A stretch of DNA of 64,000 nucleotides from assembly GCA_025060635.1 (NCBI GenBank), contig JANXBN010000001.1:496001-560000 (forward strand), written 5' to 3'. The DNA is from Candidatus Kryptonium sp. Lineage in GTDB: Bacteria; Bacteroidota; Ignavibacteria; Kryptoniales; Kryptoniaceae. The notes beneath the pieces were generated by a model. It worked only from the letters and a program-made list of their open reading frames with translations, did no database searches and was not told where the DNA came from. Position 1 is the first letter of the stretch, and every line of letters begins with the position of its first letter. Shown here piece by piece: positions 1-64,000 of this stretch. The position numbers were made by a program, and so were the translations under genes.

Positions 1-1548
1 TGTGTGTCTAAATCCAGAGATTCCAAGAACTTCTGGTTGCCAAATGCCATAAACTTTTGTTGAAACGGAGATTCCAAAGTTAAAATATCTTGATTGGTAA
101 AATCCTCTTTGAATTCGTGATTCAACTTTTTTTGTTTCTGGGTTATAAAATTTTATCGTTCGTCTATCATACCAGTTTTCGTTGTAAGTGAAAAACGGAG
201 TTATGTTAAAGTATCTCACCGTTGGTGTGAAATTGATCCTTAAATTATGCGATATGCCATATCTAAACTGTCTCGTTCTTGCAGTGCTTCTTTGATTGAC
301 AAACCTTGATGAATATCCGAAGCTTAACTTCTCGTACCATTTTCCAGTTGCAAAAGCTGAACCATATGGAGTTCCACCGAATAAAAATACTTGTGGGAGT
401 GAAAGGGAAATCTCAGGCAGTATCTCGTCAACGGTTCCGGTGTTAAGGTTTTGCACTCTTGAGGCGTTTATTGAGATTGATCCGTTTATTTCTTCAAGAG
501 TTTTTGAATAGCTTACATTTGAAGTCAGCGTTTGTTGAAGCACATCTCTAACTGTCGTTCCAGTCGCACGAAAATAGTTGTTTGTTGAGATGTTTATGTT
601 TGCGCTTATTCTTGAAGTTGGATCAATGGTTTGATTGTGTATTAAGTTAAGTCGCCATTCCTTGCTTGATGTCTTGTCTGGATCGCTTTCTTCGCCGCTG
701 TAGAAATTAGCAAAAGCGAAACCTAATGCACCGTTAAATTTATATCTCAAAACATATCTAAAATCGCTTGAAACTTGCCATCCACCTCGTGTATACCAAT
801 CAAAAGTTGTTGTGAAATCAGTGTAATCACTCATTGCCCAGTAATAGCCGAACCTTTTGAAATAAAAACCTGCGTTATAGGTTTGCCCCCAAATTGGAGG
901 TATAAATCCTGATCTTCTTCCTGATTTGCTTGGGAAGACTCCAAATGGCAGAGCAAAGACAGGGACATCGGCGATATACAAAACCACGGGGCGAGCTATA
1001 ACCTTGTCATTTAAAATTATCTTCATTTCATGCCCTTCAATGCAATAGTGTGGTTCTTCTGCGTCGCAGGTTGTATATCTTCCCTTATAGACGAAAAGAA
1101 CATCTTTTTCAACTTTTTTTATTTTATCTCCGTAATAAAATGCGTTTTCCATTTGGGTTGTCGCTTGCGTTATTCTCCCTTTCTGGGTTTTGAAATTATA
1201 AGCTAACCTGAATCCATGATATTCCTCAGGTCCATCGTTTAAGATTGGAAGCCCTTTGAAATTATTTCCAGTTGAATCGGGTATGCCGAAGGCCTCAAGC
1301 AATGCGCTATCAAGATTCATGCTCACAACAGCTGATCTTAACCTCATCGTTTTGTATTTTATATCTGCCCCCCCGAAAAGAAACATTTCTCTATTTTCAA
1401 CATTGTAGATTGCCGAATCTGTTGCGGTGTAAACGACAATGGTATCTATATCGCTTTTTCTAACTTTTGCCGTATCGTTTTGGTCTTGCGCGGTTAGAAG
1501 TGTAGATAAAATTATAAGTGCGATTATTTCAAATTTTAACCTCTTCAC
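1..1548 (-). CDS. lptD: LPS-assembly outer-membrane protein LptD (C-terminus cut by window edge)
   Basis: The first 516 residues of an LptD/OstA protein, which inserts lipopolysaccharide into the outer leaflet of the outer membrane. A GTG at 1548 opens a signal peptide ending near TAQ (residues 18-20), and an in-frame TAA lies 3 codons upstream, so this start is well constrained. An OstA-like N-terminal domain follows. The LptD hallmarks TTCDAEEPHYCI, VVLYIADVPVFALPFG and RRSGFIPP then precede long alternating beta-barrel strands. The gene runs off the window at base 1, in frame. It lies downstream of rpsA on the same strand but behind a terminator-like hairpin, and I found no promoter of the local type for it. 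Confidence 0.88.
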   Translation of the reverse strand, partial: MKRLKFEIIALIILSTLLTAQDQNDTAKVRKSDIDTIVVYTATDSAIYNVENREMFLFGGADIKYKTMRLRSAVVSMNLDSALLEAFGIPDSTGNNFKGLPILNDGPEEYHGFRLAYNFKTQKGRITQATTQMENAFYYGDKIKKVEKDVLFVYKGRYTTCDAEEPHYCIEGHEMKIILNDKVIARPVVLYIADVPVFALPFGVFPSKSGRRSGFIPPIWGQTYNAGFYFKRFGYYWAMSDYTDFTTTFDWYTRGGWQVSSDFRYVLRYKFNGALGFAFANFYSGEESDPDKTSSKEWRLNLIHNQTIDPTSRISANINISTNNYFRATGTTVRDVLQQTLTSNVSYSKTLEEINGSISINASRVQNLNTGTVDEILPEISLSLPQVFLFGGTPYGSAFATGKWYEKLSFGYSSRFVNQRSTARTRQFRYGISHNLRINFTPTVRYFNITPFFTYNENWYDRRTIKFYNPETKKVESRIQRGFYQSRYFNFGISVSTKVYGIWQPEVLGISGFRHT

Positions 1549-1585
1549 ACTTCGTTATGTCAGGTTTAATTGAGATTAAATTAAA

Positions 1586-1627
1586 TAAAAAAGCCGTCCG
1601 CGTTCCTTCGGAAAGGACGGGACGGCT
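1586..1627 (-). terminator. Intrinsic terminator after rpsA
   Basis: On the minus strand a hairpin with AGCCGTC / GACGGCT arms (outer arms 1621-1627 and 1592-1598) encloses a smaller TTCC/GGAA stem. It is followed directly by a T-run (1586-1591). It lies 22 nt after the rpsA stop and separates rpsA from lptD. Confidence 0.8.
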
Positions 1628-1649
1628 GCAAGCTGGAGGTTGATTAAGT

Positions 1650-3590
1650 TTAGTTTTGTTTTTGTTGAGCGCCCTGAGACCTCTGCCCAGGGACACTTTC
1701 TTTACCATAATTTGATTCAATGAAAACACGTTCCTCACCTTCGGCTTCAACTCCAACTGAAGTGACAGGCGCTTTGAGTTGTGCTTCATCTGATGGAATC
1801 GGATGTTTATCAAGAAATTCCTTGACAAGTCGCTCTGACTTATCTTTGAAGTATTCCGAAACCGAAAGAATTATCTTTTGTCTTTCCTTGTCAAATTCAA
1901 TTACTTTCAAAGGTAAGGTTTCACCTTCTTTAAACACTGCGTGAATGTTCTTTATCTGTGCTTGTCCAGGCATCAGGTGTGAAATCGGGACAAACGCATC
2001 TACTCCATCGGGGAGTTCAACTATCACACCTCTTTCAATAATTCTCACTATTTTACCTTGTGTCTCTGTTCCGACTTTATAAATCTGTTCAAATTTATCC
2101 CATGGATTTGGATAAATTTGCTTATGACCGAGCGTTACTCTTCTTTGTTCTTTGTCTATTCCAAGTATTATAACTTCTATTTCCTGATCCTTCTTAACAA
2201 CTTCGGCGGGATGACGAATCTTTTTGGTCCAAGATAGATCTGAGATATGGATTAAACCGTCAATTCCGGGTTCTAGCTCAACGAATACACCGAAATTCGT
2301 AATGTTTCTAACTATACCTTTGCGTTTTGAACCGACGGGATACTTTTCCTCAACTTTTTCCCATGGGTCTGGTTCAAGTCGTTTCATGCTAAGCGAGAGT
2401 TTTCTGCCTTCTTTATCAAGATGCAAAATCACAGCATCTACTATTTGACCCATTGTTACAAACTGTGAGGGGTGCTTTATATGTTGCGTCCAGCTCATTT
2501 CTGAAATGTGAATTAGTCCTTCAATGCCTTTTTCAATTTCAATAAATGCGCCGTAATCTGTTATAGCAACGACCTTTCCAGTAACTTTCTGACCAACCTT
2601 ATATTTTTGGTCAATGTTTTCCCAAGGATGTGGTTGAAGTTGCTTAATTCCAAGAGAAACGCGTTTTACCTTTTCGCCTGTTGGAAGTGTCACTTCATCA
2701 ACTCGCGTCACGACCATTTCAAGCTCTTGGTCAAGCTGTACAACCTCTGAAGGATGATTTACTCTTCCCCATGATAGGTCTGTTATATGAATTAATCCAT
2801 CAATTCCATCCATATCAACGAACACACCGAAATCAACGATCGCTTTGACAGTTCCTCTGACTCTATCGCCAACTTTGACGGTTTCAAAGAATTTACGCTT
2901 GCGTTCTTCAAGCTCTTTCTCAACGAGAGCTTTTCTACTTACGACGACATTTTCAGCAGCTTGATTAATTTTAACAACTTTACACTCAATTTCTTTTCCA
3001 ACCCAGGCGTCGTAATCTCTTATTGGCTTTATATCAACCTGTGAACCTGGCAAGAAAGCAAGCAATCCATCAATATCAACAACAAACCCTCCTTTGATTC
3101 GTTTTATAATCAATCCTTTTAAAATCTCATCTTTCGCAAATGCTTCATTTACTCTTTTCCAAACCTTTAGGAAGTGAGCTCGCTTGTGGGAAACAACTAT
3201 TTGTCCTTCTTTATCTTCTACTTTTTCAATGCTGACCTCAACTTTGTCTCCAACCTTTAAAGATTCAGGATTTCTGAACTCATTTAATGGAACAATTCCG
3301 GGGGATTTAAATCCGATATCAATTACAACTTCGCCTCTTTCTCGGTCAATCTCAATTACTTCTCCCTCAAGAATATCTCCTTCTACGACTTTGCTTAACG
3401 ATTGCTCATATAACTTTAAGAGTTTCTTCTGTTCTTCCTCGTCGTAACCGCCCTCGTTGTAAATCTTGATCTTATCACCTTTTCTTTTCTTTAAATATGA
3501 CGCTACAGTTTCGTGTTCATCGCCCATCAAGTGTTGCACTGTGCCTTCCTGTTTTGACTGTTGATTTAAATTTTCAAGAATTTCTGCCAT
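1650..3590 (-). CDS. rpsA: 30S ribosomal protein S1
   Basis: A 646-residue S1 protein, which binds mRNA on the 30S subunit. Six S1 (OB-fold) repeats run from about residue 65 to 600. Repeats 3-5 show the canonical GVFVD/GAFIE/GVFVE strands followed by GLIHI and a DLSW or EMSW motif, while repeats 1, 2 and 6 are more diverged, as is usual for S1. The reading frame is open 57 nt further upstream, but the ATG at 3590 is preferred. A GGAGGT Shine-Dalgarno sits about 10 nt in front of it (3600-3605), inside that upstream extension. The gene follows cmk and ispH, the same neighbourhood as cmk-rpsA in many bacteria. The 5' untranslated region holds a large inverted repeat, described separately. Confidence 0.96.
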   Translation of the reverse strand: MAEILENLNQQSKQEGTVQHLMGDEHETVASYLKKRKGDKIKIYNEGGYDEEEQKKLLKLYEQSLSKVVEGDILEGEVIEIDRERGEVVIDIGFKSPGIVPLNEFRNPESLKVGDKVEVSIEKVEDKEGQIVVSHKRAHFLKVWKRVNEAFAKDEILKGLIIKRIKGGFVVDIDGLLAFLPGSQVDIKPIRDYDAWVGKEIECKVVKINQAAENVVVSRKALVEKELEERKRKFFETVKVGDRVRGTVKAIVDFGVFVDMDGIDGLIHITDLSWGRVNHPSEVVQLDQELEMVVTRVDEVTLPTGEKVKRVSLGIKQLQPHPWENIDQKYKVGQKVTGKVVAITDYGAFIEIEKGIEGLIHISEMSWTQHIKHPSQFVTMGQIVDAVILHLDKEGRKLSLSMKRLEPDPWEKVEEKYPVGSKRKGIVRNITNFGVFVELEPGIDGLIHISDLSWTKKIRHPAEVVKKDQEIEVIILGIDKEQRRVTLGHKQIYPNPWDKFEQIYKVGTETQGKIVRIIERGVIVELPDGVDAFVPISHLMPGQAQIKNIHAVFKEGETLPLKVIEFDKERQKIILSVSEYFKDKSERLVKEFLDKHPIPSDEAQLKAPVTSVGVEAEGEERVFIESNYGKESVPGQRSQGAQQKQN

Positions 3591-3624
3591 TAACTCTCTA
3601 CCTCCTATAATTTTGATTTTTTTC

Positions 3625-3712
3625 ACCTGTGCGGAAGTTAACGCCAAAAGCCATCAAAAACTCGTTAACTCCACACAGGTAGGTTTAACAATTCTTTTCA
3701 TGATGGCTTTTG
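3625..3712 (-). promoter_or_regulatory. Inverted repeat and possible pseudoknot in the ispH-rpsA junction
   Basis: An 18-19 nt imperfect inverted repeat has arms 3625-3643 and 3663-3680; they differ by one mismatch and one bulged base. The 19-nt loop between them contains 3645-3656, which is perfectly complementary over 12 nt to 3701-3712, the last codons and stop of ispH. In minus-strand RNA this arrangement is that of an H-type pseudoknot or of two alternative structures. No T-run follows on the rpsA side (the RNA reads GAAAAAAAUC), so it is not a normal terminator. Control of S1 synthesis is an inference. Confidence 0.6.
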
Positions 3713-4606
3713 AAAACTCATATTTTGCCCGTTGCACAATCTCTCAATTTCTTTTTTAACTTCCTCCATTAGCCATTGTGGGGTTGAGGTTGCCCCTGTG
3801 ACACCAACGACCTCACAATCTTTAAACCATTCAAGATTCAGTTCCTTAGGCATCTCTATGAAGTAAGTTCGCGGGTTTTCAGATTTACAGATTTCAAAGA
3901 GAACTTTTCCATTTGAGCTATTTTTACCAGCGACAAAGATCACGACATCAACACTTCTTGCAAACTCTTTTAATTTATCATCTCTGTTTGAAACTTGTCT
4001 GCATATCGTATCTTTTGCGACAAATTCAACCGCTTCGTCTTCTGGTTTTACCACGATTAATTCTTCAACTCTTTTCTCTATTTCTTCCTTTATCTTGTAA
4101 AATAAATCTTTTGACATCGTCGTCTGCGAGAACAAAACGACTTTACCTTTTAAAGGAATTTTCTCAATTTCTTCAAGCGATTTTATAACGATTGCATCTC
4201 CATTGCACTGTCCAACTAAACCGATAACTTCCGGATGCTCTTTTTTGCCAAAAATTACAATCCGATATCCCTCTAAATAGAATTTTCTTATCCTGGTTTG
4301 AAGTTTGGTCACGACTGGACATGTTGCATCAACGATTTCAATTCCATATTTTTGAGCCATTTCATATGTTGACGGTGGTTCTCCGTGTGCACGGATTAAC
4401 ACTTTTGCATCTTTCACATTTGCAAGTTCATCGTGGTTTATCGGTATGAGTCCTTTTTGTTTTAATCTTTCAACTTCAACAGGGTTGTGAATTATTTCGC
4501 CAAGCGAATAAAGCTTGCCAGAGGCGTTGAGTTCTTTCTCAGCTATTTCAATAGCTCTTACAACGCCCCAGCAAAATCCAGCGTTTTTATCTATGATAAC
4601 TTGCAT
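3698..4606 (-). CDS. ispH: 4-hydroxy-3-methylbut-2-enyl diphosphate reductase IspH
   Basis: The last enzyme of the MEP isoprenoid pathway, a cytosolic 4Fe-4S protein that reduces HMBPP to IPP and DMAPP. At 302 residues it has family length. Cluster ligands C12, C96 (DATCP) and C202 (DTIC) and the substrate histidines H40, H74 (AHGEPP) and H124 (EHPE) are all present. The ATG at 4606 has a GGAGAG ribosome-binding site and lies inside the end of cmk, a 20-nt overlap that suggests translational coupling. The last 12 nt can pair with the loop of the downstream rpsA leader. Confidence 0.97.
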   Translation of the reverse strand: MQVIIDKNAGFCWGVVRAIEIAEKELNASGKLYSLGEIIHNPVEVERLKQKGLIPINHDELANVKDAKVLIRAHGEPPSTYEMAQKYGIEIVDATCPVVTKLQTRIRKFYLEGYRIVIFGKKEHPEVIGLVGQCNGDAIVIKSLEEIEKIPLKGKVVLFSQTTMSKDLFYKIKEEIEKRVEELIVVKPEDEAVEFVAKDTICRQVSNRDDKLKEFARSVDVVIFVAGKNSSNGKVLFEICKSENPRTYFIEMPKELNLEWFKDCEVVGVTGATSTPQWLMEEVKKEIERLCNGQNMSFQKPS

Positions 4607-5297
4607 TGCTCTCCTCGTTTGAATTTTGGTTTATTAGTTCATATGCCTTTTTTAAAACAAAATCAACTTGCTCATCAATTGTTAAGTTCGTCGTATCTAT
4701 CTCAATTGCATCATCTGCTTTTTTCAATGGACCGACCTCACGGCTTGAGTCAAATTTATCTCTTTCTTCAATTTCGTATATCAATTTTTCAAGATCTATT
4801 TTAAAACCTTGTGCTTCCAATTCTTTTTGTCTTCTTCTCGCTCTTTCTTTTATATCCGCTGTCATAAAAATTTTTAAATGAGCATTTGGGAAAACCACAG
4901 TGCCGATATCTCGCCCGTCCATTACAACTCCGCCGTCTTTCCCAAGTTCTTGCTGTTTTTTAACCATCGCTTCTCTGACTTTTGGATGAGCGCTAACAAT
5001 ACTAACAAATGATGTAACTTCTGGAGTTCTTATTTTTTCGGTTACATCGTTTCCATCAAGCATGACTTTCAAGTTTCCGTTTTCGTAAAGAAGTTCAATT
5101 CTCGTGTTTTCAGCAAGTTGCGCAACTGATTTTTCATCGTTCGGGTCAATTCCAGAGTTAATAACTTTGAGAGTGAGAGCCCGATACATTGCACCTGTGT
5201 CAATGTAAATATATCCGAGTTTTTGAGCAACAAGCCGAGCAGTTGTGCTTTTGCCCGAGCCTGCAGGACCGTCAATAGCTATTATAATCCTTTTCAT
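4587..5297 (-). CDS. cmk: Cytidylate kinase
   Basis: CMP/dCMP kinase of pyrimidine nucleotide metabolism, 236 residues. The P-loop GPAGSGKST is at residues 10-18, and YIDTGAMYRAL, the MDGRDIGTVVFP nucleotide-binding segment and the arginine-rich RARRRQKE lid are visible. The open frame extends 43 codons further upstream. That extension is rejected because the promoter (-7 box 5337-5344) predicts transcription starting near 5330, leaving only the start at 5297. It is the first gene of the cmk-ispH-rpsA operon. Confidence 0.95.
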   Translation of the reverse strand: MKRIIIAIDGPAGSGKSTTARLVAQKLGYIYIDTGAMYRALTLKVINSGIDPNDEKSVAQLAENTRIELLYENGNLKVMLDGNDVTEKIRTPEVTSFVSIVSAHPKVREAMVKKQQELGKDGGVVMDGRDIGTVVFPNAHLKIFMTADIKERARRRQKELEAQGFKIDLEKLIYEIEERDKFDSSREVGPLKKADDAIEIDTTNLTIDEQVDFVLKKAYELINQNSNEESNASYHR

Positions 5298-5336
5298 TCC
5301 CTTGTGAATTCCAAGAGCGTTGTCTTTCATAGCGTT

Positions 5337-5368
5337 TAAATATAAGAAATAAGGCAAAAATAAACAAA
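5337..5368 (-). promoter_or_regulatory. Promoter of cmk-ispH-rpsA (Bacteroidota type)
   Basis: Minus strand: TTTG at 5365-5368, exactly 20 nt, then TATATTTA at 5337-5344. The predicted start near 5330 gives a leader of about 33 nt to the cmk ATG. It fits the spacing seen at eight other sites in this window. Confidence 0.7.
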
Positions 5369-5498
5369 CTCTTTCATGCAGGTGTCGCAAAATTATCCAG
5401 TCCTCGGAACGACTAAATTTTTGCACTTTGAGAGATGGGGGCTTTTGAAATTAATTTTGAGACCTGAGCCTTTCACGAAAGGTATGAATTTGTAAAAA

Positions 5499-5530
5499 TT
5501 TGATTTTATCTTAAAAATTTTTTATATTTG
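5499..5530 (+). promoter_or_regulatory. Promoter of tRNA-Lys
   Basis: TTTG (5499-5502), 20 nt, TATATTTG (5523-5530). This is a perfect match to the published Bacteroidota -33 TTTG / -7 TAnnTTTG consensus, and it ends 23 nt before the tRNA 5' end. A 6+2+6 palindrome (CCTTTC AC GAAAGG, 5469-5482) lies just upstream. Confidence 0.75.
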
Positions 5531-5553
5531 AAACTGCCTCATTAAGAGGTAGT

Positions 5554-5627
5554 GCACCACTAGCTCAACATGGTAGAGCAGCGGACTCTTAATCCGTTGG
5601 TTCGGGGTTCGAGTCCCCGGTGGTGCA
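5554..5627 (+). tRNA. tRNA-Lys (anticodon CUU)
   Basis: A 74-nt cloverleaf. The acceptor arms GCACCAC / GTGGTGC pair perfectly over 7 bp, and the D-arm is GCTC/GAGC. The anticodon stem GCGGA/TCCGT holds the loop CTCTTAA, giving anticodon CTT, and the T-arm is CGGGG-TTCGAGT-CCCCG. The discriminator base is A, and the CCA end is not encoded (CGA follows), so it is added by the cca product, whose gene is also in this window. Confidence 0.96.
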
Positions 5628-5648
5628 CGAGTATTTTGCTTTCCAAAG

Positions 5649-5680
5649 TTTGTTAAAATGAAATTTTTTTATTATCTTTT
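5649..5680 (+). promoter_or_regulatory. Promoter of the ribosomal super-operon
   Basis: TTTG (5649-5652), 20 nt, TATCTTTT followed by G (5673-5681). The predicted leader to the rpsL start is about 26 nt. It is the only promoter of the local consensus that I found ahead of the 19-kb ribosomal run. Confidence 0.65.
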
Positions 5681-5712
5681 GCTCTCGTAAAAATAAAATG
5701 AGGTAAAAAGTT

Positions 5713-6099
5713 TTGCCGACAATCAATCAATTAATTCGGTACGGCCGAGAAAAAGTTAAATGGAAAAGCAAATCCCCGGCTTTGCAGGGTTGTCCGCAAA
5801 AGAGAGGAGTTTGTGTCAGGGTTTACACGACAACCCCTAAGAAACCGAATTCAGCGTTAAGGAAGGTTGCTAAAGTAAGGCTTACAAATGGAGTTGAGGT
5901 CATCGCCTATATTCCTGGTGAAGGACATAACCTTCAAGAGCACTCTATTGTTTTGGTTCGTGGTGGAAGAGTTAAGGATTTACCAGGAGTAAGATATCAT
6001 ATAATTCGTGGTGCACTTGATACTGCCGGGGTTGAAGGCAGAAAGCAGGGTCGTTCAAAATACGGAGCAAAAAGGCCGAAAGAACAACAACAAAAATGA
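5713..6099 (+). CDS. rpsL: 30S ribosomal protein S12
   Basis: Decoding-centre protein of the 30S subunit, 128 residues. The conserved [13 protein letters not shown] loop and the GVRYHIIRG segment are intact, and the lysine commonly changed in streptomycin-resistant strains is unaltered. Translation starts at TTG 5713, since the nearest ATG (5699) reads into TAA after two codons. A GAGGT Shine-Dalgarno lies 8 nt upstream at 5700-5704. First gene of the str-S10-spc-alpha super-operon. Confidence 0.97.
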
Positions 6100-6111
6100 T
6101 ATAAGAGTTTT

Positions 6112-6579
6112 ATGAGAAGAAGAAGAGCTGAACCAAGGCAAATAGCGCCAGATCCAAAATATAATGATATCCTTGTAGCGAAGTTAATCAATAAGGTTAT
6201 GAAGGATGGTAAGAAGAATATAGCAAGGAAGATTGTTTATAATGCTTTTGAAATAATAAGACAGAGAACGGGACAGGAACCGCTTGAGGTTTTTAGGAAA
6301 GCTGTTGAAAATGTAAAACCAATCCTTGAGGTAAGACCACGAAGAGTTGGTGGAGCAACTTATCAGGTTCCAATAGAGGTGAGACCTGAAAGAAGTATTT
6401 CATTAGCATTAAGATGGATTGTTCAATACGCACGTGAGAGAAAAGGGAAGCCGATGATGGTTAGGCTTGCTGAGGAATTGATGGCTGCTGCGAGAAATGA
6501 AGGAATGGCCGTGAAAAAGCGTGAAGATACGCATAAAATGGCTGAAGCAAATAAAGCTTTTGCTCACTTTAGATGGTAA
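6112..6579 (+). CDS. rpsG: 30S ribosomal protein S7
   Basis: Primary 16S rRNA-binding protein of the 30S head, 155 residues (normal length). It starts MRRRRAEPR and carries the conserved [16 protein letters not shown] segment and the [10 protein letters not shown] helix. It begins 12 nt after rpsL and precedes fusA, the standard str-operon order. In E. coli S7 is the repressor of this operon; whether that holds here cannot be read from the sequence. Confidence 0.97.
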
Positions 6580-6618
6580 TTTTAAAAATAAAATTTCTGA
6601 GGTGTTAAGATTAGAGAT

Positions 6619-8721
6619 ATGCCAAGGGAGTATCCGTTAGAGAAGACGAGAAATATCGGAATAATGGCCCATATAGATGCTGGAAAGACAACAACGACCG
6701 AGCGAATTTTGTATTATACAGGTAAGATTCACAGGATGGGCGAAGTTCATGAAGGTTCTGCGACAATGGACTTTTTGCCTCAAGAAAGAGAGCGTGGTAT
6801 AACGATTACGAGCGCTGCAACTACTTGCTTTTGGAGAGGACATAGAATTAATATCATAGATACGCCTGGACATGTTGATTTCACGGTTGAGGTGGAAAGA
6901 TCTTTGCGTGTTCTTGATGGAGCAATTGCGTTGTTCTGTGCGGTTGGTGGTGTTGAACCGCAATCAGAAACAGTGTGGAGGCAAGCTAATAAGTATCGTG
7001 TTCCAAGAATTGCTTTCATTAATAAAATGGATAGAGTCGGTGCTGATTTCTTTAATGTCGTTAATATGATTCGTGAGCGTCTTGGTGCAAATCCGGTTCC
7101 AATCCAATTGCCTATGGGTCAAGGTGAATTGTTTACTGGGATAATAGATCTTGTTAAGATGAAATCGGTGGTTTATAAGGAAGAAACGCTTGGCGCAACT
7201 TGGGAGGAATTTGATATACCAAGGGAATTGATGGACATGGCTGTTGAATATAGAACTAAAATGCTTGAAGCGGTTTCTGAGTTTGATGATACCTTGCTTG
7301 TCAAGTATCTTGATGGTGAGGAGATAAGCGAGGAAGAAATTAAATCCGCCATAAGAAAGGCAACCCTTGAATTTAAGATGGTGCCTGTTCTTTGTGGTTC
7401 TGCTTTTAAGAACAAGGGAATTCAGCGTTTGCTTGATGCTGTTGTTGATTATTTACCTTCACCGCTTGATATAAATCATGGTGAAGTGATTGGTCATCAT
7501 CCGTTCAAGGATGATAGAGTTGTTAGGCTTGTTTCTGATGATGAGAAATTTACAGCGCTTGCATTTAAGATAATGACTGATCCTTATGTTGGTAAATTAA
7601 CATTTATAAGGGTTTATTCTGGGACATTGAAAGCAGGCTCGTATGTTTATAACTCAACTCAAGGTAAAAAGGAAAGAGTTGGGAGAATTTTAAGAATGCA
7701 TGCGAATCATCGTGAAGATGTTGAAGAAGCCTATGCGGGTGATATAGTTGCAGTTGTTGGTCTAAAGTTTACAAAGACGGGAGATACGCTTTGTTCCGAA
7801 GATGATCCGATTTTGCTTGAAAAAATGGATTTCCCAGAGCCAGTTATATCGGTTGCGATTGAGCCAAAGACAAAAGCAGATCAAGATAAACTTGGCGAAG
7901 CACTTGCAAAACTTATGGATGAAGATCCGACCTTCAGAGTGACAGTTGATGAGGAAACCGGGCAAACTTTAATAAGTGGGATGGGTGAATTACATTTGGA
8001 GATTATCGTTGATAGATTAAAGCGTGAGTTTAGAGTTGAGGCGAATATCGGTAAACCTCAAGTTGCATATAAAGAGACGATAAGAAAGAAAGCAAGAGCG
8101 GAAGGGAAATTCATTCGTCAGACAGGTGGACGTGGACAATATGGACATGTTTGGATAGAAATTGAACCTAATCGTGGTAAGGGTTATGAGTTTATAGATG
8201 CAATCGTTGGTGGTGTCGTGCCAAAGGAATATATTCCAGCTGTTGATCAAGGAATAAGAGAAGCGATGCAGAATGGGATAATTGCTGGTTATCCAGTTGT
8301 TGATGTCAAGGTGACGCTTTTTGATGGTTCTTATCATGAGGTTGATTCATCTGATCTTGCTTTCAAAATAGCTGCTTCAATTGCGTTTAAAGAAGCGACG
8401 AAACAAGCTGATCCTGTTCTCCTTGAGCCAATTATGGAAGTTGAGGTTGTTACTCCTGAAGAATATCTTGGTGATGTAATAGGTGATTTGAATTCAAGGC
8501 GCGGTAGAATTGAGGGTATAAACATGCGAAAAGATGGGCAAGTTATAAAAGCTCTTGTTCCACTTGCCGAAATGTTCGGTTATGCGACAAGGCTTAGATC
8601 AATTACTCAAGGACGAGCGATTTATACAATGCAGTTCCATCATTACGAGGAAGTTCCACAGCAAATTGCTGATATGATAATTGAAAAAGTTCGTGGAAAA
8701 CCTAAAGAAACACTTGTTTAA
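6619..8721 (+). CDS. fusA: Translation elongation factor G
   Basis: Ribosomal translocase GTPase, 700 residues. The G1 P-loop [12 protein letters not shown] lies near residue 20, followed by switch [10 protein letters not shown] and the NKMD base-specificity motif; domains II-V are complete. Domain IV contains the [15 protein letters not shown] stretch. A single fusA sits in the str operon between rpsG and tuf. An AGGTG motif lies upstream of the ATG at 6619 with long spacing. Confidence 0.97.
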
Positions 8722-8749
8722 AAATTAAAAAATTAAGGAGAATTAGGTT

Positions 8750-9961
8750 ATGGCGAAAGAAAAATTCGTAAGAGACAAACCCCATGTCAATGTTGGAACA
8801 ATTGGTCATATTGACCACGGAAAAACAACATTGACAGCTGCTATAACTTATGCGCTTGCAAAGAAGGGTCTTGCACAGCCAAGACCATTTGAGTCAATTG
8901 ACAATGCTCCTGAGGAGAGAGCCCGTGGTATTACGATCGCAGTTTCACATGTTGAGTATTCAACTGAAAAAAGACATTATGCACATGTTGATTGCCCAGG
9001 ACACGCAGACTACATAAAGAACATGATTACTGGTGCAGCGCAGATGGACGGTGCAATTCTTGTTGTTGCAGCAAATGACGGAGTTATGCCACAGACAAGA
9101 GAGCATGTCCTTTTGGCAAGGCAGGTTAATGTTCCATACATTGTTGTGTTCATGAATAAAGTTGATATGGTTGATGATCCAGAACTTCTTGATCTTGTTG
9201 AGCTTGAAGTTAGAGATCTTTTGAAGAAATATGAATTCCCTGGCGATGAAGTTCCAGTTATTAGAGGTAGTGCTTTGAAGGCGCTTGAAGCTGGAATGAA
9301 ACCGGAAACAACACCTGATCATCCAGATTTACAGCCAATTTATCAACTGCTTGATGCGATTGATACCTATATTCCAATACCACAGCGCGATATTGACAAA
9401 CCATTCCTTATGCCTGTTGAAGATGTTTTCTCAATCACTGGGCGTGGAACTGTAGGAACCGGTCGTGTTGAGAGAGGTAGAGTGAAACTTGGAGATGAAG
9501 TTGAGATAGTCGGACTTGGTCAGCATAAGAAGACAGTTGTTACAGGTATTGAAATGTTCCGCAAGGAACTTGATGAAGCAATTGCAGGTGATAATGTTGG
9601 ATTACTTCTTCGTGGTGTTGAAAAGGATGAGCTTGAGCGTGGTATGGTTATAGCAGCACCTGGAACAATAACTCCGCATACTAAGTTTGAAGCTGAGGTT
9701 TATATTCTCTCCAAAGAGGAAGGTGGACGCCATACTCCGTTTTACAAGGGTTATAGACCTCAATTCTACTTTAGAACAACCGATGTCACTGGAACTATAG
9801 TTGGTTTACCAGAAGGTCAAGAGATGGTTATGCCGGGTGATAATGTTAGATTGACGATTGAGCTGATCGCACCTGTCGCTATGGAGGAAGGATTGAGGTT
9901 CGCTATTCGTGAAGGTGGTAAAACAGTTGGCGCAGGAGTAGTTACCAAGATACTTGAATAA
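8750..9961 (+). CDS. tuf: Translation elongation factor Tu
   Basis: Delivers aminoacyl-tRNA to the ribosome; 403 residues. It has G1 GHIDHGKTT, the switch I ERARGITI segment, switch [10 protein letters not shown] and NKVD. A short insertion follows SALKALE ([14 protein letters not shown]), so the protein is about 10 residues longer than E. coli EF-Tu. A good AAGGAG ribosome-binding site precedes ATG 8750. It is followed 17 nt later by rpsJ, which fuses the str and S10 operons. Only this one tuf copy is in the window. Confidence 0.97.
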
Positions 9962-9978
9962 AAACAGGTCTATCTAAA

Positions 9979-10290
9979 ATGGCTCAACAAAGAAGAATCA
10001 GGATCAAATTAAAGTCATACGATCATCGCTTAATTGATAAGTCAGCTGATAGAATTGTAAGAGCAGTGAAACAAACGGGCGCTGTTGTCTCGGGGCCTAT
10101 ACCCCTGCCGACAAAGCGCTCGGTTTTTACTGTTTTAAGATCACCGCATGTTGATAAAAAATCCCGCGAGCAGTTTGAGATAAGAACTCATAAGAGATTG
10201 ATTGATATCTTGAATTGGAACGCGAAAACTATGGATGTTTTGACGAAAATTGATCTACCAGCAGGAGTAGAAGTAGAGATCAAGACATAA
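9979..10290 (+). CDS. rpsJ: 30S ribosomal protein S10
   Basis: A 30S head protein of 103 residues that also acts as NusE in antitermination in well-studied bacteria. The conserved [13 protein letters not shown] start and the [10 protein letters not shown] loop are present. It begins 17 nt after tuf with AGGT upstream, so no separate S10 promoter is evident. Confidence 0.97.
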
Positions 10291-10312
10291 AAATTTAAAT
10301 CAGATTTTGAAT

Positions 10313-10939
10313 ATGACTGGATTGATAGGAAAAAAACTTGGAATGACCACAATTTTTGGTGAAAATGGTGTTGCTATACCGTGCACCGTCCTTGAAGTTG
10401 GACCTTGCTATGTTGTTCAAGTGAAAACCAAAGAGCAAGATGGTTACGAAGCGCTACAGCTTGGTTTTGGAATAAAAAAGGAGAAGAGAACGCCTAAGCC
10501 ATTGCAAGGACATTTCAAGAAGGCAAATGTTCCTAATCTAAGAGTGTTAAAGGAGTTTAAAGGCTTTGACATAAGTAAATATAAACCAGGTGATCAGATA
10601 AGAGTTGAAGATGTTTTTGCTGTCGGTGATCTTGTTAAAGTAACAGGAAGATCAAAAGGTAAAGGTTTTCAAGGAGTTGTGAAAAGGCACGGATTTGGCG
10701 GTGGTCCCAAGACGCACGGGCAAAGTGACAGGCATAGGGCACCTGGTTCAGTTGGTTCAAGCTCATTCCCATCTCATACATTTAAAGGTCAACGAATGGC
10801 TGGGCATATGGGTGATGAACAAGTTACAGTGAGAAATCTTGAAGTCGTAGAAGTAATTCCCGATGCAAACTTGCTCGTTGTAAAAGGTTCTGTGCCTGGA
10901 GCAAAAAATAGCTATGTTAAGATAACTAAGGTGTCTTGA
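10313..10939 (+). CDS. rplC: 50S ribosomal protein L3
   Basis: Early-assembly 23S rRNA-binding protein, 208 residues. It has [12 protein letters not shown] at the start and the characteristic [19 protein letters not shown] loop that reaches toward the peptidyl-transferase centre. I chose ATG 10313 over an in-frame TTG two codons upstream because family members start MTGLIGKK or MKGLIGKK. No clear Shine-Dalgarno is seen. Confidence 0.96.
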
Positions 10940-11016
10940 ATTTGATGTTTTTGAAATCAATGTGAGCGAGTTGAAAGGCTTATAAATTAAACTCAAAAAA
11001 TTAACTGGAAGTCAAG

Positions 11017-11646
11017 ATGAAGCTTGAGGTTTATAAAATTGACGGAACGAAGTCGGGTGAGTATGTTGAATTAAAGCCCGAAATTTTTGAGATCAAGCCG
11101 AATGATCACGCAATTTATCTTGCTGTTAAAGCTTATCTTGCAAATCAAAGGCAAGGAACTCATAAAACCAAGACGCGTGGAGAAGTAAGAGGTGGTGGTA
11201 GAAAACCTTGGCCACAAAAGCATACTGGAAGAGCGAGAGCAGGTTCTATAAGATCGCCGCTTTGGGTTGGTGGTGGAACTGTCTTCGGTCCAGTGCCGAG
11301 AGATTATAGTCTTGATTTACCTAAAAAGGTTAAACAGCTTGCAAGGAAATCCGCTTTATCTTACAAGCTCAAAGATGAGCAAATAATTGTTGTTGAGGAT
11401 TTTACATTTGAACAACCTAAAACGAAAAAAATGGTAGAAATCCTAAAAGCGTTCAATCTTCTGAACAAAAAAGTTTTGCTTTTGACAGCAAATACGGACT
11501 TGAATGTTTACAAATCTGGAAGAAATATCCCAGGGCTTAACATTTTAGAGGCATATAAAGCGTCAACATATGATATCTTGAATAACCAAATGATCTTGAT
11601 CCAAAAAAGCGCAGTTGAAGTTTTGCAAAATACTTTTACTGAATGA
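11017..11646 (+). CDS. rplD: 50S ribosomal protein L4
   Basis: 23S rRNA-binding protein lining the peptide exit tunnel, 209 residues. The tunnel loop carries TRGEVRGGGRKPWPQKHTGRAR-like sequence, followed by SPLWVGGGTVFGP. It begins 77 nt after rplC, one of the larger gaps in the super-operon; I see no local-type promoter in that gap. A GGAAG motif precedes the ATG. Confidence 0.96.
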   Translation: MKLEVYKIDGTKSGEYVELKPEIFEIKPNDHAIYLAVKAYLANQRQGTHKTKTRGEVRGGGRKPWPQKHTGRARAGSIRSPLWVGGGTVFGPVPRDYSLDLPKKVKQLARKSALSYKLKDEQIIVVEDFTFEQPKTKKMVEILKAFNLLNKKVLLLTANTDLNVYKSGRNIPGLNILEAYKASTYDILNNQMILIQKSAVEVLQNTFTE

Positions 11647-11669
11647 AAAATTAAGGTTTACCAAAAAAG

Positions 11670-11960
11670 ATGCCAAGTATTTTAATTAGACCAATAGTTA
11701 CGGAGAAATCAACGATCTTGCGAGATAAGAATCAGTATGTTTTTGAGGTCGCTATGAAAGCAAACAAGATTGAGATAAAGAAAGAGATTGAAACAAGATT
11801 TAATGTTAAGGTGAAAAAAGTTAGGACGATGATTGTCAAAGGCAAAAGGAAGTTTATGTTAACAAGGCGTGGTAGATTTGAAGGAAAGCGGCGTGATTGG
11901 AAAAAAGCTATTGTCGTCCTTGAACCTGGTTATAAGATTGATATTTTTGAGAACATTTAA
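11670..11960 (+). CDS. rplW: 50S ribosomal protein L23
   Basis: Exit-tunnel rim protein that docks trigger factor and SRP, 96 residues. It has the IRPIVTEKS start and the conserved R/K-rich MIVKGKRKF-RRGRFEGKR-DWKKAIV region. Normal length, standard position between rplD and rplB. Confidence 0.96.
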   Translation: MPSILIRPIVTEKSTILRDKNQYVFEVAMKANKIEIKKEIETRFNVKVKKVRTMIVKGKRKFMLTRRGRFEGKRRDWKKAIVVLEPGYKIDIFENI

Positions 11961-11983
11961 AAATTTTTTGAGGGAGTGATAAA

Positions 11984-12817
11984 ATGCCTGTAAAGACATA
12001 TAAACCTATAACGCCCGGAAGAAGGTTTTACACTGTTTCAGATTTTTCAGACATAACGAAGACAGAGCCCGAGAAATCGCTCGTTGTCCCGTTAAAAAAG
12101 CACGCTGGCAGAAATAATCAAGGGCGAATCACTGTAAGGCACCGTGGTGGCGGTCATAAAAGAATGTATAGAATTATTGATTTTAAACGTGATAAAATTG
12201 GTATTCCTGCAAAGGTTGCTGCAATAGAATACGATCCCAACAGAAGTGCAAGGATAGCGCTTTTGCATTATGTTGATGGTGAGAAAAGATATATTATTGC
12301 TCCAGATGGACTGAAAGTTGGTGATATGGTTATGTCAGGTCCGGATGCTGAAATAAAAGTTGGAAACGCGTTGCCATTGAGAAATATACCTGTTGGTGAG
12401 TTTGTTCACAATATTGAACTTCGTCCTGGAAAGGGAGGTCAAATTGCAAGAAGTGCAGGTGCATATGCACAGGTTATGGCCAAAGAAGGAAACTTTGCTC
12501 TTTTGCGTCTTCCGTCAGGTGAGTTGAGAAAGATTCACTTGAGCTGCTATGCAACAATTGGAATAGTGAGCAATCTTGATCACGAAAACATTACGATCGG
12601 TAAAGCCGGAAGAGCACGATGGTTGGGAAGAAGACCTTATGTTCGTGGCGTTGCGATGAACCCAGTGGATCATCCACATGGTGGTGGTGAAGGTAAGGCT
12701 CCGCAAGGTAATCCTCATCCTGTTTCGCCGTGGGGCTGGCATACGAAAGGTAAGAAGACGCGAAAGAAAAACAAAGCATCAGATAAATACATAGTCGCAA
12801 GAAGAAAGAAAAAATAA
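11984..12817 (+). CDS. rplB: 50S ribosomal protein L2
   Basis: Core 23S rRNA-binding protein needed for subunit association and peptidyl-transferase structure, 277 residues. Conserved segments include [19 protein letters not shown] and, near the C-terminus, [17 protein letters not shown] with the essential histidine. The GGGAGTG ribosome-binding site is well placed before ATG 11984. Confidence 0.97.
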
Positions 12818-12832
12818 AAACTTAAATCTGAT

Positions 12833-13123
12833 ATGGCTCGTTCGCTTAAAAAAGGTCCGTATGTGGATCCGAAGTTATTAAAGAAAGTTCAAGAAATGTT
12901 GAAAACAGGACAGAAAAAAGTTATAAAGACCTGGGCTCGTGATTGCACTATAATTCCTGATTTCGTTGGCTTTACATTTGCGGTTCACAATGGAAAGCAG
13001 TTTATCCCGATTTATATAACTGAAAATATGGTTGGTCATAAACTTGGTGAGTTTGCTCCGACGAGAACCTTTAGAGGTCATCCTGGAACGAAAGCTGAAA
13101 AAGCAAGTAAAATGAAAAAGTAA
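12833..13123 (+). CDS. rpsS: 30S ribosomal protein S19
   Basis: A 30S head protein contacting the A-site finger, 96 residues. It starts [12 protein letters not shown] and contains [13 protein letters not shown] and [15 protein letters not shown], all family signatures. It begins 16 nt after rplB and is followed closely by rplV. Confidence 0.96.
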
Positions 13124-13142
13124 ATAAAGTTTGGATACTGAA

Positions 13143-13517
13143 ATGGAAGCTAAAGCAATTGCAAGGTATATACCATCCTCGCCGAGGAAGATGAGAGTCG
13201 TGATTGATTTAATAAGAGGAAAATCAGTTGATGAAGCACTTAACATTTTACATTATACTCCGAAGCGAGCAGCAAAAATCGCTGAGAAAGTTTTAAGGTC
13301 AGCAGTTGCTAACTTTATGAACAAAGAAACGGAAAGAAGAATTGATATATCGGAACTTTATGTCAAAGAAGCATATGTTGATCCGGGACCGATGTTAAAG
13401 CGAGTCCTGCCTGCCCCATTTGGCAGGGCTTATATCATAAGGAGAAGAAGCAATCATTTAACTATTGTAGTTGCTGAAAAATCAGAAAAAGAAAAAAATA
13501 AATCAAAAACAAAGTAG
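13143..13517 (+). CDS. rplV: 50S ribosomal protein L22
   Basis: Exit-tunnel protein of 124 residues. The conserved ARYIPSSPRKMR start and the beta-hairpin region ending PAPFGRAYIIRRRSNHL are clear. An in-frame TTG four codons upstream (13131) is possible, but ATG 13143 gives the usual L22 N-terminus. The C-terminus has a short lysine-rich tail. Confidence 0.95.
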   Translation: MEAKAIARYIPSSPRKMRVVIDLIRGKSVDEALNILHYTPKRAAKIAEKVLRSAVANFMNKETERRIDISELYVKEAYVDPGPMLKRVLPAPFGRAYIIRRRSNHLTIVVAEKSEKEKNKSKTK

Positions 13518-13532
13518 CACGGTGGAGGCGTC

Positions 13533-14177
13533 TTGGGACAGAAAACAAATCCAATAGGTTTTAGGCTCGGAATAATAAAAGATTGGGACGCGCACTGGTA
13601 TGATGATAAAAACTTCGCAGAGAAGCTGCGTGAGGATTTGATGATCCGTGATTATATCCGAAGCCGTCTTAAAAGAAGCGGTGTTTCAAGAATAATGATT
13701 GATAGAAAAACGAAACAGATTGAAATCAAAATTTATACTTCTCGTCCCGGAGTAGTCATCGGAAAAGGTGGCAAAGATATTGAATTGTTGCAAGAGGAAT
13801 TGAAGAGATTGACAGGTAAAGATGTCAGAATTGAGGTTATTGAAATTAAGCGTCCCGAGCTTGATGCTTATCTTGTAGCAGAATCAATAGCAACACAGAT
13901 TGAAAACAGGGTTTCTTACAGAAGGGCAATGAAAGCAGCTGTAACATCTGCAATGAGGATGGGAGCTCAAGGAATTAAAGTTATGTGCTCGGGAAGATTG
14001 GCAGGAGCTGAAATAGCAAGAAGTGAATGGTATCTTGAAGGTAGGGTTCCGCTTCATACAATAAGAGCGGATATTGATTTCGCTATAGCAGAAGCTCTGA
14101 CAATTTACGGAAAAATAGGTGTTAAAGTTTGGATCTTTAAAGGTGAAGTTTTAGGAAGGAAACCACAACTTCGTTAA
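13533..14177 (+). CDS. rpsC: 30S ribosomal protein S3
   Basis: mRNA-entry-site protein with KH domain, 214 residues. The start is TTG at 13533 with a strong GGTGGAGG Shine-Dalgarno 5 nt upstream. [13 protein letters not shown] is the standard N-terminus, so the TTG start is secure. The KH GxxG loop appears as [11 protein letters not shown], and the S3 C-terminal domain holds [19 protein letters not shown]. Confidence 0.97.
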
Positions 14178-14201
14178 AAAATAATCTTGAGGTTTTGAGC
14201 T

Positions 14202-14621
14202 ATGTTAATGCCAAGTAGAACGAAATACAGAAAACAACAGCGCGGTCGTTTGAAAGGTAAATCGTATCGTGCATCTACGCTTGCATTTGGAGATTATGGT
14301 TTAAAAGCACTTGAGCCAGCGTGGATAACAAACAAGCAAATAGAAGCAGCACGTGTTGCAATTTCAAGGACTTTGAAAAGAGGTGGAAAAATTTGGATAA
14401 GGATTTTCCCTGATAAGCCATATACAAAGAAACCAGCTGAGACACGAATGGGTAAAGGAAAAGGTAATGTGGAAGGTTGGGTCGCTGTTGTTAAACCTGG
14501 TAGGATAATGTTTGAGGTTGGTGGTGTGAGCCGAGATGTTGCCGAAGAAGCTCTAAAGCTTGCAGCGGACAAATTACCTATAAAGACGAAATTCGTTGCA
14601 AGAGTTGAAGCAGGTGGCTAA
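14202..14621 (+). CDS. rplP: 50S ribosomal protein L16
   Basis: 23S rRNA-binding protein near the A-site tRNA elbow, 139 residues. It starts [16 protein letters not shown]; the second in-frame ATG (14208) is possible, but the MLMP form is typical. It contains [28 protein letters not shown] across the conserved centre. GAGG lies about 10 nt upstream. Confidence 0.96.
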
Positions 14622-14650
14622 AATTTTTTAAATAAAAATCTTTGTTGGAA

Positions 14651-14872
14651 ATGAAACCTAATGAAATAAGACAGCTTTCGGACGAGGAAATAAAGCAAAG
14701 AATAAGAGAGCTTGAAGAGGAACTTCTCAATTTGAGGTTTCAAAAAGCTTTAGGTCAGCTTGAGAAACCACACAGGTTTAAAATGATTCGCAAGGACATA
14801 GCGAGGATGAAAACAATTTTAAGAGAAAGAGAACTTCAAAGAGAAAAAATAAAAGAAGGTAAAGTTGCCTGA
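14651..14872 (+). CDS. rpmC: 50S ribosomal protein L29
   Basis: Exit-tunnel rim protein forming an antiparallel helical pair, 73 residues. It has the [10 protein letters not shown] start and the conserved [25 protein letters not shown] stretch. In-frame TTG codons at 14642 and 14645 precede the chosen ATG at 14651. The TGA stop overlaps the rpsQ ATG by one base (TGATG), pointing to coupled translation. Confidence 0.94.
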
Positions 14873-15201
14873 TGAGTGAGGAAAGAATCCAGGAGCAAGA
14901 AAAAGTTCAACAAAGCCAAGAAGGAGAACAAATTCAATCTGAAAAACCTAAACGACCTCAAAGGAAGGTTAGGATCGGAAGAGTTGTTAGCAACAAGATG
15001 AATAAAACTATTGTAGTTGCTATTGAGCGAAAGGTTATGCATCCAATTTACAAGAAAGTTTATGTGAGAACCACCAAAGTTATGGCTCATGATGAAAATA
15101 ATGAGTGTAATATCGGCGATATTGTAAAAATCATGGAAACAAGACCGTTAAGCAGGCATAAAAGGTGGCGTCTTGTTGAAATAATAGAAAGAGCAAAATA
15201 A
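14872..15201 (+). CDS. rpsQ: 30S ribosomal protein S17 with N-terminal extension
   Basis: Primary 16S rRNA-binding protein, 109 residues against about 85 usual. The extra 30 or so residues at the N-terminus are rich in Q and E and look disordered. The OB-fold begins at [19 protein letters not shown] and includes [13 protein letters not shown]. The start ATG overlaps the rpmC stop, so the extension is set by the junction; an internal ATG could give only a truncated fold. Confidence 0.94.
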
Positions 15202-15216
15202 ATACCACAAAGTGCC

Positions 15217-15585
15217 ATGATAAGAAGAGAAACTGATCTTGTAGTTGCGGATAATTCAGGTGCTAAAAAAGTTCGTTGTATAGGTATCATAGGGCAACAT
15301 CAAAGGTTAACAGCAACTGTTGGAGATATCATTGTCGTCTCAATAAAGAGCGCAATCCCAGGCGCACCTGTTAAAAAGGGTGAGGTTTCGCGCGCTGTTG
15401 TCGTCAGAACCAAGAAAGAGATAAGACGTAAAGATGGATCATATGTAAGATTTGATGAGAACGCTGTCGTCTTGCTTGATAAATATGGTGAGCCAAGAGG
15501 GACGAGAATTTTCGGACCTGTTGCTAGGGAATTGCGTGAAAAACAGTTTATGAAAATAATATCACTTGCACCAGAGGTAATTTAA
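15217..15585 (+). CDS. rplN: 50S ribosomal protein L14
   Basis: Subunit-interface protein of 122 residues and binding site of the silencing factor RsfS in other bacteria. It has [29 protein letters not shown] and the [11 protein letters not shown]-terminal signature. Sixteen nt separate it from rpsQ. Confidence 0.97.
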
Positions 15586-15603
15586 ATTAAACACTGATGA
15601 AGA

Positions 15604-15924
15604 ATGAACATTAAGAAAAACGACACAGTTCTGGTAATCGCCGGAAATTATAAAGGCAAAATAGGAAAAGTTCTTAAAGTTCTTCGTGAGAAAGAAAGAG
15701 TTCTCGTTGAAGGAGTTAACATTGTTAAGAAACATGTTCGCAAATCCCCAAAGTATCCGCAAGGTGGAATAATTGAAATGGAAGCACCGATCCATGTTTC
15801 AAATGTCATGCTCGTTTGTCCAAAGTGTGGCAAAGCAACTCGTGTCGGGCATACGACTCTCGTCTCAGCTGATGGAAAAAGAAGCAAGATGAGAGTTTGC
15901 AAAAAATGTGGTGAAATGTTCTAA
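15604..15924 (+). CDS. rplX: 50S ribosomal protein L24 with zinc ribbon
   Basis: Assembly-initiator protein, 106 residues. The KOW motif lies in [22 protein letters not shown]-terminal zinc ribbon carries cysteines at about 72, 75, 99 and 102 (CPKC and CKKC). This form with four cysteines is common in many phyla but absent in E. coli. Confidence 0.96.
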
Positions 15925-15946
15925 TTAAAAAATCAGGTAAGCTAAA

Positions 15947-16588
15947 ATGGCAAAGGAAAAAAAGCAGAAAAAACAGCAAGAAATCCAAGAGATTGAAGAA
16001 ACGCACGAGAAAGTAGTTCCGAGATTGAAAAAACTTTATCAGGAAGTTATAATCCCGGAGATGATGAAAAAGTTTGGCTATAAAAATGTAATGCAAGTGC
16101 CACGACTTGTTAAGATCGTCGTAAATATGGGCGTTGGGCAAGCAACGCAAGAGCCTAAACTCCTTGAAATGGCTATGAAAGAACTTGCAAAAATTACCGG
16201 TCAGCAACCTGTTATAAGGCGAGCGAAAAAATCAATTTCAAACTTCAAGTTAAGAGCTGGGATGGCGATCGGATGCAAAGTTACATTAAGAAGAGAACGA
16301 ATGTATGAGTTCCTTGATAGATTGATAAATGCAGCGATCCCAAGAATTAGGGACTTCAGAGGTCTGTCTGATAAATCGTTTGATGGGCGAGGGAATTATA
16401 CGCTTGGAATCAAAGAGCACATAATTTTCCCTGAAATAAATGTTGATGAGGTTGAAAGAATTTTTGGTATGGATATCACCATAGTAACAACTGCGAAAAC
16501 CGATGAAGAAGCTTATGAGCTGTTGAGATTATTTGGAATGCCGTTTAGAAAGCGCGAAGTCGTTGTAGAAGAAAAAGCAGTAGCGTAA
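15947..16588 (+). CDS. rplE: 50S ribosomal protein L5
   Basis: 5S rRNA-binding protein, 213 residues. The family core (about 180 residues) begins near [11 protein letters not shown] and contains [11 protein letters not shown] and the [16 protein letters not shown] segment. The first 25 residues or so are an added, highly charged K/Q/E tract, similar in character to the extension on S17. Confidence 0.96.
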
Positions 16589-16611
16589 AAACAAATTTTA
16601 GGAATTAAAAC

Positions 16612-16797
16612 TTGGCACGAAAAGCATCAATCCAAAAAGCTCTAAGAGAGCCAAAGTACAAAGTTAGAAAGAGAAATCGTTGTTCAATATGTGGTAGACC
16701 AAGAGGATATTATAGAAAGTTTGGAATTTGTAGAATTTGCTTCAGAAAACTTGCGCTTGAAGGTAAAATCCCTGGTGTAAGAAAGGCAAGCTGGTAA
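16612..16797 (+). CDS. rpsN: 30S ribosomal protein S14, zinc-binding type
   Basis: A 61-residue S14 of the short, zinc-containing class with C24, C27, C40 and C43 (CSIC and CRIC). The start is TTG at 16612, preceded by AGGA at about 11 nt; [10 protein letters not shown] fits the family, and no in-frame ATG is available before it. Confidence 0.95.
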
Positions 16798-16826
16798 AAA
16801 TTAAATTTAGAGGAAAAGAATAAACT

Positions 16827-17222
16827 ATGATGACCGATCCAATTGCAGATTTCTTAACAAGAATAAGAAACGCAGTTAGGGCAAGACATAAAGTAGTTGA
16901 AGCGCCTTCTTCAAAACTTAAAAGAGCAATCGCTCAAATTTTGCTTGAACAGAAATTTATAAAAGGATATGAAGTTATTGAGGACGGGAAGCAAGGGATT
17001 TTGAGAATTTATCTCAAGTATACTGAAGATGGTGAACCTGCTATTACGAACCTTGTTCGCGTTAGCAAACCTGGACGCAGAATTTATGTCGGAGTTGATG
17101 AGATACCAAGAGTTTTAAATGGACTTGGAATTGCGATTTTGACTACACCGAAAGGAGTTATGACCGACCGTCGTGCGAGAAAGGAAAGAGTTGGTGGAGA
17201 AGTTATCTGCTATGTATGGTAA
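16827..17222 (+). CDS. rpsH: 30S ribosomal protein S8
   Basis: 16S rRNA-binding protein and, in E. coli, the repressor of the spc operon; 131 residues. It begins [16 protein letters not shown] and ends with the conserved GGEVICYVW. Both tandem ATGs (16827, 16830) are usable starts. AGAGGA lies upstream. Confidence 0.96.
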
Positions 17223-17289
17223 AAGATACTTCAACACAAGAGATGCCGTTTCTTAAATAAAATAACGAGAAAAAAATTTTTGAGAGGAA

Positions 17290-17829
17290 ATGTCAAGAAT
17301 TGGAAAAAAGCCAATACCTATTCCAAAAGGTGTAAAAGTTGAGAAATTAAACGGAGTTTTAAAAGTATCAGGTCCAAAGGGTGAACTTACCGCTCAAGTT
17401 CATCCGAGAATAGAAATTGAAGTAGCACAAGATCAAGTTCTCGTAAAGAGAAAAAGTGACTCAAGAACAGACAAAGCATTGCATGGATTGTGGAGGGCTT
17501 TGATTAACAATATGGTGATAGGAGTTTCTCAGGGTTATATGAAGAAGCTTGAGATCGTTGGGATTGGATATAGGGCTGAGTTAAAAGGCAAGGCGCTTGT
17601 CCTTTATCTTGGTTATTCTCATCCGATAATTTTTATTCCTCCAGATGGTATTAAAATAGAAGTTCCTCAGCCAACGAACATTATAGTAAGTGGTATTGAT
17701 AAAGCTCTTGTCGGTCAGGTTGCTGCGAAGATTCGCTCTTTTAGACCACCTGAACCATACAAGGGCAAAGGCATTCGCTATGAAGGTGAAGTTATAAGAA
17801 TGAAAGCTGGAAAAGCAGCAGGTAAATAA
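17290..17829 (+). CDS. rplF: 50S ribosomal protein L6
   Basis: 23S rRNA-binding protein near the GTPase centre, 179 residues. It opens MSRIGKKPIPIP and the second domain holds the conserved PPEPYKGKGIRYEGE signature. A GAGAGGAA site precedes the ATG. It is separated from rpsH by 67 nt and from rplR by a structured 73-nt spacer. Confidence 0.97.
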   Translation: MSRIGKKPIPIPKGVKVEKLNGVLKVSGPKGELTAQVHPRIEIEVAQDQVLVKRKSDSRTDKALHGLWRALINNMVIGVSQGYMKKLEIVGIGYRAELKGKALVLYLGYSHPIIFIPPDGIKIEVPQPTNIIVSGIDKALVGQVAAKIRSFRPPEPYKGKGIRYEGEVIRMKAGKAAGK

Positions 17830-17831
17830 TG

Positions 17832-17870
17832 GAACGAGGCGGGCTCAAAATTATGAGCGTAACCTCGTTC
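17832..17870 (+). promoter_or_regulatory. Intercistronic stem-loop between rplF and rplR
   Basis: GAACGAGG (17832-17839) pairs perfectly with CCTCGTTC (17863-17870). Nested inside, GCTCA (17843-17847) pairs with TGAGC (17854-17858) around a 6-nt loop. There is no following T-run, so it is unlikely to end transcription. It could be an RNA processing or stability element, or a protein-binding leader for L18/S5; the role is inferred. Confidence 0.6.
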
Positions 17871-17902
17871 GGAATTCAAAATAAAATTGGTTAAATTTAA
17901 TT

Positions 17903-18280
17903 ATGATAAAGCGAGAATTTAGAAAGAAAAAATTACGAAGGGAAAAGATACGAAAGCGCGTAAGATCAAGGATTTTTGGAACACCTGAAAGACCAAGATT
18001 GTCGGTTTATAGAAGCTTGAAACATATTTACGCTCAGATAATTGATGACACCAAAGGTCATACGCTTGTGGCGATGTCAAGCTTATCAAAAGAGATAGCA
18101 GATCAAGTTAAAAACGCAAAAACAAAAACAGAAGTTAGTAAAATTGTTGGGCTCGCACTTGCAAAGAAAGCACTTGAGAAAGGGATAACGAAAGTTGTAT
18201 TTGATAGAAACGGTTATAAATATCACGGGAGAGTAAAAGCCCTTGCAGAAGCAGCTCGCGAAGGAGGTTTAGTTTTCTAA
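17903..18280 (+). CDS. rplR: 50S ribosomal protein L18
   Basis: 5S rRNA-binding protein, 125 residues. It has an arginine/lysine-rich N-terminus, then [20 protein letters not shown] and the C-terminal [23 protein letters not shown] signature (spread over residues 100-123). It sits downstream of the intercistronic hairpin. Confidence 0.96.
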
Positions 18281-18308
18281 AGTTAAAAACAAAATCTTTT
18301 ATGGTAAA

Positions 18309-18842
18309 TTGCCGAAGATAAAGAAAGTAAAACCCGCGGAAATTGAAGGTTTAAAAGAAAAACTTGTAATGATTAACCGAACTGCGAAAGTTGTTAAAGG
18401 TGGTAAAAGAATTCGTTTCAATGCTATCGTTGTAGTTGGAGATAAAAATGGTCATGTTGGAGTTGGGCTTGGCAAAGGTCGTGAAGTTACCGATGCGATA
18501 CAAAAGGCAAGTGAAAACGCAAAGAAAAATATCGTTGAAGTTCCAATCGTAAACGGGACCGTGCCACATGAGGTTGTCGCTAAGTTTGGAGCCTCAAAGG
18601 TTTTAGTTAAGCCAGCTGCGCCTGGAACTGGTATAATTGCAGGTGGAGCAGTTAGAGCAGTGCTTGAGCTTGCAGGAGTCCAAAATGTCCTTACAAAATG
18701 CTTTGGTTCAACCAATCCACATAATACTGTTAAGGCAACTTTGAAAGCTTTAACAAGCATGATTGATGCCAAAACTATGGCGCGAAAGCGTGGAATGACA
18801 TTGAAAGAATTATTTGAATCTGATTCACTTGTAAAAATTTAA
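18309..18842 (+). CDS. rpsE: 30S ribosomal protein S5
   Basis: Accuracy protein of the 30S subunit, 177 residues. The dsRNA-binding-like fold has [17 protein letters not shown] followed by [13 protein letters not shown], and the second domain has the [16 protein letters not shown] motif. The start is TTG at 18309. The ATG at 18301 is out of frame, and the first in-frame ATG (18369) would remove conserved residues. Confidence 0.95.
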
Positions 18843-18856
18843 TTGTGAATTTGAAA

Positions 18857-19060
18857 ATGGCAAAAAAACTTAAAATCACTCAGGTAAGAAGCATAATTGG
18901 AACGCCGGAGAAACAACGCAGGACGATAAAAGCACTTGGCTTGGGAAAGCCTCATAAAACTGTAATTCACTATGATTCACCAGTAATTCGTGGAATGATA
19001 AATAAAGTTAAACATCTCGTGGTTGTAGAGGAAATAGAAGATGGAGGTGAAAATGCCTAA
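18857..19060 (+). CDS. rpmD: 50S ribosomal protein L30
   Basis: Small 50S protein, 67 residues from ATG 18857 (an in-frame GTG exists at 18845). It shows [11 protein letters not shown] and [11 protein letters not shown]. Its last codons overlap the rplO start by 8 nt, and the rplO ribosome-binding site lies inside it. Confidence 0.94.
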
Positions 19061-19517
19061 TATATTAAGCAATCTAAAGCCAGCTCCTGGTTCAAGAAAG
19101 AAGGAAAAAAGAATCGGAAGAGGACAGGGTTCAGGGCATGGTGGAACCTCAACGCGTGGTCATAAGGGTCAAAAATCAAGATCGGGTGAGAGCATAAGAC
19201 CATGGTTTGAAGGTGGACAAATGCCTTTGATACGAAGAATCCCGAAACGCGGTTTCAGAAATCCATTTAAAGTTGAATATCAAATCGTGAATGTAGGGCG
19301 ACTTCAAGAATTAATTGATAGAGGGAAAATTTCGCCTGATGCTAAAGTTACACCTGAACTTCTTTATAATGTAGGTGTCATCTCAAAGAAGACATTACCT
19401 GTAAAAATTTTAGGTGATGGAGAATTAAAAACTCCTATTGAAATCTCAGCTCACGCTTTTAGTGAATCAGCTTTACAAAAGATACAAGCAATTGGAGGTA
19501 AGGCAATAAAGCTATGA
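19053..19517 (+). CDS. rplO: 50S ribosomal protein L15
   Basis: Late-assembly 50S protein, 154 residues. The start ATG 19053 has a GGAGGTG ribosome-binding site within the end of rpmD. It has [18 protein letters not shown] followed by a glycine-rich [18 protein letters not shown] tract. The last four bases overlap secY (ATGA). Confidence 0.96.
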
Positions 19518-20860
19518 GCAAATTAGTTGAAAATATCCGAAACATTTTCAAGATTGAAGAACTCCGGGACAGGATTCTTTTCACGATTGCTTTACTTGCA
19601 GTTGTTAGAGTTGGGGCTCATATAACTTTGCCCGGAGTTGATGCTTCGCTTTTGGCTGAAGTCATAAGAAGCCAGGCACAGCAAGGTTCTTTGTTTGCGT
19701 TATACGATCTTTTTGCAGGTGGAGCTTTTGAAAACGCTGCTGTTTTCGCACTTGGTATAATGCCTTATATAAGTGCTGCAATTATTTTGCAGTTGCTTGG
19801 TGCCGTTATCCCTTATTTTAGAAAATTGCAACAGGAAGGTGAAGAGGGGCGAAGAAAACTTGAACAATATGCCAGACAAGGAACAGTTCTTGTTGCAGCG
19901 CTCCAAGCTTGGGGTGTGAGTATAAGATTAATGCATATGACAACTCCAGGTGGCTTGCCAATAGTCCCAGATGCTGTTAAGGGTATAGGTTTTGTTATAA
20001 GTACAATTTTTATCCTTACCGCAGGAACGATCTTTATAATGTGGCTTGGTGAACAAATCACAGAGCGTGGAATCGGAAATGGCATCTCACTTATAATTTT
20101 TGCTGGAATAATCGCAAGATTTCCACATGCTTTAATTGAGGAATTTCAAATGTTGCAAACTGGTGCAAGAAGCATAATTGAGGAAATTTTGATAATTGCT
20201 GGGATGGTTCTTGTCGTTGCGCTTGTTATACTTGTCACGACTGGAACAAGAAGGATCCCAGTTCAATATGCTAAAAGAGTTGTTGGAAGAAGGGTCTATG
20301 GTGGAGTTACACAGTATATACCGATAAGAGTGAACGCAGCAGGAGTTATGCCGATAATCTTCGCTCAATCTGTTATGTTTTTACCAAGCACGATAGTGAC
20401 ATTTTTCCCAGAAAGTGAGGCGCTTCAAGAGTTTGCAGCAAACTTTAGTTATACATCGTTTTGGTATAATTTTATTTATGCCATTTTGGTTATATTCTTT
20501 ACATATCTTTACACGGCGATCGTTTTTAATCCGCAGGATATAGCTGATACGATGAGAAAGCAAGGTGGATTTATCCCAGGTATAAGACCAGGAAAAAACA
20601 CGGCAGATTTCATTGATAATATCTTAACTAAGATAACTTTGCCAGGTTCAATATTCCTTGCTATAATTGCGATTTTACCAGGTTTTATGATAGGATTGGG
20701 TGTTTCGCCGACAATGGCTTCATTCTTTGGAGGAACTAGCTTGCTTATCGTCGTGGGCGTCGCGCTTGACACATTGCGACAGATAGAAACATATCTTTTG
20801 ATGAGACATTATGATGGGTTTATGAAAACTGGCAGAATAAAAAGCAGAGTTGGCTATTAA
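19514..20860 (+). CDS. secY: Protein translocase subunit SecY
   Basis: Channel subunit of the Sec translocon in the inner membrane, 448 residues with ten predicted transmembrane segments. Visible signatures include PGVDASLL, ALGIMPYISAAIILQLL, GEQITERGIGNGISLIIFAGI and the cytoplasmic loop RRIPVQYAKR. It overlaps rplO by 4 nt and map by 11 nt. There is no adk between secY and map, unlike in many Firmicutes. Confidence 0.97.
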   Translation: MSKLVENIRNIFKIEELRDRILFTIALLAVVRVGAHITLPGVDASLLAEVIRSQAQQGSLFALYDLFAGGAFENAAVFALGIMPYISAAIILQLLGAVIPYFRKLQQEGEEGRRKLEQYARQGTVLVAALQAWGVSIRLMHMTTPGGLPIVPDAVKGIGFVISTIFILTAGTIFIMWLGEQITERGIGNGISLIIFAGIIARFPHALIEEFQMLQTGARSIIEEILIIAGMVLVVALVILVTTGTRRIPVQYAKRVVGRRVYGGVTQYIPIRVNAAGVMPIIFAQSVMFLPSTIVTFFPESEALQEFAANFSYTSFWYNFIYAILVIFFTYLYTAIVFNPQDIADTMRKQGGFIPGIRPGKNTADFIDNILTKITLPGSIFLAIIAILPGFMIGLGVSPTMASFFGGTSLLIVVGVALDTLRQIETYLLMRHYDGFMKTGRIKSRVGY

Positions 20861-21623
20861 AAAGGTGAGCATAAAGACTGAGAAGGAAATAGATTTGATG
20901 AGAGAGGCAGGAAGAATTGTATCAGATGTTTTAAAGATTCTCGGGAAATATATAAAGCCGGGAATTTCGGCTTATGAACTTGATAAAATAGCTGAAGATT
21001 TCATACTTTCGCAGGGTGCAAAACCTGCATTTAAGGGTTATGGATTCAACAAGAAAAATCTTTTTCCAGCGACAATTTGTGTTTCAATTGATAATGAGGT
21101 AGTGCATGGAATACCAACAAAAGATAAAATTTTAAGAGAAGGTCAAATCGTTTCAATTGATGTTGGTGTTGTTAAGAATGGATACTATGGGGACGCAGCA
21201 AAGACATTTGCTGTTGGCGAGGTGAACGGAGAAAAGAAAAAATTGATAGAGATAACTGAAAAAGCTCTTTACATAGGAATTGAACAAGCCGTTGATGGAA
21301 ATAGACTCTTTGACATAGGATATGCGATTCAAAGTTATGTTGAGTCGCATGGTTTTTCAGTTGTCCGAGACCTCGTAGGGCACGGTATAGGAAAAAAACT
21401 ACATGAAGAACCACCTGTTCCAAATTTTGGGCAAAAGGGCAAAGGTATTAAGCTTAGAGAAGGAATGACATTAGCAATTGAGCCTATGGTAAATGTCGGG
21501 ACTTGGCAAGTTTATTTTGGAAGTGATGGTTGGACAGTTTACACTCTGGATGGATTGCCATCGGCTCATTTTGAACATACAATCGTTGTAAGAAAAGGAA
21601 AACCAGAAATTTTAACATTGTAA
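20850..21623 (+). CDS. map: Methionine aminopeptidase type I
   Basis: Removes N-terminal methionine from new proteins; 257 residues. The metal ligands appear in IDVGVVKNGYYGDAAKTF (two Asp), GHGIGKKLHEEPPVPNF (His), IEPM (Glu) and HFEHTIVV (Glu). The start is either TTG 20850 inside the end of secY or GTG 20865; both keep the whole fold, and the TTG is listed. It directly abuts infA. Confidence 0.95.
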   Translation: MAIKKVSIKTEKEIDLMREAGRIVSDVLKILGKYIKPGISAYELDKIAEDFILSQGAKPAFKGYGFNKKNLFPATICVSIDNEVVHGIPTKDKILREGQIVSIDVGVVKNGYYGDAAKTFAVGEVNGEKKKLIEITEKALYIGIEQAVDGNRLFDIGYAIQSYVESHGFSVVRDLVGHGIGKKLHEEPPVPNFGQKGKGIKLREGMTLAIEPMVNVGTWQVYFGSDGWTVYTLDGLPSAHFEHTIVVRKGKPEILTL

Positions 21624-21842
21624 ATGGCAAAACAAGAAGGTGTAAAAGTTGATGGTGTTGTGATTGAAGCGTTACCAAATGCGACTTTCAAGGTTAGATT
21701 GGATAACGGGCTTGAGGTCACTGCACATGTATCTGGAAAGATGCGAATGCATTTTATAAAAATTCTACCTGGCGATAAAGTTCAAGTTGAACTTTCACCT
21801 TACGATGTGACAAAAGGACGGATTATTTACAGATACAAATAA
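21624..21842 (+). CDS. infA: Translation initiation factor IF-1
   Basis: A 72-residue OB-fold protein that occupies the 30S A-site at initiation. [21 protein letters not shown], spread over residues 9-29, and [18 protein letters not shown] at the end are standard. The ATG follows the map stop with no intervening base, so it is probably translated by coupling. Confidence 0.97.
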
Positions 21843-21858
21843 ATTTAGAGAAGAAAAA

Positions 21859-21975
21859 ATGAAAGTTCGCTCATCAGTAAAGAAAATTTGCGAGCATTGT
21901 AAAATCATCAAACGAAAGGGAGTCATAAGAGTCATTTGTAAGAAAAATCCAAAGCATAAACAAAGGCAAGGTTAA
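21859..21975 (+). CDS. rpmJ: 50S ribosomal protein L36
   Basis: A 38-residue protein, too short for many gene callers. It reads [14 protein letters not shown] and carries the zinc ligands C11, C14, C27 and H33 ([12 protein letters not shown] at the end). Its position between infA and rpsM is the standard one. Confidence 0.95.
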
Positions 21976-21981
21976 AAAGTT

Positions 21982-22365
21982 ATGGCGAGAATAGCAGGAG
22001 TTGAGTTACCAAGAAATAAGAGGTCTTTTATCGCGCTAACTTATATCTATGGCATAGGAAGAAGCTCAGCTCTAAAGATACTTGAAAAAGCAGGCGTTGA
22101 TCCAATGAAAAAAATTGGCGAATTAACAGATGAGGAAATTAGCAAGATAAGGGATATCATCAACGCTGAATATAAAGTTGAGGGTGCTTTAAGAGCTGAG
22201 ATTCAAATGAACATCAAGCGTCTTATGGACATCGGATGTTATCGTGGTTTAAGACATCGCCGTGGTTTGCCAGTTCGCGGTCAAAGAACGAGGACGAATG
22301 CTAGAACCAGAAAAGGTAAGAGGAAAACTGTTCCTGGTAAGAAGAAAGCGACTGCCAAAAAGTAA
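21982..22365 (+). CDS. rpsM: 30S ribosomal protein S13
   Basis: A 30S head protein touching P-site tRNA and bridge B1, 127 residues. It has [26 protein letters not shown] and the basic tail [19 protein letters not shown]. It begins 6 nt after rpmJ. Confidence 0.97.
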
Positions 22366-22388
22366 AAATTAACTCTGGAGGATGAAAA

Positions 22389-22772
22389 TTGGCTAAAGTA
22401 AAAAAGCAGAAAAAGAAAATTCAAGTAGATGCTCACGGTATAGCACACATTAAAGCAACTTTCAATAATACCATAGTCACAATAACAGATAGATATGGTA
22501 ATGTTTTGGCGTGGTCATCTGGTGGAAGAATAGGATACAAGGGAACGAAAAAAGGAACACCTTTTGCAGCTCAACTTGCTGCTGAAGCAGCAGCAAAAGA
22601 AGCATATAACCTTGGCGTTAGAAGGGTTGATGTTCTTGTCAAAGGTCCTGGCTCCGGAAGAGAAGCAGCAATTCGTGCGCTTCAGACTGCAGGACTTGAG
22701 ATATTGACAATTCGCGATGTGACGCCAATTCCGCACAATGGTTGTAGACCACCAAAAAGAAGAAGAGTTTAA
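22389..22772 (+). CDS. rpsK: 30S ribosomal protein S11
   Basis: Platform protein of the 30S subunit, 127 residues. TTG start at 22389 with GGAGG 7 nt upstream; an ATG inside that spacer is out of frame. The family sequence [12 protein letters not shown], the [14 protein letters not shown] loop and the terminal [18 protein letters not shown] are intact. Confidence 0.96.
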
Positions 22773-22795
22773 AAATTAAAATTAAATTTTAAATC

Positions 22796-23425
22796 ATGGG
22801 AAGATACACAGGTCCAGTTTGCAGGCTTTGCAGAAGAGAAAGGATGAAACTTTATCTTAAAGGTGAGAAATGCTATACTGAAAAATGTCCACTTGAGAAG
22901 AAAAACTATCCACCTGGTCAACACGGTCCACTAAGACGCGCAAGATTATCTGAATATGGAATACAATTAAGAGAAAAGCAAAAACTCCGTAGAATTTACG
23001 GAGTCCTCGAGCGTCAGTTTAGAAGATATTTTGAAATGGCAACAAGACAAAAAGGAAAAACAGGTGAAAACTTGATAAAGATACTTGAAAGACGATTGGA
23101 CAATGTGGTATATCGCCTTGGATTCGCACCATCAAGGAAAGCAGCTAGACAACTTGTTAAGCATAGACATATCTTAGTAAATGGAAAAGTTGTTGACATA
23201 CCCTCATATCTCGTTGAACCAGGTGATGAGATAAGAGTTAGAGACAAGAGCAAGGAACTTGAAATCATCCATAACTCATTAAAGCGCGTCACTGAAACAA
23301 GTCTTGTTCCTTGGCTTCAGCTGAATAAGGCAAGTTTAAGTGGTGTGTTTATGTATATACCAGAGCGATCTGAGATACCGCTAAATGTTAATGAACAGTT
23401 GATCGTTGAACTTTATTCAAAGTAA
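22796..23425 (+). CDS. rpsD: 30S ribosomal protein S4, zinc-binding type
   Basis: Assembly-initiator protein, 209 residues. The N-terminus carries a zinc site with C9, C12, C26 and C31, the cysteine-containing form of S4. An S4 RNA-binding domain follows, with [20 protein letters not shown] and [18 protein letters not shown]. In E. coli S4 represses the alpha operon. Confidence 0.97.
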
Positions 23426-23447
23426 AAATTAAGTTATAGAGGTAAAA

Positions 23448-24461
23448 ATGTTAAACATTTCCCTGACTTTTCCAGAAAGTGTAGTGATGGACGAGGCAAC
23501 ATATTCAAATACTTTCGGACGATTTATTATTCAACCTCTTGAGCGTGGCTATGGCGTTACGATCGGAAATGCGTTGAGAAGAGTTCTTCTTTCTTCAATT
23601 CCTGGTTATTCATTTATCGCAGTAAAAATAGAAGGAGTTCTTCACGAGTTCTCTACAATTCCGGGTGTTGTTGAAGATGTTGCTGATATCGTGCTTAATT
23701 TGAAGGGAGTTAGATTTAAACTAATTGACAAGTCAATTAAAAAAGTTAATGTATTAGTCAAGGGACCAATTGAACTCAAAGCTGGAGAAATACAGAAGCA
23801 AAATTCAGGAATAGAAATTCTAAATCCTGAACATCACATCGCAAGCGTTACAGGAAACACAGAATTTGAAATGGATTTGTGGATCGGTTATGGCAAAGGT
23901 TATGTTCCTTCTGAAGAGCTTGATTATCTTGAACCAGCTCCACCAGTAACTCGTCAACCAGGTGTGATATTTCTTGACGCAATTTTCACGCCAGTTAAAA
24001 ATGTAAGATATTTCATTGAAAACATTCGTTTAAAGCAAAAAGGTGATTATGAAAAATTGACACTTGAAGTAGAAACGGATGGTTCAATAACCCCAGATGA
24101 CGCGCTTGTTCTCGCTGCGAAGATCTTGAAAGAACACTTTGAAATTGTAATTGAACTTCACCCGCAGGTTGAACCAGAGACGCTTAAACCTGGTGATGAA
24201 GGTAAAGTTGTTAATGAAAAAGATCGCATCAGAAAAATTTTGAAAACCCCAATTGAGGAGCTTTTCCTCAGCATGAGAGCATTTAACATTTTGAAGGCAA
24301 ATGGATTAAATACAATTGGTGATATCGTAAGGTATCAAGAAAACCAGCTTTTGAACTTTAAGAACTTCGGTAGAACTTCACTTAACGAGATAAAGAAGAT
24401 CATTGAAGGATATGGTTTACATTTCGGTTTTGATGTGGATAGATACTTAAGGGAAAGTTAA
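23448..24461 (+). CDS. rpoA: RNA polymerase subunit alpha
   Basis: 337 residues. The N-terminal dimerisation domain includes PLERGYGVTIGNALRRVLLS and GVVEDVADIVLNLKGV. A linker near residues 235-255 is followed by the DNA- and activator-binding C-terminal domain with TPIEELFLSMRAFNILKAN and FKNFGRTSLNEI. Standard alpha-operon position between rpsD and rplQ, with GAGGT before the ATG. Confidence 0.97.
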   Translation: MLNISLTFPESVVMDEATYSNTFGRFIIQPLERGYGVTIGNALRRVLLSSIPGYSFIAVKIEGVLHEFSTIPGVVEDVADIVLNLKGVRFKLIDKSIKKVNVLVKGPIELKAGEIQKQNSGIEILNPEHHIASVTGNTEFEMDLWIGYGKGYVPSEELDYLEPAPPVTRQPGVIFLDAIFTPVKNVRYFIENIRLKQKGDYEKLTLEVETDGSITPDDALVLAAKILKEHFEIVIELHPQVEPETLKPGDEGKVVNEKDRIRKILKTPIEELFLSMRAFNILKANGLNTIGDIVRYQENQLLNFKNFGRTSLNEIKKIIEGYGLHFGFDVDRYLRES

Positions 24462-24482
24462 AAAAATTTTTTGGAGGTTTAA

Positions 24483-24929
24483 ATGAGGCATTTGAAAAAG
24501 GGCAGGAAACTTAAAAGAACACATAGCCATAGGAAAGCAACTCTTTCAGCACTTGCAACCGCGCTGTTTCTACATAAAAGAATAGTGACAACCGTCGCTA
24601 AAGCGAAAGAAGCAAGAAGATTTGCGGAGAAATTAATAACGAAAGCAAAGCGCGGAGACATACACTCAAGGCGACTTGTGGCAAGGTTTATAAGAAATAG
24701 ACAAGCGTTAAAAGAATTATTTAACGAGATAGCTCCCAGAGTGATGGATAGACCCGGTGGTTATACTCGTGTCGTGCGACTTGGTTTTAGACGAGGTGAT
24801 TCAGCCGAACTTGCGGTGCTTGAACTTGTTGATTACAACATCGGAACGGGAATGGTTAAACCAAAGAAGGAGAAAAAAACAGAAACCCAACCTGCTAAGG
24901 AACAGGTCGCAGAGCAAACAGCAACTTAA
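24483..24929 (+). CDS. rplQ: 50S ribosomal protein L17
   Basis: Exit-tunnel protein, 148 residues. It starts MRHLKKGRKLKRTHSHRKA, and GGYTRVVRLGFRRGDSAELAVLELV is recognisable over residues 95-120. The last 25 residues (K/E/Q/T-rich) are an added tail beyond the usual 115-125. A TGGAGG site precedes the ATG. It is the last ribosomal gene of the super-operon. Confidence 0.96.
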   Translation: MRHLKKGRKLKRTHSHRKATLSALATALFLHKRIVTTVAKAKEARRFAEKLITKAKRGDIHSRRLVARFIRNRQALKELFNEIAPRVMDRPGGYTRVVRLGFRRGDSAELAVLELVDYNIGTGMVKPKKEKKTETQPAKEQVAEQTAT

Positions 24930-24935
24930 TTATCA

Positions 24936-24967
24936 AGCGGAGTTTTTAACAAACTCCGCTGATCTTT
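24936..24967 (+). terminator. Terminator-like hairpin after rplQ
   Basis: AGCGGAGTTT (24936-24945), loop TTAAC, AAACTCCGCT (24951-24960): a perfect 10-bp stem 6 nt after the rplQ stop. The trailing sequence GATCTTT has only a short T-run, so read-through into engB, which has no visible promoter, is plausible. Confidence 0.65.
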
Positions 24968-24990
24968 AAAAATACAGGTTCTAAGAAACT

Positions 24991-25632
24991 ATGAAGATAA
25001 CATCCGCAAGATTCGTTGCAAGCTTGACCGATGTAAAGCAGCTTCCAACCGATGGACTTCCTGAAATTGCGCTCGTCGGAAGATCAAATGTCGGAAAGTC
25101 ATCCCTGATTAATAAACTTTGTGGAAAACGAAATCTCGCTTTCATAAGCTCAACCCCGGGGAAAACTCAAACTCTAAATTATTTCTTGATAAATGAATCT
25201 TTCTACATAGTTGATCTCCCCGGCTATGGCTACGCTCGCGTCCCTGAACATGTCAAAGCAGGTTGGAGTAAACTTATAGAAAATTATTTAAGTAATAGAT
25301 CCCAGATCAAATTAGTCCTTCACATCGTTGATGCTCGCCACGAGCCAACGGAGCTTGATAAGATGATGGCAGGATGGCTTGATTATTTCAAGATCCCTTA
25401 TGTTATCGTGATAACTAAAATTGACAAAATTGCAAGAAGCAAAATCTCAAGACAGGTTGATATGATACGAAACGCTTTCGGGAAGTTAAAGTATTGTCAA
25501 GATTTTGTCACTTTCTCAGCAATAACTGGTGTCGGAAAAAATGAACTGCTTTCAATAATTGAAAAGTATATCTCAACACCAGGGAAACAACGCACGCAGA
25601 AAAAGCAACTTCAAGTTGCACAAACTAAATAA
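24991..25632 (+). CDS. engB: Ribosome biogenesis GTPase EngB (YsxC/YihA)
   Basis: TRAFAC-class GTPase needed for 50S assembly, 213 residues. P-loop GRSNVGKSSLI near residues 31-41, SSTPGKTQTLNYF (switch I), DLPGYGYARVP (switch II) and the ITKIDK specificity motif. The C-terminus carries a short basic tail. It follows the ribosomal operon, separated by the hairpin. Confidence 0.95.
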   Translation: MKITSARFVASLTDVKQLPTDGLPEIALVGRSNVGKSSLINKLCGKRNLAFISSTPGKTQTLNYFLINESFYIVDLPGYGYARVPEHVKAGWSKLIENYLSNRSQIKLVLHIVDARHEPTELDKMMAGWLDYFKIPYVIVITKIDKIARSKISRQVDMIRNAFGKLKYCQDFVTFSAITGVGKNELLSIIEKYISTPGKQRTQKKQLQVAQTK

Positions 25633-25723
25633 GTTCCTTAATCTTGGGGCTTGAACTTTTAATGCTGATTTTTTCAAATCAATCTAAGGTAACCCTTCCA
25701 TCAGCACTTCCTCCGATGTTTTT

Positions 25724-25755
25724 CTTGTTTCACAAAAATTTGGTGTTTATATTTA
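25724..25755 (+). promoter_or_regulatory. Promoter of the TPR-cytochrome-barrel operon
   Basis: CTTG (25724-25727), 20 nt, TATATTTA (25748-25755). The predicted start near 25762 falls at the first base of a perfect 7+2+7 palindrome. Confidence 0.55.
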
Positions 25756-25761
25756 AATAAG

Positions 25762-25777
25762 TTTGTGTAAACACAAA
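25762..25777 (+). repeat. Perfect palindrome at the predicted transcription start
   Basis: TTTGTGT (25762-25768), AA, ACACAAA (25771-25777). It begins 6 nt after the -7 box, so it could be an operator or a 5' hairpin protecting the mRNA. It ends 12 nt before the ATG at 25790. Confidence 0.55.
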
Positions 25778-25789
25778 AAACATCTCAAA

Positions 25790-28780
25790 ATGTTTAAAAG
25801 GTTTGTGATATTTTTCGCTACATCCTTAACATTTGCGTTTGCGCAGGTAAGTTTACAGGAGATGCGCGATTTCAAGTTTGCTTATTCACTTTTTGAAGAT
25901 GGGATGTATCAGCTTGCTTTTTCGGAGTTTCAAAAGTTTATAAAAAATTATCCAGAGAGCAAGTTTGTTGAAGAAGCGCGATTTTTCAGCGCAGAGTCAA
26001 TGTTCAAACTCGGCGAATATGATTCCGCCCTTAAAATTTATTTCTCCCTCTTATCCGATATCCCCAACACGAGGTTTAAAGACAAAGCAAATTATAGAAT
26101 TGCAGAGATATATTTTAGAAGAAAAAACTACGCTCCAGCAATTGAAAATTTCAAAAAAGCAATAGAAACATCGTCTGATAAGCTGCTAATTTCTCAATCA
26201 GCATATTATCTTGGCGAAATATATTTTGAACAAAACGACTTTAGGAATGCGTTAAGATATTACACTCTCTCATACGAAGTTGACACGACGGGCGAGGTCG
26301 CACCATATGCAATTTTCTCGGTTGGATTTATTCTTCAAAGACAAGAAAAGTTTCAAGAAGCAATTGAAAAATATGAAACCTTGATTGAAAAGTTTGGTGA
26401 AAAAAGCGGGAAATACGATAAAATTCTTAACGATGCGAGATTGAACCTTGTTGAATGTTATTATAAATTGAGAAATTACAGAAAAGCAATTAAAAGCGCT
26501 CTTGAGCTTGCAAAGAAAAGCGAAGACGAGAGAATTATTTTTCTTCTTGGTGAAAGTTATTATGCACTTGGCTTATACGATTCCGCAAGGTTTTACTATG
26601 AAAGCTATTTAAAGAAATTCCCCTCTGGCGAGTTTAAGCGACACGCTGTTTACTCAATCGGATGGGTTTACTACAAACAAGGAAAACATAGAGAAGCAAT
26701 TCAAATTTTTGATTCGCTTTCAAGAGGAAACGATGCGATAGCAAATCTTTCCCTTTTTTATCTTGGGGAAGTTAAAAAAGCCTCGGGCGATACTTCTGAA
26801 GCAATCTCGGTGTTTAAAAACTTCATTCAAAGAGACAAAGATTATTCTCCATTGAACGCTCGGGCAAATTATGAACTTGGATTAATTTATTTTTCTCAAG
26901 GGAAGTATGATAGCGCAATTGTTTATCTTGAAAAAATTCGCCTTGATGATACGAGTGATGTTAAGATGAAAGCGTTTGAGCTTCTGGCTCAATCTTACAT
27001 AAGGCGAGGGAATTATTCAAAGGGAGCGTCTGTTTTGCGGATGGTAAGAAATGAATTTAAACTTTCCCCTGAAAGTGAATCTATAAACATTTATAGCGAG
27101 GGCGTCGCGTTGATGCAGGCAGGAGAGTTTAGAGAGGCGATCGGAGTTTTTGAGGAATTCTTGTCAAAATTTCCAAACGATATAAACGCAGAGTGGGCGA
27201 TTTTATATCTCGGTGAGATATATTACAAACTTGGTGATTATAAAAATGCGAGAAAATACTACAATGAAATTTTAAAACGCTTTCCAAGAAGTGCCAACGC
27301 TGAGCAGGCGCTTTATTCAATTGCGTGGTCATATTTTAAAGAGGGGAATTATTCAGAATCCGCGAAACAATTTGAGAAATTTTTAAATACATATTCAACT
27401 GGAAAAAGAGCTTTGGACGCACGACTTCGGCTTGGGGACTGTTATTTCATGATGAAAAACTACAAACAAGCGGAGTCAGTTTATCTTTCTTTCGTTCGCC
27501 TATTCGGGAATCAAGAGGGAGCAGATTATGCCTATTTTCAACTTTCGCAAGTTTATCTTCGTCAGCGTCAGTTGATGCGTTCGCTTGAAATGTTAAATCT
27601 ACTGCTTAATAGATTCCCAAATTCAACGCTTGCGCCGTCTGCAAAATATCAGATCGGATGGATTTATTTTCAGGATAAAAATTATACTCCAGCGATAAAT
27701 TCATTTCGTGAGGTTGTTGATAAATATCCAAATAGCGATCTTGCGCCTCGGGCTCTTTATGGAATTGGCGATGCTTACTACAACATGGGAAAATATGACC
27801 TCGCAATAAAAGCATATCTTGAGGTAATTGAGAAATATCCTGAATCAAAATATGCTGGCGATGCCATCTCAGGGATCCAGTATTCTCTTTCGGCTCAAGG
27901 TAAAAATCCAAATCTTGTTGATGAGTTAATTTCAAAGAGTAAAAATCCCGATTTTCTTGAGATTGCTTCATTGAAGAAGGCTGAGTTTCAGATCTCGCAA
28001 GGAAATTACGCTGAAGGTATAAACCTTTACAAAAAATTCATAGCAAATTATCCACAAAGTAAATTTTTGCCAAAGGCTTATTACGAGATCGGCAGGACTT
28101 ATGAGATAATGGGCAGAAATTTTGAGGCGGTTGAGGTTTACAAAAATCTCATTGCGATGTATCCGTTGAGTGAATTTTCTCAAAATGCGCTTGTTCGTCT
28201 CGGTTGGATAAAATTTAACTCTGGGGAATTTGCAGAAGCAATTGAACATCTTGGAAAAGTTGAAACTAAAGCAAAATTTTATGATGAGGTTGTTTATTTA
28301 ATGGGATTAAATTATCTCTCTCTTGGTGATACCTCAAGCGCTATGAGAAAATTCAATGATGTGATAAATCAATTTCCAAATTCTGACTTTTCCGACAGAG
28401 CAAGGGTTAAAATTGGTGAGATTTTGTTAAGTTATGATAAATCTAATGAAGCAATTGAAATTTTGAAGCCGGTTGTTTTAAATAGAGCGACCGATGAGGT
28501 TTCAGCACAAGCACAATATCTTTATGCTGAATCGTTTTTTAAACTCGGGAACTTTGATGAAGCATTGCTTCAATTCTTAAGGGTAAGATATCTTTACGGA
28601 GAATATGTTAAGTTTTTACCGATGACATATTATCGCATCGCGCAATGTTATGAAATCAAAGGGGACTATGGGAAAGCAACACAATTTTTAAACGATATCT
28701 TGAAAATGAACATAAACGCTGAAATGAAAACCAGGGTTCTTGAAAAACTTGAACAATTAAAAACAAAAATAACGGGATAA
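25790..28780 (+). CDS. Large tetratricopeptide-repeat exported protein
   Basis: A 996-residue protein with an N-terminal signal peptide (MFKRFVIFFATSLTFAFAQ) and then an almost unbroken array of TPR units of the YbgF/BamD-like kind. Recurrent features are A-x-Y-x-I-G/A-x-x-Y and F-P-N/Q-S. I count more than 20 units from residue 25 to the end. Such proteins act as periplasmic scaffolds; the partner is unknown. The start is ATG 25790, because an upstream in-frame TTG (25763) lies in the promoter-proximal palindrome. It is followed 2 nt later by a cytochrome c and then an outer-membrane barrel, so an envelope complex is likely. Confidence 0.88.
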   Translation: MFKRFVIFFATSLTFAFAQVSLQEMRDFKFAYSLFEDGMYQLAFSEFQKFIKNYPESKFVEEARFFSAESMFKLGEYDSALKIYFSLLSDIPNTRFKDKANYRIAEIYFRRKNYAPAIENFKKAIETSSDKLLISQSAYYLGEIYFEQNDFRNALRYYTLSYEVDTTGEVAPYAIFSVGFILQRQEKFQEAIEKYETLIEKFGEKSGKYDKILNDARLNLVECYYKLRNYRKAIKSALELAKKSEDERIIFLLGESYYALGLYDSARFYYESYLKKFPSGEFKRHAVYSIGWVYYKQGKHREAIQIFDSLSRGNDAIANLSLFYLGEVKKASGDTSEAISVFKNFIQRDKDYSPLNARANYELGLIYFSQGKYDSAIVYLEKIRLDDTSDVKMKAFELLAQSYIRRGNYSKGASVLRMVRNEFKLSPESESINIYSEGVALMQAGEFREAIGVFEEFLSKFPNDINAEWAILYLGEIYYKLGDYKNARKYYNEILKRFPRSANAEQALYSIAWSYFKEGNYSESAKQFEKFLNTYSTGKRALDARLRLGDCYFMMKNYKQAESVYLSFVRLFGNQEGADYAYFQLSQVYLRQRQLMRSLEMLNLLLNRFPNSTLAPSAKYQIGWIYFQDKNYTPAINSFREVVDKYPNSDLAPRALYGIGDAYYNMGKYDLAIKAYLEVIEKYPESKYAGDAISGIQYSLSAQGKNPNLVDELISKSKNPDFLEIASLKKAEFQISQGNYAEGINLYKKFIANYPQSKFLPKAYYEIGRTYEIMGRNFEAVEVYKNLIAMYPLSEFSQNALVRLGWIKFNSGEFAEAIEHLGKVETKAKFYDEVVYLMGLNYLSLGDTSSAMRKFNDVINQFPNSDFSDRARVKIGEILLSYDKSNEAIEILKPVVLNRATDEVSAQAQYLYAESFFKLGNFDEALLQFLRVRYLYGEYVKFLPMTYYRIAQCYEIKGDYGKATQFLNDILKMNINAEMKTRVLEKLEQLKTKITG

Positions 28781-28782
28781 AG

Positions 28783-29199
28783 ATGAGGAAAACATTGTTA
28801 TTTTACATAGCATTACCATTCGCTATAATCGTCGGATTGAGCGTCGCGGTTAATTTAACAATTGATGGGACGAAATTTAACGGACAAGATGCATTCGCGC
28901 AGGGGCAGAGAAGATTCGGACGAAATCTCCAAGTTCTCACCGATGTCCAATCAAAAGAACAGTTGCAAAAGATGATGGAGGGAATTTCCGACGCGCTCGG
29001 CGTCAAATGCAATTATTGCCATGATGTTAACAATTATGCAAGCGATGTCAAAGAGACCAAGAAAAAAGCAAGAACTATGCTTAGGATGGTAATGACGATA
29101 AATCGTGACTTCATCAACTGGGAAGGGGCAACAGTTGTTGATTGTTATACATGTCATCGCGGTCAAACGAAGCCACAAGTTAAGGGAGCATCAAAATAA
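28783..29199 (+). CDS. Small diheme cytochrome c, photosynthetic-reaction-centre type
   Basis: 138 residues with an N-terminal signal or anchor helix (residues 4-26, possibly cleaved near AFAQ at 37-40). Two CXXCH heme-binding motifs occur at 76-80 (CNYCH) and 121-125 (CYTCH). The spacing and the methionine-bearing helix before the second site (RTMLRMVMTIN) resemble half of the tetraheme reaction-centre cytochrome subunit family (Pfam CytoC_RC). Nothing photosynthetic is visible; in non-phototrophs such proteins are orphan periplasmic electron carriers. It is sandwiched between the TPR gene (2 nt) and the barrel gene (12 nt). Confidence 0.85.
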   Translation: MRKTLLFYIALPFAIIVGLSVAVNLTIDGTKFNGQDAFAQGQRRFGRNLQVLTDVQSKEQLQKMMEGISDALGVKCNYCHDVNNYASDVKETKKKARTMLRMVMTINRDFINWEGATVVDCYTCHRGQTKPQVKGASK

Positions 29200-29211
29200 A
29201 ATTTTTATGAC

Positions 29212-30879
29212 ATGAAAAGATTTGTTTTCATATTTTTCGCTTTAATCTCAATAAACCTTTTTGCCCAGGAGACAAAGCCAGAGGAAAGAAGATTTAGGAT
29301 TGATACGACCGCACTTGGCAGGACAAAAACAGAATTTGTGCTTCCAGAATTTATTATAACGGGACGGGAGACAATTGAAGTTGAAACCGGACAGAAAATT
29401 GATGTTGATGAGGTCATTTTACCTTCCGTAAATTTGAATTTCTACAAAATCAAAAACGATGAAAAAGTAAGTGCTGATGTTTCAACTCGGACAGAGGGAA
29501 GTAGATATGTGGAACTTTTTGGAAGAAATCCGATCGCACGGTTCAAGGCAGGTGTCGGAAGATATCTGACGACATATTTTGATGGAATGATTCAAGGTAA
29601 TGTTTTCAAAAATTTCTATGTGAATTCAAATTTTTATCATCGCGCAAGCCAAGGATTTATTGAAAACGCTGATTTTGTGAAAAATCAATTTTCTGTCGGG
29701 TTTGGATACTACCTTCCACAAATCCGCGATAAAATTTTCAATTGGTTGAGTTCTGCTAAAATCTTGGGTGGAGTTCATTATTCAACATATAGCTTTGGAT
29801 TTTATGGATCTCCCGTCCCGTCGCTTCATAGAAATATGAACAATCTAAACCTGACACTTTCACTTGAAGCACCGCATCGGAGATCTTTTGATTATGGTTT
29901 GAAACTTAAATACTCAATTTTCACCGTACTTGATACGATTGAGAACTACGAGAGTTCAAAGTTCGGAGGCAGAGAAAAAAGATTTGATTTTAGTTTTAAC
30001 TTCAGACACGATATTGATTTTTTGAGAGTTAAATTTAATGCCGATTACACATCTTCACCTGAGAAATTTTTAAAACTTGGTTTATTTGCCGGAAATTTGC
30101 TTGAATTTTTTGAGGTGGGTAGAAATTATTCGCTTGATTTCGGGGTTAACTTGTTTTCGTTCCAGAATTATGATATGGCAAGAAAGTTAAGAATATATCC
30201 GAATGTTTTATTTAAATATCTTGCGAGCAGGGAAACACAAATTTATACCTTTTTCGCTCCAGAAGTTTTAAATTTGAGCATTTCTGATTATTTCGGGACG
30301 AATAGATTTTTAACGAAAAACTTGAAAACTTTTCGCCCTGATGGTTATTTAAATTTAGGTTTTGGCGTGAAATATGGAATAGGGGATTTTGGGCTTGATG
30401 TTGGTTTAAACTTTCGGGCGTTTAAAAATTTCCCAATTTATGTAGAATATAGGAAAGGTTTTTATTCGGTAGAGTTTGAAAACGTTCAGTTTATTGAGTT
30501 AAAGGGTTCAGGCTATTTAAATTACCGTCGCCATGAGTTTATTTTTAATGCCGTTTTGAATTCTTCTTACAACTCAAGAAGTAAAAAGCCGGTTCCATAT
30601 TACCCAAACTTTTCGGCAAATCTCGGCTACAGGTATAAATTTAGATTTGGACTTGCAATTAATCTGGAAATTAGTTTAATTAGTAGTAGAGTATATAACT
30701 TTGAAGGAGATGAGTTGAAGGGATTTGGCTTGGTCAATCTGGGCGTGGAATATGAGGTTTTCAGGAATTTCAGGGTTTTTCTAAATTTTGATAACTTATT
30801 ATCACAGAGATTCTACTTTTGGCAAAGCTATCTTGAGCCAGATATGATCTTCATTGGCGGGATTGAGTATAGATTTTAA
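29212..30879 (+). CDS. Outer-membrane beta-barrel protein (TonB-receptor-like barrel without plug)
   Basis: 555 residues, signal peptide MKRFVFIFFALISINLFAQ, a short linker, then long runs of amphipathic strands. The C-terminus ends in the aromatic insertion signal GGIEYRF. A segment around residues 37-65 (PEFIITGRETIEVE) resembles a TonB-box or secretin-like linker, but I see no plug domain, so this is not a standard TonB-dependent receptor. It is co-linear with the TPR protein and cytochrome. Substrate unknown. Confidence 0.75.
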   Translation: MKRFVFIFFALISINLFAQETKPEERRFRIDTTALGRTKTEFVLPEFIITGRETIEVETGQKIDVDEVILPSVNLNFYKIKNDEKVSADVSTRTEGSRYVELFGRNPIARFKAGVGRYLTTYFDGMIQGNVFKNFYVNSNFYHRASQGFIENADFVKNQFSVGFGYYLPQIRDKIFNWLSSAKILGGVHYSTYSFGFYGSPVPSLHRNMNNLNLTLSLEAPHRRSFDYGLKLKYSIFTVLDTIENYESSKFGGREKRFDFSFNFRHDIDFLRVKFNADYTSSPEKFLKLGLFAGNLLEFFEVGRNYSLDFGVNLFSFQNYDMARKLRIYPNVLFKYLASRETQIYTFFAPEVLNLSISDYFGTNRFLTKNLKTFRPDGYLNLGFGVKYGIGDFGLDVGLNFRAFKNFPIYVEYRKGFYSVEFENVQFIELKGSGYLNYRRHEFIFNAVLNSSYNSRSKKPVPYYPNFSANLGYRYKFRFGLAINLEISLISSRVYNFEGDELKGFGLVNLGVEYEVFRNFRVFLNFDNLLSQRFYFWQSYLEPDMIFIGGIEYRF

Positions 30880-30896
30880 ATAAGCGAGGTTTTAGA

Positions 30897-31175
30897 ATGA
30901 ATAAAACAGAATTTGTAAAGTTATTGGCTAAGGATCTAAAGTGGAGCATGGCTAAAACCGAAAAGGTCTTGGATACCTTTTTTAATTTGGTTTCCGAGAT
31001 TTTAATAAAAGAGAAGAAGCTAAATTTGTTTAAATTTGGGGTTTTCACAGTAAAGCACAGGGCAAGTAGAAAGGGTCGGAATCCGAAGACAGGCGAAGAG
31101 TTGATTTTGCCACCGAAAGAATATCCACATTTCAAAGCAAGCAGATCAGTCATCAATTCAATTAACAGCAGGTAA
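30897..31175 (+). CDS. HU/IHF-family DNA-binding protein
   Basis: 92 residues, full HU fold: MNKTEFVKLLAKDL helix, dimer core, and the beta-arm tip GRNPKTGEELILPPK, where the proline intercalates in known HU/IHF. It is a nucleoid protein that bends DNA. A GCGAGG site precedes the ATG. The next gene starts with a second HU-like domain, so the pair probably arose by tandem duplication. Confidence 0.93.
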   Translation: MNKTEFVKLLAKDLKWSMAKTEKVLDTFFNLVSEILIKEKKLNLFKFGVFTVKHRASRKGRNPKTGEELILPPKEYPHFKASRSVINSINSR

Positions 31176-31181
31176 TTGAAA

Positions 31182-32480
31182 ATGGGAAAAAATGAGTTTT
31201 TAAATTTGCTCTCTAAACGTGCGGGGATTTCATATGATGAGGCTAAGATGTTTTATGATAAATTTGTTCAAAGGTTCATTAAAGTATTGAAAACTACTCA
31301 AAGCCTTAAGATTTCCAGCTTTGGTGAGTTTAAAGGGAAAGTTAAGAAAAGCAGGAAAGTTATTGATCCTTCAACTGGATTTGAAAAAGTTATCCCATCA
31401 AAAACAGTCGTTAATTTTTCTCCAGCGAAAATCTTCGTTGAAAAGGTCAATATAAAATATAAAAATTTGAAACCAGTTGTTGTCAAAGCACGACCAGTTG
31501 TCGTTGAGGAGAGTGATTCAAATGAGTTCAACATCACTTTTTTTGAACTTGGCGGGAAACGAGAACCTGTTAAGTTAGATGCCATCCCAGTAGAATTTGA
31601 ACCTGTTGCTAAAGAAGTTAAAGTACCCGAACAGCGAAATGGTGAAGATTATCTTGTTTTACCGGATAAACTTTCAGAGGTTGAGAAGTTTGAGGAGATT
31701 GAGATTGATGTTCCGGTTTTTGATTTTTTTGAAAAGAAGATGGAGAGCGAGAGTGGTTATGAGATCGCTAAGGAAGAAGTAAAAATTAACTTTGGGGAGG
31801 TAGCAATGCCTGAATTTAATTTGTCTGAAGAGCCGAGACAGCCGCAAGAAAAAAAGGATGCGAAGAAATTATTTGACGATACACAACAAAGGGAGATACC
31901 AACTATGGCATTTGAATATGAAGAAACAAATCAGAAGCGAACTGGTTTTTGGATCTTTATTTTGGTGGTGTTTTTAATTTTCCTTGGTGGAGTTGTTTTG
32001 TTATTGAATCAATATGGTTATATACATCTTTGGGGTGAAGGTAAAAAAGTAAGTAAAGTTGAATTTCCTCAGACGGGGGATGTCGTTGTAACTACACCTC
32101 CAGAGGTTAAAACAAAGTCGGAAGCAGAAACACCTTTAGTTGAAGGAGGGAAAAAAGAGCCGGTTATTGCACCGCCAAGGGTTGAAAAGCCAGCTGCTTC
32201 AAAGTTAGCTCCGAAAACAGCAAAAAGTTATGTTATTCAAGTTGCTTCGTTTCAGGATAAGAAATTGGCTGATGCGTTCGCAAGCGATTTAAAAGAGAAA
32301 GGTTATAATGCTTTTGTGGAAAGAGCTTTTGTTGAGTGGAAAGGTGGAAATTGGTATCGTGTTAGGGTTGGATTTTTTGATTCGTTTGAACAAGCAAATG
32401 AGGTGGCAAAGAAATTAAAAAAGGATGCGAAGGTTGAAAGAATTTGGGTAAGCGAGGCAACAAGGAGCGTAACAAAGTAA
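31182..32480 (+). CDS. HU-fold / transmembrane / SPOR-domain fusion protein
   Basis: 432 residues. Residues 1-90 form an HU-like domain (KNEFLNLLSKRAGISYDEA, then KISSFGEFKGK and PSTGFEKVIPSK). An acidic linker (about 95-250) leads to one transmembrane helix near 255-277 (FWIFILVVFLIFLGGVVLLL). A proline-rich spacer and a C-terminal SPOR domain follow (about 347-425, SYVIQVASFQDKKLADAFA). SPOR domains bind denuded peptidoglycan at division sites. The predicted topology puts the DNA-binding-like domain in the cytoplasm and SPOR in the periplasm. Bacteroidota carry related HU(CCDC81-like)-SPOR proteins. ATG 31182 is preferred over TTG 31176. Confidence 0.88.
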   Translation: MGKNEFLNLLSKRAGISYDEAKMFYDKFVQRFIKVLKTTQSLKISSFGEFKGKVKKSRKVIDPSTGFEKVIPSKTVVNFSPAKIFVEKVNIKYKNLKPVVVKARPVVVEESDSNEFNITFFELGGKREPVKLDAIPVEFEPVAKEVKVPEQRNGEDYLVLPDKLSEVEKFEEIEIDVPVFDFFEKKMESESGYEIAKEEVKINFGEVAMPEFNLSEEPRQPQEKKDAKKLFDDTQQREIPTMAFEYEETNQKRTGFWIFILVVFLIFLGGVVLLLNQYGYIHLWGEGKKVSKVEFPQTGDVVVTTPPEVKTKSEAETPLVEGGKKEPVIAPPRVEKPAASKLAPKTAKSYVIQVASFQDKKLADAFASDLKEKGYNAFVERAFVEWKGGNWYRVRVGFFDSFEQANEVAKKLKKDAKVERIWVSEATRSVTK

Positions 32481-32500
32481 AAAAATAATCTGGAGGACGA

Positions 32501-34066
32501 ATGGTTAAATTTGTTTTTCTGGATTATCTTTGGCTTGTTCTTTATCTTATTTTGATGACTGGAGCGGGGCTTTTGTTTTATAATCTTGGAAAAAGATCGG
32601 AAGCGGATTTCTTTCTTGCTGGCAGATCTCTTCCATGGTGGCTTCCTGCTATGAGTGTTTATGCGACTCATACGGCAACGGACACACCAATGTGGATTAG
32701 CGGTGTTGTTTATAAACATGGTCTGCGCGGGTTATGGTATACTTTTTTCTCCGCATGGTGTGCAATTGCAGCTTTCGTTTCCGCAAGAATTTTTAGAAGA
32801 TCGGTTGCCTATTCGCAAGCTGAATGGCAAAGTTTAAGATATTCTGGGCTTGGTGCTGAACTTTTGCGTGGATGGATGGCTGGATGGGGTGCATTTCTTA
32901 ACATGTTTATACTTGGATGGGTTGGAATGGCTATGGGAAAACTATGTAATTATCTATTTGGGTGGGAAAACTGGATCGGGCTTGTTCTTTTTTCGTCTAT
33001 AACTGCAATTTATGTTCTATCGGCTGGATATTGGGGTGTTGTAATGGCAGATTTTCAACAGGGGATAATTGCTCTTTTCATTATTATCATTGCTTCGTTA
33101 TGGGGAATTCGTGAAGCTGGAGGTCCAGATGGAATTGTTCAAAAATTATATGAACTTGGTGAATCGTGGCGACTTAATCCATTTCATTTTACAGGCTTTT
33201 TCTCGGGTGATTTTCCAGTTGCCTGGTTTATAACAATGATGATTATTGCTGTCCTTGGTGGATTTGGAATGGGCACAAGCATTGATTGGTATGCCGAGGC
33301 ACAAAGAATTCAATCTTCAAAAACTGTTCGTGACGCTTCATATAGTATTTGGTGGGGAACTGCTTTGACATTAACAAGAAATGCTGTTTGGGCAGTTGCT
33401 ATAATTGCTTTTTTTGTTATGCATCCATATCTAACCGATACGAAAGAATATGAAATGGCATGGTTTAGGATTGCTTTTGAACATCTCCCGGCTGGAATGG
33501 CTGGATTTTTATTTGCAGGTGTGGTTGCGATTCATATCTCAACTATTTCAACGCATTTAAATCTCGGTTCGGTTTACCTTACTCGTGATATTTATCATCA
33601 CTATGTTAGACCAGATGCAAGTCAAAAAGAACTCGTTTGGGCTGGGAGAATTGCTACTTTTATTCTTTTGATTGGTTCTTTCATCTATGGCTCAATGATG
33701 GAGGAGATAACGAAGTGGTTGATTTTTGCTTTGTGGATAATGGGCGCTGGAATGTGGCTTCCGAACATTTTACAAGTCGTATGGTGGAGATTTAACTCTT
33801 GGGGTTATCTTTCAGCTTGGATCGCAAATCTTGGGTTTTCTTGGCTTGTTGTGTGGATTTTGCCAGCGTTCGGTATATTGCCAGAATTACCAGATTACCT
33901 TCAATTCTGGATCCTTATGATTCTAACTGCACTTGTTTACATTCCTGTAACTCTCCTAACGAAACCAGAAGATATGGAACATCTTGTTAAGTATTATGTC
34001 ATGACAAAGCCAATTGGCTGGTGGAAGCCAGTTGAGATAGAAGCGAAAAAGAGAGGATTGATATAA
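32501..34066 (+). CDS. Sodium:solute symporter (SSS family)
   Basis: 521 residues, about 13 transmembrane helices of the SSS/LeuT fold. The family signature region EADFFLAGRSLPWWLPAMSV is at residues 33-52, followed by a sodium-site-type TM1 with THTATDTP. The final helices are WALIFALWIMG-like, with a polar C-terminal tail. The substrate cannot be told from sequence; sugars, inositol, amino acids and carboxylates are all family substrates. TGGAGG sits before ATG 32501. Three very small membrane proteins follow in coupled order and may be its subunits. Confidence 0.93.
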   Translation: MVKFVFLDYLWLVLYLILMTGAGLLFYNLGKRSEADFFLAGRSLPWWLPAMSVYATHTATDTPMWISGVVYKHGLRGLWYTFFSAWCAIAAFVSARIFRRSVAYSQAEWQSLRYSGLGAELLRGWMAGWGAFLNMFILGWVGMAMGKLCNYLFGWENWIGLVLFSSITAIYVLSAGYWGVVMADFQQGIIALFIIIIASLWGIREAGGPDGIVQKLYELGESWRLNPFHFTGFFSGDFPVAWFITMMIIAVLGGFGMGTSIDWYAEAQRIQSSKTVRDASYSIWWGTALTLTRNAVWAVAIIAFFVMHPYLTDTKEYEMAWFRIAFEHLPAGMAGFLFAGVVAIHISTISTHLNLGSVYLTRDIYHHYVRPDASQKELVWAGRIATFILLIGSFIYGSMMEEITKWLIFALWIMGAGMWLPNILQVVWWRFNSWGYLSAWIANLGFSWLVVWILPAFGILPELPDYLQFWILMILTALVYIPVTLLTKPEDMEHLVKYYVMTKPIGWWKPVEIEAKKRGLI

Positions 34067-34085
34067 AACAAAGAATCTTTCAAGA

Positions 34086-34376
34086 ATGAGCTTTATAAGA
34101 AGAAAATGGACGCCAGAGGAAGCGGATAAATGGACAGTTGAAGATATAATTGCAATCATTATTTCACCATTTGCGTATGCTTTTTTAATGATCGGTGTCG
34201 CTTTGAGTTTATTCTTATTTTTTTGGGGATTTGTGATTCTTTTGATTGGAGTGGTTTTAACTGTGATAATGCATTTGGTTATTGATCCAAAGTTGAGAGC
34301 AATTTCAAGTGAATATGAGAAAAAGCAGAGGGAATATATAGAAAACCTTGAAAAAATAGTCAGCTGGAGGGAGTGA
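34086..34376 (+). CDS. Small two-helix membrane protein, putative symporter partner
   Basis: 96 residues, no family recognised. A charged N-terminal segment (RRKWTPEEADKWTVED) precedes one long or two short hydrophobic helices (about residues 22-68). A coiled, charged C-terminus (EYEKKQREYIENLEKI) follows. It begins 19 nt after the symporter; its TGA stop overlaps the next ATG (TGATG). By analogy with YjcH beside ActP and YhdT beside PanF, a role as an accessory subunit is plausible but unproven. Confidence 0.75.
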   Translation: MSFIRRKWTPEEADKWTVEDIIAIIISPFAYAFLMIGVALSLFLFFWGFVILLIGVVLTVIMHLVIDPKLRAISSEYEKKQREYIENLEKIVSWRE

Positions 34377-34489
34377 TGGAGAAAGGTTTAACCGTAGTTC
34401 TTGGAATGACAATTGCTTATTTTGTTTCATTTCTTGGTTTAATTCTCGCATATATCTCGTATAAAAAGAGAAAGGGATCAAAGAAATGA
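34376..34489 (+). CDS. 37-residue single-span membrane microprotein
   Basis: ATG 34376 overlaps the preceding stop by one base and has GGAGGGAG a few bases upstream. It encodes MEKGLTVVLGMTIAYF, then a continuous hydrophobic helix to residue 28 and a basic tail (KKRKGSKK), predicting N-out or short N-terminal topology with a cytoplasmic C-terminus. No family recognised. Overlap on both sides (TGATG and ATGA) argues it is translated. Confidence 0.7.
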   Translation: MEKGLTVVLGMTIAYFVSFLGLILAYISYKKRKGSKK

Positions 34490-34614
34490 ACACCGACACG
34501 ATTATATGGGGATTGATTGTCCCGTTTTTTATATTTGCGTTTTCTTTTGCGATAACTTATTTGCTTTATAGAAAATTTTCAAGGGAATTGAAGTCAGATG
34601 GGAGTGGTGAATAA
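34486..34614 (+). CDS. 42-residue single-span membrane microprotein
   Basis: ATG 34486 overlaps the previous stop (ATGA) by 4 nt; GGGATCAAAG lies just upstream. It encodes MNTDTIIWGLIVPFF, continues with a hydrophobic helix to about residue 28, then RKFSRELKSDGSGE. It ends directly before the bidirectional terminator, so it closes the symporter operon. No family recognised. Confidence 0.7.
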   Translation: MNTDTIIWGLIVPFFIFAFSFAITYLLYRKFSRELKSDGSGE

Positions 34615-34619
34615 AGTGG

Positions 34620-34643
34620 GAGGCGTTGCATATGCAACGCCTC
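34620..34643. terminator. Bidirectional terminator between convergent operons
   Basis: A perfect 24-nt palindrome, GAGGCGTTGCAT followed by its reverse complement. It lies between the last symporter-operon gene (plus) and ino1 (minus), ending 7 nt before the ino1 stop codon. A TTTT tract follows on the plus strand at 34649-34652. Confidence 0.8.
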
Positions 34644-34650
34644 TGAAGTT

Positions 34651-35973
34651 TTAATCGTAATATTCAAGCCCAAGGTGCGTGATGAGTTCTTCGCCCATCA
34701 GGTGGCGCAAACGATTTTTGAGTTTCATTAATTGTATAAATAAATCATGTTCAGGATAAATTGTCGGGGCGTGCATTGGGCTCTTGAAGTAGAAAGAAAG
34801 CCACTCTTGGATCCCATACATCCCGCTTCTCTGTGCGAGATCAAGGAAGAGAGCGAGGTCAAGGACGATTGGAGCTGCAAGAATTGAATCACGGCATAGG
34901 AAGTTTATTTTTATTTGCATCGGATAGCCAAGCCAACCAAATATATCAATGTTATCCCAAGCTTCTTTCTCATCACCGCGTGGAGGATAGAAATTAATTC
35001 TTACTTTGTGATAATAGTTTCCGTAAAGATCTGGATAAAGTTCGGGTTGTAAGATATATTCAAGGACTCCGAGTTTGCTTACTTCTTTTGTTTTGAAAGA
35101 TTCTGGATCATCAAGGACTTCGCCATCTCTGTTTCCAAGTATGTTTACGGAGAACCAGCCTGTAAGTCCAAGCATTCTTGCCTTGAGCATTGGAGCAATG
35201 ACTGTTTTGACAAGCGTTTGTCCAGTTTTGAAATCCTTACCTGCGATAGGAACTTTCATTTCCTTCGCGAATTGAATTAAAGCGGGTATATCAACTGATA
35301 AATTAGGAGCGCCATTTGCATAAGGGACACCTTCGGCAATTGCAGCATAAGCGTAAATCATGCTTGGAGCTATTGCGTCGTCGTTTTTCTTCATAGCTTC
35401 TTCAAATTTTTCAAGCGTTTGGTGTACTTCGCTTGGCTCCATGTAAATTTCCGTGCTTCCACACCATATCATTACAAGACGATCGCAGTTGTTTTTCTCT
35501 TTGAAGTTTCTTATATCTTCTCTTAACATTTGCGCAAGTTCAAACTTATCCTTTGCTTTTTTTACATTAGGACCATCAAGCTTCTTGACATATTTTCTAT
35601 CAAAGACGGCTTTCATAGGCTTGATTTGTTCAAGTTCATCTTTTACAAGATCAAGATGTTCTTTTCTTAAAACTCCGGCTTTTAAAGCAGATTCATAAGC
35701 GCTATCTTCAAATATATCCCAACCTCCGAATACAAGATCGTTTAAATCAGCAAGTGGGACGAATTCTTTGATCTTTGGAAATCTTCTCTCAGTTCTTTTC
35801 CCAAGTCGTATCGTTCCCATTTGGGTTAGTGAGCCGATTGGTAATGCTAAACCTTTTCTGACAAGAAATGTGCCTGCAATAAATGTCGTCGCAACCGCTC
35901 CAAGTCCGGGCAAAAGCACGCCAAGTTTCCCAGTCGGCTCTTTTATTTCTACGCCCGATTTCGTTTTTATCAT
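34651..35973 (-). CDS. ino1: Inositol-3-phosphate synthase
   Basis: Converts glucose-6-phosphate to myo-inositol-3-phosphate with NAD; 440 residues. The Rossmann start is GVLLPGLGAVATT. Later segments match the family, including MIWCGSTEIYMEP, the lysine-containing VPIAGKDFKTGQTLVKT and GWFSVNILGNRDGEVLDDP. The ATG overlaps the stop of the CDP-alcohol transferase by 4 nt (ATGA) and has GGAGGTGGG upstream. Product and partner together point to inositol-phospholipid synthesis rather than osmolyte synthesis, as no inositol cytidylyltransferase is adjacent. Confidence 0.95.
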   Translation of the reverse strand: MIKTKSGVEIKEPTGKLGVLLPGLGAVATTFIAGTFLVRKGLALPIGSLTQMGTIRLGKRTERRFPKIKEFVPLADLNDLVFGGWDIFEDSAYESALKAGVLRKEHLDLVKDELEQIKPMKAVFDRKYVKKLDGPNVKKAKDKFELAQMLREDIRNFKEKNNCDRLVMIWCGSTEIYMEPSEVHQTLEKFEEAMKKNDDAIAPSMIYAYAAIAEGVPYANGAPNLSVDIPALIQFAKEMKVPIAGKDFKTGQTLVKTVIAPMLKARMLGLTGWFSVNILGNRDGEVLDDPESFKTKEVSKLGVLEYILQPELYPDLYGNYYHKVRINFYPPRGDEKEAWDNIDIFGWLGYPMQIKINFLCRDSILAAPIVLDLALFLDLAQRSGMYGIQEWLSFYFKSPMHAPTIYPEHDLFIQLMKLKNRLRHLMGEELITHLGLEYYD

Positions 35974-36710
35974 TTTCCCACCTCCTTGTTTTGTGTGATA
36001 AGTTCGTTTTGCTGTTCAGCTAAATCTATCTCTTTTGATTTTTTCCAAACATAGTAAAGTCGTTGCAATGCGGTCACATTTGTAAAAATAGCCATTATGT
36101 AAATTGCAATTGAAAGTGGCATGGGTGGATATGCAGGAAAGCTTAAATCAAATTTCTCAAATGCGAAATCAAAGAATTTTATGAAATAGTCATGTAGAAA
36201 ATAAAAAACGGAGCCAAATCCAAGTAGGACAACTCTTTCTGCCCTTCTCATAAGTCCAACATCGCATTCAAAACCAAGTCCTTCCGCTCTTGCCCTTATA
36301 TAACTTACCATCATTGAACCACCTATTGCAAAGACAGCTGCAACAGAAGTTATATAAAAACTATATTTTATCAAATAAACACCTATTCCAAAGAAAATGA
36401 CAACCTCGGTATATCTATCAAGAGTTGAATCGTAAAGAGCCCCGAACTTCGTCACTCGGTTGGTCATTCTTGCGATTTTACCATCAAGCGTATCAAGTAT
36501 GCCACTTAAAAGTGTTAAGATCCCAGCAATTATGAACTTGCCAACTGCGAAGAAATAACCAGCGAGAATGCCAACGAAGAAAGAAACCGTCGTTAGGAAG
36601 TTCGGATTTATGTTTAGATGTAGAGCAAATCTGAGGAGTTTTTCTATGGAGTTTAGATAGAGTTTCTCAACTTTTTTCGGAATTAGGTTTGATGACACAA
36701 TTTTTTTCAA
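35970..36710 (-). CDS. CDP-alcohol phosphatidyltransferase, likely phosphatidylinositol-phosphate synthase
   Basis: 246 residues with about six membrane helices. The class motif D-T-L-D-G-K-I-A-R, eight residues, G-A-L-Y-D-S-T-L-D is complete, giving all four catalytic aspartates. In context with ino1 the likely acceptor is inositol-3-phosphate, as in actinobacterial PIP synthase and the Bacteroides inositol-lipid cluster; glycerol-3-phosphate is the alternative. The start is TTG at 36710 (or GTG 36698). The leader predicted from the promoter is only about 13 nt, with no Shine-Dalgarno. Confidence 0.85.
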   Translation of the reverse strand: MKKIVSSNLIPKKVEKLYLNSIEKLLRFALHLNINPNFLTTVSFFVGILAGYFFAVGKFIIAGILTLLSGILDTLDGKIARMTNRVTKFGALYDSTLDRYTEVVIFFGIGVYLIKYSFYITSVAAVFAIGGSMMVSYIRARAEGLGFECDVGLMRRAERVVLLGFGSVFYFLHDYFIKFFDFAFEKFDLSFPAYPPMPLSIAIYIMAIFTNVTALQRLYYVWKKSKEIDLAEQQNELITQNKEVGK

Positions 36711-36729
36711 TTAGTTTTTTTCAGCGATA

Positions 36730-36761
36730 TAAAGATAAAAAGTTAAACGATGTTTTGCAAA
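36730..36761 (-). promoter_or_regulatory. Promoter of the inositol-lipid pair
   Basis: Minus strand: TTTG at 36758-36761, 20 nt, TATCTTTA at 36730-36737. Only 19 nt separate the box from the TTG start of the transferase. Confidence 0.7.
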
Positions 36762-36790
36762 TAACTTGTGGATGTGGGAAGGCGGGATTT

Positions 36791-37462
36791 TTATCTTTTT
36801 CCTGAAATCACTATCACGAACTCGCCTCTGATTTTGTCAGGTGTTAACTTTTTTAAAACCTCAGAAATTTTACCTCTGAAAATTTCCTCGTGGATTTTCG
36901 TTAATTCTTTCGCCACCGCTACTTCTCTGTCGCCGAAAATTTCAAGTATTTCGTTAAGAGTTCGTAAAATTCGGTGAGGCGATTCATAGAGAATTAAAGT
37001 TCTTTCTTCTTGTGAAAGTTGTTGAAGTTTTGTTTTACGCCCTTTCTTGTGTGGTAGGAATCCAACGAAGACAAACTCATCCATAGGCAAACCACTCGCA
37101 ACGAGCGCGCTTACAAAAGCAGTCGGACCAGGTATTGGAATTACAGGTATGTTTTCCTCAATCGCTTTTTTAATAATGACATATCCAGGGTCAGATATAC
37201 CTGGAGTTCCGGAATCTGAAACAAGGGCGATATCTTTGCCCGATTTAAGATTTGAAATTAATTCCTCAGCTCTTTGTTTCTCGTTGTAACTGTAATAGCT
37301 CAAAAGTTTTTTCTTGATCCCGAATTTTTCAAGAAGGATCGTCGTTCTTCTTGTGTCCTCACACGCAATTAAATCAACACTTTTTAAAACCTCAATTGCG
37401 CGAAAAGTTATATCGTCAAGGTTGCCGATCGGTGTTGACACTACATAGAGTTTGCCTGTCAT
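36791..37462 (-). CDS. rsmI: 16S rRNA (cytidine(1402)-2'-O)-methyltransferase RsmI
   Basis: Tetrapyrrole-methylase-fold SAM enzyme that modifies C1402 in the ribosomal P-site; 223 residues. It has LYVVSTPIGNLDDITFRA at the start, CEDTRRTTILL, ALVSDSGTPGISDPG and IPIPGPTAFVSALVASGLP. The C-terminus stops at the core domain, shorter than E. coli RsmI (286), as in several other phyla. Its stop lies 29 nt beyond the end of the next gene's promoter. Confidence 0.95.
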   Translation of the reverse strand: MTGKLYVVSTPIGNLDDITFRAIEVLKSVDLIACEDTRRTTILLEKFGIKKKLLSYYSYNEKQRAEELISNLKSGKDIALVSDSGTPGISDPGYVIIKKAIEENIPVIPIPGPTAFVSALVASGLPMDEFVFVGFLPHKKGRKTKLQQLSQEERTLILYESPHRILRTLNEILEIFGDREVAVAKELTKIHEEIFRGKISEVLKKLTPDKIRGEFVIVISGKR

Positions 37463-37485
37463 AACGATGTGCTAAATTGTTTTTT

Positions 37486-37517
37486 AAAAGATAAAAATAA
37501 AGTTGGCAACCTGCAAA
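37486..37517 (-). promoter_or_regulatory. Promoter of rsmI
   Basis: Minus strand: TTTG at 37514-37517, 20 nt, TATCTTTT at 37486-37493. The leader to the ATG at 37462 is about 17 nt. The remaining intergenic DNA to uvrB (37518-37684) holds no ORF and no convincing promoter match. Confidence 0.65.
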
Positions 37518-37684
37518 AAGTTTTTTTGTTTAAGTATTTTTCATTAAATTTTCAAAAAACCGAGCCGACCTATTAATCTAAGGTGGAAAGTGTTCATCTG
37601 ATATTTACTTTTGCCGTAGGTAGCTATTGAAAGTTTTAACTTCAAAATTTACGGGAAAAAAATCAATCTTCATCAACAAGATCT

Positions 37685-39715
37685 ATGGAGAGATTCAAAC
37701 TCGTTTCAAAATATAAACCAACTGGGGATCAGCCCAAGGCGATAAGAGAACTTACAGAAGGAATTTTGCGCGGAGAGAAGTATCAAACACTTCTTGGAGT
37801 CACAGGAAGTGGAAAGACTTTCACGCTTGCCCATGTGATCGCAAATGTTAATAAACCAACTCTTGTGATATCGCACAATAAGACACTGGCAGCGCAACTT
37901 TACGGTGAGTTTAAGTCTTTCTTTCCCGAAAATGTAGTTGAATTCTTCATAAGTTATTACGACTATTATCAGCCAGAGGCATACATTCCTGAAACTGACA
38001 CTTACATTGAGAAAGATGCTGCTGTAAATGATGAAATTGATAGACTTCGCTTGAAAGCAACAAGCGCCTTGCTTTCTGGAAGAAGAGATGTAATAATTGT
38101 TGCTTCTGTGAGTTGTATTTATAACATCGGTTCACCTGATGAGTATGTTAGACAAATTGTCAGCTTAAGAGAAGGTGATAAAATTGATAGAAATTCGCTG
38201 TTGTATAAACTTTTGGATATTCACTATGCAAGAAATGATATTGAATTTACGCGAGGGACTTTCAGAGTTAGGGGAGATATGGTTGAGATTTTGCCAGCAT
38301 ATGAGAATGAAAAGGGAATACGAATTGAATTTTTTGATGATGTCATTGAGAAAATTTACTATTTTGATAAATCAACGGGCAAAGTGATTGAGAGAGTTAG
38401 TGAAGTTGAGATTTATCCTGCGAAACACTTCATCATTGATAGACCGACACTTGAAAGAGCAATCAAGAGCATAGAAGAAGAGCTTGAACAGAGATTAGCA
38501 GAGCTTAGAGCCCAAGGGAAATTTCTTGAGGCACAACGGCTTGAAAGCAGGACAAGATTTGATATTGAAATGATGAGAGAAATTGGATATTGCAAAGGGA
38601 TAGAAAACTATTCAAGACATTTAACTGGAAGAAGACCGGGCGAAAGACCATATACCTTGATTGATTATTTCCCCAAAGATTATCTTTTGATAATTGATGA
38701 GTCCCATGTCACGATACCACAGCTTCGCGGGATGTACAATGGAGATAAATCACGAAAGGAAACTTTGGTTGAGCATGGTTTCAGGTTGCCGTCCGCACTT
38801 GACAATAGACCGTTGAAGTTTGAAGAGTTTGAATCACTTATAAACCAAGTTATATTTGTGAGCGCGACGCCGGGAGATTATGAGCTTGAAAAATGTAAAG
38901 GTGTTGTCGTTGAGCAGATAATAAGACCAACTGGGCTACTTGACCCAGAAGTTGTCGTGAAGCCAACGAAAAATCAAATTGATGATTTAATTCATGAAAT
39001 AAGAGAAAGGGTGAAGAGGAAAGAAAGAGTTCTTGTCACAACTTTAACCAAGCAAATGGCCGAAGACCTTGCGGAGTTTTTACAAGGTATAGGGATAAAG
39101 GTAAAATACATTCATTCAGACATTGATGCTCTTGAAAGGGTTGAGATTTTAAGAGATCTACGGCTTGGTGATTTTGATGTCCTTGTTGGTGTTAACCTTT
39201 TGCGCGAAGGTCTTGATTTGCCGGAAGTTTCACTCGTTGCGATTCTTGATGCTGATAAGGAAGGTTTCCTTCGCTCCGAAAGATCTCTTATTCAGATCGC
39301 AGGTAGAACCGCAAGAAATGTAAATGGCAAAGTCATACTCTATGCCGACAGGATCACTAAGTCAATGCAGAAAATGATAGACGAGACAAATAGGAGAAGG
39401 AAAATTCAAATGGAATATAACGAAAAACACGGAATTAAACCGCAAACAGTTTATAAAACAGTTCAGGATATACTTGCGACAACTATAGTGGCAGATGTTA
39501 AACCAAAGTATGAAGTAAAACCAAGAACAAGCATTTCAATTGTGACTGATATTCAGTTTAAATTTATGACCGTAGAACAGCAGGAAGAATTAATAGAACA
39601 GCTAGTTCAAGAGATGGTAAGCGCAGCGAAGGACCTTGAATTTGAAAGAGCAGCAGAAATAAGAGATGAAATTCAAAGATTAAGGGCTTTGATGAAAAAC
39701 CAAAATAAATCTTGA
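37685..39715 (+). CDS. uvrB: Excinuclease ABC subunit B
   Basis: Damage-verifying helicase of nucleotide excision repair; 676 residues. Walker [10 protein letters not shown] near residue 39, the beta-hairpin [16 protein letters not shown] of motif II, and QIAGRTARN of motif VI. A C-terminal UVR motif ([14 protein letters not shown]) contacts UvrC. First gene of a run with a lipoprotein, purC and a CPA2 antiporter; its promoter is not clear. Confidence 0.97.
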
Positions 39716-39723
39716 GGTTAAGC

Positions 39724-40188
39724 ATGAGAAAATTAATCTTTGTGTTATTAATTTTTCTTGTTGCTTGCTCAGAAAAACCACGGATGATTCCGCAGTCGCT
39801 TGGTAGGTTGAAACTTGAAAAATATATGCTCGGGAAGAACGCAAAGGAAATGATAAATCAGCTTCATATAAGCGGCGATGTAGCAAGCGATGAAAACGAA
39901 GTCGGTTTTTATTCATCCGATACTCTAAAAGCAACGCTTTATGTTTCCAAATTTAAGAATCCTGAAACAACTCAACAGAAGCTCTCTCAAATGCTTATGA
40001 AAATAGCTCACGGTGAAACGCCTTTTGTGCTTCACAATCAGGCAAATATATCAGGTAAGTCAATTTATATAATCCTCGGTATGGGACAATCTCACTATCT
40101 TTATGCTGATAAAGATAAATTAATATGGCTTTCTGCCGATTTTCCTGTATCTATTGAGGCATTGCATTCACTTCTAAAACAAAAATAG
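39724..40188 (+). CDS. Small predicted lipoprotein of unknown function
   Basis: 154 residues. A short signal peptide ends in the lipobox LVAC (cysteine about residue 15), after which the mature part is mixed alpha/beta with no family I recognise. ATG 39724 has GAGG upstream and is preferred over an in-frame TTG at 39712 that overlaps uvrB. It sits between uvrB and purC, spaced 8 and 11 nt, without an obvious functional link. Confidence 0.8.
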
Positions 40189-40199
40189 GGGAAAGTTAT

Positions 40200-41108
40200 A
40201 TGTATAAACCGCTTTCACAAACCAACATACCTGAAGCAAAATTATTTAAGCGTGGTAAAGTCCGCGATATTTATGAGGTTGACGGCAAGTTCTTAATCGT
40301 TGCAACAGACAGGATCTCAGCTTTTGATGTCGTTTTACCGAATCCGATACCATATAAAGGTTATGTTTTAAATCAAATTTCTATCTTCTGGTTTGATTTT
40401 CTAAAAGATGTCGTGAAAAATCATTTTTTAACTTCAGATGTTGAAGAATTTCCAGAGGTTTTCAAGAAAAACTATGAGCAAGTCGCTTATCGTTCAATGC
40501 TTGTTAAAAAAGCAAAACCGCTTCCTGTTGAGTGCATAGTTAGAGGTTACATTTCTGGCTCCGCTTGGAAGGATTATAAAAGAAGTGGCGAGGTTTGTGG
40601 GATCAAACTTCCGCAAGGACTGAGGGAATCAGATAAACTTGAAGAACCGCTATTTACACCTTCAACCAAGGCGGAAACCGGACACGATGAGAATATCACT
40701 TTTGAAAAAGTTGTTGACCTTATCGGAAAAGAGCTTGCTGAAAAAGTTCGTGATTTGAGCTTAGAAATTTACATTAAAGCGGAGAAATATGCTCGTGAAA
40801 GAGGTATTATTATAGCAGATACAAAATTTGAATTCGGGCTTGATGAAAATGGCGAAGTGCTTTTGATAGATGAAGTTTTGACGCCAGATTCATCTCGCTT
40901 TTGGCCACTTTCGGATTATGAGCCAGGAAAATCGCAACCGTCGTTTGATAAACAGTATGTGCGAGATTATCTTGAATCAATAAATTGGGATAAACAACCA
41001 CCAGCGCCAGAACTTCCGACTGAAGTTATTGAGAAAACAAGCGAAAAATATCTTGAAGCGTATAGGTTGCTGACCGGCGAGGATTTGCTCAAGAGAATAA
41101 AGATTTGA
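40200..41108 (+). CDS. purC: Phosphoribosylaminoimidazole-succinocarboxamide synthase
   Basis: SAICAR synthase of purine biosynthesis, 302 residues, the longer yeast-like class rather than the 237-residue E. coli type. It has [52 protein letters not shown] and the C-terminal [12 protein letters not shown]. No other pur gene is nearby, so it is isolated in an unrelated operon. GGGGAAAG precedes ATG 40200. Confidence 0.96.
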
Positions 41109-41109
41109 A

Positions 41110-43083
41110 ATGGGAACGGAGGAATTCTTAAAGACATTTGTTGTGATTTTTGGGCTTTCGGTTTTAATAGTTTACTTTCTTCACAGGATCAGAGTGCCTT
41201 CTATCATAGGATTTTTAATTTCAGGTATAATAGCTGGACCATATGGGATTAGGCTTGTTAAAGATGTGAATATGGTTGAAATTTTCGCTGAGATAGGGGT
41301 TGTATTGCTTTTATTTGTCCTTGGCATAGAGCTTTCACCTGCGAAACTGTTTGAGATGCGAAGATTTGTTTTCCTTGCTGGTGGTCTGCAGCTTTTGTTT
41401 ACATCTTTTCTTGTTGTGGTGCTGTCTTCGCTTTTTCTGCCTTTGAAAGTTGCGGTTTTTGCGGGCGTGGTCGTCGCTTTAAGTAGTACGGCGATAATTC
41501 TGAAATATCTTGTTGATAAGGGCGAGGTTGATACTCCGCATGGTAAAGTGATCATTGGAATTTTAATTTTTCAAGATTTGATAGCGGTTCTTGCAACTGG
41601 ATTTGTTCCTTTCCTTTCTGGCGAGAATTTCAAGATAAATGAATTTTTATTAAAAATCGCCTTATCTGTCTTGATTGTTTTTGTGGTTCTTTGGGCTTCG
41701 CGAAAGCTTGTGCCAGTTTTACTTTTTCAAATTGTAAAGTCAAGAATAAGAGATCTGTTTATAGTTTCGGTGTTGTTTCTGTGTTTCAGTGTCGCTTTGA
41801 TTATATCCGAGATCGGGTTTTCGCTTGCTTTCGGAGCTTTTCTTGCTGGACTTTTGATTTCTGAATCTGAATATGCACATCAGGTAACAGCGGACATAAT
41901 TCCATTCAGAGAAAGCTTTATGGCTATATTTTTTATATCCATTGGAATGCTTTTCAATGCCGATTTTATAGGCAAAAATCTTTTTAATGTGGTCATAATT
42001 TCTGCGTTGGTGATGTTGATAAAATTAATCGGCACATTTGCAAGCGTAGCATTAGCAGGTGGTGGTTCAAGGGTTTCGTTGATTTCTGCTTTCGCGCTGT
42101 CCCAAATTAGTGAATTTTCGTTCGTTTTAATTTTGCTTGGTAAAGCAGGCAAGGTGATCAGTGAAGATATGTATAATTTGTTCATATCTGTCTCAATAAT
42201 CACGATGATTCTTTCACCTATTTTGCTTGTCTATGCTCCGAGGATTTCGCAGTTTATGGAAAAGCATATCAAGCTCCGAGGAAAGTTGTTTGAGGATGTC
42301 GGAAAGGTAGATAAATTTGAAGATCATGTTATAATCGTTGGATTTGGTTTGAACGGCAGAAATGTCGCAAAGGCGTTGAGAGCAATTGGAGTTCCATATG
42401 TGATTTTAGAACTTAACATCGTTACTGTTAAAAAAATGCGCGAACAAGGTGAGCGAATTTATCACGGCGATGCGACAAGCGTTGATGTATTAAGAAAAGT
42501 TGGGATTGATAAAGCAAGATTAATAGTTGTGGTGATCTCAGATCCAGTCTCTGCAAGAAAAATTGTCTCGCTTGCTCGCTTTGAAAATCCAAATATATAT
42601 ATAATCGTTAGAACGAGATATGTTACGGAAATTGAAGAGTTAAAAAAGCTCGGAGCGAATGAGGTTATACCTGAGGAATTTGAGACATCAATAGAGATAA
42701 TATCAAGGGTCTTGAACTATTTCAACCTGCCGATGAACTTGGTAAAGGAATACGCAAGTCAGTTAAGAAAAGATACCTATAAAGCGTTAAGAGGGCTTGA
42801 GGTTAAGATTGATAAACTAGTTAACAGCTCTGAACTTTTGAGGCAGATTGACATTACGACTTTTATCGTCGGACCGAACTCAAGAGCGAAGGGTAGATCT
42901 ATTTCAGAGCTGAATTTGAAAAACCAAACTGGTGTATTAATAATTGCGGTTCAACGCGGCGATGAAATTATTACGAATCCATCCTCCGATTTTGTTTTTG
43001 AAGTTGGAGACATAATGTTTGTAATCGGAAATTGGAATGAAATTGAAAGAGCAATTGAGTTTCTTGAGGGTGAACAAATTTGA
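41110..43083 (+). CDS. CPA2-family cation:proton antiporter with TrkA regulatory domains
   Basis: 657 residues. About 12-13 membrane helices (residues 5-385) carry the Na+/H+ exchanger fold, including PSIIGFLISGIIAGPYGIR and ELSPAKL. A Rossmann TrkA-N domain (HVIIVGFGLNGRNVAKALRA, near residue 413) and a TrkA-C domain at the C-terminus follow. It resembles KefB/KefC-type potassium efflux systems and RosB-like proteins, gated by nucleotide; the transported ion is not certain. It starts 1 nt after the purC stop. Confidence 0.92.
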   Translation: MGTEEFLKTFVVIFGLSVLIVYFLHRIRVPSIIGFLISGIIAGPYGIRLVKDVNMVEIFAEIGVVLLLFVLGIELSPAKLFEMRRFVFLAGGLQLLFTSFLVVVLSSLFLPLKVAVFAGVVVALSSTAIILKYLVDKGEVDTPHGKVIIGILIFQDLIAVLATGFVPFLSGENFKINEFLLKIALSVLIVFVVLWASRKLVPVLLFQIVKSRIRDLFIVSVLFLCFSVALIISEIGFSLAFGAFLAGLLISESEYAHQVTADIIPFRESFMAIFFISIGMLFNADFIGKNLFNVVIISALVMLIKLIGTFASVALAGGGSRVSLISAFALSQISEFSFVLILLGKAGKVISEDMYNLFISVSIITMILSPILLVYAPRISQFMEKHIKLRGKLFEDVGKVDKFEDHVIIVGFGLNGRNVAKALRAIGVPYVILELNIVTVKKMREQGERIYHGDATSVDVLRKVGIDKARLIVVVISDPVSARKIVSLARFENPNIYIIVRTRYVTEIEELKKLGANEVIPEEFETSIEIISRVLNYFNLPMNLVKEYASQLRKDTYKALRGLEVKIDKLVNSSELLRQIDITTFIVGPNSRAKGRSISELNLKNQTGVLIIAVQRGDEIITNPSSDFVFEVGDIMFVIGNWNEIERAIEFLEGEQI

Positions 43084-43091
43084 TTTTGAAG

Positions 43092-43553
43092 ATGTCAAAA
43101 GCGGAAAGAAAAATTTATGTCGTTGTTCTTTTTATTGTTGTCTTGTTCAATTTTTTGGTCGTGAGCCCGGTAATTTTTGAAAATGTCGGACTCGGTGGAT
43201 TTTCAGGGCTTGCCTATCGTTTTTTCAGTCCTATATGTCATCAGAATGAATTTGGAAGTTTTCATATAAATGGGATCAAGCTCGCTGCTTGCTCAAGGTG
43301 TAGCTTAATTTATCTTGGTGCATTAGTTGGAGTTTTAATTTTCCCGTTCTTAAAGCGAAAGGATCTTTTGGAAAGAAGTAATTTTTTGCTTGTCCTTGCT
43401 TTGATGCCATCTGCGATTGAATTTTCGCTTGAAAAATTCCTTGATGTTAATTTCGGGAGTGTCAAAGTTTTGGTCTCGCTTTGGCTTGGAGGAGTTGCTG
43501 GAGCGGTGTTAACATCACAATTTGTTGATATGTTTTCAAGCCGAAAATCGTAG
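43092..43553 (+). CDS. DUF2085 membrane protein
   Basis: 153 residues, four predicted helices. It carries the DUF2085 hallmarks FFSPICHQNEFGSF and LAACSRCSLIYLGALVG (conserved Cys/His possibly binding a metal or heme). Function unknown. ATG 43092 chosen; TTG 43080 overlapping the antiporter stop is possible. The following 161 nt contain only a doubtful ORF and the promoter of the next operon. Confidence 0.85.
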   Translation: MSKAERKIYVVVLFIVVLFNFLVVSPVIFENVGLGGFSGLAYRFFSPICHQNEFGSFHINGIKLAACSRCSLIYLGALVGVLIFPFLKRKDLLERSNFLLVLALMPSAIEFSLEKFLDVNFGSVKVLVSLWLGGVAGAVLTSQFVDMFSSRKS

Positions 43554-43658
43554 GATGGATGTTTTAAGAAAGCATTCAATGAATATAACTCGGGGGGATA
43601 GTCTTAAACGAGTTTTTGGCGCTAAAAATTGGACAATTTTTGAATGGATTTTTTATCG

Positions 43659-43690
43659 TTTGACATTTGCACTTATCTTAATTATCTTTA
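43659..43690 (+). promoter_or_regulatory. Promoter of the glcD operon
   Basis: TTTG (43659-43662), 20 nt, TATCTTTA (43683-43690). It also reads as a sigma70-like TTGACA, 17 nt, TATCTT. The predicted leader is about 18 nt to ATG 43715, with no Shine-Dalgarno. Confidence 0.7.
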
Positions 43691-43714
43691 AGTTAGAAAA
43701 AACTTTCAACGCAT

Positions 43715-45163
43715 ATGGACGCAAAAGTAATTCGTCGGCTTGAGGAGATCGTCGGAAAAGAAAAAGTTCTAACTTCAATAGAAAATAGAATAGCTTACTC
43801 ATACGACGCAACGCCTGCACTTGCAGGTTTGCCGGACGCGATCGTGATTCCAGAAACTCCAGAGCATGTTTCTCAGATTTTGAAACTTGCGAACGAAGAA
43901 AAATTCATCGTTGTGCCGCGGGGTTCTGGCACTGGTTTAAGCGGTGGCTCTGTCCCTTCGTCAAATTCAATTGTCTTGTTGATGAATAGATGGAGAAAAA
44001 TTCTTGAAATTGATAAGGAGAATTTAACTGCGCTTGTTGAACCAGGAGTGATAACTGCGCAACTTCACCAAGAGGTTGAAAAATATGGCTTATTTTATCC
44101 GCCTGATCCTGGGAGTATGACTATTTCCACAATTGGTGGAAATGTTGCTGAAAACGCTGGTGGATTGAGAGGTTTAAAATACGGTGTTACGAAAAATTAT
44201 GTTCTTGGGCTTGAGGTCGTTCTCCCAACAGGTGAGATAATAAATATCGGCGGGAAAAATGTTAAAGATGTCGCTGGTTATAATTTGAAAGATGTTTTGA
44301 TTGGATCAGAGGGAACGCTTGGGGTTTTCACAAAGATTTTGTTGAAGCTTATACCGAAACCGCAATCTTCAAGGACATTGCTTGCATTTTTTAATTCAAT
44401 AAAAGAAGCTGGAAAAACCGTTGCAGATATAATTGCAAGTCATATCACACCAGCAACTCTTGAGTTTCTTGATAACACGACAATAAGATGTGTTGAGGAT
44501 TATGCTCGTCTTGGTTTGCCGACGAATGCTGGTGCCTTGCTGTTAATTGAGGTTGATGGTCATCCAGCTCAAGTTGAGGAAGAATCAGAGAAGATAGAGA
44601 AGATCTGTGTTAAGAACGGAGCAACTGATTATAAAATAGCAAAATCTGAAAATGAAGCTTTGAAGCTTAAAACCGCAAGGCGATCCGCTTTTGCTGCGCT
44701 TGCCCGTGTTAAACCTACAACGATACTTGAAGACGCAACTGTTCCAAGAAGCTTCGTTCCAGAGATGGTTGAGAAAATTCAAGAAATAGCAAATAAACAT
44801 CAAATCATCATTGGAAATTTCGGTCATGCTGGCGATGGAAATCTACATCCGACAGCGCTAACCGATGAAAGGGATAAAGAAGAAATGAAGAAAGTTGAAA
44901 TGGCGTTTGAAGAAATTTTTGATTACGCGATCAAACTTGGTGGAACTATCACAGGTGAGCATGGCGTTGGGCTTGCGAAGAAGAAATTTCTTGAAAAACA
45001 ATTTGCCGAGCCAGCGATTGAGTTTATGAGGAACATTAAACGAGTTCTTGATCCAAATGGAATATTAAATACAGGTAAAATTTTTGAACTCAAACCACGA
45101 TGTGAGGGACGCCTTCCGTCATCAAGGGAACAGATTGAAAAATATGCCAATTTATGGACTTAA
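43715..45163 (+). CDS. glcD: FAD-linked oxidase, glycolate/D-lactate dehydrogenase subunit GlcD type
   Basis: 482 residues. PCMH-type FAD-binding domain with VVPRGSGTGLSGGSVPS (about 67-83) and PGSMTISTIGGNVAENAGG. The C-terminal substrate domain has GNFGHAGDGNLHPT and TGEHGVGLAKKKFL. Oxidises a 2-hydroxy acid (glycolate or D-lactate) and passes electrons to the iron-sulphur partner encoded next. No separate GlcE is present, so a two-subunit enzyme or a D-lactate dehydrogenase is likely. Confidence 0.93.
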   Translation: MDAKVIRRLEEIVGKEKVLTSIENRIAYSYDATPALAGLPDAIVIPETPEHVSQILKLANEEKFIVVPRGSGTGLSGGSVPSSNSIVLLMNRWRKILEIDKENLTALVEPGVITAQLHQEVEKYGLFYPPDPGSMTISTIGGNVAENAGGLRGLKYGVTKNYVLGLEVVLPTGEIINIGGKNVKDVAGYNLKDVLIGSEGTLGVFTKILLKLIPKPQSSRTLLAFFNSIKEAGKTVADIIASHITPATLEFLDNTTIRCVEDYARLGLPTNAGALLLIEVDGHPAQVEEESEKIEKICVKNGATDYKIAKSENEALKLKTARRSAFAALARVKPTTILEDATVPRSFVPEMVEKIQEIANKHQIIIGNFGHAGDGNLHPTALTDERDKEEMKKVEMAFEEIFDYAIKLGGTITGEHGVGLAKKKFLEKQFAEPAIEFMRNIKRVLDPNGILNTGKIFELKPRCEGRLPSSREQIEKYANLWT

Positions 45164-45181
45164 CAAAAAGATGGTATTTAA

Positions 45182-46513
45182 ATGAAAGATTTAAAAATTC
45201 CATCGGATCTCATTGTTCAATGTATGCACTGTGGGATGTGTTTGCCTGTTTGTCCGACTTACAATTTGAACTTTCTTGAGAAATCTTCACCAAGAGGAAG
45301 AATACGACTTATCAAAGAAGTAGAGGACGGAGCTTTGCCAATTACCGACGATTTTATAGACGAGATGTATTTTTGTCTTGATTGCCAAGCTTGTCAAACA
45401 GTTTGTCCAGCAGGCGTTAAGTATGGCAAACTTGTTGAAAGCGCGAGAATAAAAATTTTTGAACTTGGGTTTGATAGGCAAGCGTTGGTTAAAAAGATGA
45501 TTTTCAGAATCGTGTTTGCTTCAAAATTCGTTTTCAAGATGATCGCGCGATTTGTGAAACTTTATCAAAAAAGTATAAGCAAGTTCATTCGCAAGATTAA
45601 AATTGACCGAGTGCTACCTGAAAAACTAATTCGCGTTGAAGAACTTGCGCCGAAAATATCTGATAAGTTTTCAGATGAGATTTTGCCAGAGATCTTGAAG
45701 CCGAACGGAGAAGCAAAATATAAAGTTGGATTTCTAACAGGTTGCTTTATGAATGTTATGTATTCAGAAATTAACATTGATTCCGTTGAAGTTTTGCTTG
45801 AAAATATGTGTGAGGTCTACATCCCGAGGAACCAAGCTTGTTGTGGTTCTGTGATGGCTCATTACGGAGATATTAAGATAGCGAAGGAACTTGCGAAGAA
45901 AAATATAATTGAATTTTCAAAATATAAACTTGATGCTATCGTTGTGAATTCAGCTGGGTGTGGGGCTTTTATGAAAGAGTATGGCGAACTTTTCAAAGAT
46001 GAGAAAGATGAATCTTTGCGTGAAAAAGCCGAAAACATAAGTGAAATAACGAAAGATATAAACGAGTTTTTATATGAAATTGGCTTCAAAAAGCCAAATG
46101 CTGAACTTGATTTGAAAGTTACATATCACGATGCCTGTCATCTTGCACATACACAAAAGATAACTTCACAACCGAGGGAAATAATAAAATCAATTCCCGG
46201 AGTTAAATTTGTTGAACTAAACGAATCAACCTGGTGCTGTGGTAGCGCTGGGATTTATAACATACTCAGATACGAGGACTCTATGAAAATACTTGATAGG
46301 AAGATAAAAAACATACTTGAAACCAACGCTGAAATTGTTTTGACCGCAAACCCAGGTTGCCACGCTCAAATTGAATATGGACTTAAAAAAGCTGGAGTTA
46401 ATATGAAAGTTATGCATCCTATCTCGCTTTTGAACATTGCTTATAAGATGATGAAAAATTTGGACAAAGATTTAGTGGAAAGTTATAATGAGATTTTGAG
46501 GAATCGGGATTAA
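45182..46513 (+). CDS. glcF: Iron-sulphur subunit, GlcF/CCG-domain type
   Basis: 443 residues. Two 4Fe-4S motifs with cysteines at 14/17/20/24 (CMHCGMCLPVCP) and 65/68/71/75 (CLDCQACQTVCP). Two CCG domains follow (GCFMN ... ACCGSVMAHYG; YHDACHLAHTQ ... WCCGSAG), which in relatives hold a further cluster. It transfers electrons from the GlcD subunit toward the quinone pool at the inner membrane. It begins 18 nt after glcD. Confidence 0.93.
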   Translation: MKDLKIPSDLIVQCMHCGMCLPVCPTYNLNFLEKSSPRGRIRLIKEVEDGALPITDDFIDEMYFCLDCQACQTVCPAGVKYGKLVESARIKIFELGFDRQALVKKMIFRIVFASKFVFKMIARFVKLYQKSISKFIRKIKIDRVLPEKLIRVEELAPKISDKFSDEILPEILKPNGEAKYKVGFLTGCFMNVMYSEINIDSVEVLLENMCEVYIPRNQACCGSVMAHYGDIKIAKELAKKNIIEFSKYKLDAIVVNSAGCGAFMKEYGELFKDEKDESLREKAENISEITKDINEFLYEIGFKKPNAELDLKVTYHDACHLAHTQKITSQPREIIKSIPGVKFVELNESTWCCGSAGIYNILRYEDSMKILDRKIKNILETNAEIVLTANPGCHAQIEYGLKKAGVNMKVMHPISLLNIAYKMMKNLDKDLVESYNEILRNRD

Positions 46514-46526
46514 AAAACAAAACTTA

Positions 46527-47222
46527 ATGGAGGAAAACGAATTGATCCCGCTAAAAGATACTATACCATCACGAAGTTATCCTATAGTCACTTTGACTTT
46601 AATAACTGTGAATGTCTTGGTTTTCTTGTTTGAGCTTTCGCTTGGGGAAAGCTTGTCGGAGTTTTTTGATATCTTCGGTGTCGTGCCAGCAACATATTTT
46701 GAACTAAGGGAATCTGGCGCTCCTTTTCTGCTGATTTATTATCCGTTTTTTACATCAATGTTTTTGCACGGTGGATGGATGCATTTAATCGGAAATATGA
46801 TTTATTTGTGGGTTTTCGGCGATAATGTTGAAGATAGGATGGGACATTTTAGGTATCTTTTGTTTTATGTTCTTTGTGGAGTTGCAGCGGGGTTGGCGCA
46901 TGTTTATACCAATCCGCATTCTGAAATTCCGGCGGTTGGAGCAAGTGGCGCAATATCTGGTGTACTCGGTGCTTATTTTGTTCTATTTCCTCATTCAAGG
47001 GTTATAACTTTAATTCCGATTTTCTTTTTCTTTGATTTAGTTGAAATTTCTGCATTTGTTTTTCTCGGTTTGTGGTTTTTGATTCAGTTTTTTAGTGGCG
47101 TTGCCTCACTTGGTGCTGCAACTTACGCAACATCTGGCGGAGTTGCATGGTGGGCTCATATCGGGGGATTTGTCGCCGGGTTTTTGCTATCGTTTGTATT
47201 TGCAAGAAGAGGTCGTTATTAA
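46527..47222 (+). CDS. Rhomboid-family intramembrane serine protease
   Basis: 231 residues, six to seven helices. The catalytic serine lies in VGASGAISG (S140) and the catalytic histidine in WWAHIGGFVAG (H211). The HGGWMHLIGNMIYLWVFGD segment matches the rhomboid L1/TM2 region. A long hydrophobic insertion precedes the histidine helix. Substrates unknown; the gene sits 13 nt after glcF. Confidence 0.93.
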   Translation: MEENELIPLKDTIPSRSYPIVTLTLITVNVLVFLFELSLGESLSEFFDIFGVVPATYFELRESGAPFLLIYYPFFTSMFLHGGWMHLIGNMIYLWVFGDNVEDRMGHFRYLLFYVLCGVAAGLAHVYTNPHSEIPAVGASGAISGVLGAYFVLFPHSRVITLIPIFFFFDLVEISAFVFLGLWFLIQFFSGVASLGAATYATSGGVAWWAHIGGFVAGFLLSFVFARRGRY

Positions 47223-47252
47223 AAAATCCAAAAATTTAAAAAGGAGGCAACA

Positions 47253-48392
47253 ATGATCATCAAGTCGGAAAAACAGCTCAAGGAGCTGAAAAATTATCAA
47301 CCGAAATCTTGTCTTGTTTCTTCCTTGTATCTCAACACAGACGGAAGCAAGTTTTCTAAAAAAGAAATTGAAGTTATCTTCAAAGACCTCGTAAAGGAAA
47401 AAAAGATTGAAGTAACGGAAGATGTCCTTAATGATATAAAAAAGATGGAACAATATATTTCCCAAAACCTTGACATAGTTAAAACGAAAGGTATCGTTAT
47501 CTTCTCTTGCAGTAAGGAAGATTTCTGGCAGGTTTATGAGTTGAGCGTTTCTCCGCCGAATTTGTTCGTTATTGATAAAACTCCATACATTCGCCCATTG
47601 CTTGTGATAACCTCAAAACTCCGCAAAATTTGCACAACTATATTTGACCACCGAAAAGCTAAAATTTATGAAATCTTTGGAAACGAAATAATTTTAAAAG
47701 AAGAAATCTACGATGAAACTCCGAAAAGAATAAAAGTTGCCGGTTATCACGGCTTTGACGAATCAAGAGTCACAGAATATCAGGAAAACAAAATCATTGA
47801 ACATTTCAAGAAAATTGGCGATAGATTGCTTGAAATTTACCAGAACGAAAAATTTGAATCCCTTTTCATAGGTGCAAAGCAACAAGATGTAAATTTATTT
47901 GTTGAGCAACTCCATCCTTATTTGAAGAAAATTTACGGCGGTTCATTTAATCTTCCCATAGATGCAAAAGAAAGCGATGTGTTGAGAAAAACACTTGAAC
48001 TTGAAATGAAACTTGAAATTGAAAGAGAGAAAAATATAATTGATCAAATCAAAACACATGCTCACTCTAAAACATCGGGAATGGCTGTCATCGGAATTAA
48101 AGATACAATAAGAGCATTGAACGAATCAAATGTAAATAAACTTGTCTTCAACCTTAACTTTTCTTATTCGGGGAAGTATTGTCCATCGTGCAATTATCTT
48201 GCGCTTAAGGAAGATAAATGTCCTAACTGCGGAGTGAATTTCGTGCGCGTTCCGAATATCATTTTCAAGGTCATTGATGTTGCCGTTGAAAAAAATGCCG
48301 AAATTTATCCGATTTTTTACTCTGATGATTTAAATCAAGAGGGAATTGGAGCGATCTTAAGACACAAAGGCATAATGAAAACAACGATTTAA
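47253..48392 (+). CDS. Bacterial eRF1-like (baeRF) protein with zinc ribbon
   Basis: 379 residues. Domain 1 spans about 1-110. A release-factor-like central domain (about 112-245) contains ICTTIFDHRKAKIYEIFGNE, and an L7Ae-like third domain (about 246-379) has GIKDTIRALNESNVNKLVFN. A zinc ribbon in the third domain uses C310, C313, C323 and C326, as in archaeal/eukaryotic aRF1. At the site of the peptidyl-tRNA-hydrolysing GGQ loop I read GYHGFDESRVTEYQENK, not GGQ. It fits the bacterial archaeo-eukaryotic release factor superfamily, related to Vms1/ANKZF1; a role in ribosome rescue is inferred. AGGAGG precedes the ATG. Confidence 0.8.
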   Translation: MIIKSEKQLKELKNYQPKSCLVSSLYLNTDGSKFSKKEIEVIFKDLVKEKKIEVTEDVLNDIKKMEQYISQNLDIVKTKGIVIFSCSKEDFWQVYELSVSPPNLFVIDKTPYIRPLLVITSKLRKICTTIFDHRKAKIYEIFGNEIILKEEIYDETPKRIKVAGYHGFDESRVTEYQENKIIEHFKKIGDRLLEIYQNEKFESLFIGAKQQDVNLFVEQLHPYLKKIYGGSFNLPIDAKESDVLRKTLELEMKLEIEREKNIIDQIKTHAHSKTSGMAVIGIKDTIRALNESNVNKLVFNLNFSYSGKYCPSCNYLALKEDKCPNCGVNFVRVPNIIFKVIDVAVEKNAEIYPIFYSDDLNQEGIGAILRHKGIMKTTI

Positions 48393-48412
48393 AAATAAGG
48401 AGAAAAATCGCT

Positions 48413-50383
48413 TTGAGGATAAAATGTGTAATTTTTGATCTTGATGGGACGATTGCGCAGACGAATGAATTGATCTTTGAAACATTTAATTATATTGCTC
48501 AGAAATACACAGGCAGAAAATTTTCCAACGAAGAAATACCATCGCTCTTTTTCGGTCCACCAGAGGAGGCGGGAATAAGAAAATTGCTTCAACTTTTCTC
48601 AAACGATGAGAAAATTATTCAAAATCTTGATTTTTACACTAAATCGGCTGTAAATGAGTTTTACTCATACTACGAGAGAAACCATCATAAGGCAAAGGTT
48701 TACACTGGAATATTTGATCTACTTTCGTTTTTGAAAGAAAAAGGGATTAAACTTGCTATCTTCACAGGAAAAGGCAGAGTAACAACTTCAATTACTTTAA
48801 AAAATCTTGGACTTGAAAAATTTTTTGATATCGTTATAACAGGTGATGATGTGGTTCAACATAAACCATCTGGTGAAGGGATCGGGAAAATTCTTGACGC
48901 TTTTGATCTAAAGCCAGATGAAGCAATACTTGTCGGTGATGCAGTAAGCGATGTAAAAGCAGGAAAAGAAGTCGGGGTTAAAATTATATCTGCGCTTTGG
49001 GATTCATACGGGAAAGATAAAGTTCTTGATTTGAAGCCGGACTTCATCGTTTATTCAATTGACGAGCTTAAAAATTTGCTTTATGAATTAATCTCAAATA
49101 CCGAAGGAAAGAAAAGCAGAATGAGCTCTTTGCTACTTTCCTTTTTACTGCTCTTTAATTTTTTATTTCCACAAAGTGATCTTGAAATCAAAGGTTTGCG
49201 TGTTTACAGCTATGAAAGCGAGCTTTATCCGCCGATCATAATTAGATATGATACACTTTGGAACGGAGAGCCGAACACAGCGAATGATTACATTGTGATT
49301 GAGTTTGATGTCAAAAGCGCAACTTTGCCGAACCTCGGGATTCGTTTTTATCATTGTGATAGAAATTGGAGAAGGACGGAAAATATATTTGTTCAAAGTT
49401 TTTTCCACAGCAAAACTCTTTATCTAAACTATACGACCGCCGACAAGGGAATAAGAGGTTATAATTTTCATTTCAAAAATATCTTTCCAGATCCCGATGG
49501 AATCGTGCGATTTCCTTATTCCGGAAACTATATTTTTGAGATTTACAATGTTAAAGCAGATACGATTATTTATGCTATCGGAAGATTCGTAGTCGTTGAT
49601 AAACTAACGGAGGTAAAAGCAATCTTGAACAAAGCTTTGCTTGGTGAGAAAGCTGATTTTAGAAATTATGTCAATCAAATTGATATTGAAGTTGAGGTGC
49701 CTGATTCGTTGAATTGGTATTATATCACGACCGTGGATGTTTATGAAAATTGGAAAATCTTTTATCCATACCGGATTGATTTCGGGGAACGGAAAAGATA
49801 CACTTATGTAAGTGGCTTTCCAGCGCAAACGAGAATTTTTAAAATATGGAACATCTATCCACTTAACGAATACAGACAAATTGATTTGAGAAATGAAAAA
49901 ATTTATCCGAATGCTTTGCCCGTAATACCGATTGGTGGAGTTGACAGAGTACGGAAATTTTTGCAGGGCGAACCAGATATGGACGGAGCTTGCAGAATTG
50001 TGCCCGAGGGAATGTATTCAGAATATCTTGATGTGCTCTTCCGACTTGAAATTGATCGTGAAACGATCCAAAAAATTAAAGGTGATATCTATATCGTTGG
50101 TGCTTTCAATAATTGGAAACCTGAAAAAGACGATGTTTTGAAATATGATCCAACGAGAAATTATTTCTTCGTTAGGAAATGGCTAAAGCGTGGAATCTAC
50201 GATTACCAGTATGTTGTTGGATATTATGATTATAGCAGAAATGAGGTTGTTGTGATTGATTGGATTGAACTTGAAGGGAATAGCTGGCAAACAAGCAATT
50301 CTTATTATATTGTCGTCTATTACAGAGATCCACAATTTGGTGGTTTTGACAGAATAATTGGATTTACAAAAATTAAAGGGTAG
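48413..50383 (+). CDS. HAD phosphatase fused to T9SS plug-like (DUF5103) domain
   Basis: 656 residues in one open frame. Residues 1-225 are a complete HAD hydrolase of the phosphoglycolate phosphatase type (FDLDGT at 7-12, IFTGKGR, VGDAVSDVKAG). At residue 237 a new signal-peptide-like sequence starts (MSSLLLSFLLLFNFLFPQS), followed by a DUF5103/T9SS-plug-type beta-rich region (LYPPIIIRYDTLWNGE, IRFYHCDRNWRRTENIFVQS) to the end. The TTG start at 48413 has AGGAG 10 nt upstream. ATG 49121 (residue 237) could be a second start with AAGGAAAG upstream, giving a free exported 420-residue plug protein. Confidence 0.82.
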   Translation: MRIKCVIFDLDGTIAQTNELIFETFNYIAQKYTGRKFSNEEIPSLFFGPPEEAGIRKLLQLFSNDEKIIQNLDFYTKSAVNEFYSYYERNHHKAKVYTGIFDLLSFLKEKGIKLAIFTGKGRVTTSITLKNLGLEKFFDIVITGDDVVQHKPSGEGIGKILDAFDLKPDEAILVGDAVSDVKAGKEVGVKIISALWDSYGKDKVLDLKPDFIVYSIDELKNLLYELISNTEGKKSRMSSLLLSFLLLFNFLFPQSDLEIKGLRVYSYESELYPPIIIRYDTLWNGEPNTANDYIVIEFDVKSATLPNLGIRFYHCDRNWRRTENIFVQSFFHSKTLYLNYTTADKGIRGYNFHFKNIFPDPDGIVRFPYSGNYIFEIYNVKADTIIYAIGRFVVVDKLTEVKAILNKALLGEKADFRNYVNQIDIEVEVPDSLNWYYITTVDVYENWKIFYPYRIDFGERKRYTYVSGFPAQTRIFKIWNIYPLNEYRQIDLRNEKIYPNALPVIPIGGVDRVRKFLQGEPDMDGACRIVPEGMYSEYLDVLFRLEIDRETIQKIKGDIYIVGAFNNWKPEKDDVLKYDPTRNYFFVRKWLKRGIYDYQYVVGYYDYSRNEVVVIDWIELEGNSWQTSNSYYIVVYYRDPQFGGFDRIIGFTKIKG

Positions 50384-50389
50384 AAATTT

Positions 50390-51421
50390 ATGGAGAAAGT
50401 TGCCATCGGAGTTATTGGGGTCGGTTACCTCGGCAGCATTCACGCAAAAATTCTTACAAAAATTCCAACTGCAAATTTCGTCGGCGTCTACGACATAAAC
50501 GAGCAAAGAGCAAAACAGATTGCTAAAGATAACAATGTTAAAATGTTCTCAACACTTGATGAACTGCTTGATGAAGTTAAAGCAGTTGTTATAGCCACAC
50601 CCACAACAACTCACCGAGAAATTGCTATTCATTGTTTGAAGCGTGGGATTCACACATTTATTGAAAAGCCGATAACAGATGATATTGATGGAGCTGATGA
50701 AATCATAAGAATTGCTCGTGAGAAAAATTTAAAAGTTCAAGTTGGACATGTAGAGCGATTTAATCCCGCTTTGCTTTCTCTATCAAATTATAAGATTAGA
50801 CCTGTCTTCATTGAGACGCATCGCCTTGCGCAGTTTAAGCCCAGAGGAATAGATGTCGCAGTGATACTTGATTTGATGATTCACGACATTGATATAATTT
50901 TAAATCTCGTAAAAAGTGAAATTGATGAGATAAGAGCAAGCGGTGTCGCAGTGATTTCTGATTCAATTGATATTGCAAACGCAAGGATACAATTTAAGAA
51001 CGGATGCGTCGCAAATGTCACGGCAAGTAGGATTTCAAGAAAGAACGAAAGAAAGATGCGAATCTTTCAAAAAGACGCCTACATATCAATTGATTTTTTA
51101 CAGGGAATAACCGAGATATTTCGCCTCGTGGACAATGGGGAAAATAAAGATAACGCTGAAGATATAAAACCGACAGTTCTACTTGGTAGAATTGAAGAGA
51201 GCACGAAAAAACGAAAAATTATTTATGAACAGCCAGAGATAAAAAACATCAATCCAATTGAAGAAGAACTTATCGCATTTATTGATTCAATAATTCACGA
51301 TAAACCGACACCAGTTGGAGCTGAAGAGGGAAAACTTTCGCTTGAAGTTGCGTTTAAAATTATTGAGGAAATTGAAAGACAGCAAAAAATCGTTAAGGAA
51401 AAGATGTCGCTTGATTTTTGA
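50390..51421 (+). CDS. Gfo/Idh/MocA-family NAD(P)-dependent oxidoreductase
   Basis: 343 residues. N-terminal Rossmann domain with GVIGVGYLGSIHAKIL, and the family EKP motif in HTFIEKPITDD. The C-terminal alpha/beta substrate domain includes QVGHVERFNPAL and DLMIHDIDIIL, where the histidine is the likely catalytic one. Substrates are usually sugars or inositols; UDP-sugar work for cell-surface glycans is common in this phylum but not shown here. It starts 7 nt after the HAD-plug gene. Confidence 0.92.
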   Translation: MEKVAIGVIGVGYLGSIHAKILTKIPTANFVGVYDINEQRAKQIAKDNNVKMFSTLDELLDEVKAVVIATPTTTHREIAIHCLKRGIHTFIEKPITDDIDGADEIIRIAREKNLKVQVGHVERFNPALLSLSNYKIRPVFIETHRLAQFKPRGIDVAVILDLMIHDIDIILNLVKSEIDEIRASGVAVISDSIDIANARIQFKNGCVANVTASRISRKNERKMRIFQKDAYISIDFLQGITEIFRLVDNGENKDNAEDIKPTVLLGRIEESTKKRKIIYEQPEIKNINPIEEELIAFIDSIIHDKPTPVGAEEGKLSLEVAFKIIEEIERQQKIVKEKMSLDF

Positions 51422-51459
51422 ACATATGAATTGAAAACAAAATTCCGATGCATTAAAAA

Positions 51460-52947
51460 ATGAAAACATTCAATGAGATAGTTGAAATAAACGACGAAAT
51501 AGTGAGGATAGTCGGGAAAATCGCTGACGAAAATAATTACGAAGCATATGTAGTTGGTGGTTATGTGCGTGACCTTTTGCTTGGCAAAGAAGTTAAAGAT
51601 GTTGACTTTCTTGTGATAGGTCAAGGAATAAAGTTTGCAAGAATTGTCGCTAAGTATTTTAAGAAAAGAATTACAGTTTACGAACAATTTAGAACCGCGA
51701 TGATTTCGCTTGAGGACCGAAAGATTGAATTTGTTGGAGCGAGGAAGGAGAGCTATAGAAGGGATTCGCGAAAGCCAGTAGTTGAAGATGGAACGCTTGA
51801 AGACGATCTCGCAAGAAGGGATTTCACAATTAACGCAATTGCAATTTCAATAAATGAAAAAACATTTGGAAAAGTCATAGATCCGTTTGATGGTAGAAAA
51901 GATTTAATAGATGGAATAATAAGAACACCGCTTGATCCTGAAAAAACATTTGACGATGACCCGTTGCGAATGATGAGAGCTATAAGGTTCGCTTGTCAAC
52001 TTGAGTTTAAAATTGAAGAAAGGACACTTGAGGCGATAAAGAAGATGAGGGAACGCATAAGTATAGTTTCACAGGAAAGGATCACGGATGAATTTTTAAA
52101 AATAATGCAATCGCCGAAGCCATCCATAGGTTTGAAACTACTGCAAGAAACGGGTATTATGCATATCATTTTGCCAGAGGTAGCAGAGCTTGAAGGAACG
52201 GAGCAAAGGACAAACAACGAGGACGATAACACTGCTAAATATCATCACAAAGATGTCTTTCAGCATACTTGCCAAGTCGTTGATAATCTTGCAAAGGTGA
52301 CGGATAATGTTTGGCTTAGGCTTGCTGGTTTATTTCACGATATAGCAAAGCCTAAAACGAAAGCATTTAAAGAAGGTGTTGGATGGACATTTTATGGACA
52401 TGATGTACTTGGCGCTAAGATGGTTCGCTCAATTTTCCGAAGAATGAAACTTCCGATTGATAAATCAAAATATGTTGAAAAACTTGTGCGCCTCCATCTT
52501 CGTCCAATGTTTTTGGTTGATGAAAGTGTAACCGATTCAGCAATACGAAGGCTGATCGTTCAAGCAGGTGAGGATTTGGATGATTTGATAAAGCTTTGTA
52601 GAGCAGATATAACGACCAGAAACCCAAAACTTGTTGCTGAATATTCAAGAAATTACGACATAGTCGTTCAAAAAATTAAAGAAGTTGAAGAGAAAGATAG
52701 ATTACGAGCGTTTAAATCACCAGTAGATGGAAATGAAATAATGCAGGCGCTTGGCTTGAATCCTGGGCCCCTTGTTGGTCGTCTAAAAAAAGCGATAGAA
52801 GAAGCCATACTTGAAGGCTTGATCCCAAATGAACATGATGCAGCGTTTGATTACCTTATGAAAATAAAAGATAAAATCATTGCCGAATATGAAAGCGAAA
52901 AAAATAAAAATAGGAAGCAAAGTGAGCAAGAAACGCATATTGATTGA
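51460..52947 (+). CDS. cca: CCA tRNA nucleotidyltransferase with HD domain
   Basis: Adds or repairs the 3' CCA of tRNA; 495 residues. The class II head shows VVGGYVRDLLLG and the metal-binding VDFLV (DxD-type), then RRDFTINAIAI and the DDPLRMMRAIRFA helix. An HD phosphohydrolase domain follows (LAGLFHDIAKP). It fits the tRNA-Lys gene in this window, which does not encode CCA. The 3' end overlaps the next gene by 26 nt or more. Confidence 0.95.
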   Translation: MKTFNEIVEINDEIVRIVGKIADENNYEAYVVGGYVRDLLLGKEVKDVDFLVIGQGIKFARIVAKYFKKRITVYEQFRTAMISLEDRKIEFVGARKESYRRDSRKPVVEDGTLEDDLARRDFTINAIAISINEKTFGKVIDPFDGRKDLIDGIIRTPLDPEKTFDDDPLRMMRAIRFACQLEFKIEERTLEAIKKMRERISIVSQERITDEFLKIMQSPKPSIGLKLLQETGIMHIILPEVAELEGTEQRTNNEDDNTAKYHHKDVFQHTCQVVDNLAKVTDNVWLRLAGLFHDIAKPKTKAFKEGVGWTFYGHDVLGAKMVRSIFRRMKLPIDKSKYVEKLVRLHLRPMFLVDESVTDSAIRRLIVQAGEDLDDLIKLCRADITTRNPKLVAEYSRNYDIVVQKIKEVEEKDRLRAFKSPVDGNEIMQALGLNPGPLVGRLKKAIEEAILEGLIPNEHDAAFDYLMKIKDKIIAEYESEKNKNRKQSEQETHID

Positions 52948-55387
52948 TCTCGTTTTAATTTTTTTTGTTTTAGCCCTAAGTGATATTTCTATGGGACATA
53001 ACTCTCAAAATAAAACGGCTGTAGCTGTAAAAGTTGAAGGCGGAATAAAAATTGATGGCGTGCTTTCAGAAGCAGCGTGGGGAAAAGCAATCTCTGTTTC
53101 TGACTTTATTCAACTTGATCCATATGAAGGTGAAAGCCCAACCGAAAGAACAGAAGTTAAAATCTTGTATGATGATAGAGCGATCTATTTTGGCTTCATC
53201 CTTTATGATTCTGAACCTTCCAAGATAACCGCACGATTGACGAGAAGAGATAGGGAGATTGAATCAGATAAAATCAACATAATACTTGACACATTCCACG
53301 ATCACAAAACCGCTTATTTCTTTTCTGTTAATTCAGCTGGTGTGAAGGTAGATGGCATTATCACAGGCGATGGATCAAGGTTTGACAATGAATGGGATGG
53401 GATATGGGAAGCAGAAGTACAAATAAACGAAAATGGCTGGATATGCGAGGTTGAAATTCCATTTGCGACTTTGAGATTTGCTGCTGATAGAGAATGGGGA
53501 ATCAATTTTGAAAGATACATAAGCAGGAAAAAGGAACTTGTTCAATGGGCTTTGATATCCAAGAGGGAAACTGGTAGAGTCTCAAGGATTGGGCATCTTG
53601 TTGGGCTAAATCAAATTGGCTCACCCAAAGGCATAGAAATTTATCCATACGCTGCTTCAAAACTTGTCTTTTCCCCTGAATCTGAATTAAACTCTAAAAC
53701 GAGAGATTTTAGGCTTGATGTTGGACTTGATTTAAGATATAAAATTACAAATGATTTTGTTTTGAACGCGACTTTTAATCCCGATTTTAGCCAAGTTGAA
53801 GCTGATCAAGTCGTTTTAAACCTCACAACTTATGAGACATTTTACCCTGAGAAAAGACAATTTTTCACCGATGGCTCTCAATTCTTTAGCTTTGGTGCAC
53901 CTGGTGGCAGAGGTGGCGGTAGAAGATTTGCAGGTATGCAGATTTTCTACTCGCGAAGAATAGGTAAAAGGCCATCCGGATATCCAAATGTCCCAGAAGG
54001 TGGAAGAATTGTTTATTACCCTGAAAGAACAAAGATCCTCAGTGCTATAAAATTAACAGGAAAGTCGCAGAATGGAATTTCGCTTGGATTCATAAACGCT
54101 TTGACAAGCCCAGAAAAAGCAATAGTAAGCGACTCGCTTGGGCGTGAATTCAAGGTCCGAGTTGAACCACTTGCAAATTACGCTGTTTTGCGCCTTCAGA
54201 AGGATATATTGAGAAACTCCATGATCGGAATGATATTAACAAATGTTTCAAGGGATGGAACGATCCCAGCTTTAACTGGTGGCTTTGATTGGGGATTGAG
54301 ATTTTTGAATAACACATATGCCTTTGAGGGCTTCCTTGCATTTTCAAAAACATCAAGAAATCAAGGAAAACCAGCAACTTCCGGTAGAATTTCAATTGCA
54401 AAAATTGCCGGAGAAAATTTCCTTTATTCAACAAACTATGATTATACCGCGAAAGGATTTTACATAAACGATGTCGGATTTTTCACAAGGGATAATGATC
54501 ATGGAGGTTCAACAGAGTTAAGATTTAAGCAAGATATCAAACCTTTCTGGATAATAAGAAGATACTATGCGGGCATTAGGTATAATTATAGATGGAATTT
54601 TGACCGAGCAATGATCATGCGTGGGATCGGATTTGACCAAACTATAGAGTTTCTGAACTATTGGGGATTTTCAATTTTTGGCTTTTATAGCCCTTGGAAA
54701 GTTTATGATGATAGGGAAACAAGGGGAAATGGACTTTATCTTGGCCGAGAAAGATATGTCGTTAATTTTTCTGTGCGCAGTGATTCAAGAAAGAACATAG
54801 TTGTTGATTTTGAATATGGATTTGGAGAATGGGGATTCTTAGATAAAGAAGATGTGAGAAGATGGCAGGATAGATACGAAGTAAGTGTCACGCTAAGACC
54901 AGCGGATTGGATAGATTTTCAAATAGAAAACCAATTGAGATTTGTCAGGAACGAAGAGGCGTGGGTTGAAAATATAAGCGTTGCCGGCAAAAGGTTAAGT
55001 ATCTTCGCCGACAGATCAACCGATGAATTTGATCTTACTTTGAGAGGAACCGTTACATTTACACGGGACTTAACATTTCAAATTTATGCTCAAACATTTA
55101 TTGCGAAAGGACACTATAAGAACTTTAAAGTTTTACAAACACCAGAAATCCTTGTTCCATACAACTATACCAAAAACCCAGATTTCAACACACAATCTTT
55201 TAATTTGAATTTCATACTCCGTTGGGAATATAAAGCAGGAAGCGTTCTTTATTTCGTCATCACTCAATCACGAAATGGCAGGGATGGAGATTATTTCAGA
55301 AGCCTTCATAGAGATATTATGCAAACTTTCAAAACGCCCGCTGTCAGCGGAGTTTATCTTAAGTTAACTCACGGGCTAATAATCTAA
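52922..55387 (+). CDS. DUF5916 outer-membrane protein with CBM9-like N-terminal domain
   Basis: 821 residues from GTG 52922, which has AGGAAG upstream; ATG 52889 would add 11 basic residues. A signal peptide or anchor (residues 4-23) precedes a CBM9-like beta-sandwich (about 35-215, with GVLSEAAWGKA and TERTEVKILYDDRAIYFGF). The DUF5916 region with many barrel-type strands follows (FNPDFSQVEADQVVLNLTTY, PEKRQFFTDGSQFFSFG). The family is typical of Bacteroidota-group genomes and often sits beside peptidases, as here. Function unknown; a polymer-binding or uptake role is inferred. Confidence 0.85.
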   Translation: MSKKRILIDLVLIFFVLALSDISMGHNSQNKTAVAVKVEGGIKIDGVLSEAAWGKAISVSDFIQLDPYEGESPTERTEVKILYDDRAIYFGFILYDSEPSKITARLTRRDREIESDKINIILDTFHDHKTAYFFSVNSAGVKVDGIITGDGSRFDNEWDGIWEAEVQINENGWICEVEIPFATLRFAADREWGINFERYISRKKELVQWALISKRETGRVSRIGHLVGLNQIGSPKGIEIYPYAASKLVFSPESELNSKTRDFRLDVGLDLRYKITNDFVLNATFNPDFSQVEADQVVLNLTTYETFYPEKRQFFTDGSQFFSFGAPGGRGGGRRFAGMQIFYSRRIGKRPSGYPNVPEGGRIVYYPERTKILSAIKLTGKSQNGISLGFINALTSPEKAIVSDSLGREFKVRVEPLANYAVLRLQKDILRNSMIGMILTNVSRDGTIPALTGGFDWGLRFLNNTYAFEGFLAFSKTSRNQGKPATSGRISIAKIAGENFLYSTNYDYTAKGFYINDVGFFTRDNDHGGSTELRFKQDIKPFWIIRRYYAGIRYNYRWNFDRAMIMRGIGFDQTIEFLNYWGFSIFGFYSPWKVYDDRETRGNGLYLGRERYVVNFSVRSDSRKNIVVDFEYGFGEWGFLDKEDVRRWQDRYEVSVTLRPADWIDFQIENQLRFVRNEEAWVENISVAGKRLSIFADRSTDEFDLTLRGTVTFTRDLTFQIYAQTFIAKGHYKNFKVLQTPEILVPYNYTKNPDFNTQSFNLNFILRWEYKAGSVLYFVITQSRNGRDGDYFRSLHRDIMQTFKTPAVSGVYLKLTHGLII

Positions 55388-55404
55388 AAAATGGAGGTGA
55401 AATA

Positions 55405-57798
55405 ATGAAAAAAGCTATTTTTATCGTGGTTTCGGTTTTAATATCATTTTCTGCACTTTCAGGTCAGTCGGTAAAGAAAAAGTTTACAATTAAAGATATG
55501 CTTTCAATCAATGTCGCTTCACAGATTGATGTATCATCTGATGGTAGAAATGTTGTTTTCGTTCTTTCAAAAGCTGACTTTGAGGAAAGTGTGTATAGAA
55601 CGGATCTTTACCTTGTTTCAACTGATGGAGGTGAAGTGAAACAGTTAACATTTTCAAAAGAGGATGAGCGAAACCCAAAGTTCTCGCCAGATGGCAAGTT
55701 CATCGCCTTTATTTCCAATCGCAAGACGAATCCCGAAGCAAAAGAGGTGAAAAACCAAATTTGGCTTCTTCCCGTTGATGGTGGCGAAGCTTTTAAATTA
55801 ACCGATGCCCCCGAAGGTGTCATCTCATTTCACTGGATGCCAGATGGTAAATCCATACTTTACCTAACGCAAGAAACCTTGCCAAAACCAGAAAAGGAAA
55901 AGAAGGAGCGAGATAAAAAGCTAAAGTTTGATCCAATCGTCGTTGATAAAGAAAAATATCGCAAGGAGTTTTATATTGTTGATGTCAAAACAAAAAAAGA
56001 AAGAAAAATTTTCACCGGTGATTATGGGATAGATCAGTTTGATATCTCGCCAGATGGGAAATTAGTCGTTTACACCACAAATTACACCGGCGATATTGAT
56101 GATGGTAAAAAATTTGATTTGTGGATTTTGGAGATTGAGACTGGAAAGGCGAAACAGCTAACCAAAAGACCAGGAGGCGAGAGACAACCGAAGTGGTCAC
56201 CAGATGGAAAATATATTGCGTTCGTTGCTGATATTGACCCGAAATTTACATATTCACAAGAGGAACTTTTCATCGTTGATCCTCAAACAGGCGAGATAAA
56301 AATTCTAACGGAAAACTTTGACATCGGAGTTATCAGTTATGAGTTTTCAAGATCGGAGCCGAATGTGATCTATGCGAGAACTGCTAATGGCGTTTATACT
56401 CATGTTTACAAGGTTTCATTGGATGGTAAAGTAAAAGAATTTTTCGGTGGAGAGAGAGTTTTTAGTGATATCGCTGTGTCTGATAAATCTATTGTATTTC
56501 TCGTTGAAGGTAAAACGAGCGCTCCTGATGTGTATGTCTTTAAGAATGGTGATTTGAAGAAATTAACAAATCTTAATCCGCAGCTTGAAGGGTTTACTTT
56601 CGGTGAGCAAACTGTGATAAGATGGAAAAGTTTTGACGGTTGGGTGATAGAGGGAATTCTTGTTAAACCAGTTAATTTTGAACCAGGCAAAAGATATCCA
56701 ATGCTTGTCGCTGTCCACGGCGGACCTTACAGTAGGATCCAAGATATGCTTCGTCAGTATTATAATTTACAAGTTTGGGCAAATGAAGGATATCTTGTTT
56801 TCGCACCGAACTTTAGGGGAAGCTCGGGATATAGCAATAAGTTTGGGATTTCAAATTTCAAAGATCTCGGCGGTGGCGATTTCAAAGATATAATGACTGG
56901 GATTGATTACATAGTAAAGGAACTAAAGATAGCTGACGAGAATAAAATTGGAATATTTGGTGGAAGCTATGGCGGTTATATGACAAACTGGGCTATAACT
57001 CAAACCGATAGATTTAAAGCAGCAGTTTCAATGTTCGGGATCTTTAACTTGATCACTGACTATAGCAATTCATATTTGCCAAGCTGGGAGCCAGATTATC
57101 TTGGTGATTATTATTGGAATAACCTCAAAATTTATCTTGAGCGCTCACCGTTTTATTATGTTAAGAACATAAAAACTCCCGTCTTGATAATGCATGGTGA
57201 TGAAGACCAAAATACTTTCATAAGTAACTCAAAAGAGATGTATCAAGCTTTAAAACATCTTGGTAGAACAGTTGAATTCGTGCGCTATCCAAGAGAGGAG
57301 CATGGTTTTAGGGAACCAAACCATAGAATAGACGAGTTTTATCGTTGCCTTGAGTGGTTTAACAAATATCTTCTTGGGATTGAGCCCGAAAGAAAGCCAC
57401 TTGTCCGCATTGATGAGTGGGTTAAAGCGGAAGGTTGGGAGATAAAAGTCGTGAGAGCAAGTAAAAATGTTAATTATTCCGGTTTTGATACAGCAAAAAA
57501 ATTTATTGAAGTTGATGTTCTTTTCAAGGCAAGCGAAAACGCAAAACCATTTGAAATAGCTATCGGAAATGATTTCATAATCTATGACTTAAATGGAAAT
57601 GTCGTAAAATCATCTGGTGTCCCAGTTGAAGTAAGCGGAGTTAAAGGATTATTGCAAGGGGATATAAAGACAGTTGTTGACACTAAGGGTGAAAACCGTT
57701 ATTATCCGCTCAAAGTCGCGTTTGATGCTACTAATTTGAAAGGATCGTTGAGATTTAAAATCTCAAGGTTTTCACAATTTGAATTTTTAATTGATTAA
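55405..57798 (+). CDS. S9-family peptidase (prolyl oligopeptidase/acylaminoacyl-peptidase type), exported
   Basis: 797 residues with a signal peptide (to about residue 21, SALSGQS). WD40/TolB-like beta-propeller repeats (about 30-390) with FSPDGKFIAF-type blades are followed by an alpha/beta-hydrolase domain. Nucleophile S521 lies in GGSYGGYM, the acid Asp in HGDEDQN (599-603), and H633 in EEHGF. About 125 residues continue after the usual end near 668, forming a beta-rich extra domain I do not recognise. GGAGGTG precedes the ATG. It ends at a bidirectional terminator. Confidence 0.93.
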   Translation: MKKAIFIVVSVLISFSALSGQSVKKKFTIKDMLSINVASQIDVSSDGRNVVFVLSKADFEESVYRTDLYLVSTDGGEVKQLTFSKEDERNPKFSPDGKFIAFISNRKTNPEAKEVKNQIWLLPVDGGEAFKLTDAPEGVISFHWMPDGKSILYLTQETLPKPEKEKKERDKKLKFDPIVVDKEKYRKEFYIVDVKTKKERKIFTGDYGIDQFDISPDGKLVVYTTNYTGDIDDGKKFDLWILEIETGKAKQLTKRPGGERQPKWSPDGKYIAFVADIDPKFTYSQEELFIVDPQTGEIKILTENFDIGVISYEFSRSEPNVIYARTANGVYTHVYKVSLDGKVKEFFGGERVFSDIAVSDKSIVFLVEGKTSAPDVYVFKNGDLKKLTNLNPQLEGFTFGEQTVIRWKSFDGWVIEGILVKPVNFEPGKRYPMLVAVHGGPYSRIQDMLRQYYNLQVWANEGYLVFAPNFRGSSGYSNKFGISNFKDLGGGDFKDIMTGIDYIVKELKIADENKIGIFGGSYGGYMTNWAITQTDRFKAAVSMFGIFNLITDYSNSYLPSWEPDYLGDYYWNNLKIYLERSPFYYVKNIKTPVLIMHGDEDQNTFISNSKEMYQALKHLGRTVEFVRYPREEHGFREPNHRIDEFYRCLEWFNKYLLGIEPERKPLVRIDEWVKAEGWEIKVVRASKNVNYSGFDTAKKFIEVDVLFKASENAKPFEIAIGNDFIIYDLNGNVVKSSGVPVEVSGVKGLLQGDIKTVVDTKGENRYYPLKVAFDATNLKGSLRFKISRFSQFEFLID

Positions 57799-57808
57799 AA
57801 AAATATCA

Positions 57809-57829
57809 GGCACGCCGCAAAGGCGTGCC
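57809..57829. terminator. Bidirectional terminator
   Basis: GGCACGCC (57809-57816), GCAAA, GGCGTGCC (57822-57829): a perfect 8-bp stem between convergent operons, with ATTTGATT on the plus side and an A/T-rich flank on the minus side. Confidence 0.8.
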
Positions 57830-57840
57830 ATTTGATTGAT

Positions 57841-59175
57841 TTAAAAACTATATTTAACTCTGATATAAATCTCATCTCTATCTCTTAACCTACCGAAAGT
57901 CGTGCTACCTTTGCCATCAATTATCCTTCCACCGATCGCAAGTTCTAAATTGTCAATTGGATTATATGTTATCTGTGGATTGTAAATCAAAGAGTAATTA
58001 TTTCTGATATCTTTGGCGCGTTTAAACTCAACCCCACCGCTTAGGAAATTAATTTTAAGTTTGTCGTCCATGAATTTTCTTTCAAAATTAAAGACAAGAT
58101 AGTTCTTCAAGTTTCCACGACCTCTCTCGTGCAGAAATCCATGAAGATATTGAACATTGGCATAGATCCCATTTTCAAATGTATAATCAAAGCCGAGAAC
58201 GAATCGCGTGTAATTTTTCTTCTCAAGAATTTTTCTGGATAAGTATAAATTTGTCGGTTGTATCACGATCACTGTTTCAAAATTAACTTCCTCTGGATAA
58301 AATATCCCTGCCTCTCCCCAAACACCAACTCCTCTTATATCACCTGCGAAATCAATTCCTACAACTCTCATTCTCGGGAAGAAAAGATAAACAGAATCTG
58401 GAACTAATCTGCCAACTGGTAATATGGCTTTAAATGGCATTGGAATATCATCTCTTCCATATACATAGCTCATTGAAAGATCAAAGCCGAAAATATCCCT
58501 CTTTGATATCTTCAAGCCAAACTTTGAAGCTTCTTTAAGTGAATTTTCGGGGTTTACAACTATGACTCTTTCCGATAAATTTTCAAATTCGTGGGATGAG
58601 TTCGGGAAAAATTCAGAAGCAAATACCTTTATCCAATCACCTTTTGGCAAAACAGAAGGGGTAAAGGTTGGAATGAAAACACCAGTTATTGTGAAATCAC
58701 CAAGGTAGTAAGAAAGTTTAATTGCGTTTGAACCAAGATGCCTGCCATAATCCCAAATATCTTCAAGGTCGTCTGGGTTCAAATTATCTGTTGGATTTAG
58801 CTTATCTGCCGTTCCCCAAGCTATTCTTTGCCTTCCGATTTTTAGATCAAGATTATCAATTACGAAATCTTTCAGGTCAACATATGCTTCGCGAATTTCA
58901 ATGCTAACTGGTTCAACATAATTTTTATCAGAGAGTTCAAATAGTTTCTTTACATTGCTTGAGCCAAAATTTCTAATCCAGATTTCTGAATAAAATTTTG
59001 ATTTTTCAAATTCAACTTGTCCCATGAGAGCGAGACGATATTCTTCCCACGATATTGTTCTGTCTTTTAATTTAAATCTGTCGTCCGCTTGAATATAACC
59101 ACCGATTTGTAGATTTTGTGAACTTAAGAGCGTCGTAAAAGCAAGCAGCAGGAAGAGAATTTCAATCTTTTTCAT
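57841..59175 (-). CDS. Porin-like outer-membrane beta-barrel (DUF1302-like)
   Basis: 444 residues. The signal peptide ends near LLSSQ, then alternating strands run to the C-terminus KYSF (terminal aromatic insertion signal). Segments such as LKIGRQRIAWGTADKLNPTD and EIREAYVDLKDF match the DUF1302 or phosphate-selective-porin-like barrels found with RND exporters in proteobacteria. Last gene of the TetR-RND operon, separated by 9 nt from the DUF3108 gene; the likely outer-membrane exit point of that system. Confidence 0.78.
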   Translation of the reverse strand: MKKIEILFLLLAFTTLLSSQNLQIGGYIQADDRFKLKDRTISWEEYRLALMGQVEFEKSKFYSEIWIRNFGSSNVKKLFELSDKNYVEPVSIEIREAYVDLKDFVIDNLDLKIGRQRIAWGTADKLNPTDNLNPDDLEDIWDYGRHLGSNAIKLSYYLGDFTITGVFIPTFTPSVLPKGDWIKVFASEFFPNSSHEFENLSERVIVVNPENSLKEASKFGLKISKRDIFGFDLSMSYVYGRDDIPMPFKAILPVGRLVPDSVYLFFPRMRVVGIDFAGDIRGVGVWGEAGIFYPEEVNFETVIVIQPTNLYLSRKILEKKNYTRFVLGFDYTFENGIYANVQYLHGFLHERGRGNLKNYLVFNFERKFMDDKLKINFLSGGVEFKRAKDIRNNYSLIYNPQITYNPIDNLELAIGGRIIDGKGSTTFGRLRDRDEIYIRVKYSF

Positions 59176-59184
59176 ATTTATTTT

Positions 59185-59985
59185 TTAGTTTGTTTTTAAA
59201 GGTGGACTCCAACTATCTTTTTCCCATTTTGAAAGTTCAAGTCGGACTACGCCGAGAAAAGTATTAAATGTTGCTTTAATTGGAACCCTTGCCCAATCAT
59301 CGGAGAACCAACCGTTGAACTCACCTGATATACCCGCAAGTTCTTTGCTTACAAACGATGCGTAGCCATTTATCTCAATTGTTTGTATCTCAGAATTTAA
59401 TGAAGAGATCTTTACATTTTCTCTTTTCTCAGGGAAATTAAACTTAACTTTCTCAATTCTTACAATAAATGGAGGGCGTTCAAGCTTTTCTTCAGTTGCA
59501 AACAAAAGTGGAAGATAGACCGCGACTCCAGTTCCACATAGCTTTCTCGCCACGAAAAACGCAGTTATCCCGTGGTAGTATATATCTGGATAATAAATTG
59601 ATTTTTGACCTATGAAAATGCCATTTTTGATATCAAATTGCTTTGCAATTATATCGTTTCCTTGTCTCAAGAAAATTGTCTTTAACGGGATGGCATCTTT
59701 GACTTCATAAACATTCAAGTAACTATTTAGTGGATTCTCCTTGTGAAACTTGCTTTCAAAAGTATAGTTCACATTTACAAAGAAGATGTATGGGTTTGAC
59801 TCAACATGGATTTTTGAATAAATACTATCACCTTCAACTCTCGTCCATACTCTTATCTTGCCAAGGTTTAAAAATTTCCAATACACATCATACTCAAGAT
59901 ATTCCGAGCTGAATCTAAAGTCATCTGCTGTTAAATTATTGAAAAAGCAAAAGGCTGAAAAGATTAGAGAAAAGACAAATTTCAT
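59185..59985 (-). CDS. DUF3108-like periplasmic protein
   Basis: 266 residues from ATG 59985 (an upstream in-frame TTG at 59997 overlaps the preceding gene). The signal peptide MKFVFSLIFSAFCFFNNLTA leads into a beta-rich domain starting YLEYDVYWKFLNLGKI, typical of DUF3108. The family has no assigned activity; the fold is beta-rich. It lies between a LolA-like carrier and an outer-membrane barrel in one operon, suggesting a periplasmic bridge or a second carrier. Confidence 0.72.
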   Translation of the reverse strand: MKFVFSLIFSAFCFFNNLTADDFRFSSEYLEYDVYWKFLNLGKIRVWTRVEGDSIYSKIHVESNPYIFFVNVNYTFESKFHKENPLNSYLNVYEVKDAIPLKTIFLRQGNDIIAKQFDIKNGIFIGQKSIYYPDIYYHGITAFFVARKLCGTGVAVYLPLLFATEEKLERPPFIVRIEKVKFNFPEKRENVKISSLNSEIQTIEINGYASFVSKELAGISGEFNGWFSDDWARVPIKATFNTFLGVVRLELSKWEKDSWSPPLKTN

Positions 59986-59986
59986 T

Positions 59987-60718
59987 TTATCGTTCAAGAT
60001 TTCTTACTGTGAAAATGTCATCGCTTAGGTTTGTGTCAAACTTGACATCCTCAAGAACTAGCTTTGTCGTATGATTTTTTTTGATGTCTTTCATCTCGGT
60101 TTCAAGAGCAACCCAATAGTTTCCTATTTTTTGAATCTTTCTCCTTGTTAAAATTTTATGGAGGTTCCCGGCCTTATCGTAATATTCTATTTTTTCGGGA
60201 TAGAAATTATCAACCCTGGCATACAGGATCAACTTTGAATAATCGCTTGTCCTACCTTTCCGTGGTGTTAATTTTAAAACATAATATGAATCGTCTTTTC
60301 TTAAAAGTTCTGGCTCCCATTTTTCCGAATAAGTCAACGCTTCCATATCTTCATATGTGAAATCAGTCCCTGCGAAATTTTGATTTTTGATGTGAGATGC
60401 AATTCTTCGGCTCTTTTTAAATGCGGGGAGATAAACATAGTTCACATCGTCAGGTAGGGACAAAAAACCGATACCTCTTATGTCGGCTGGCTCTGTGAAT
60501 TTAACAAGTCGTTTGTTTGTCCCCTTCTGATACATTAAAGCTTCACGATAAGTTTCTCTTCCGTTTTTGTCTATCAATGTGACTTTTGATTTATAAAATT
60601 GATCTTTTGCCGAATAAGATACCTCGTCAACTTTTTTCAGAATTTCAACAGCAGTGAGTTGAGCAAATGATGTATTTAGAAATAAAAGTAGAGCAATGGG
60701 AAGAAACAGATAACGCAT
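59987..60718 (-). CDS. LolA-like outer-membrane lipoprotein-sorting protein
   Basis: 243 residues, signal peptide to about residue 19 (NTSFAQ). It has AVEILKKVDEVSYSAKD, a repeated beta-strand core with FLSLPDDVNYVYLPAFKK and the region DFTYEDMEALTYSEKWEP, matching the LolA-like family Pfam PF17131 often encoded next to MMPL/RND exporters. LolA folds carry lipids or acylated proteins in a hydrophobic cleft. It begins 21 nt after the RND gene. The cargo is unknown. Confidence 0.85.
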   Translation of the reverse strand: MRYLFLPIALLLFLNTSFAQLTAVEILKKVDEVSYSAKDQFYKSKVTLIDKNGRETYREALMYQKGTNKRLVKFTEPADIRGIGFLSLPDDVNYVYLPAFKKSRRIASHIKNQNFAGTDFTYEDMEALTYSEKWEPELLRKDDSYYVLKLTPRKGRTSDYSKLILYARVDNFYPEKIEYYDKAGNLHKILTRRKIQKIGNYWVALETEMKDIKKNHTTKLVLEDVKFDTNLSDDIFTVRNLER

Positions 60719-60739
60719 TTTTGATCTTTCCTTTTGTTT

Positions 60740-63016
60740 TTATTTTATTTCAACTTGCTTTTGAATCTCAACTTGTTTAAGAAGTTTTCTTAGGAATTTT
60801 GGCTTGAAGGTTAAAATTATCGCCGGAAGTAAAACAAGCGTTGCGCCACCCGATAAAAACATTGTAAGCAAAATCATTATACCAAATCTTTGCAACGGTA
60901 TCACATTTGCGAATACAAGGACCAAAAATCCAAGTGCGACTGATAGAACATTTATAAGAATTGCTATACCAGTCGTTCCAAGGACCTTGCTTATTGCTTC
61001 TTCAAAAGCATAACTTTCTTTAAGCTCAACTTTTAATCTGTTCATAAAATGAATTGAGTAGTCAATCCCCATGCCGAGCGAAACTCCTGCGATTAAAACT
61101 GTCGCGATATCCAACGGAATTCCAGAATATCCCATAAATCCGTAGGCTACGACTATAGTTAATGAAATTGGGACAATTCCGAGAAGTCCACCGAGAACTG
61201 TTTTAAGTTGAAATATCATTATCAAAAAGACAAATCCGAGGGCGAAGATTAAACTTTGTATCTGACTTTTGATTATGGCGTCGTCTAAGTGTTTATAAAT
61301 TAGAGGCATGCCAGTTTGTTCAAACTTGACATCTATTCCTTTAGATGAAATTGAAGCGAAATAATTATCAATTCTTTGGACAAGTTCTGATATTTTCGTT
61401 GAACTTGCATAGGTCACCATCGCTTGAATAATTGCTTCATCTTTCTCTGGTGAGACAAGTTGGCTGAAAATTTCTTCGCCTTCAATTAGAAACATTAGGT
61501 TTATTATCTTTTCCCTCGTTTCTGGGATTTTTTTACCTTCGCCCATTGCATTGTTCATTTCCTCAATTATGCTCGCTATTGATTGTGGATTATGAACATC
61601 TTCAAGTGATCGGAGGAAGTTTTCAACATTTTTAATTTCATTTAAAACCTCTGGATTTTGAATATCACCTTTAATTAGTATATAAAGTGGCAGTGAACCA
61701 CCGAAATTTTTCTTTAACATTTCCTCTGTTGCCCTGACATTTGTCTCTGGTTTAAAATATTCAATTATACTTACCTCTCTGTTTATTTTAAAAATCCCAA
61801 CTATCCCAGCAACGACGATCAACACAGTGAAAATGAGAACTAAATACTTAAACTTTGATATTAATTTTGTAAGTTTCACTACAAGCTTTCTGTCCTGTTG
61901 TGAATCTGAGACTTTGTTGATCATTCTTTCATGTTTTAAAAATGATAAAATTGATGGGATCAGTGTAAGTGATATGATGAGGGCAAACAAGACGCCGACA
62001 CTTGTAAAAATTCCAAATTCTTTTATCATGGTCAAATAAGAGCCAGAAACAAAGGACAGGAAGCCAGCAATGGTCGTAACTCCTGCAAGAATAACTGGAA
62101 GAGCGATCTCGCTTAAAGCAATTTTTGCCCTTTCTTTTGGATTGGTTATCCTTATATCCTCTCTGAATTTATTTACGATGTGAATTCCGTAGGCACTTCC
62201 GACCGCTGTTAAAATTACAGGTATTGAATCAGAGATTATCGTTAATGGTATGTTCAAAAGAGACATCAATCCAAGTGTCCATATTATGCTTAAGGCAACG
62301 CAAAGAATCGGCAGGATGACGCCTCTTAAATTTTTGAAGCTGAAGAGCAAAATTAGAATCATCACCACACCAACGAGTGGTGTTAATATCTTCAGATCGT
62401 CAATTATAAGTTGATTCATATCAATCATCTGAAAGGGTAATCCACCATAATAAACTTTCCCTGTTATCTTTTCTGATTCAACAACTTTTTTTATTTCCTT
62501 TGCAACTTGTGCCTTGTCCACACCTTCTCTTAGTTTACACAATATCAATGTCACTTTAGCATCTCTTGATACGATGTTTTTATAAAGATCTTTTGAAAGG
62601 ACATATCTTTTTAGCTCGTTCAGCTTTTGTTGATCGTCTGGTATTTCATTAATTAGTCGCCCAATTTCAATTCCCTCTTCTGTCCCTTTTATGTCAATTA
62701 CATTTGTTAAACTTGTAACATATGAAACGCCGTCAACATACTTTAGCTTCTCGGTTAAGTTATAAATTTCGGTTAAAGTTTTGTGGTTAAAGATATCTTC
62801 GTTTTCAATTGCAACTATCGCAGTTAAATTCCCACCATATTTATTTCCGATATTTCTTGCCAGCTTGACTGCGTAATCGGTTTCAGGAAGATATGATGCG
62901 AAGTCGGAGTTAATTTTTAAGTTCTTCATTGAGTAAGCAAAAATTAGCGTCAAAACAATGATGATGAAAATAAGTATCTTACGATTGTTTATGATGAAGT
63001 TGCTAAATTTTTGCAT
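60740..63016 (-). CDS. RND-superfamily exporter, MMPL/HpnN-like
   Basis: 758 residues with the duplicated RND layout: TM1 (about 12-30), a periplasmic loop, TMs 2-6 (about 215-365), TM7 near 395, a second periplasmic loop, and TMs 8-12 (605-735). SDSIPVILTAVGSAYGIHIV and VSLGMGIDYSIHFMNR are the paired TM4/TM10-type motifs. It lacks the long loops of AcrB-type drug pumps and has no adaptor or TolC-like gene beside it. Lipid-type exporters (MmpL, HpnN) are the closest functional class. Thirteen nt separate it from the TetR gene. Confidence 0.9.
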   Translation of the reverse strand: MQKFSNFIINNRKILIFIIIVLTLIFAYSMKNLKINSDFASYLPETDYAVKLARNIGNKYGGNLTAIVAIENEDIFNHKTLTEIYNLTEKLKYVDGVSYVTSLTNVIDIKGTEEGIEIGRLINEIPDDQQKLNELKRYVLSKDLYKNIVSRDAKVTLILCKLREGVDKAQVAKEIKKVVESEKITGKVYYGGLPFQMIDMNQLIIDDLKILTPLVGVVMILILLFSFKNLRGVILPILCVALSIIWTLGLMSLLNIPLTIISDSIPVILTAVGSAYGIHIVNKFREDIRITNPKERAKIALSEIALPVILAGVTTIAGFLSFVSGSYLTMIKEFGIFTSVGVLFALIISLTLIPSILSFLKHERMINKVSDSQQDRKLVVKLTKLISKFKYLVLIFTVLIVVAGIVGIFKINREVSIIEYFKPETNVRATEEMLKKNFGGSLPLYILIKGDIQNPEVLNEIKNVENFLRSLEDVHNPQSIASIIEEMNNAMGEGKKIPETREKIINLMFLIEGEEIFSQLVSPEKDEAIIQAMVTYASSTKISELVQRIDNYFASISSKGIDVKFEQTGMPLIYKHLDDAIIKSQIQSLIFALGFVFLIMIFQLKTVLGGLLGIVPISLTIVVAYGFMGYSGIPLDIATVLIAGVSLGMGIDYSIHFMNRLKVELKESYAFEEAISKVLGTTGIAILINVLSVALGFLVLVFANVIPLQRFGIMILLTMFLSGGATLVLLPAIILTFKPKFLRKLLKQVEIQKQVEIK

Positions 63017-63029
63017 TTTTCTGACTCAT

Positions 63030-63608
63030 TTACTTTTTAATTATTCCGTAAAATAAGATGTCAAGCAAATTGTCAATGTCCTTTTCCGTCCATCGCGTAT
63101 TCCCTTGAAAGACCCATGATTCAAAACCCTTCAAGGTAATTAAAATTGCAAGCGTTGTCATTTCAATATCTTTTACCTCAAATATACCTTTCGCAATTCC
63201 TTCTTTTAAGATTTCGCATATTGCGTTTGTTTCTTCTTCGTCATACTTTTTTCTGAATTTTTCAATGAATTTATAGTTTTCCAGGTATTCATCTTTCAAT
63301 GCGCTGTAAAAATTTGCCAAGTGTTTAAGCGCTTTCATTCGGGTTATAATGTATGAGCGAAGCTTGCCTTGTGGGGTGTTTTCCTGACTTATCGCTTTTT
63401 CAATTTTTTCGCGTAGGACTTGCGCTTCCTGTTCAATAACGGCTTGAAAAACTTCTTCTTTACTCTGAAAATAGTAATAAAGTGAGCTTTTTGCTTTTTT
63501 CACAGCTTTTGCGATTTCTTCCATCGTTGTTTTCTTGAAGCCAAACCTCGCGAAGATTTCTCGTGCTATTTCAACTATCTCATCTTTCGTTTTCTCAATA
63601 TCAATCAT
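63030..63608 (-). CDS. TetR-family transcriptional regulator
   Basis: 192 residues. N-terminal helix-turn-helix with FARFGFKKTTMEEIAKAV and KSSLYYYFQSKEEVF, followed by a ligand-binding helical domain. First gene of the RND-LolA-DUF3108-barrel operon, so it is autoregulated and controls the exporter. A perfect 10-bp inverted repeat lies across its promoter and leader. The inducer is probably a hydrophobic molecule related to the cargo (inference). Confidence 0.93.
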   Translation of the reverse strand: MIDIEKTKDEIVEIAREIFARFGFKKTTMEEIAKAVKKAKSSLYYYFQSKEEVFQAVIEQEAQVLREKIEKAISQENTPQGKLRSYIITRMKALKHLANFYSALKDEYLENYKFIEKFRKKYDEEETNAICEILKEGIAKGIFEVKDIEMTTLAILITLKGFESWVFQGNTRWTEKDIDNLLDILFYGIIKK

Positions 63609-63612
63609 TTGA

Positions 63613-63645
63613 ATTTTCGACCATTTTGTTTTTTTGGTCGAAAAT
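63613..63645 (-). promoter_or_regulatory. Putative TetR operator
   Basis: ATTTTCGACC (63613-63622), 13-nt spacer, GGTCGAAAAT (63636-63645): a perfect 10-bp inverted repeat. The distal arm overlaps the -7 box and predicted start, the other lies just before the ATG, so binding would block initiation. Confidence 0.65.
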
Positions 63646-63675
63646 AATATAGTCGGAAAAATTTAAAAAGTCAAG
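63644..63675 (-). promoter_or_regulatory. Promoter of the tetR-RND operon
   Basis: Minus strand: CTTG at 63672-63675, 20 nt, TATATTAT at 63644-63651. The predicted start near 63637 lies inside the inverted repeat. Leader about 29 nt. Confidence 0.55.
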
Positions 63676-63817
63676 CTTCGGGTTTGTATGGTTTTGAGCT
63701 AGCTCACAAATTGAAATTTGAAGGGAAAAGGAATGTTTGAAGGAATGGAGCAAGGAGAAACAAGCATTAAAATTTGCGTGATGTCTTTTGCTTCTTCGGA
63801 ACAAATTAAAAAATAAA

Positions 63818-63849
63818 TTTGCAAATTGTCTTTTTTTAGTTTAAATTCA
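63818..63849 (+). promoter_or_regulatory. Promoter of nadA
   Basis: TTTG (63818-63821), 20 nt, TAAATTCA (63842-63849). The -7 box is a weaker match, but the spacing is exact; leader about 25 nt to ATG 63881. The rest of the 63676-63817 interval holds no credible ORF, only a 10-nt palindrome (GAGCTAGCTC, 63696-63705). Confidence 0.45.
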
Positions 63850-63880
63850 CGCAAAGACAAATAAATTTTTAGGGAACAAA

Positions 63881-64000
63881 ATGGAGCCGGAAGTGGAAAT
63901 GTTGATAGATATTGAAGCGGAAATCTTGAGGTTGAAGAAGGAGCTGAACGCTGTGATTTTAGCCCATTATTATCAGGAGTCGGAGATTCAAGATTTAGCT
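63881..64000 (+). CDS. nadA: Quinolinate synthase NadA (N-terminus only)
   Basis: First 40 codons of an NAD-biosynthesis enzyme that condenses iminoaspartate and DHAP on a 4Fe-4S cluster. It reads [15 protein letters not shown], then [15 protein letters not shown] and SEIQDLA; the [14 protein letters not shown] segment is the family's N-terminal substrate-binding signature. AGGGAACAAA precedes the ATG. The gene continues beyond the window. Confidence 0.9.

Follow-up and report, generated by a model that had tools for sequence, protein, structure and literature searches.

Five closely packed genes lie on the minus strand of the window (the whole 64,000-nucleotide stretch of DNA that was analysed), in the Candidatus Kryptonia-type genome of a hot-spring-type bacterium. 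Their coordinates and a Pfam/NCBIfam scan of the five proteins bear out the preliminary description of a tight operon that encodes neither a membrane-fusion protein (MFP) adaptor nor a TolC-type channel, the partners that mark tripartite HAE1 efflux pumps. The genes encode a predicted TetR/AcrR-family autoregulator (192 aa; 63030..63608; PF00440 TetR_N, 7.5e-15), a predicted inner-membrane RND transporter of the HAE3/MmpL type (758 aa; 60740..63016; MMPL, 4.9e-47; TIGR00921, 4e-95), a PF17131 LolA-like putative periplasmic carrier with a signal peptide (243 aa; 59987..60718; LolA_like, 2.8e-53), a DUF3108-like secreted protein that is probably a lineage accessory (PF11306, 1.2e-4, under the cut-off) and a DUF1302-like outer-membrane beta-barrel with the C-terminus ...YSF (444 aa; 57841..59175; PF06980, 2.4e-8, above the cut-off). 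The DUF3108-like gene may begin at the listed TTG (59185..59997) or, more likely, at an internal ATG (59185..59985), and with the ATG start the intergenic gaps, from tetR to the barrel gene, are 13, 21, 1 and 9 bp. A predicted hairpin terminator (57809..57829, minus strand; an 8-bp stem followed by a T-rich tail; -18.2 kcal/mol, z -4.0) lies between the operon and a convergent S9 peptidase gene. The neighbours of the operon in Kryptonia (nadA, the S9 peptidase and DUF5916) provide no lipid context, and serine palmitoyltransferase is encoded away from the operon, on C5.

Upstream of tetR we found a sigma-70-like promoter (63646..63674, minus strand; TTGACT, 17 nt, TATATT; consensus matched at 10 of 12 positions), and the right end at which the locus was originally delimited, 63675, agrees with the -35 box of this promoter (63674-63646). 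TTGACT and an AT-rich -10 region are kept in the aligned upstream regions of three relatives (L005-L007). The stretch from the -10 box to the tetR start codon contains a predicted TetR operator, TTCGACC-N13-GGTCGAA (63616..63642, minus strand); its relaxed form, TTYGACY-N13-RGTCRAA, has one match only in the 2.5-Mb genome, at the tetR promoter, and versions of the operator that carry compensatory changes stand upstream of tetR in L005, L006, L007, L008, L011 (Poribacteria) and L083. In L005-L007, L011, L013, L014, L017 and L083, tetR precedes the RND gene. We infer that TetR binds this one operator on its own promoter, and the cargo or one of its precursors would presumably release it. An MFP/TolC pair in the same regulon had been named in the preliminary description as an observation that would count against a route of a new kind; the genome contains a separate TetR-TolC-MFP-HAE1 set (L143; G000:C1, ~236-242 kb) with its own TetR, a genome-wide search found no operator copy at that set, and, with a single operator in the genome, we rejected such a pair.

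Because it scores 319 bits against TIGR00921 (HAE3), under the curated cut-off of 352, we call the RND protein HAE3-like. HpnN and MmpL are among its best solved relatives, and its scores against the curated equivalogs, far below those required (127.6 versus 751.85 bits for HpnN; 25.9 versus 1400 bits for MmpL3), place it in the same superfamily but as neither of these members; residues H279, D652 and H656 are invariant across 13 relatives. The LolA-like protein has solved relatives (9tp6, 3bk5, 4z48 and 3buu) and also matches DUF1329 just above the cut-off (23.3 versus 23.1 bits). The DUF3108-like protein scores below the curated PF11306 cut-off of 26 bits (22.4 bits when scanned as a single protein, 21.1 bits in the scan of the genome), and its relation to that family is likely, though weak. 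Profile comparison gave no match between this protein and LolA, a search by sequence gave no solved relative, and its AlphaFold model (pLDDT 42, from only 7 sequences) was of too low confidence for use; on these grounds we rejected it as a second LolA-type carrier. Among the cassettes read it is limited to Kryptonia (L005-L008) and some Calditrichaceae (L014 and L018), and it is probably a lineage-specific helper rather than a demonstrated second carrier.

The AlphaFold model of the barrel (pLDDT 76.5, pTM 0.74) aligns with MOMP, OprD/Occ and AlgE barrels at VIA-align Z of ~21-23, thus resembling substrate channels (OprD, MOMP) and an exporter (AlgE) alike; FadL-type barrels were not among the top hits that Foldseek or VIA-align listed, which is not in itself a sign of their absence. 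The barrel profile matched 44 cassette ORFs at E<=4e-9 and 3 more, in ABC cassettes, at 5e-4 to 0.1, with all others at E>=0.2. Of the 53 barrel matches obtained from whole-genome searches of 118 genomes, 51 were no more than 15 kb from a LolA_like or RND gene; the remaining 2 were at contig starts. We rejected a generic porin effect as the main cause of this similarity because outer-membrane proteins and ORFs of the same loci outside the cassettes score E>=0.2, and because the whole-genome matches stay with LolA and RND genes. The likeness to OprD/Occ and MOMP channels is what one would expect of an uptake system, in which an apolar nutrient would be imported by barrel and carrier while the RND protein regulated or energised the process; loss of DUF1329 impairs growth on phenanthrene, and the direction of transport was left open by the authors who described the Nanopod cluster (PMC13101534). 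We regard uptake as very improbable: an ABC variant linked to the same partners (see below) has FtsX/MacB-type permeases, and the lipid-handling relatives of these (LolCDE) work outward. Characterised RND permeases are likewise exporters, and HpnN and MmpL are among those that export from the inner membrane or periplasm.

The whole five-gene order recurs in Kryptonium (L005), Chrysopegis (L006) and another member of Kryptonia (L007), and Thermokryptus (L008) has the same order up to the end of a short contig. The run TetR-RND-LolA-barrel is also present in Poribacteria, Spirochaetes, SAR324 and Bacteroidales, and RND-LolA-barrel in Deltaproteobacteria; RND and LolA are fused in Bdellovibrionaceae and in Acinetobacter, where the fusion adjoins a barrel. 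The three proteins occur together even when their genes are split over the genome: an RND-barrel pair without a nearby LolA was found in 12 of the 118 genomes, exactly the 12 that have a stand-alone LolA_like gene (six of the pairs were read), a match that does not amount to 12 independent events because relatives share ancestry. The random neighbours of PF17131 homologues that would have spoken against the route originally proposed were not seen. These non-random neighbours, the whole-genome linkage of the barrel to LolA and RND genes, and the RND-LolA fusions support the conclusion that the RND protein, the LolA-like carrier and the barrel are one unit, and this part of the cargo route originally proposed has held, whereas its second soluble carrier has not.

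We propose that this self-regulated operon probably moves a hydrophobic cargo, most likely lipid in nature, from the inner membrane through the LolA-like carrier to the outer-membrane barrel. The RND permease would extract the cargo from the inner membrane, the LolA-like protein would shield it across the periplasm and the DUF1302-like porin-type barrel would receive or release it at the outer membrane, with the DUF3108-like protein as a possible lineage-specific helper beside the route. The action of the carrier, the chemistry of the cargo and the outward direction are what we infer from the genes. Lipid-synthesis genes in the cassettes of relatives fit a hydrophobic cargo: relative G070 has the co-directional run TetR-RND-LolA-phasin-UbiB-GT2-LysE-PlsC-thioesterase-serine palmitoyltransferase-patatin-barrel, UbiB, PlsC, patatin and FabH lie near cassettes in Calditrichaceae, and Mla genes adjoin two cassettes. 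Against a lipid route stand the neighbours of the operon in Kryptonia, with their lack of any lipid context.

The LolA-barrel pair is also found with a LolCDE-type ABC motor, including in a second cassette of the same genome (L123; FtsX plus ATPase), and across Bacteroidota the motor that serves the LolA-barrel core is an RND protein in some cases and a LolCDE-like ABC transporter in others. This pairing of a LolA_like protein and a barrel with FtsX/LolD-type genes, together with the name of PF17131, which refers to lipoprotein sorting, could be taken to mean that the operon is a Lol-like sorting pathway, with a lipoprotein or the barrel itself as the client that the LolA-like protein delivers. 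We find this extremely improbable, in that the motor of the operon is an RND protein, the barrel gene is a constant companion and its product not one of many clients, the cassette has no lipoprotein gene, and a TetR operator confined to a single operon is unlike housekeeping sorting. The classical Lol pathway has no barrel at its outer-membrane step. More tentatively than the transport route itself, we suggest that Bacteroidota and neighbouring phyla may share a modular trans-envelope lipid pathway, in which a fixed PF17131 LolA-like carrier and a dedicated DUF1302-like barrel would be combined with interchangeable motors (a proton-driven RND or an ATP-driven LolCDE-like ABC transporter, both versions being possible in one genome), and the barrel would be the direct outer-membrane acceptor or exporter of the LolA-borne lipid. 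If true, this exchange of motors on a fixed carrier-barrel pair would clearly exemplify modular evolution in envelope transport. It has long been an open question by what means lipids other than LPS and lipoproteins arrive at the outer membrane, and no carrier route for bacterial sphingolipid-type lipids was found in the open-licence literature searched; a widespread module of RND or ABC motor, LolA-like carrier and barrel, which in at least one lineage shares a gene run with serine palmitoyltransferase and acyltransferases, offers named, testable candidates, some of them in growable organisms.

The layout had been described as different from known systems, a claim that does not survive comparison with the literature, where the same plan appears wholly or in part in AmeABCD, ApeL/M/N, TOL_3187/3188 and the Nanopod cluster. 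AmeABCD of Castellaniella defragrans, which has a role in monoterpene tolerance (PMC6394551), combines an HAE3 RND protein, a LolA-superfamily carrier (DUF1329) and a DUF1302 barrel without MFP or TolC, and the operon has the same three components (with its RND protein at 319 bits against TIGR00921, under 352); its profiles match the Ame-type set on plasmid 2 of Aromatoleum EbN1 in all three proteins (RND, 7.6e-106; LolA against DUF1329, 8e-17; barrel against DUF1302, 5e-5). The fourth Ame protein, AmeC, has a YCF48/COG4447 domain, which a Pfam scan did not find in the five operon proteins, DUF3108 standing in the operon instead, and for want of AmeC we file the operon as a relative of Ame rather than an Ame system proper. 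The Ame carrier is of the DUF1329 type (451 aa), whereas that of the operon is PF17131, and the part of the Aromatoleum region shown has no adjacent TetR. This homology would also fit a pump for solvent or hydrocarbon tolerance that expels small apolar compounds (terpenes, alkanes, aromatics) instead of a native lipid, with TetR sensing the toxicant; such pumps are commonly under TetR control, deletion of ameABCD lowers monoterpene tolerance and increases Nile Red influx (PMC6394551), and the TOL pair is induced on C28 alkane (PMC6304351). We judge a tolerance pump unlikely, given that some close relatives lie beside serine palmitoyltransferase, PlsC, UbiB and patatin genes and not beside hydrocarbon catabolism, and that ApeL/M/N, with the same plan of RND permease and LolA-like carrier, has a lipid-linked pigment as its proposed cargo (PMC8253772). 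Published relatives are mostly tied to hydrocarbon tolerance or degradation and the Nanopod direction is undecided, so the proposed route may handle a small hydrophobic molecule, or its cargo may be imported.

The ApeL/M/N proteins of aryl polyene clusters, put forward as a dedicated system for transporting lipid to the outer membrane (PMC8253772), differ from the operon in having a LolB-like DUF3261 receiver in place of a barrel and in lying inside a pigment-lipid biosynthetic cluster. In TOL_3187/TOL_3188 of Thalassolituus oleivorans (PMC6304351) and the fusion on Acinetobacter pDETAB15 (L153), MMPL and LolA-like domains likewise adjoin a porin-like barrel, but RND and carrier are fused in a single polypeptide and DUF3108 is missing. 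The Nanopod cluster of ORM2a shares an MMPL transporter, a DUF1329 protein and a porin-like protein, and differs in its YCF48 and universal stress proteins and its tie to anaerobic benzene degradation (PMC13101534). LolCDE-LolA-LolB shares a LolA-type carrier, and the FtsX/LolD-type ABC variant (L123) resembles LolCDE, whereas the operon is a TetR-regulated accessory cassette with an RND motor in place of the canonical LolCDE ABC motor and a barrel in place of LolB. The HpnN hopanoid and MmpL mycobacterial lipid transporters belong, like the operon protein, to the RND superfamily; HpnN works without co-transcribed partners (PMC6394551), and MmpL acts in another type of envelope with other partners. 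The architecture is therefore already published, and the operon is a functional relative of the AmeABCD, ApeLMN and TOL_3187-type systems.

The five minus-strand genes at 57841-63675 are as closely packed as the preliminary description had claimed, with intergenic gaps of 13, 21, 1 and 9 bp, and their products fall into the TetR, MMPL/HAE3-like RND, PF17131 LolA_like, DUF3108 (weakly) and DUF1302 families; at its 3' end the operon has a hairpin terminator (8-bp stem) facing a convergent S9 peptidase gene. Going by the best matches of the LolA-like protein, which are another Kryptonia (88%), Kryptonium thompsonii (86%) and Chrysopegis kryptomonas (85%), the host is of Candidatus Kryptonia type. 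Solved relatives of this protein belong to the LolA superfamily. H279, D652 and H656 of the RND (TM4/TM10 positions) are invariant in 13 relatives, as would fit proton coupling. The predicted barrel structure (pLDDT 76.5, pTM 0.74) matches MOMP, OprD/Occ and AlgE (VIA-align Z 20.8-22.8; best Foldseek match AlgE, 1.2e-12), and this model shows a porin-type fold, a match that gives no function. The DUF3108 protein, proposed earlier as a second soluble carrier, is not detectably LolA-like by profile comparison with LolA; of four DUF3108 matches in the genome, the one at C1:205.5 kb is closely paralogous to the operon copy (6e-61).

We searched 118 whole genomes with a barrel profile, blind to LolA, and found a strong LolA_like or HAE3 RND gene within 15 kb of 51 of the 53 matching stretches; the two unlinked matches begin at bases 31 and 616 of their contigs. 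Twelve genomes carry an RND–barrel pair without a neighbouring LolA_like gene (seen in five of six loci read, with none to about ten intervening genes), and exactly these 12 have a LolA_like gene that stands alone, away from any motor or barrel, although their shared ancestry means that these are not twelve independent events. Among strong matches, no such lone gene turned up in genera of the same family that lack the pair (G061, G081 and G089 are examples).

The complete gene order is kept in Kryptonium, Chrysopegis and another Kryptonia, and in Thermokryptus up to the contig limit. The RND–LolA–barrel core without DUF3108, mostly accompanied by TetR, occurs in Zixibacteria, Poribacteria, Spirochaetes, Deltaproteobacteria, SAR324, Massilibacteroides and others. 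Annotated plasmid-collection records give MMPL – lipoprotein-sorting protein – DUF1302 (Prevotella nigrescens), LolA – MMPL – hypothetical, the last a weak barrel match at 1.2e-8 (Thalassospira), and YCF48 – MMPL – DUF1302 – DUF1329 (Aromatoleum). RND and LolA are one fused protein in Bdellovibrionaceae, and Acinetobacter pDETAB15 (L153:5326-10247, where the PLSDB table lists no gene) encodes a 1216-aa RND-LolA fusion followed by an overlapping 424-aa barrel gene. Beside a LolA_like gene at L095:4742-6872 (G005), the RND is two half-size ORFs, either a frameshift or genuine half-transporters. Loci L062-L064 (same class) have an additional gene of ~190 aa between RND and LolA; Pfam marks that of L062 as YtfJ-like, and this locus also has a second TetR-like gene.

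Most of the phylum's strong LolA_like genes adjoin not an RND but a pair of FtsX/MacB-type permeases together with a gene the size of an ABC ATPase and a barrel, and TetR is often present as well (families checked by Pfam on the window genome's copy). The barrel profile, built from RND cassettes alone, finds the barrels of these ABC cassettes at E of about 1e-9 to 1e-23, with three weaker matches (5e-4 to 0.1). In the window genome, barrels and strong LolA_like genes number exactly two each, in one RND cassette (the operon) and one ABC cassette (L123:3930-8948; C1, about 115-120 kb). The ABC cassette consists of LolA_like, a pair of FtsX/MacB-type permeases, an ABC ATPase and a same-family barrel, with no adjoining TetR. 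In the literature searched, we found no description of a motor being exchanged while carrier and barrel stay the same.

Aligned upstream regions of four Kryptonia share a promoter and, immediately 5' of tetR, the inverted repeat TTTTCGACC-N13-GGTCGAAAA; a change in one arm is often matched in the other (TTTGAC/GTCAAA in the Kryptonium locus, CGACT/AGTCG in another Kryptonia, L007). The pattern also precedes tetR in Thermokryptus, Poribacteria and a same-class relative (L083). A genome-wide search found one copy in the window genome, so that TetR most likely regulates nothing but its own operon. The single-copy operator also argues against a regulon in common with the MFP/TolC/HAE1 set encoded elsewhere in this genome, where a separate TetR gene is present.

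In same-class genome G070 (C4, about 70.6-83 kb) the cassette lies in a long co-directional run with lipid-synthesis genes: TetR, RND, LolA, phasin-like, UbiB, glycosyltransferase 2, LysE, PlsC-type acyltransferase, 4HBT thioesterase, serine palmitoyltransferase (527 bits to NF047600, its best match, vs cut-off 640), patatin and a barrel matching the window's at 1.5e-113. Calditrichaceae cassettes include UbiB, PlsC, patatin, GT2, FabH and DUF3108, and Mla genes adjoin two further cassettes. A serine palmitoyltransferase (54% identical) is encoded on a different contig of the window genome. At L139:9422-11769 a Kryptonia gene for this enzyme precedes one for a GNAT-like protein, suggesting that Kryptonia makes sphingoid-type lipids. 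From these lipid-synthesis and Mla neighbours and the genome's own enzyme, we infer that lipid is the likeliest cargo. Co-occurrence of the cassette with serine palmitoyltransferase was not found described in the literature searched. Separately, by eye, a deltaproteobacterial RND-LolA-barrel cassette (L029:2-9125) lies directly 3' of a long NRPS-resembling frame and a thioesterase-like gene.

The preliminary description held the layout to be unlike known systems, which is not borne out, because four systems share it wholly or in part: AmeABCD (PMC6394551) has three core parts identical in kind, ApeL/M/N (PMC8253772) has the RND–LolA idea in common, TOL_3187/3188 (PMC6304351) is a fused counterpart and the Nanopod cluster (PMC13101534) is another counterpart. 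The window's set differs from known systems in that PF17131 replaces DUF1329, DUF3108 replaces YCF48, and it has its own TetR operator.
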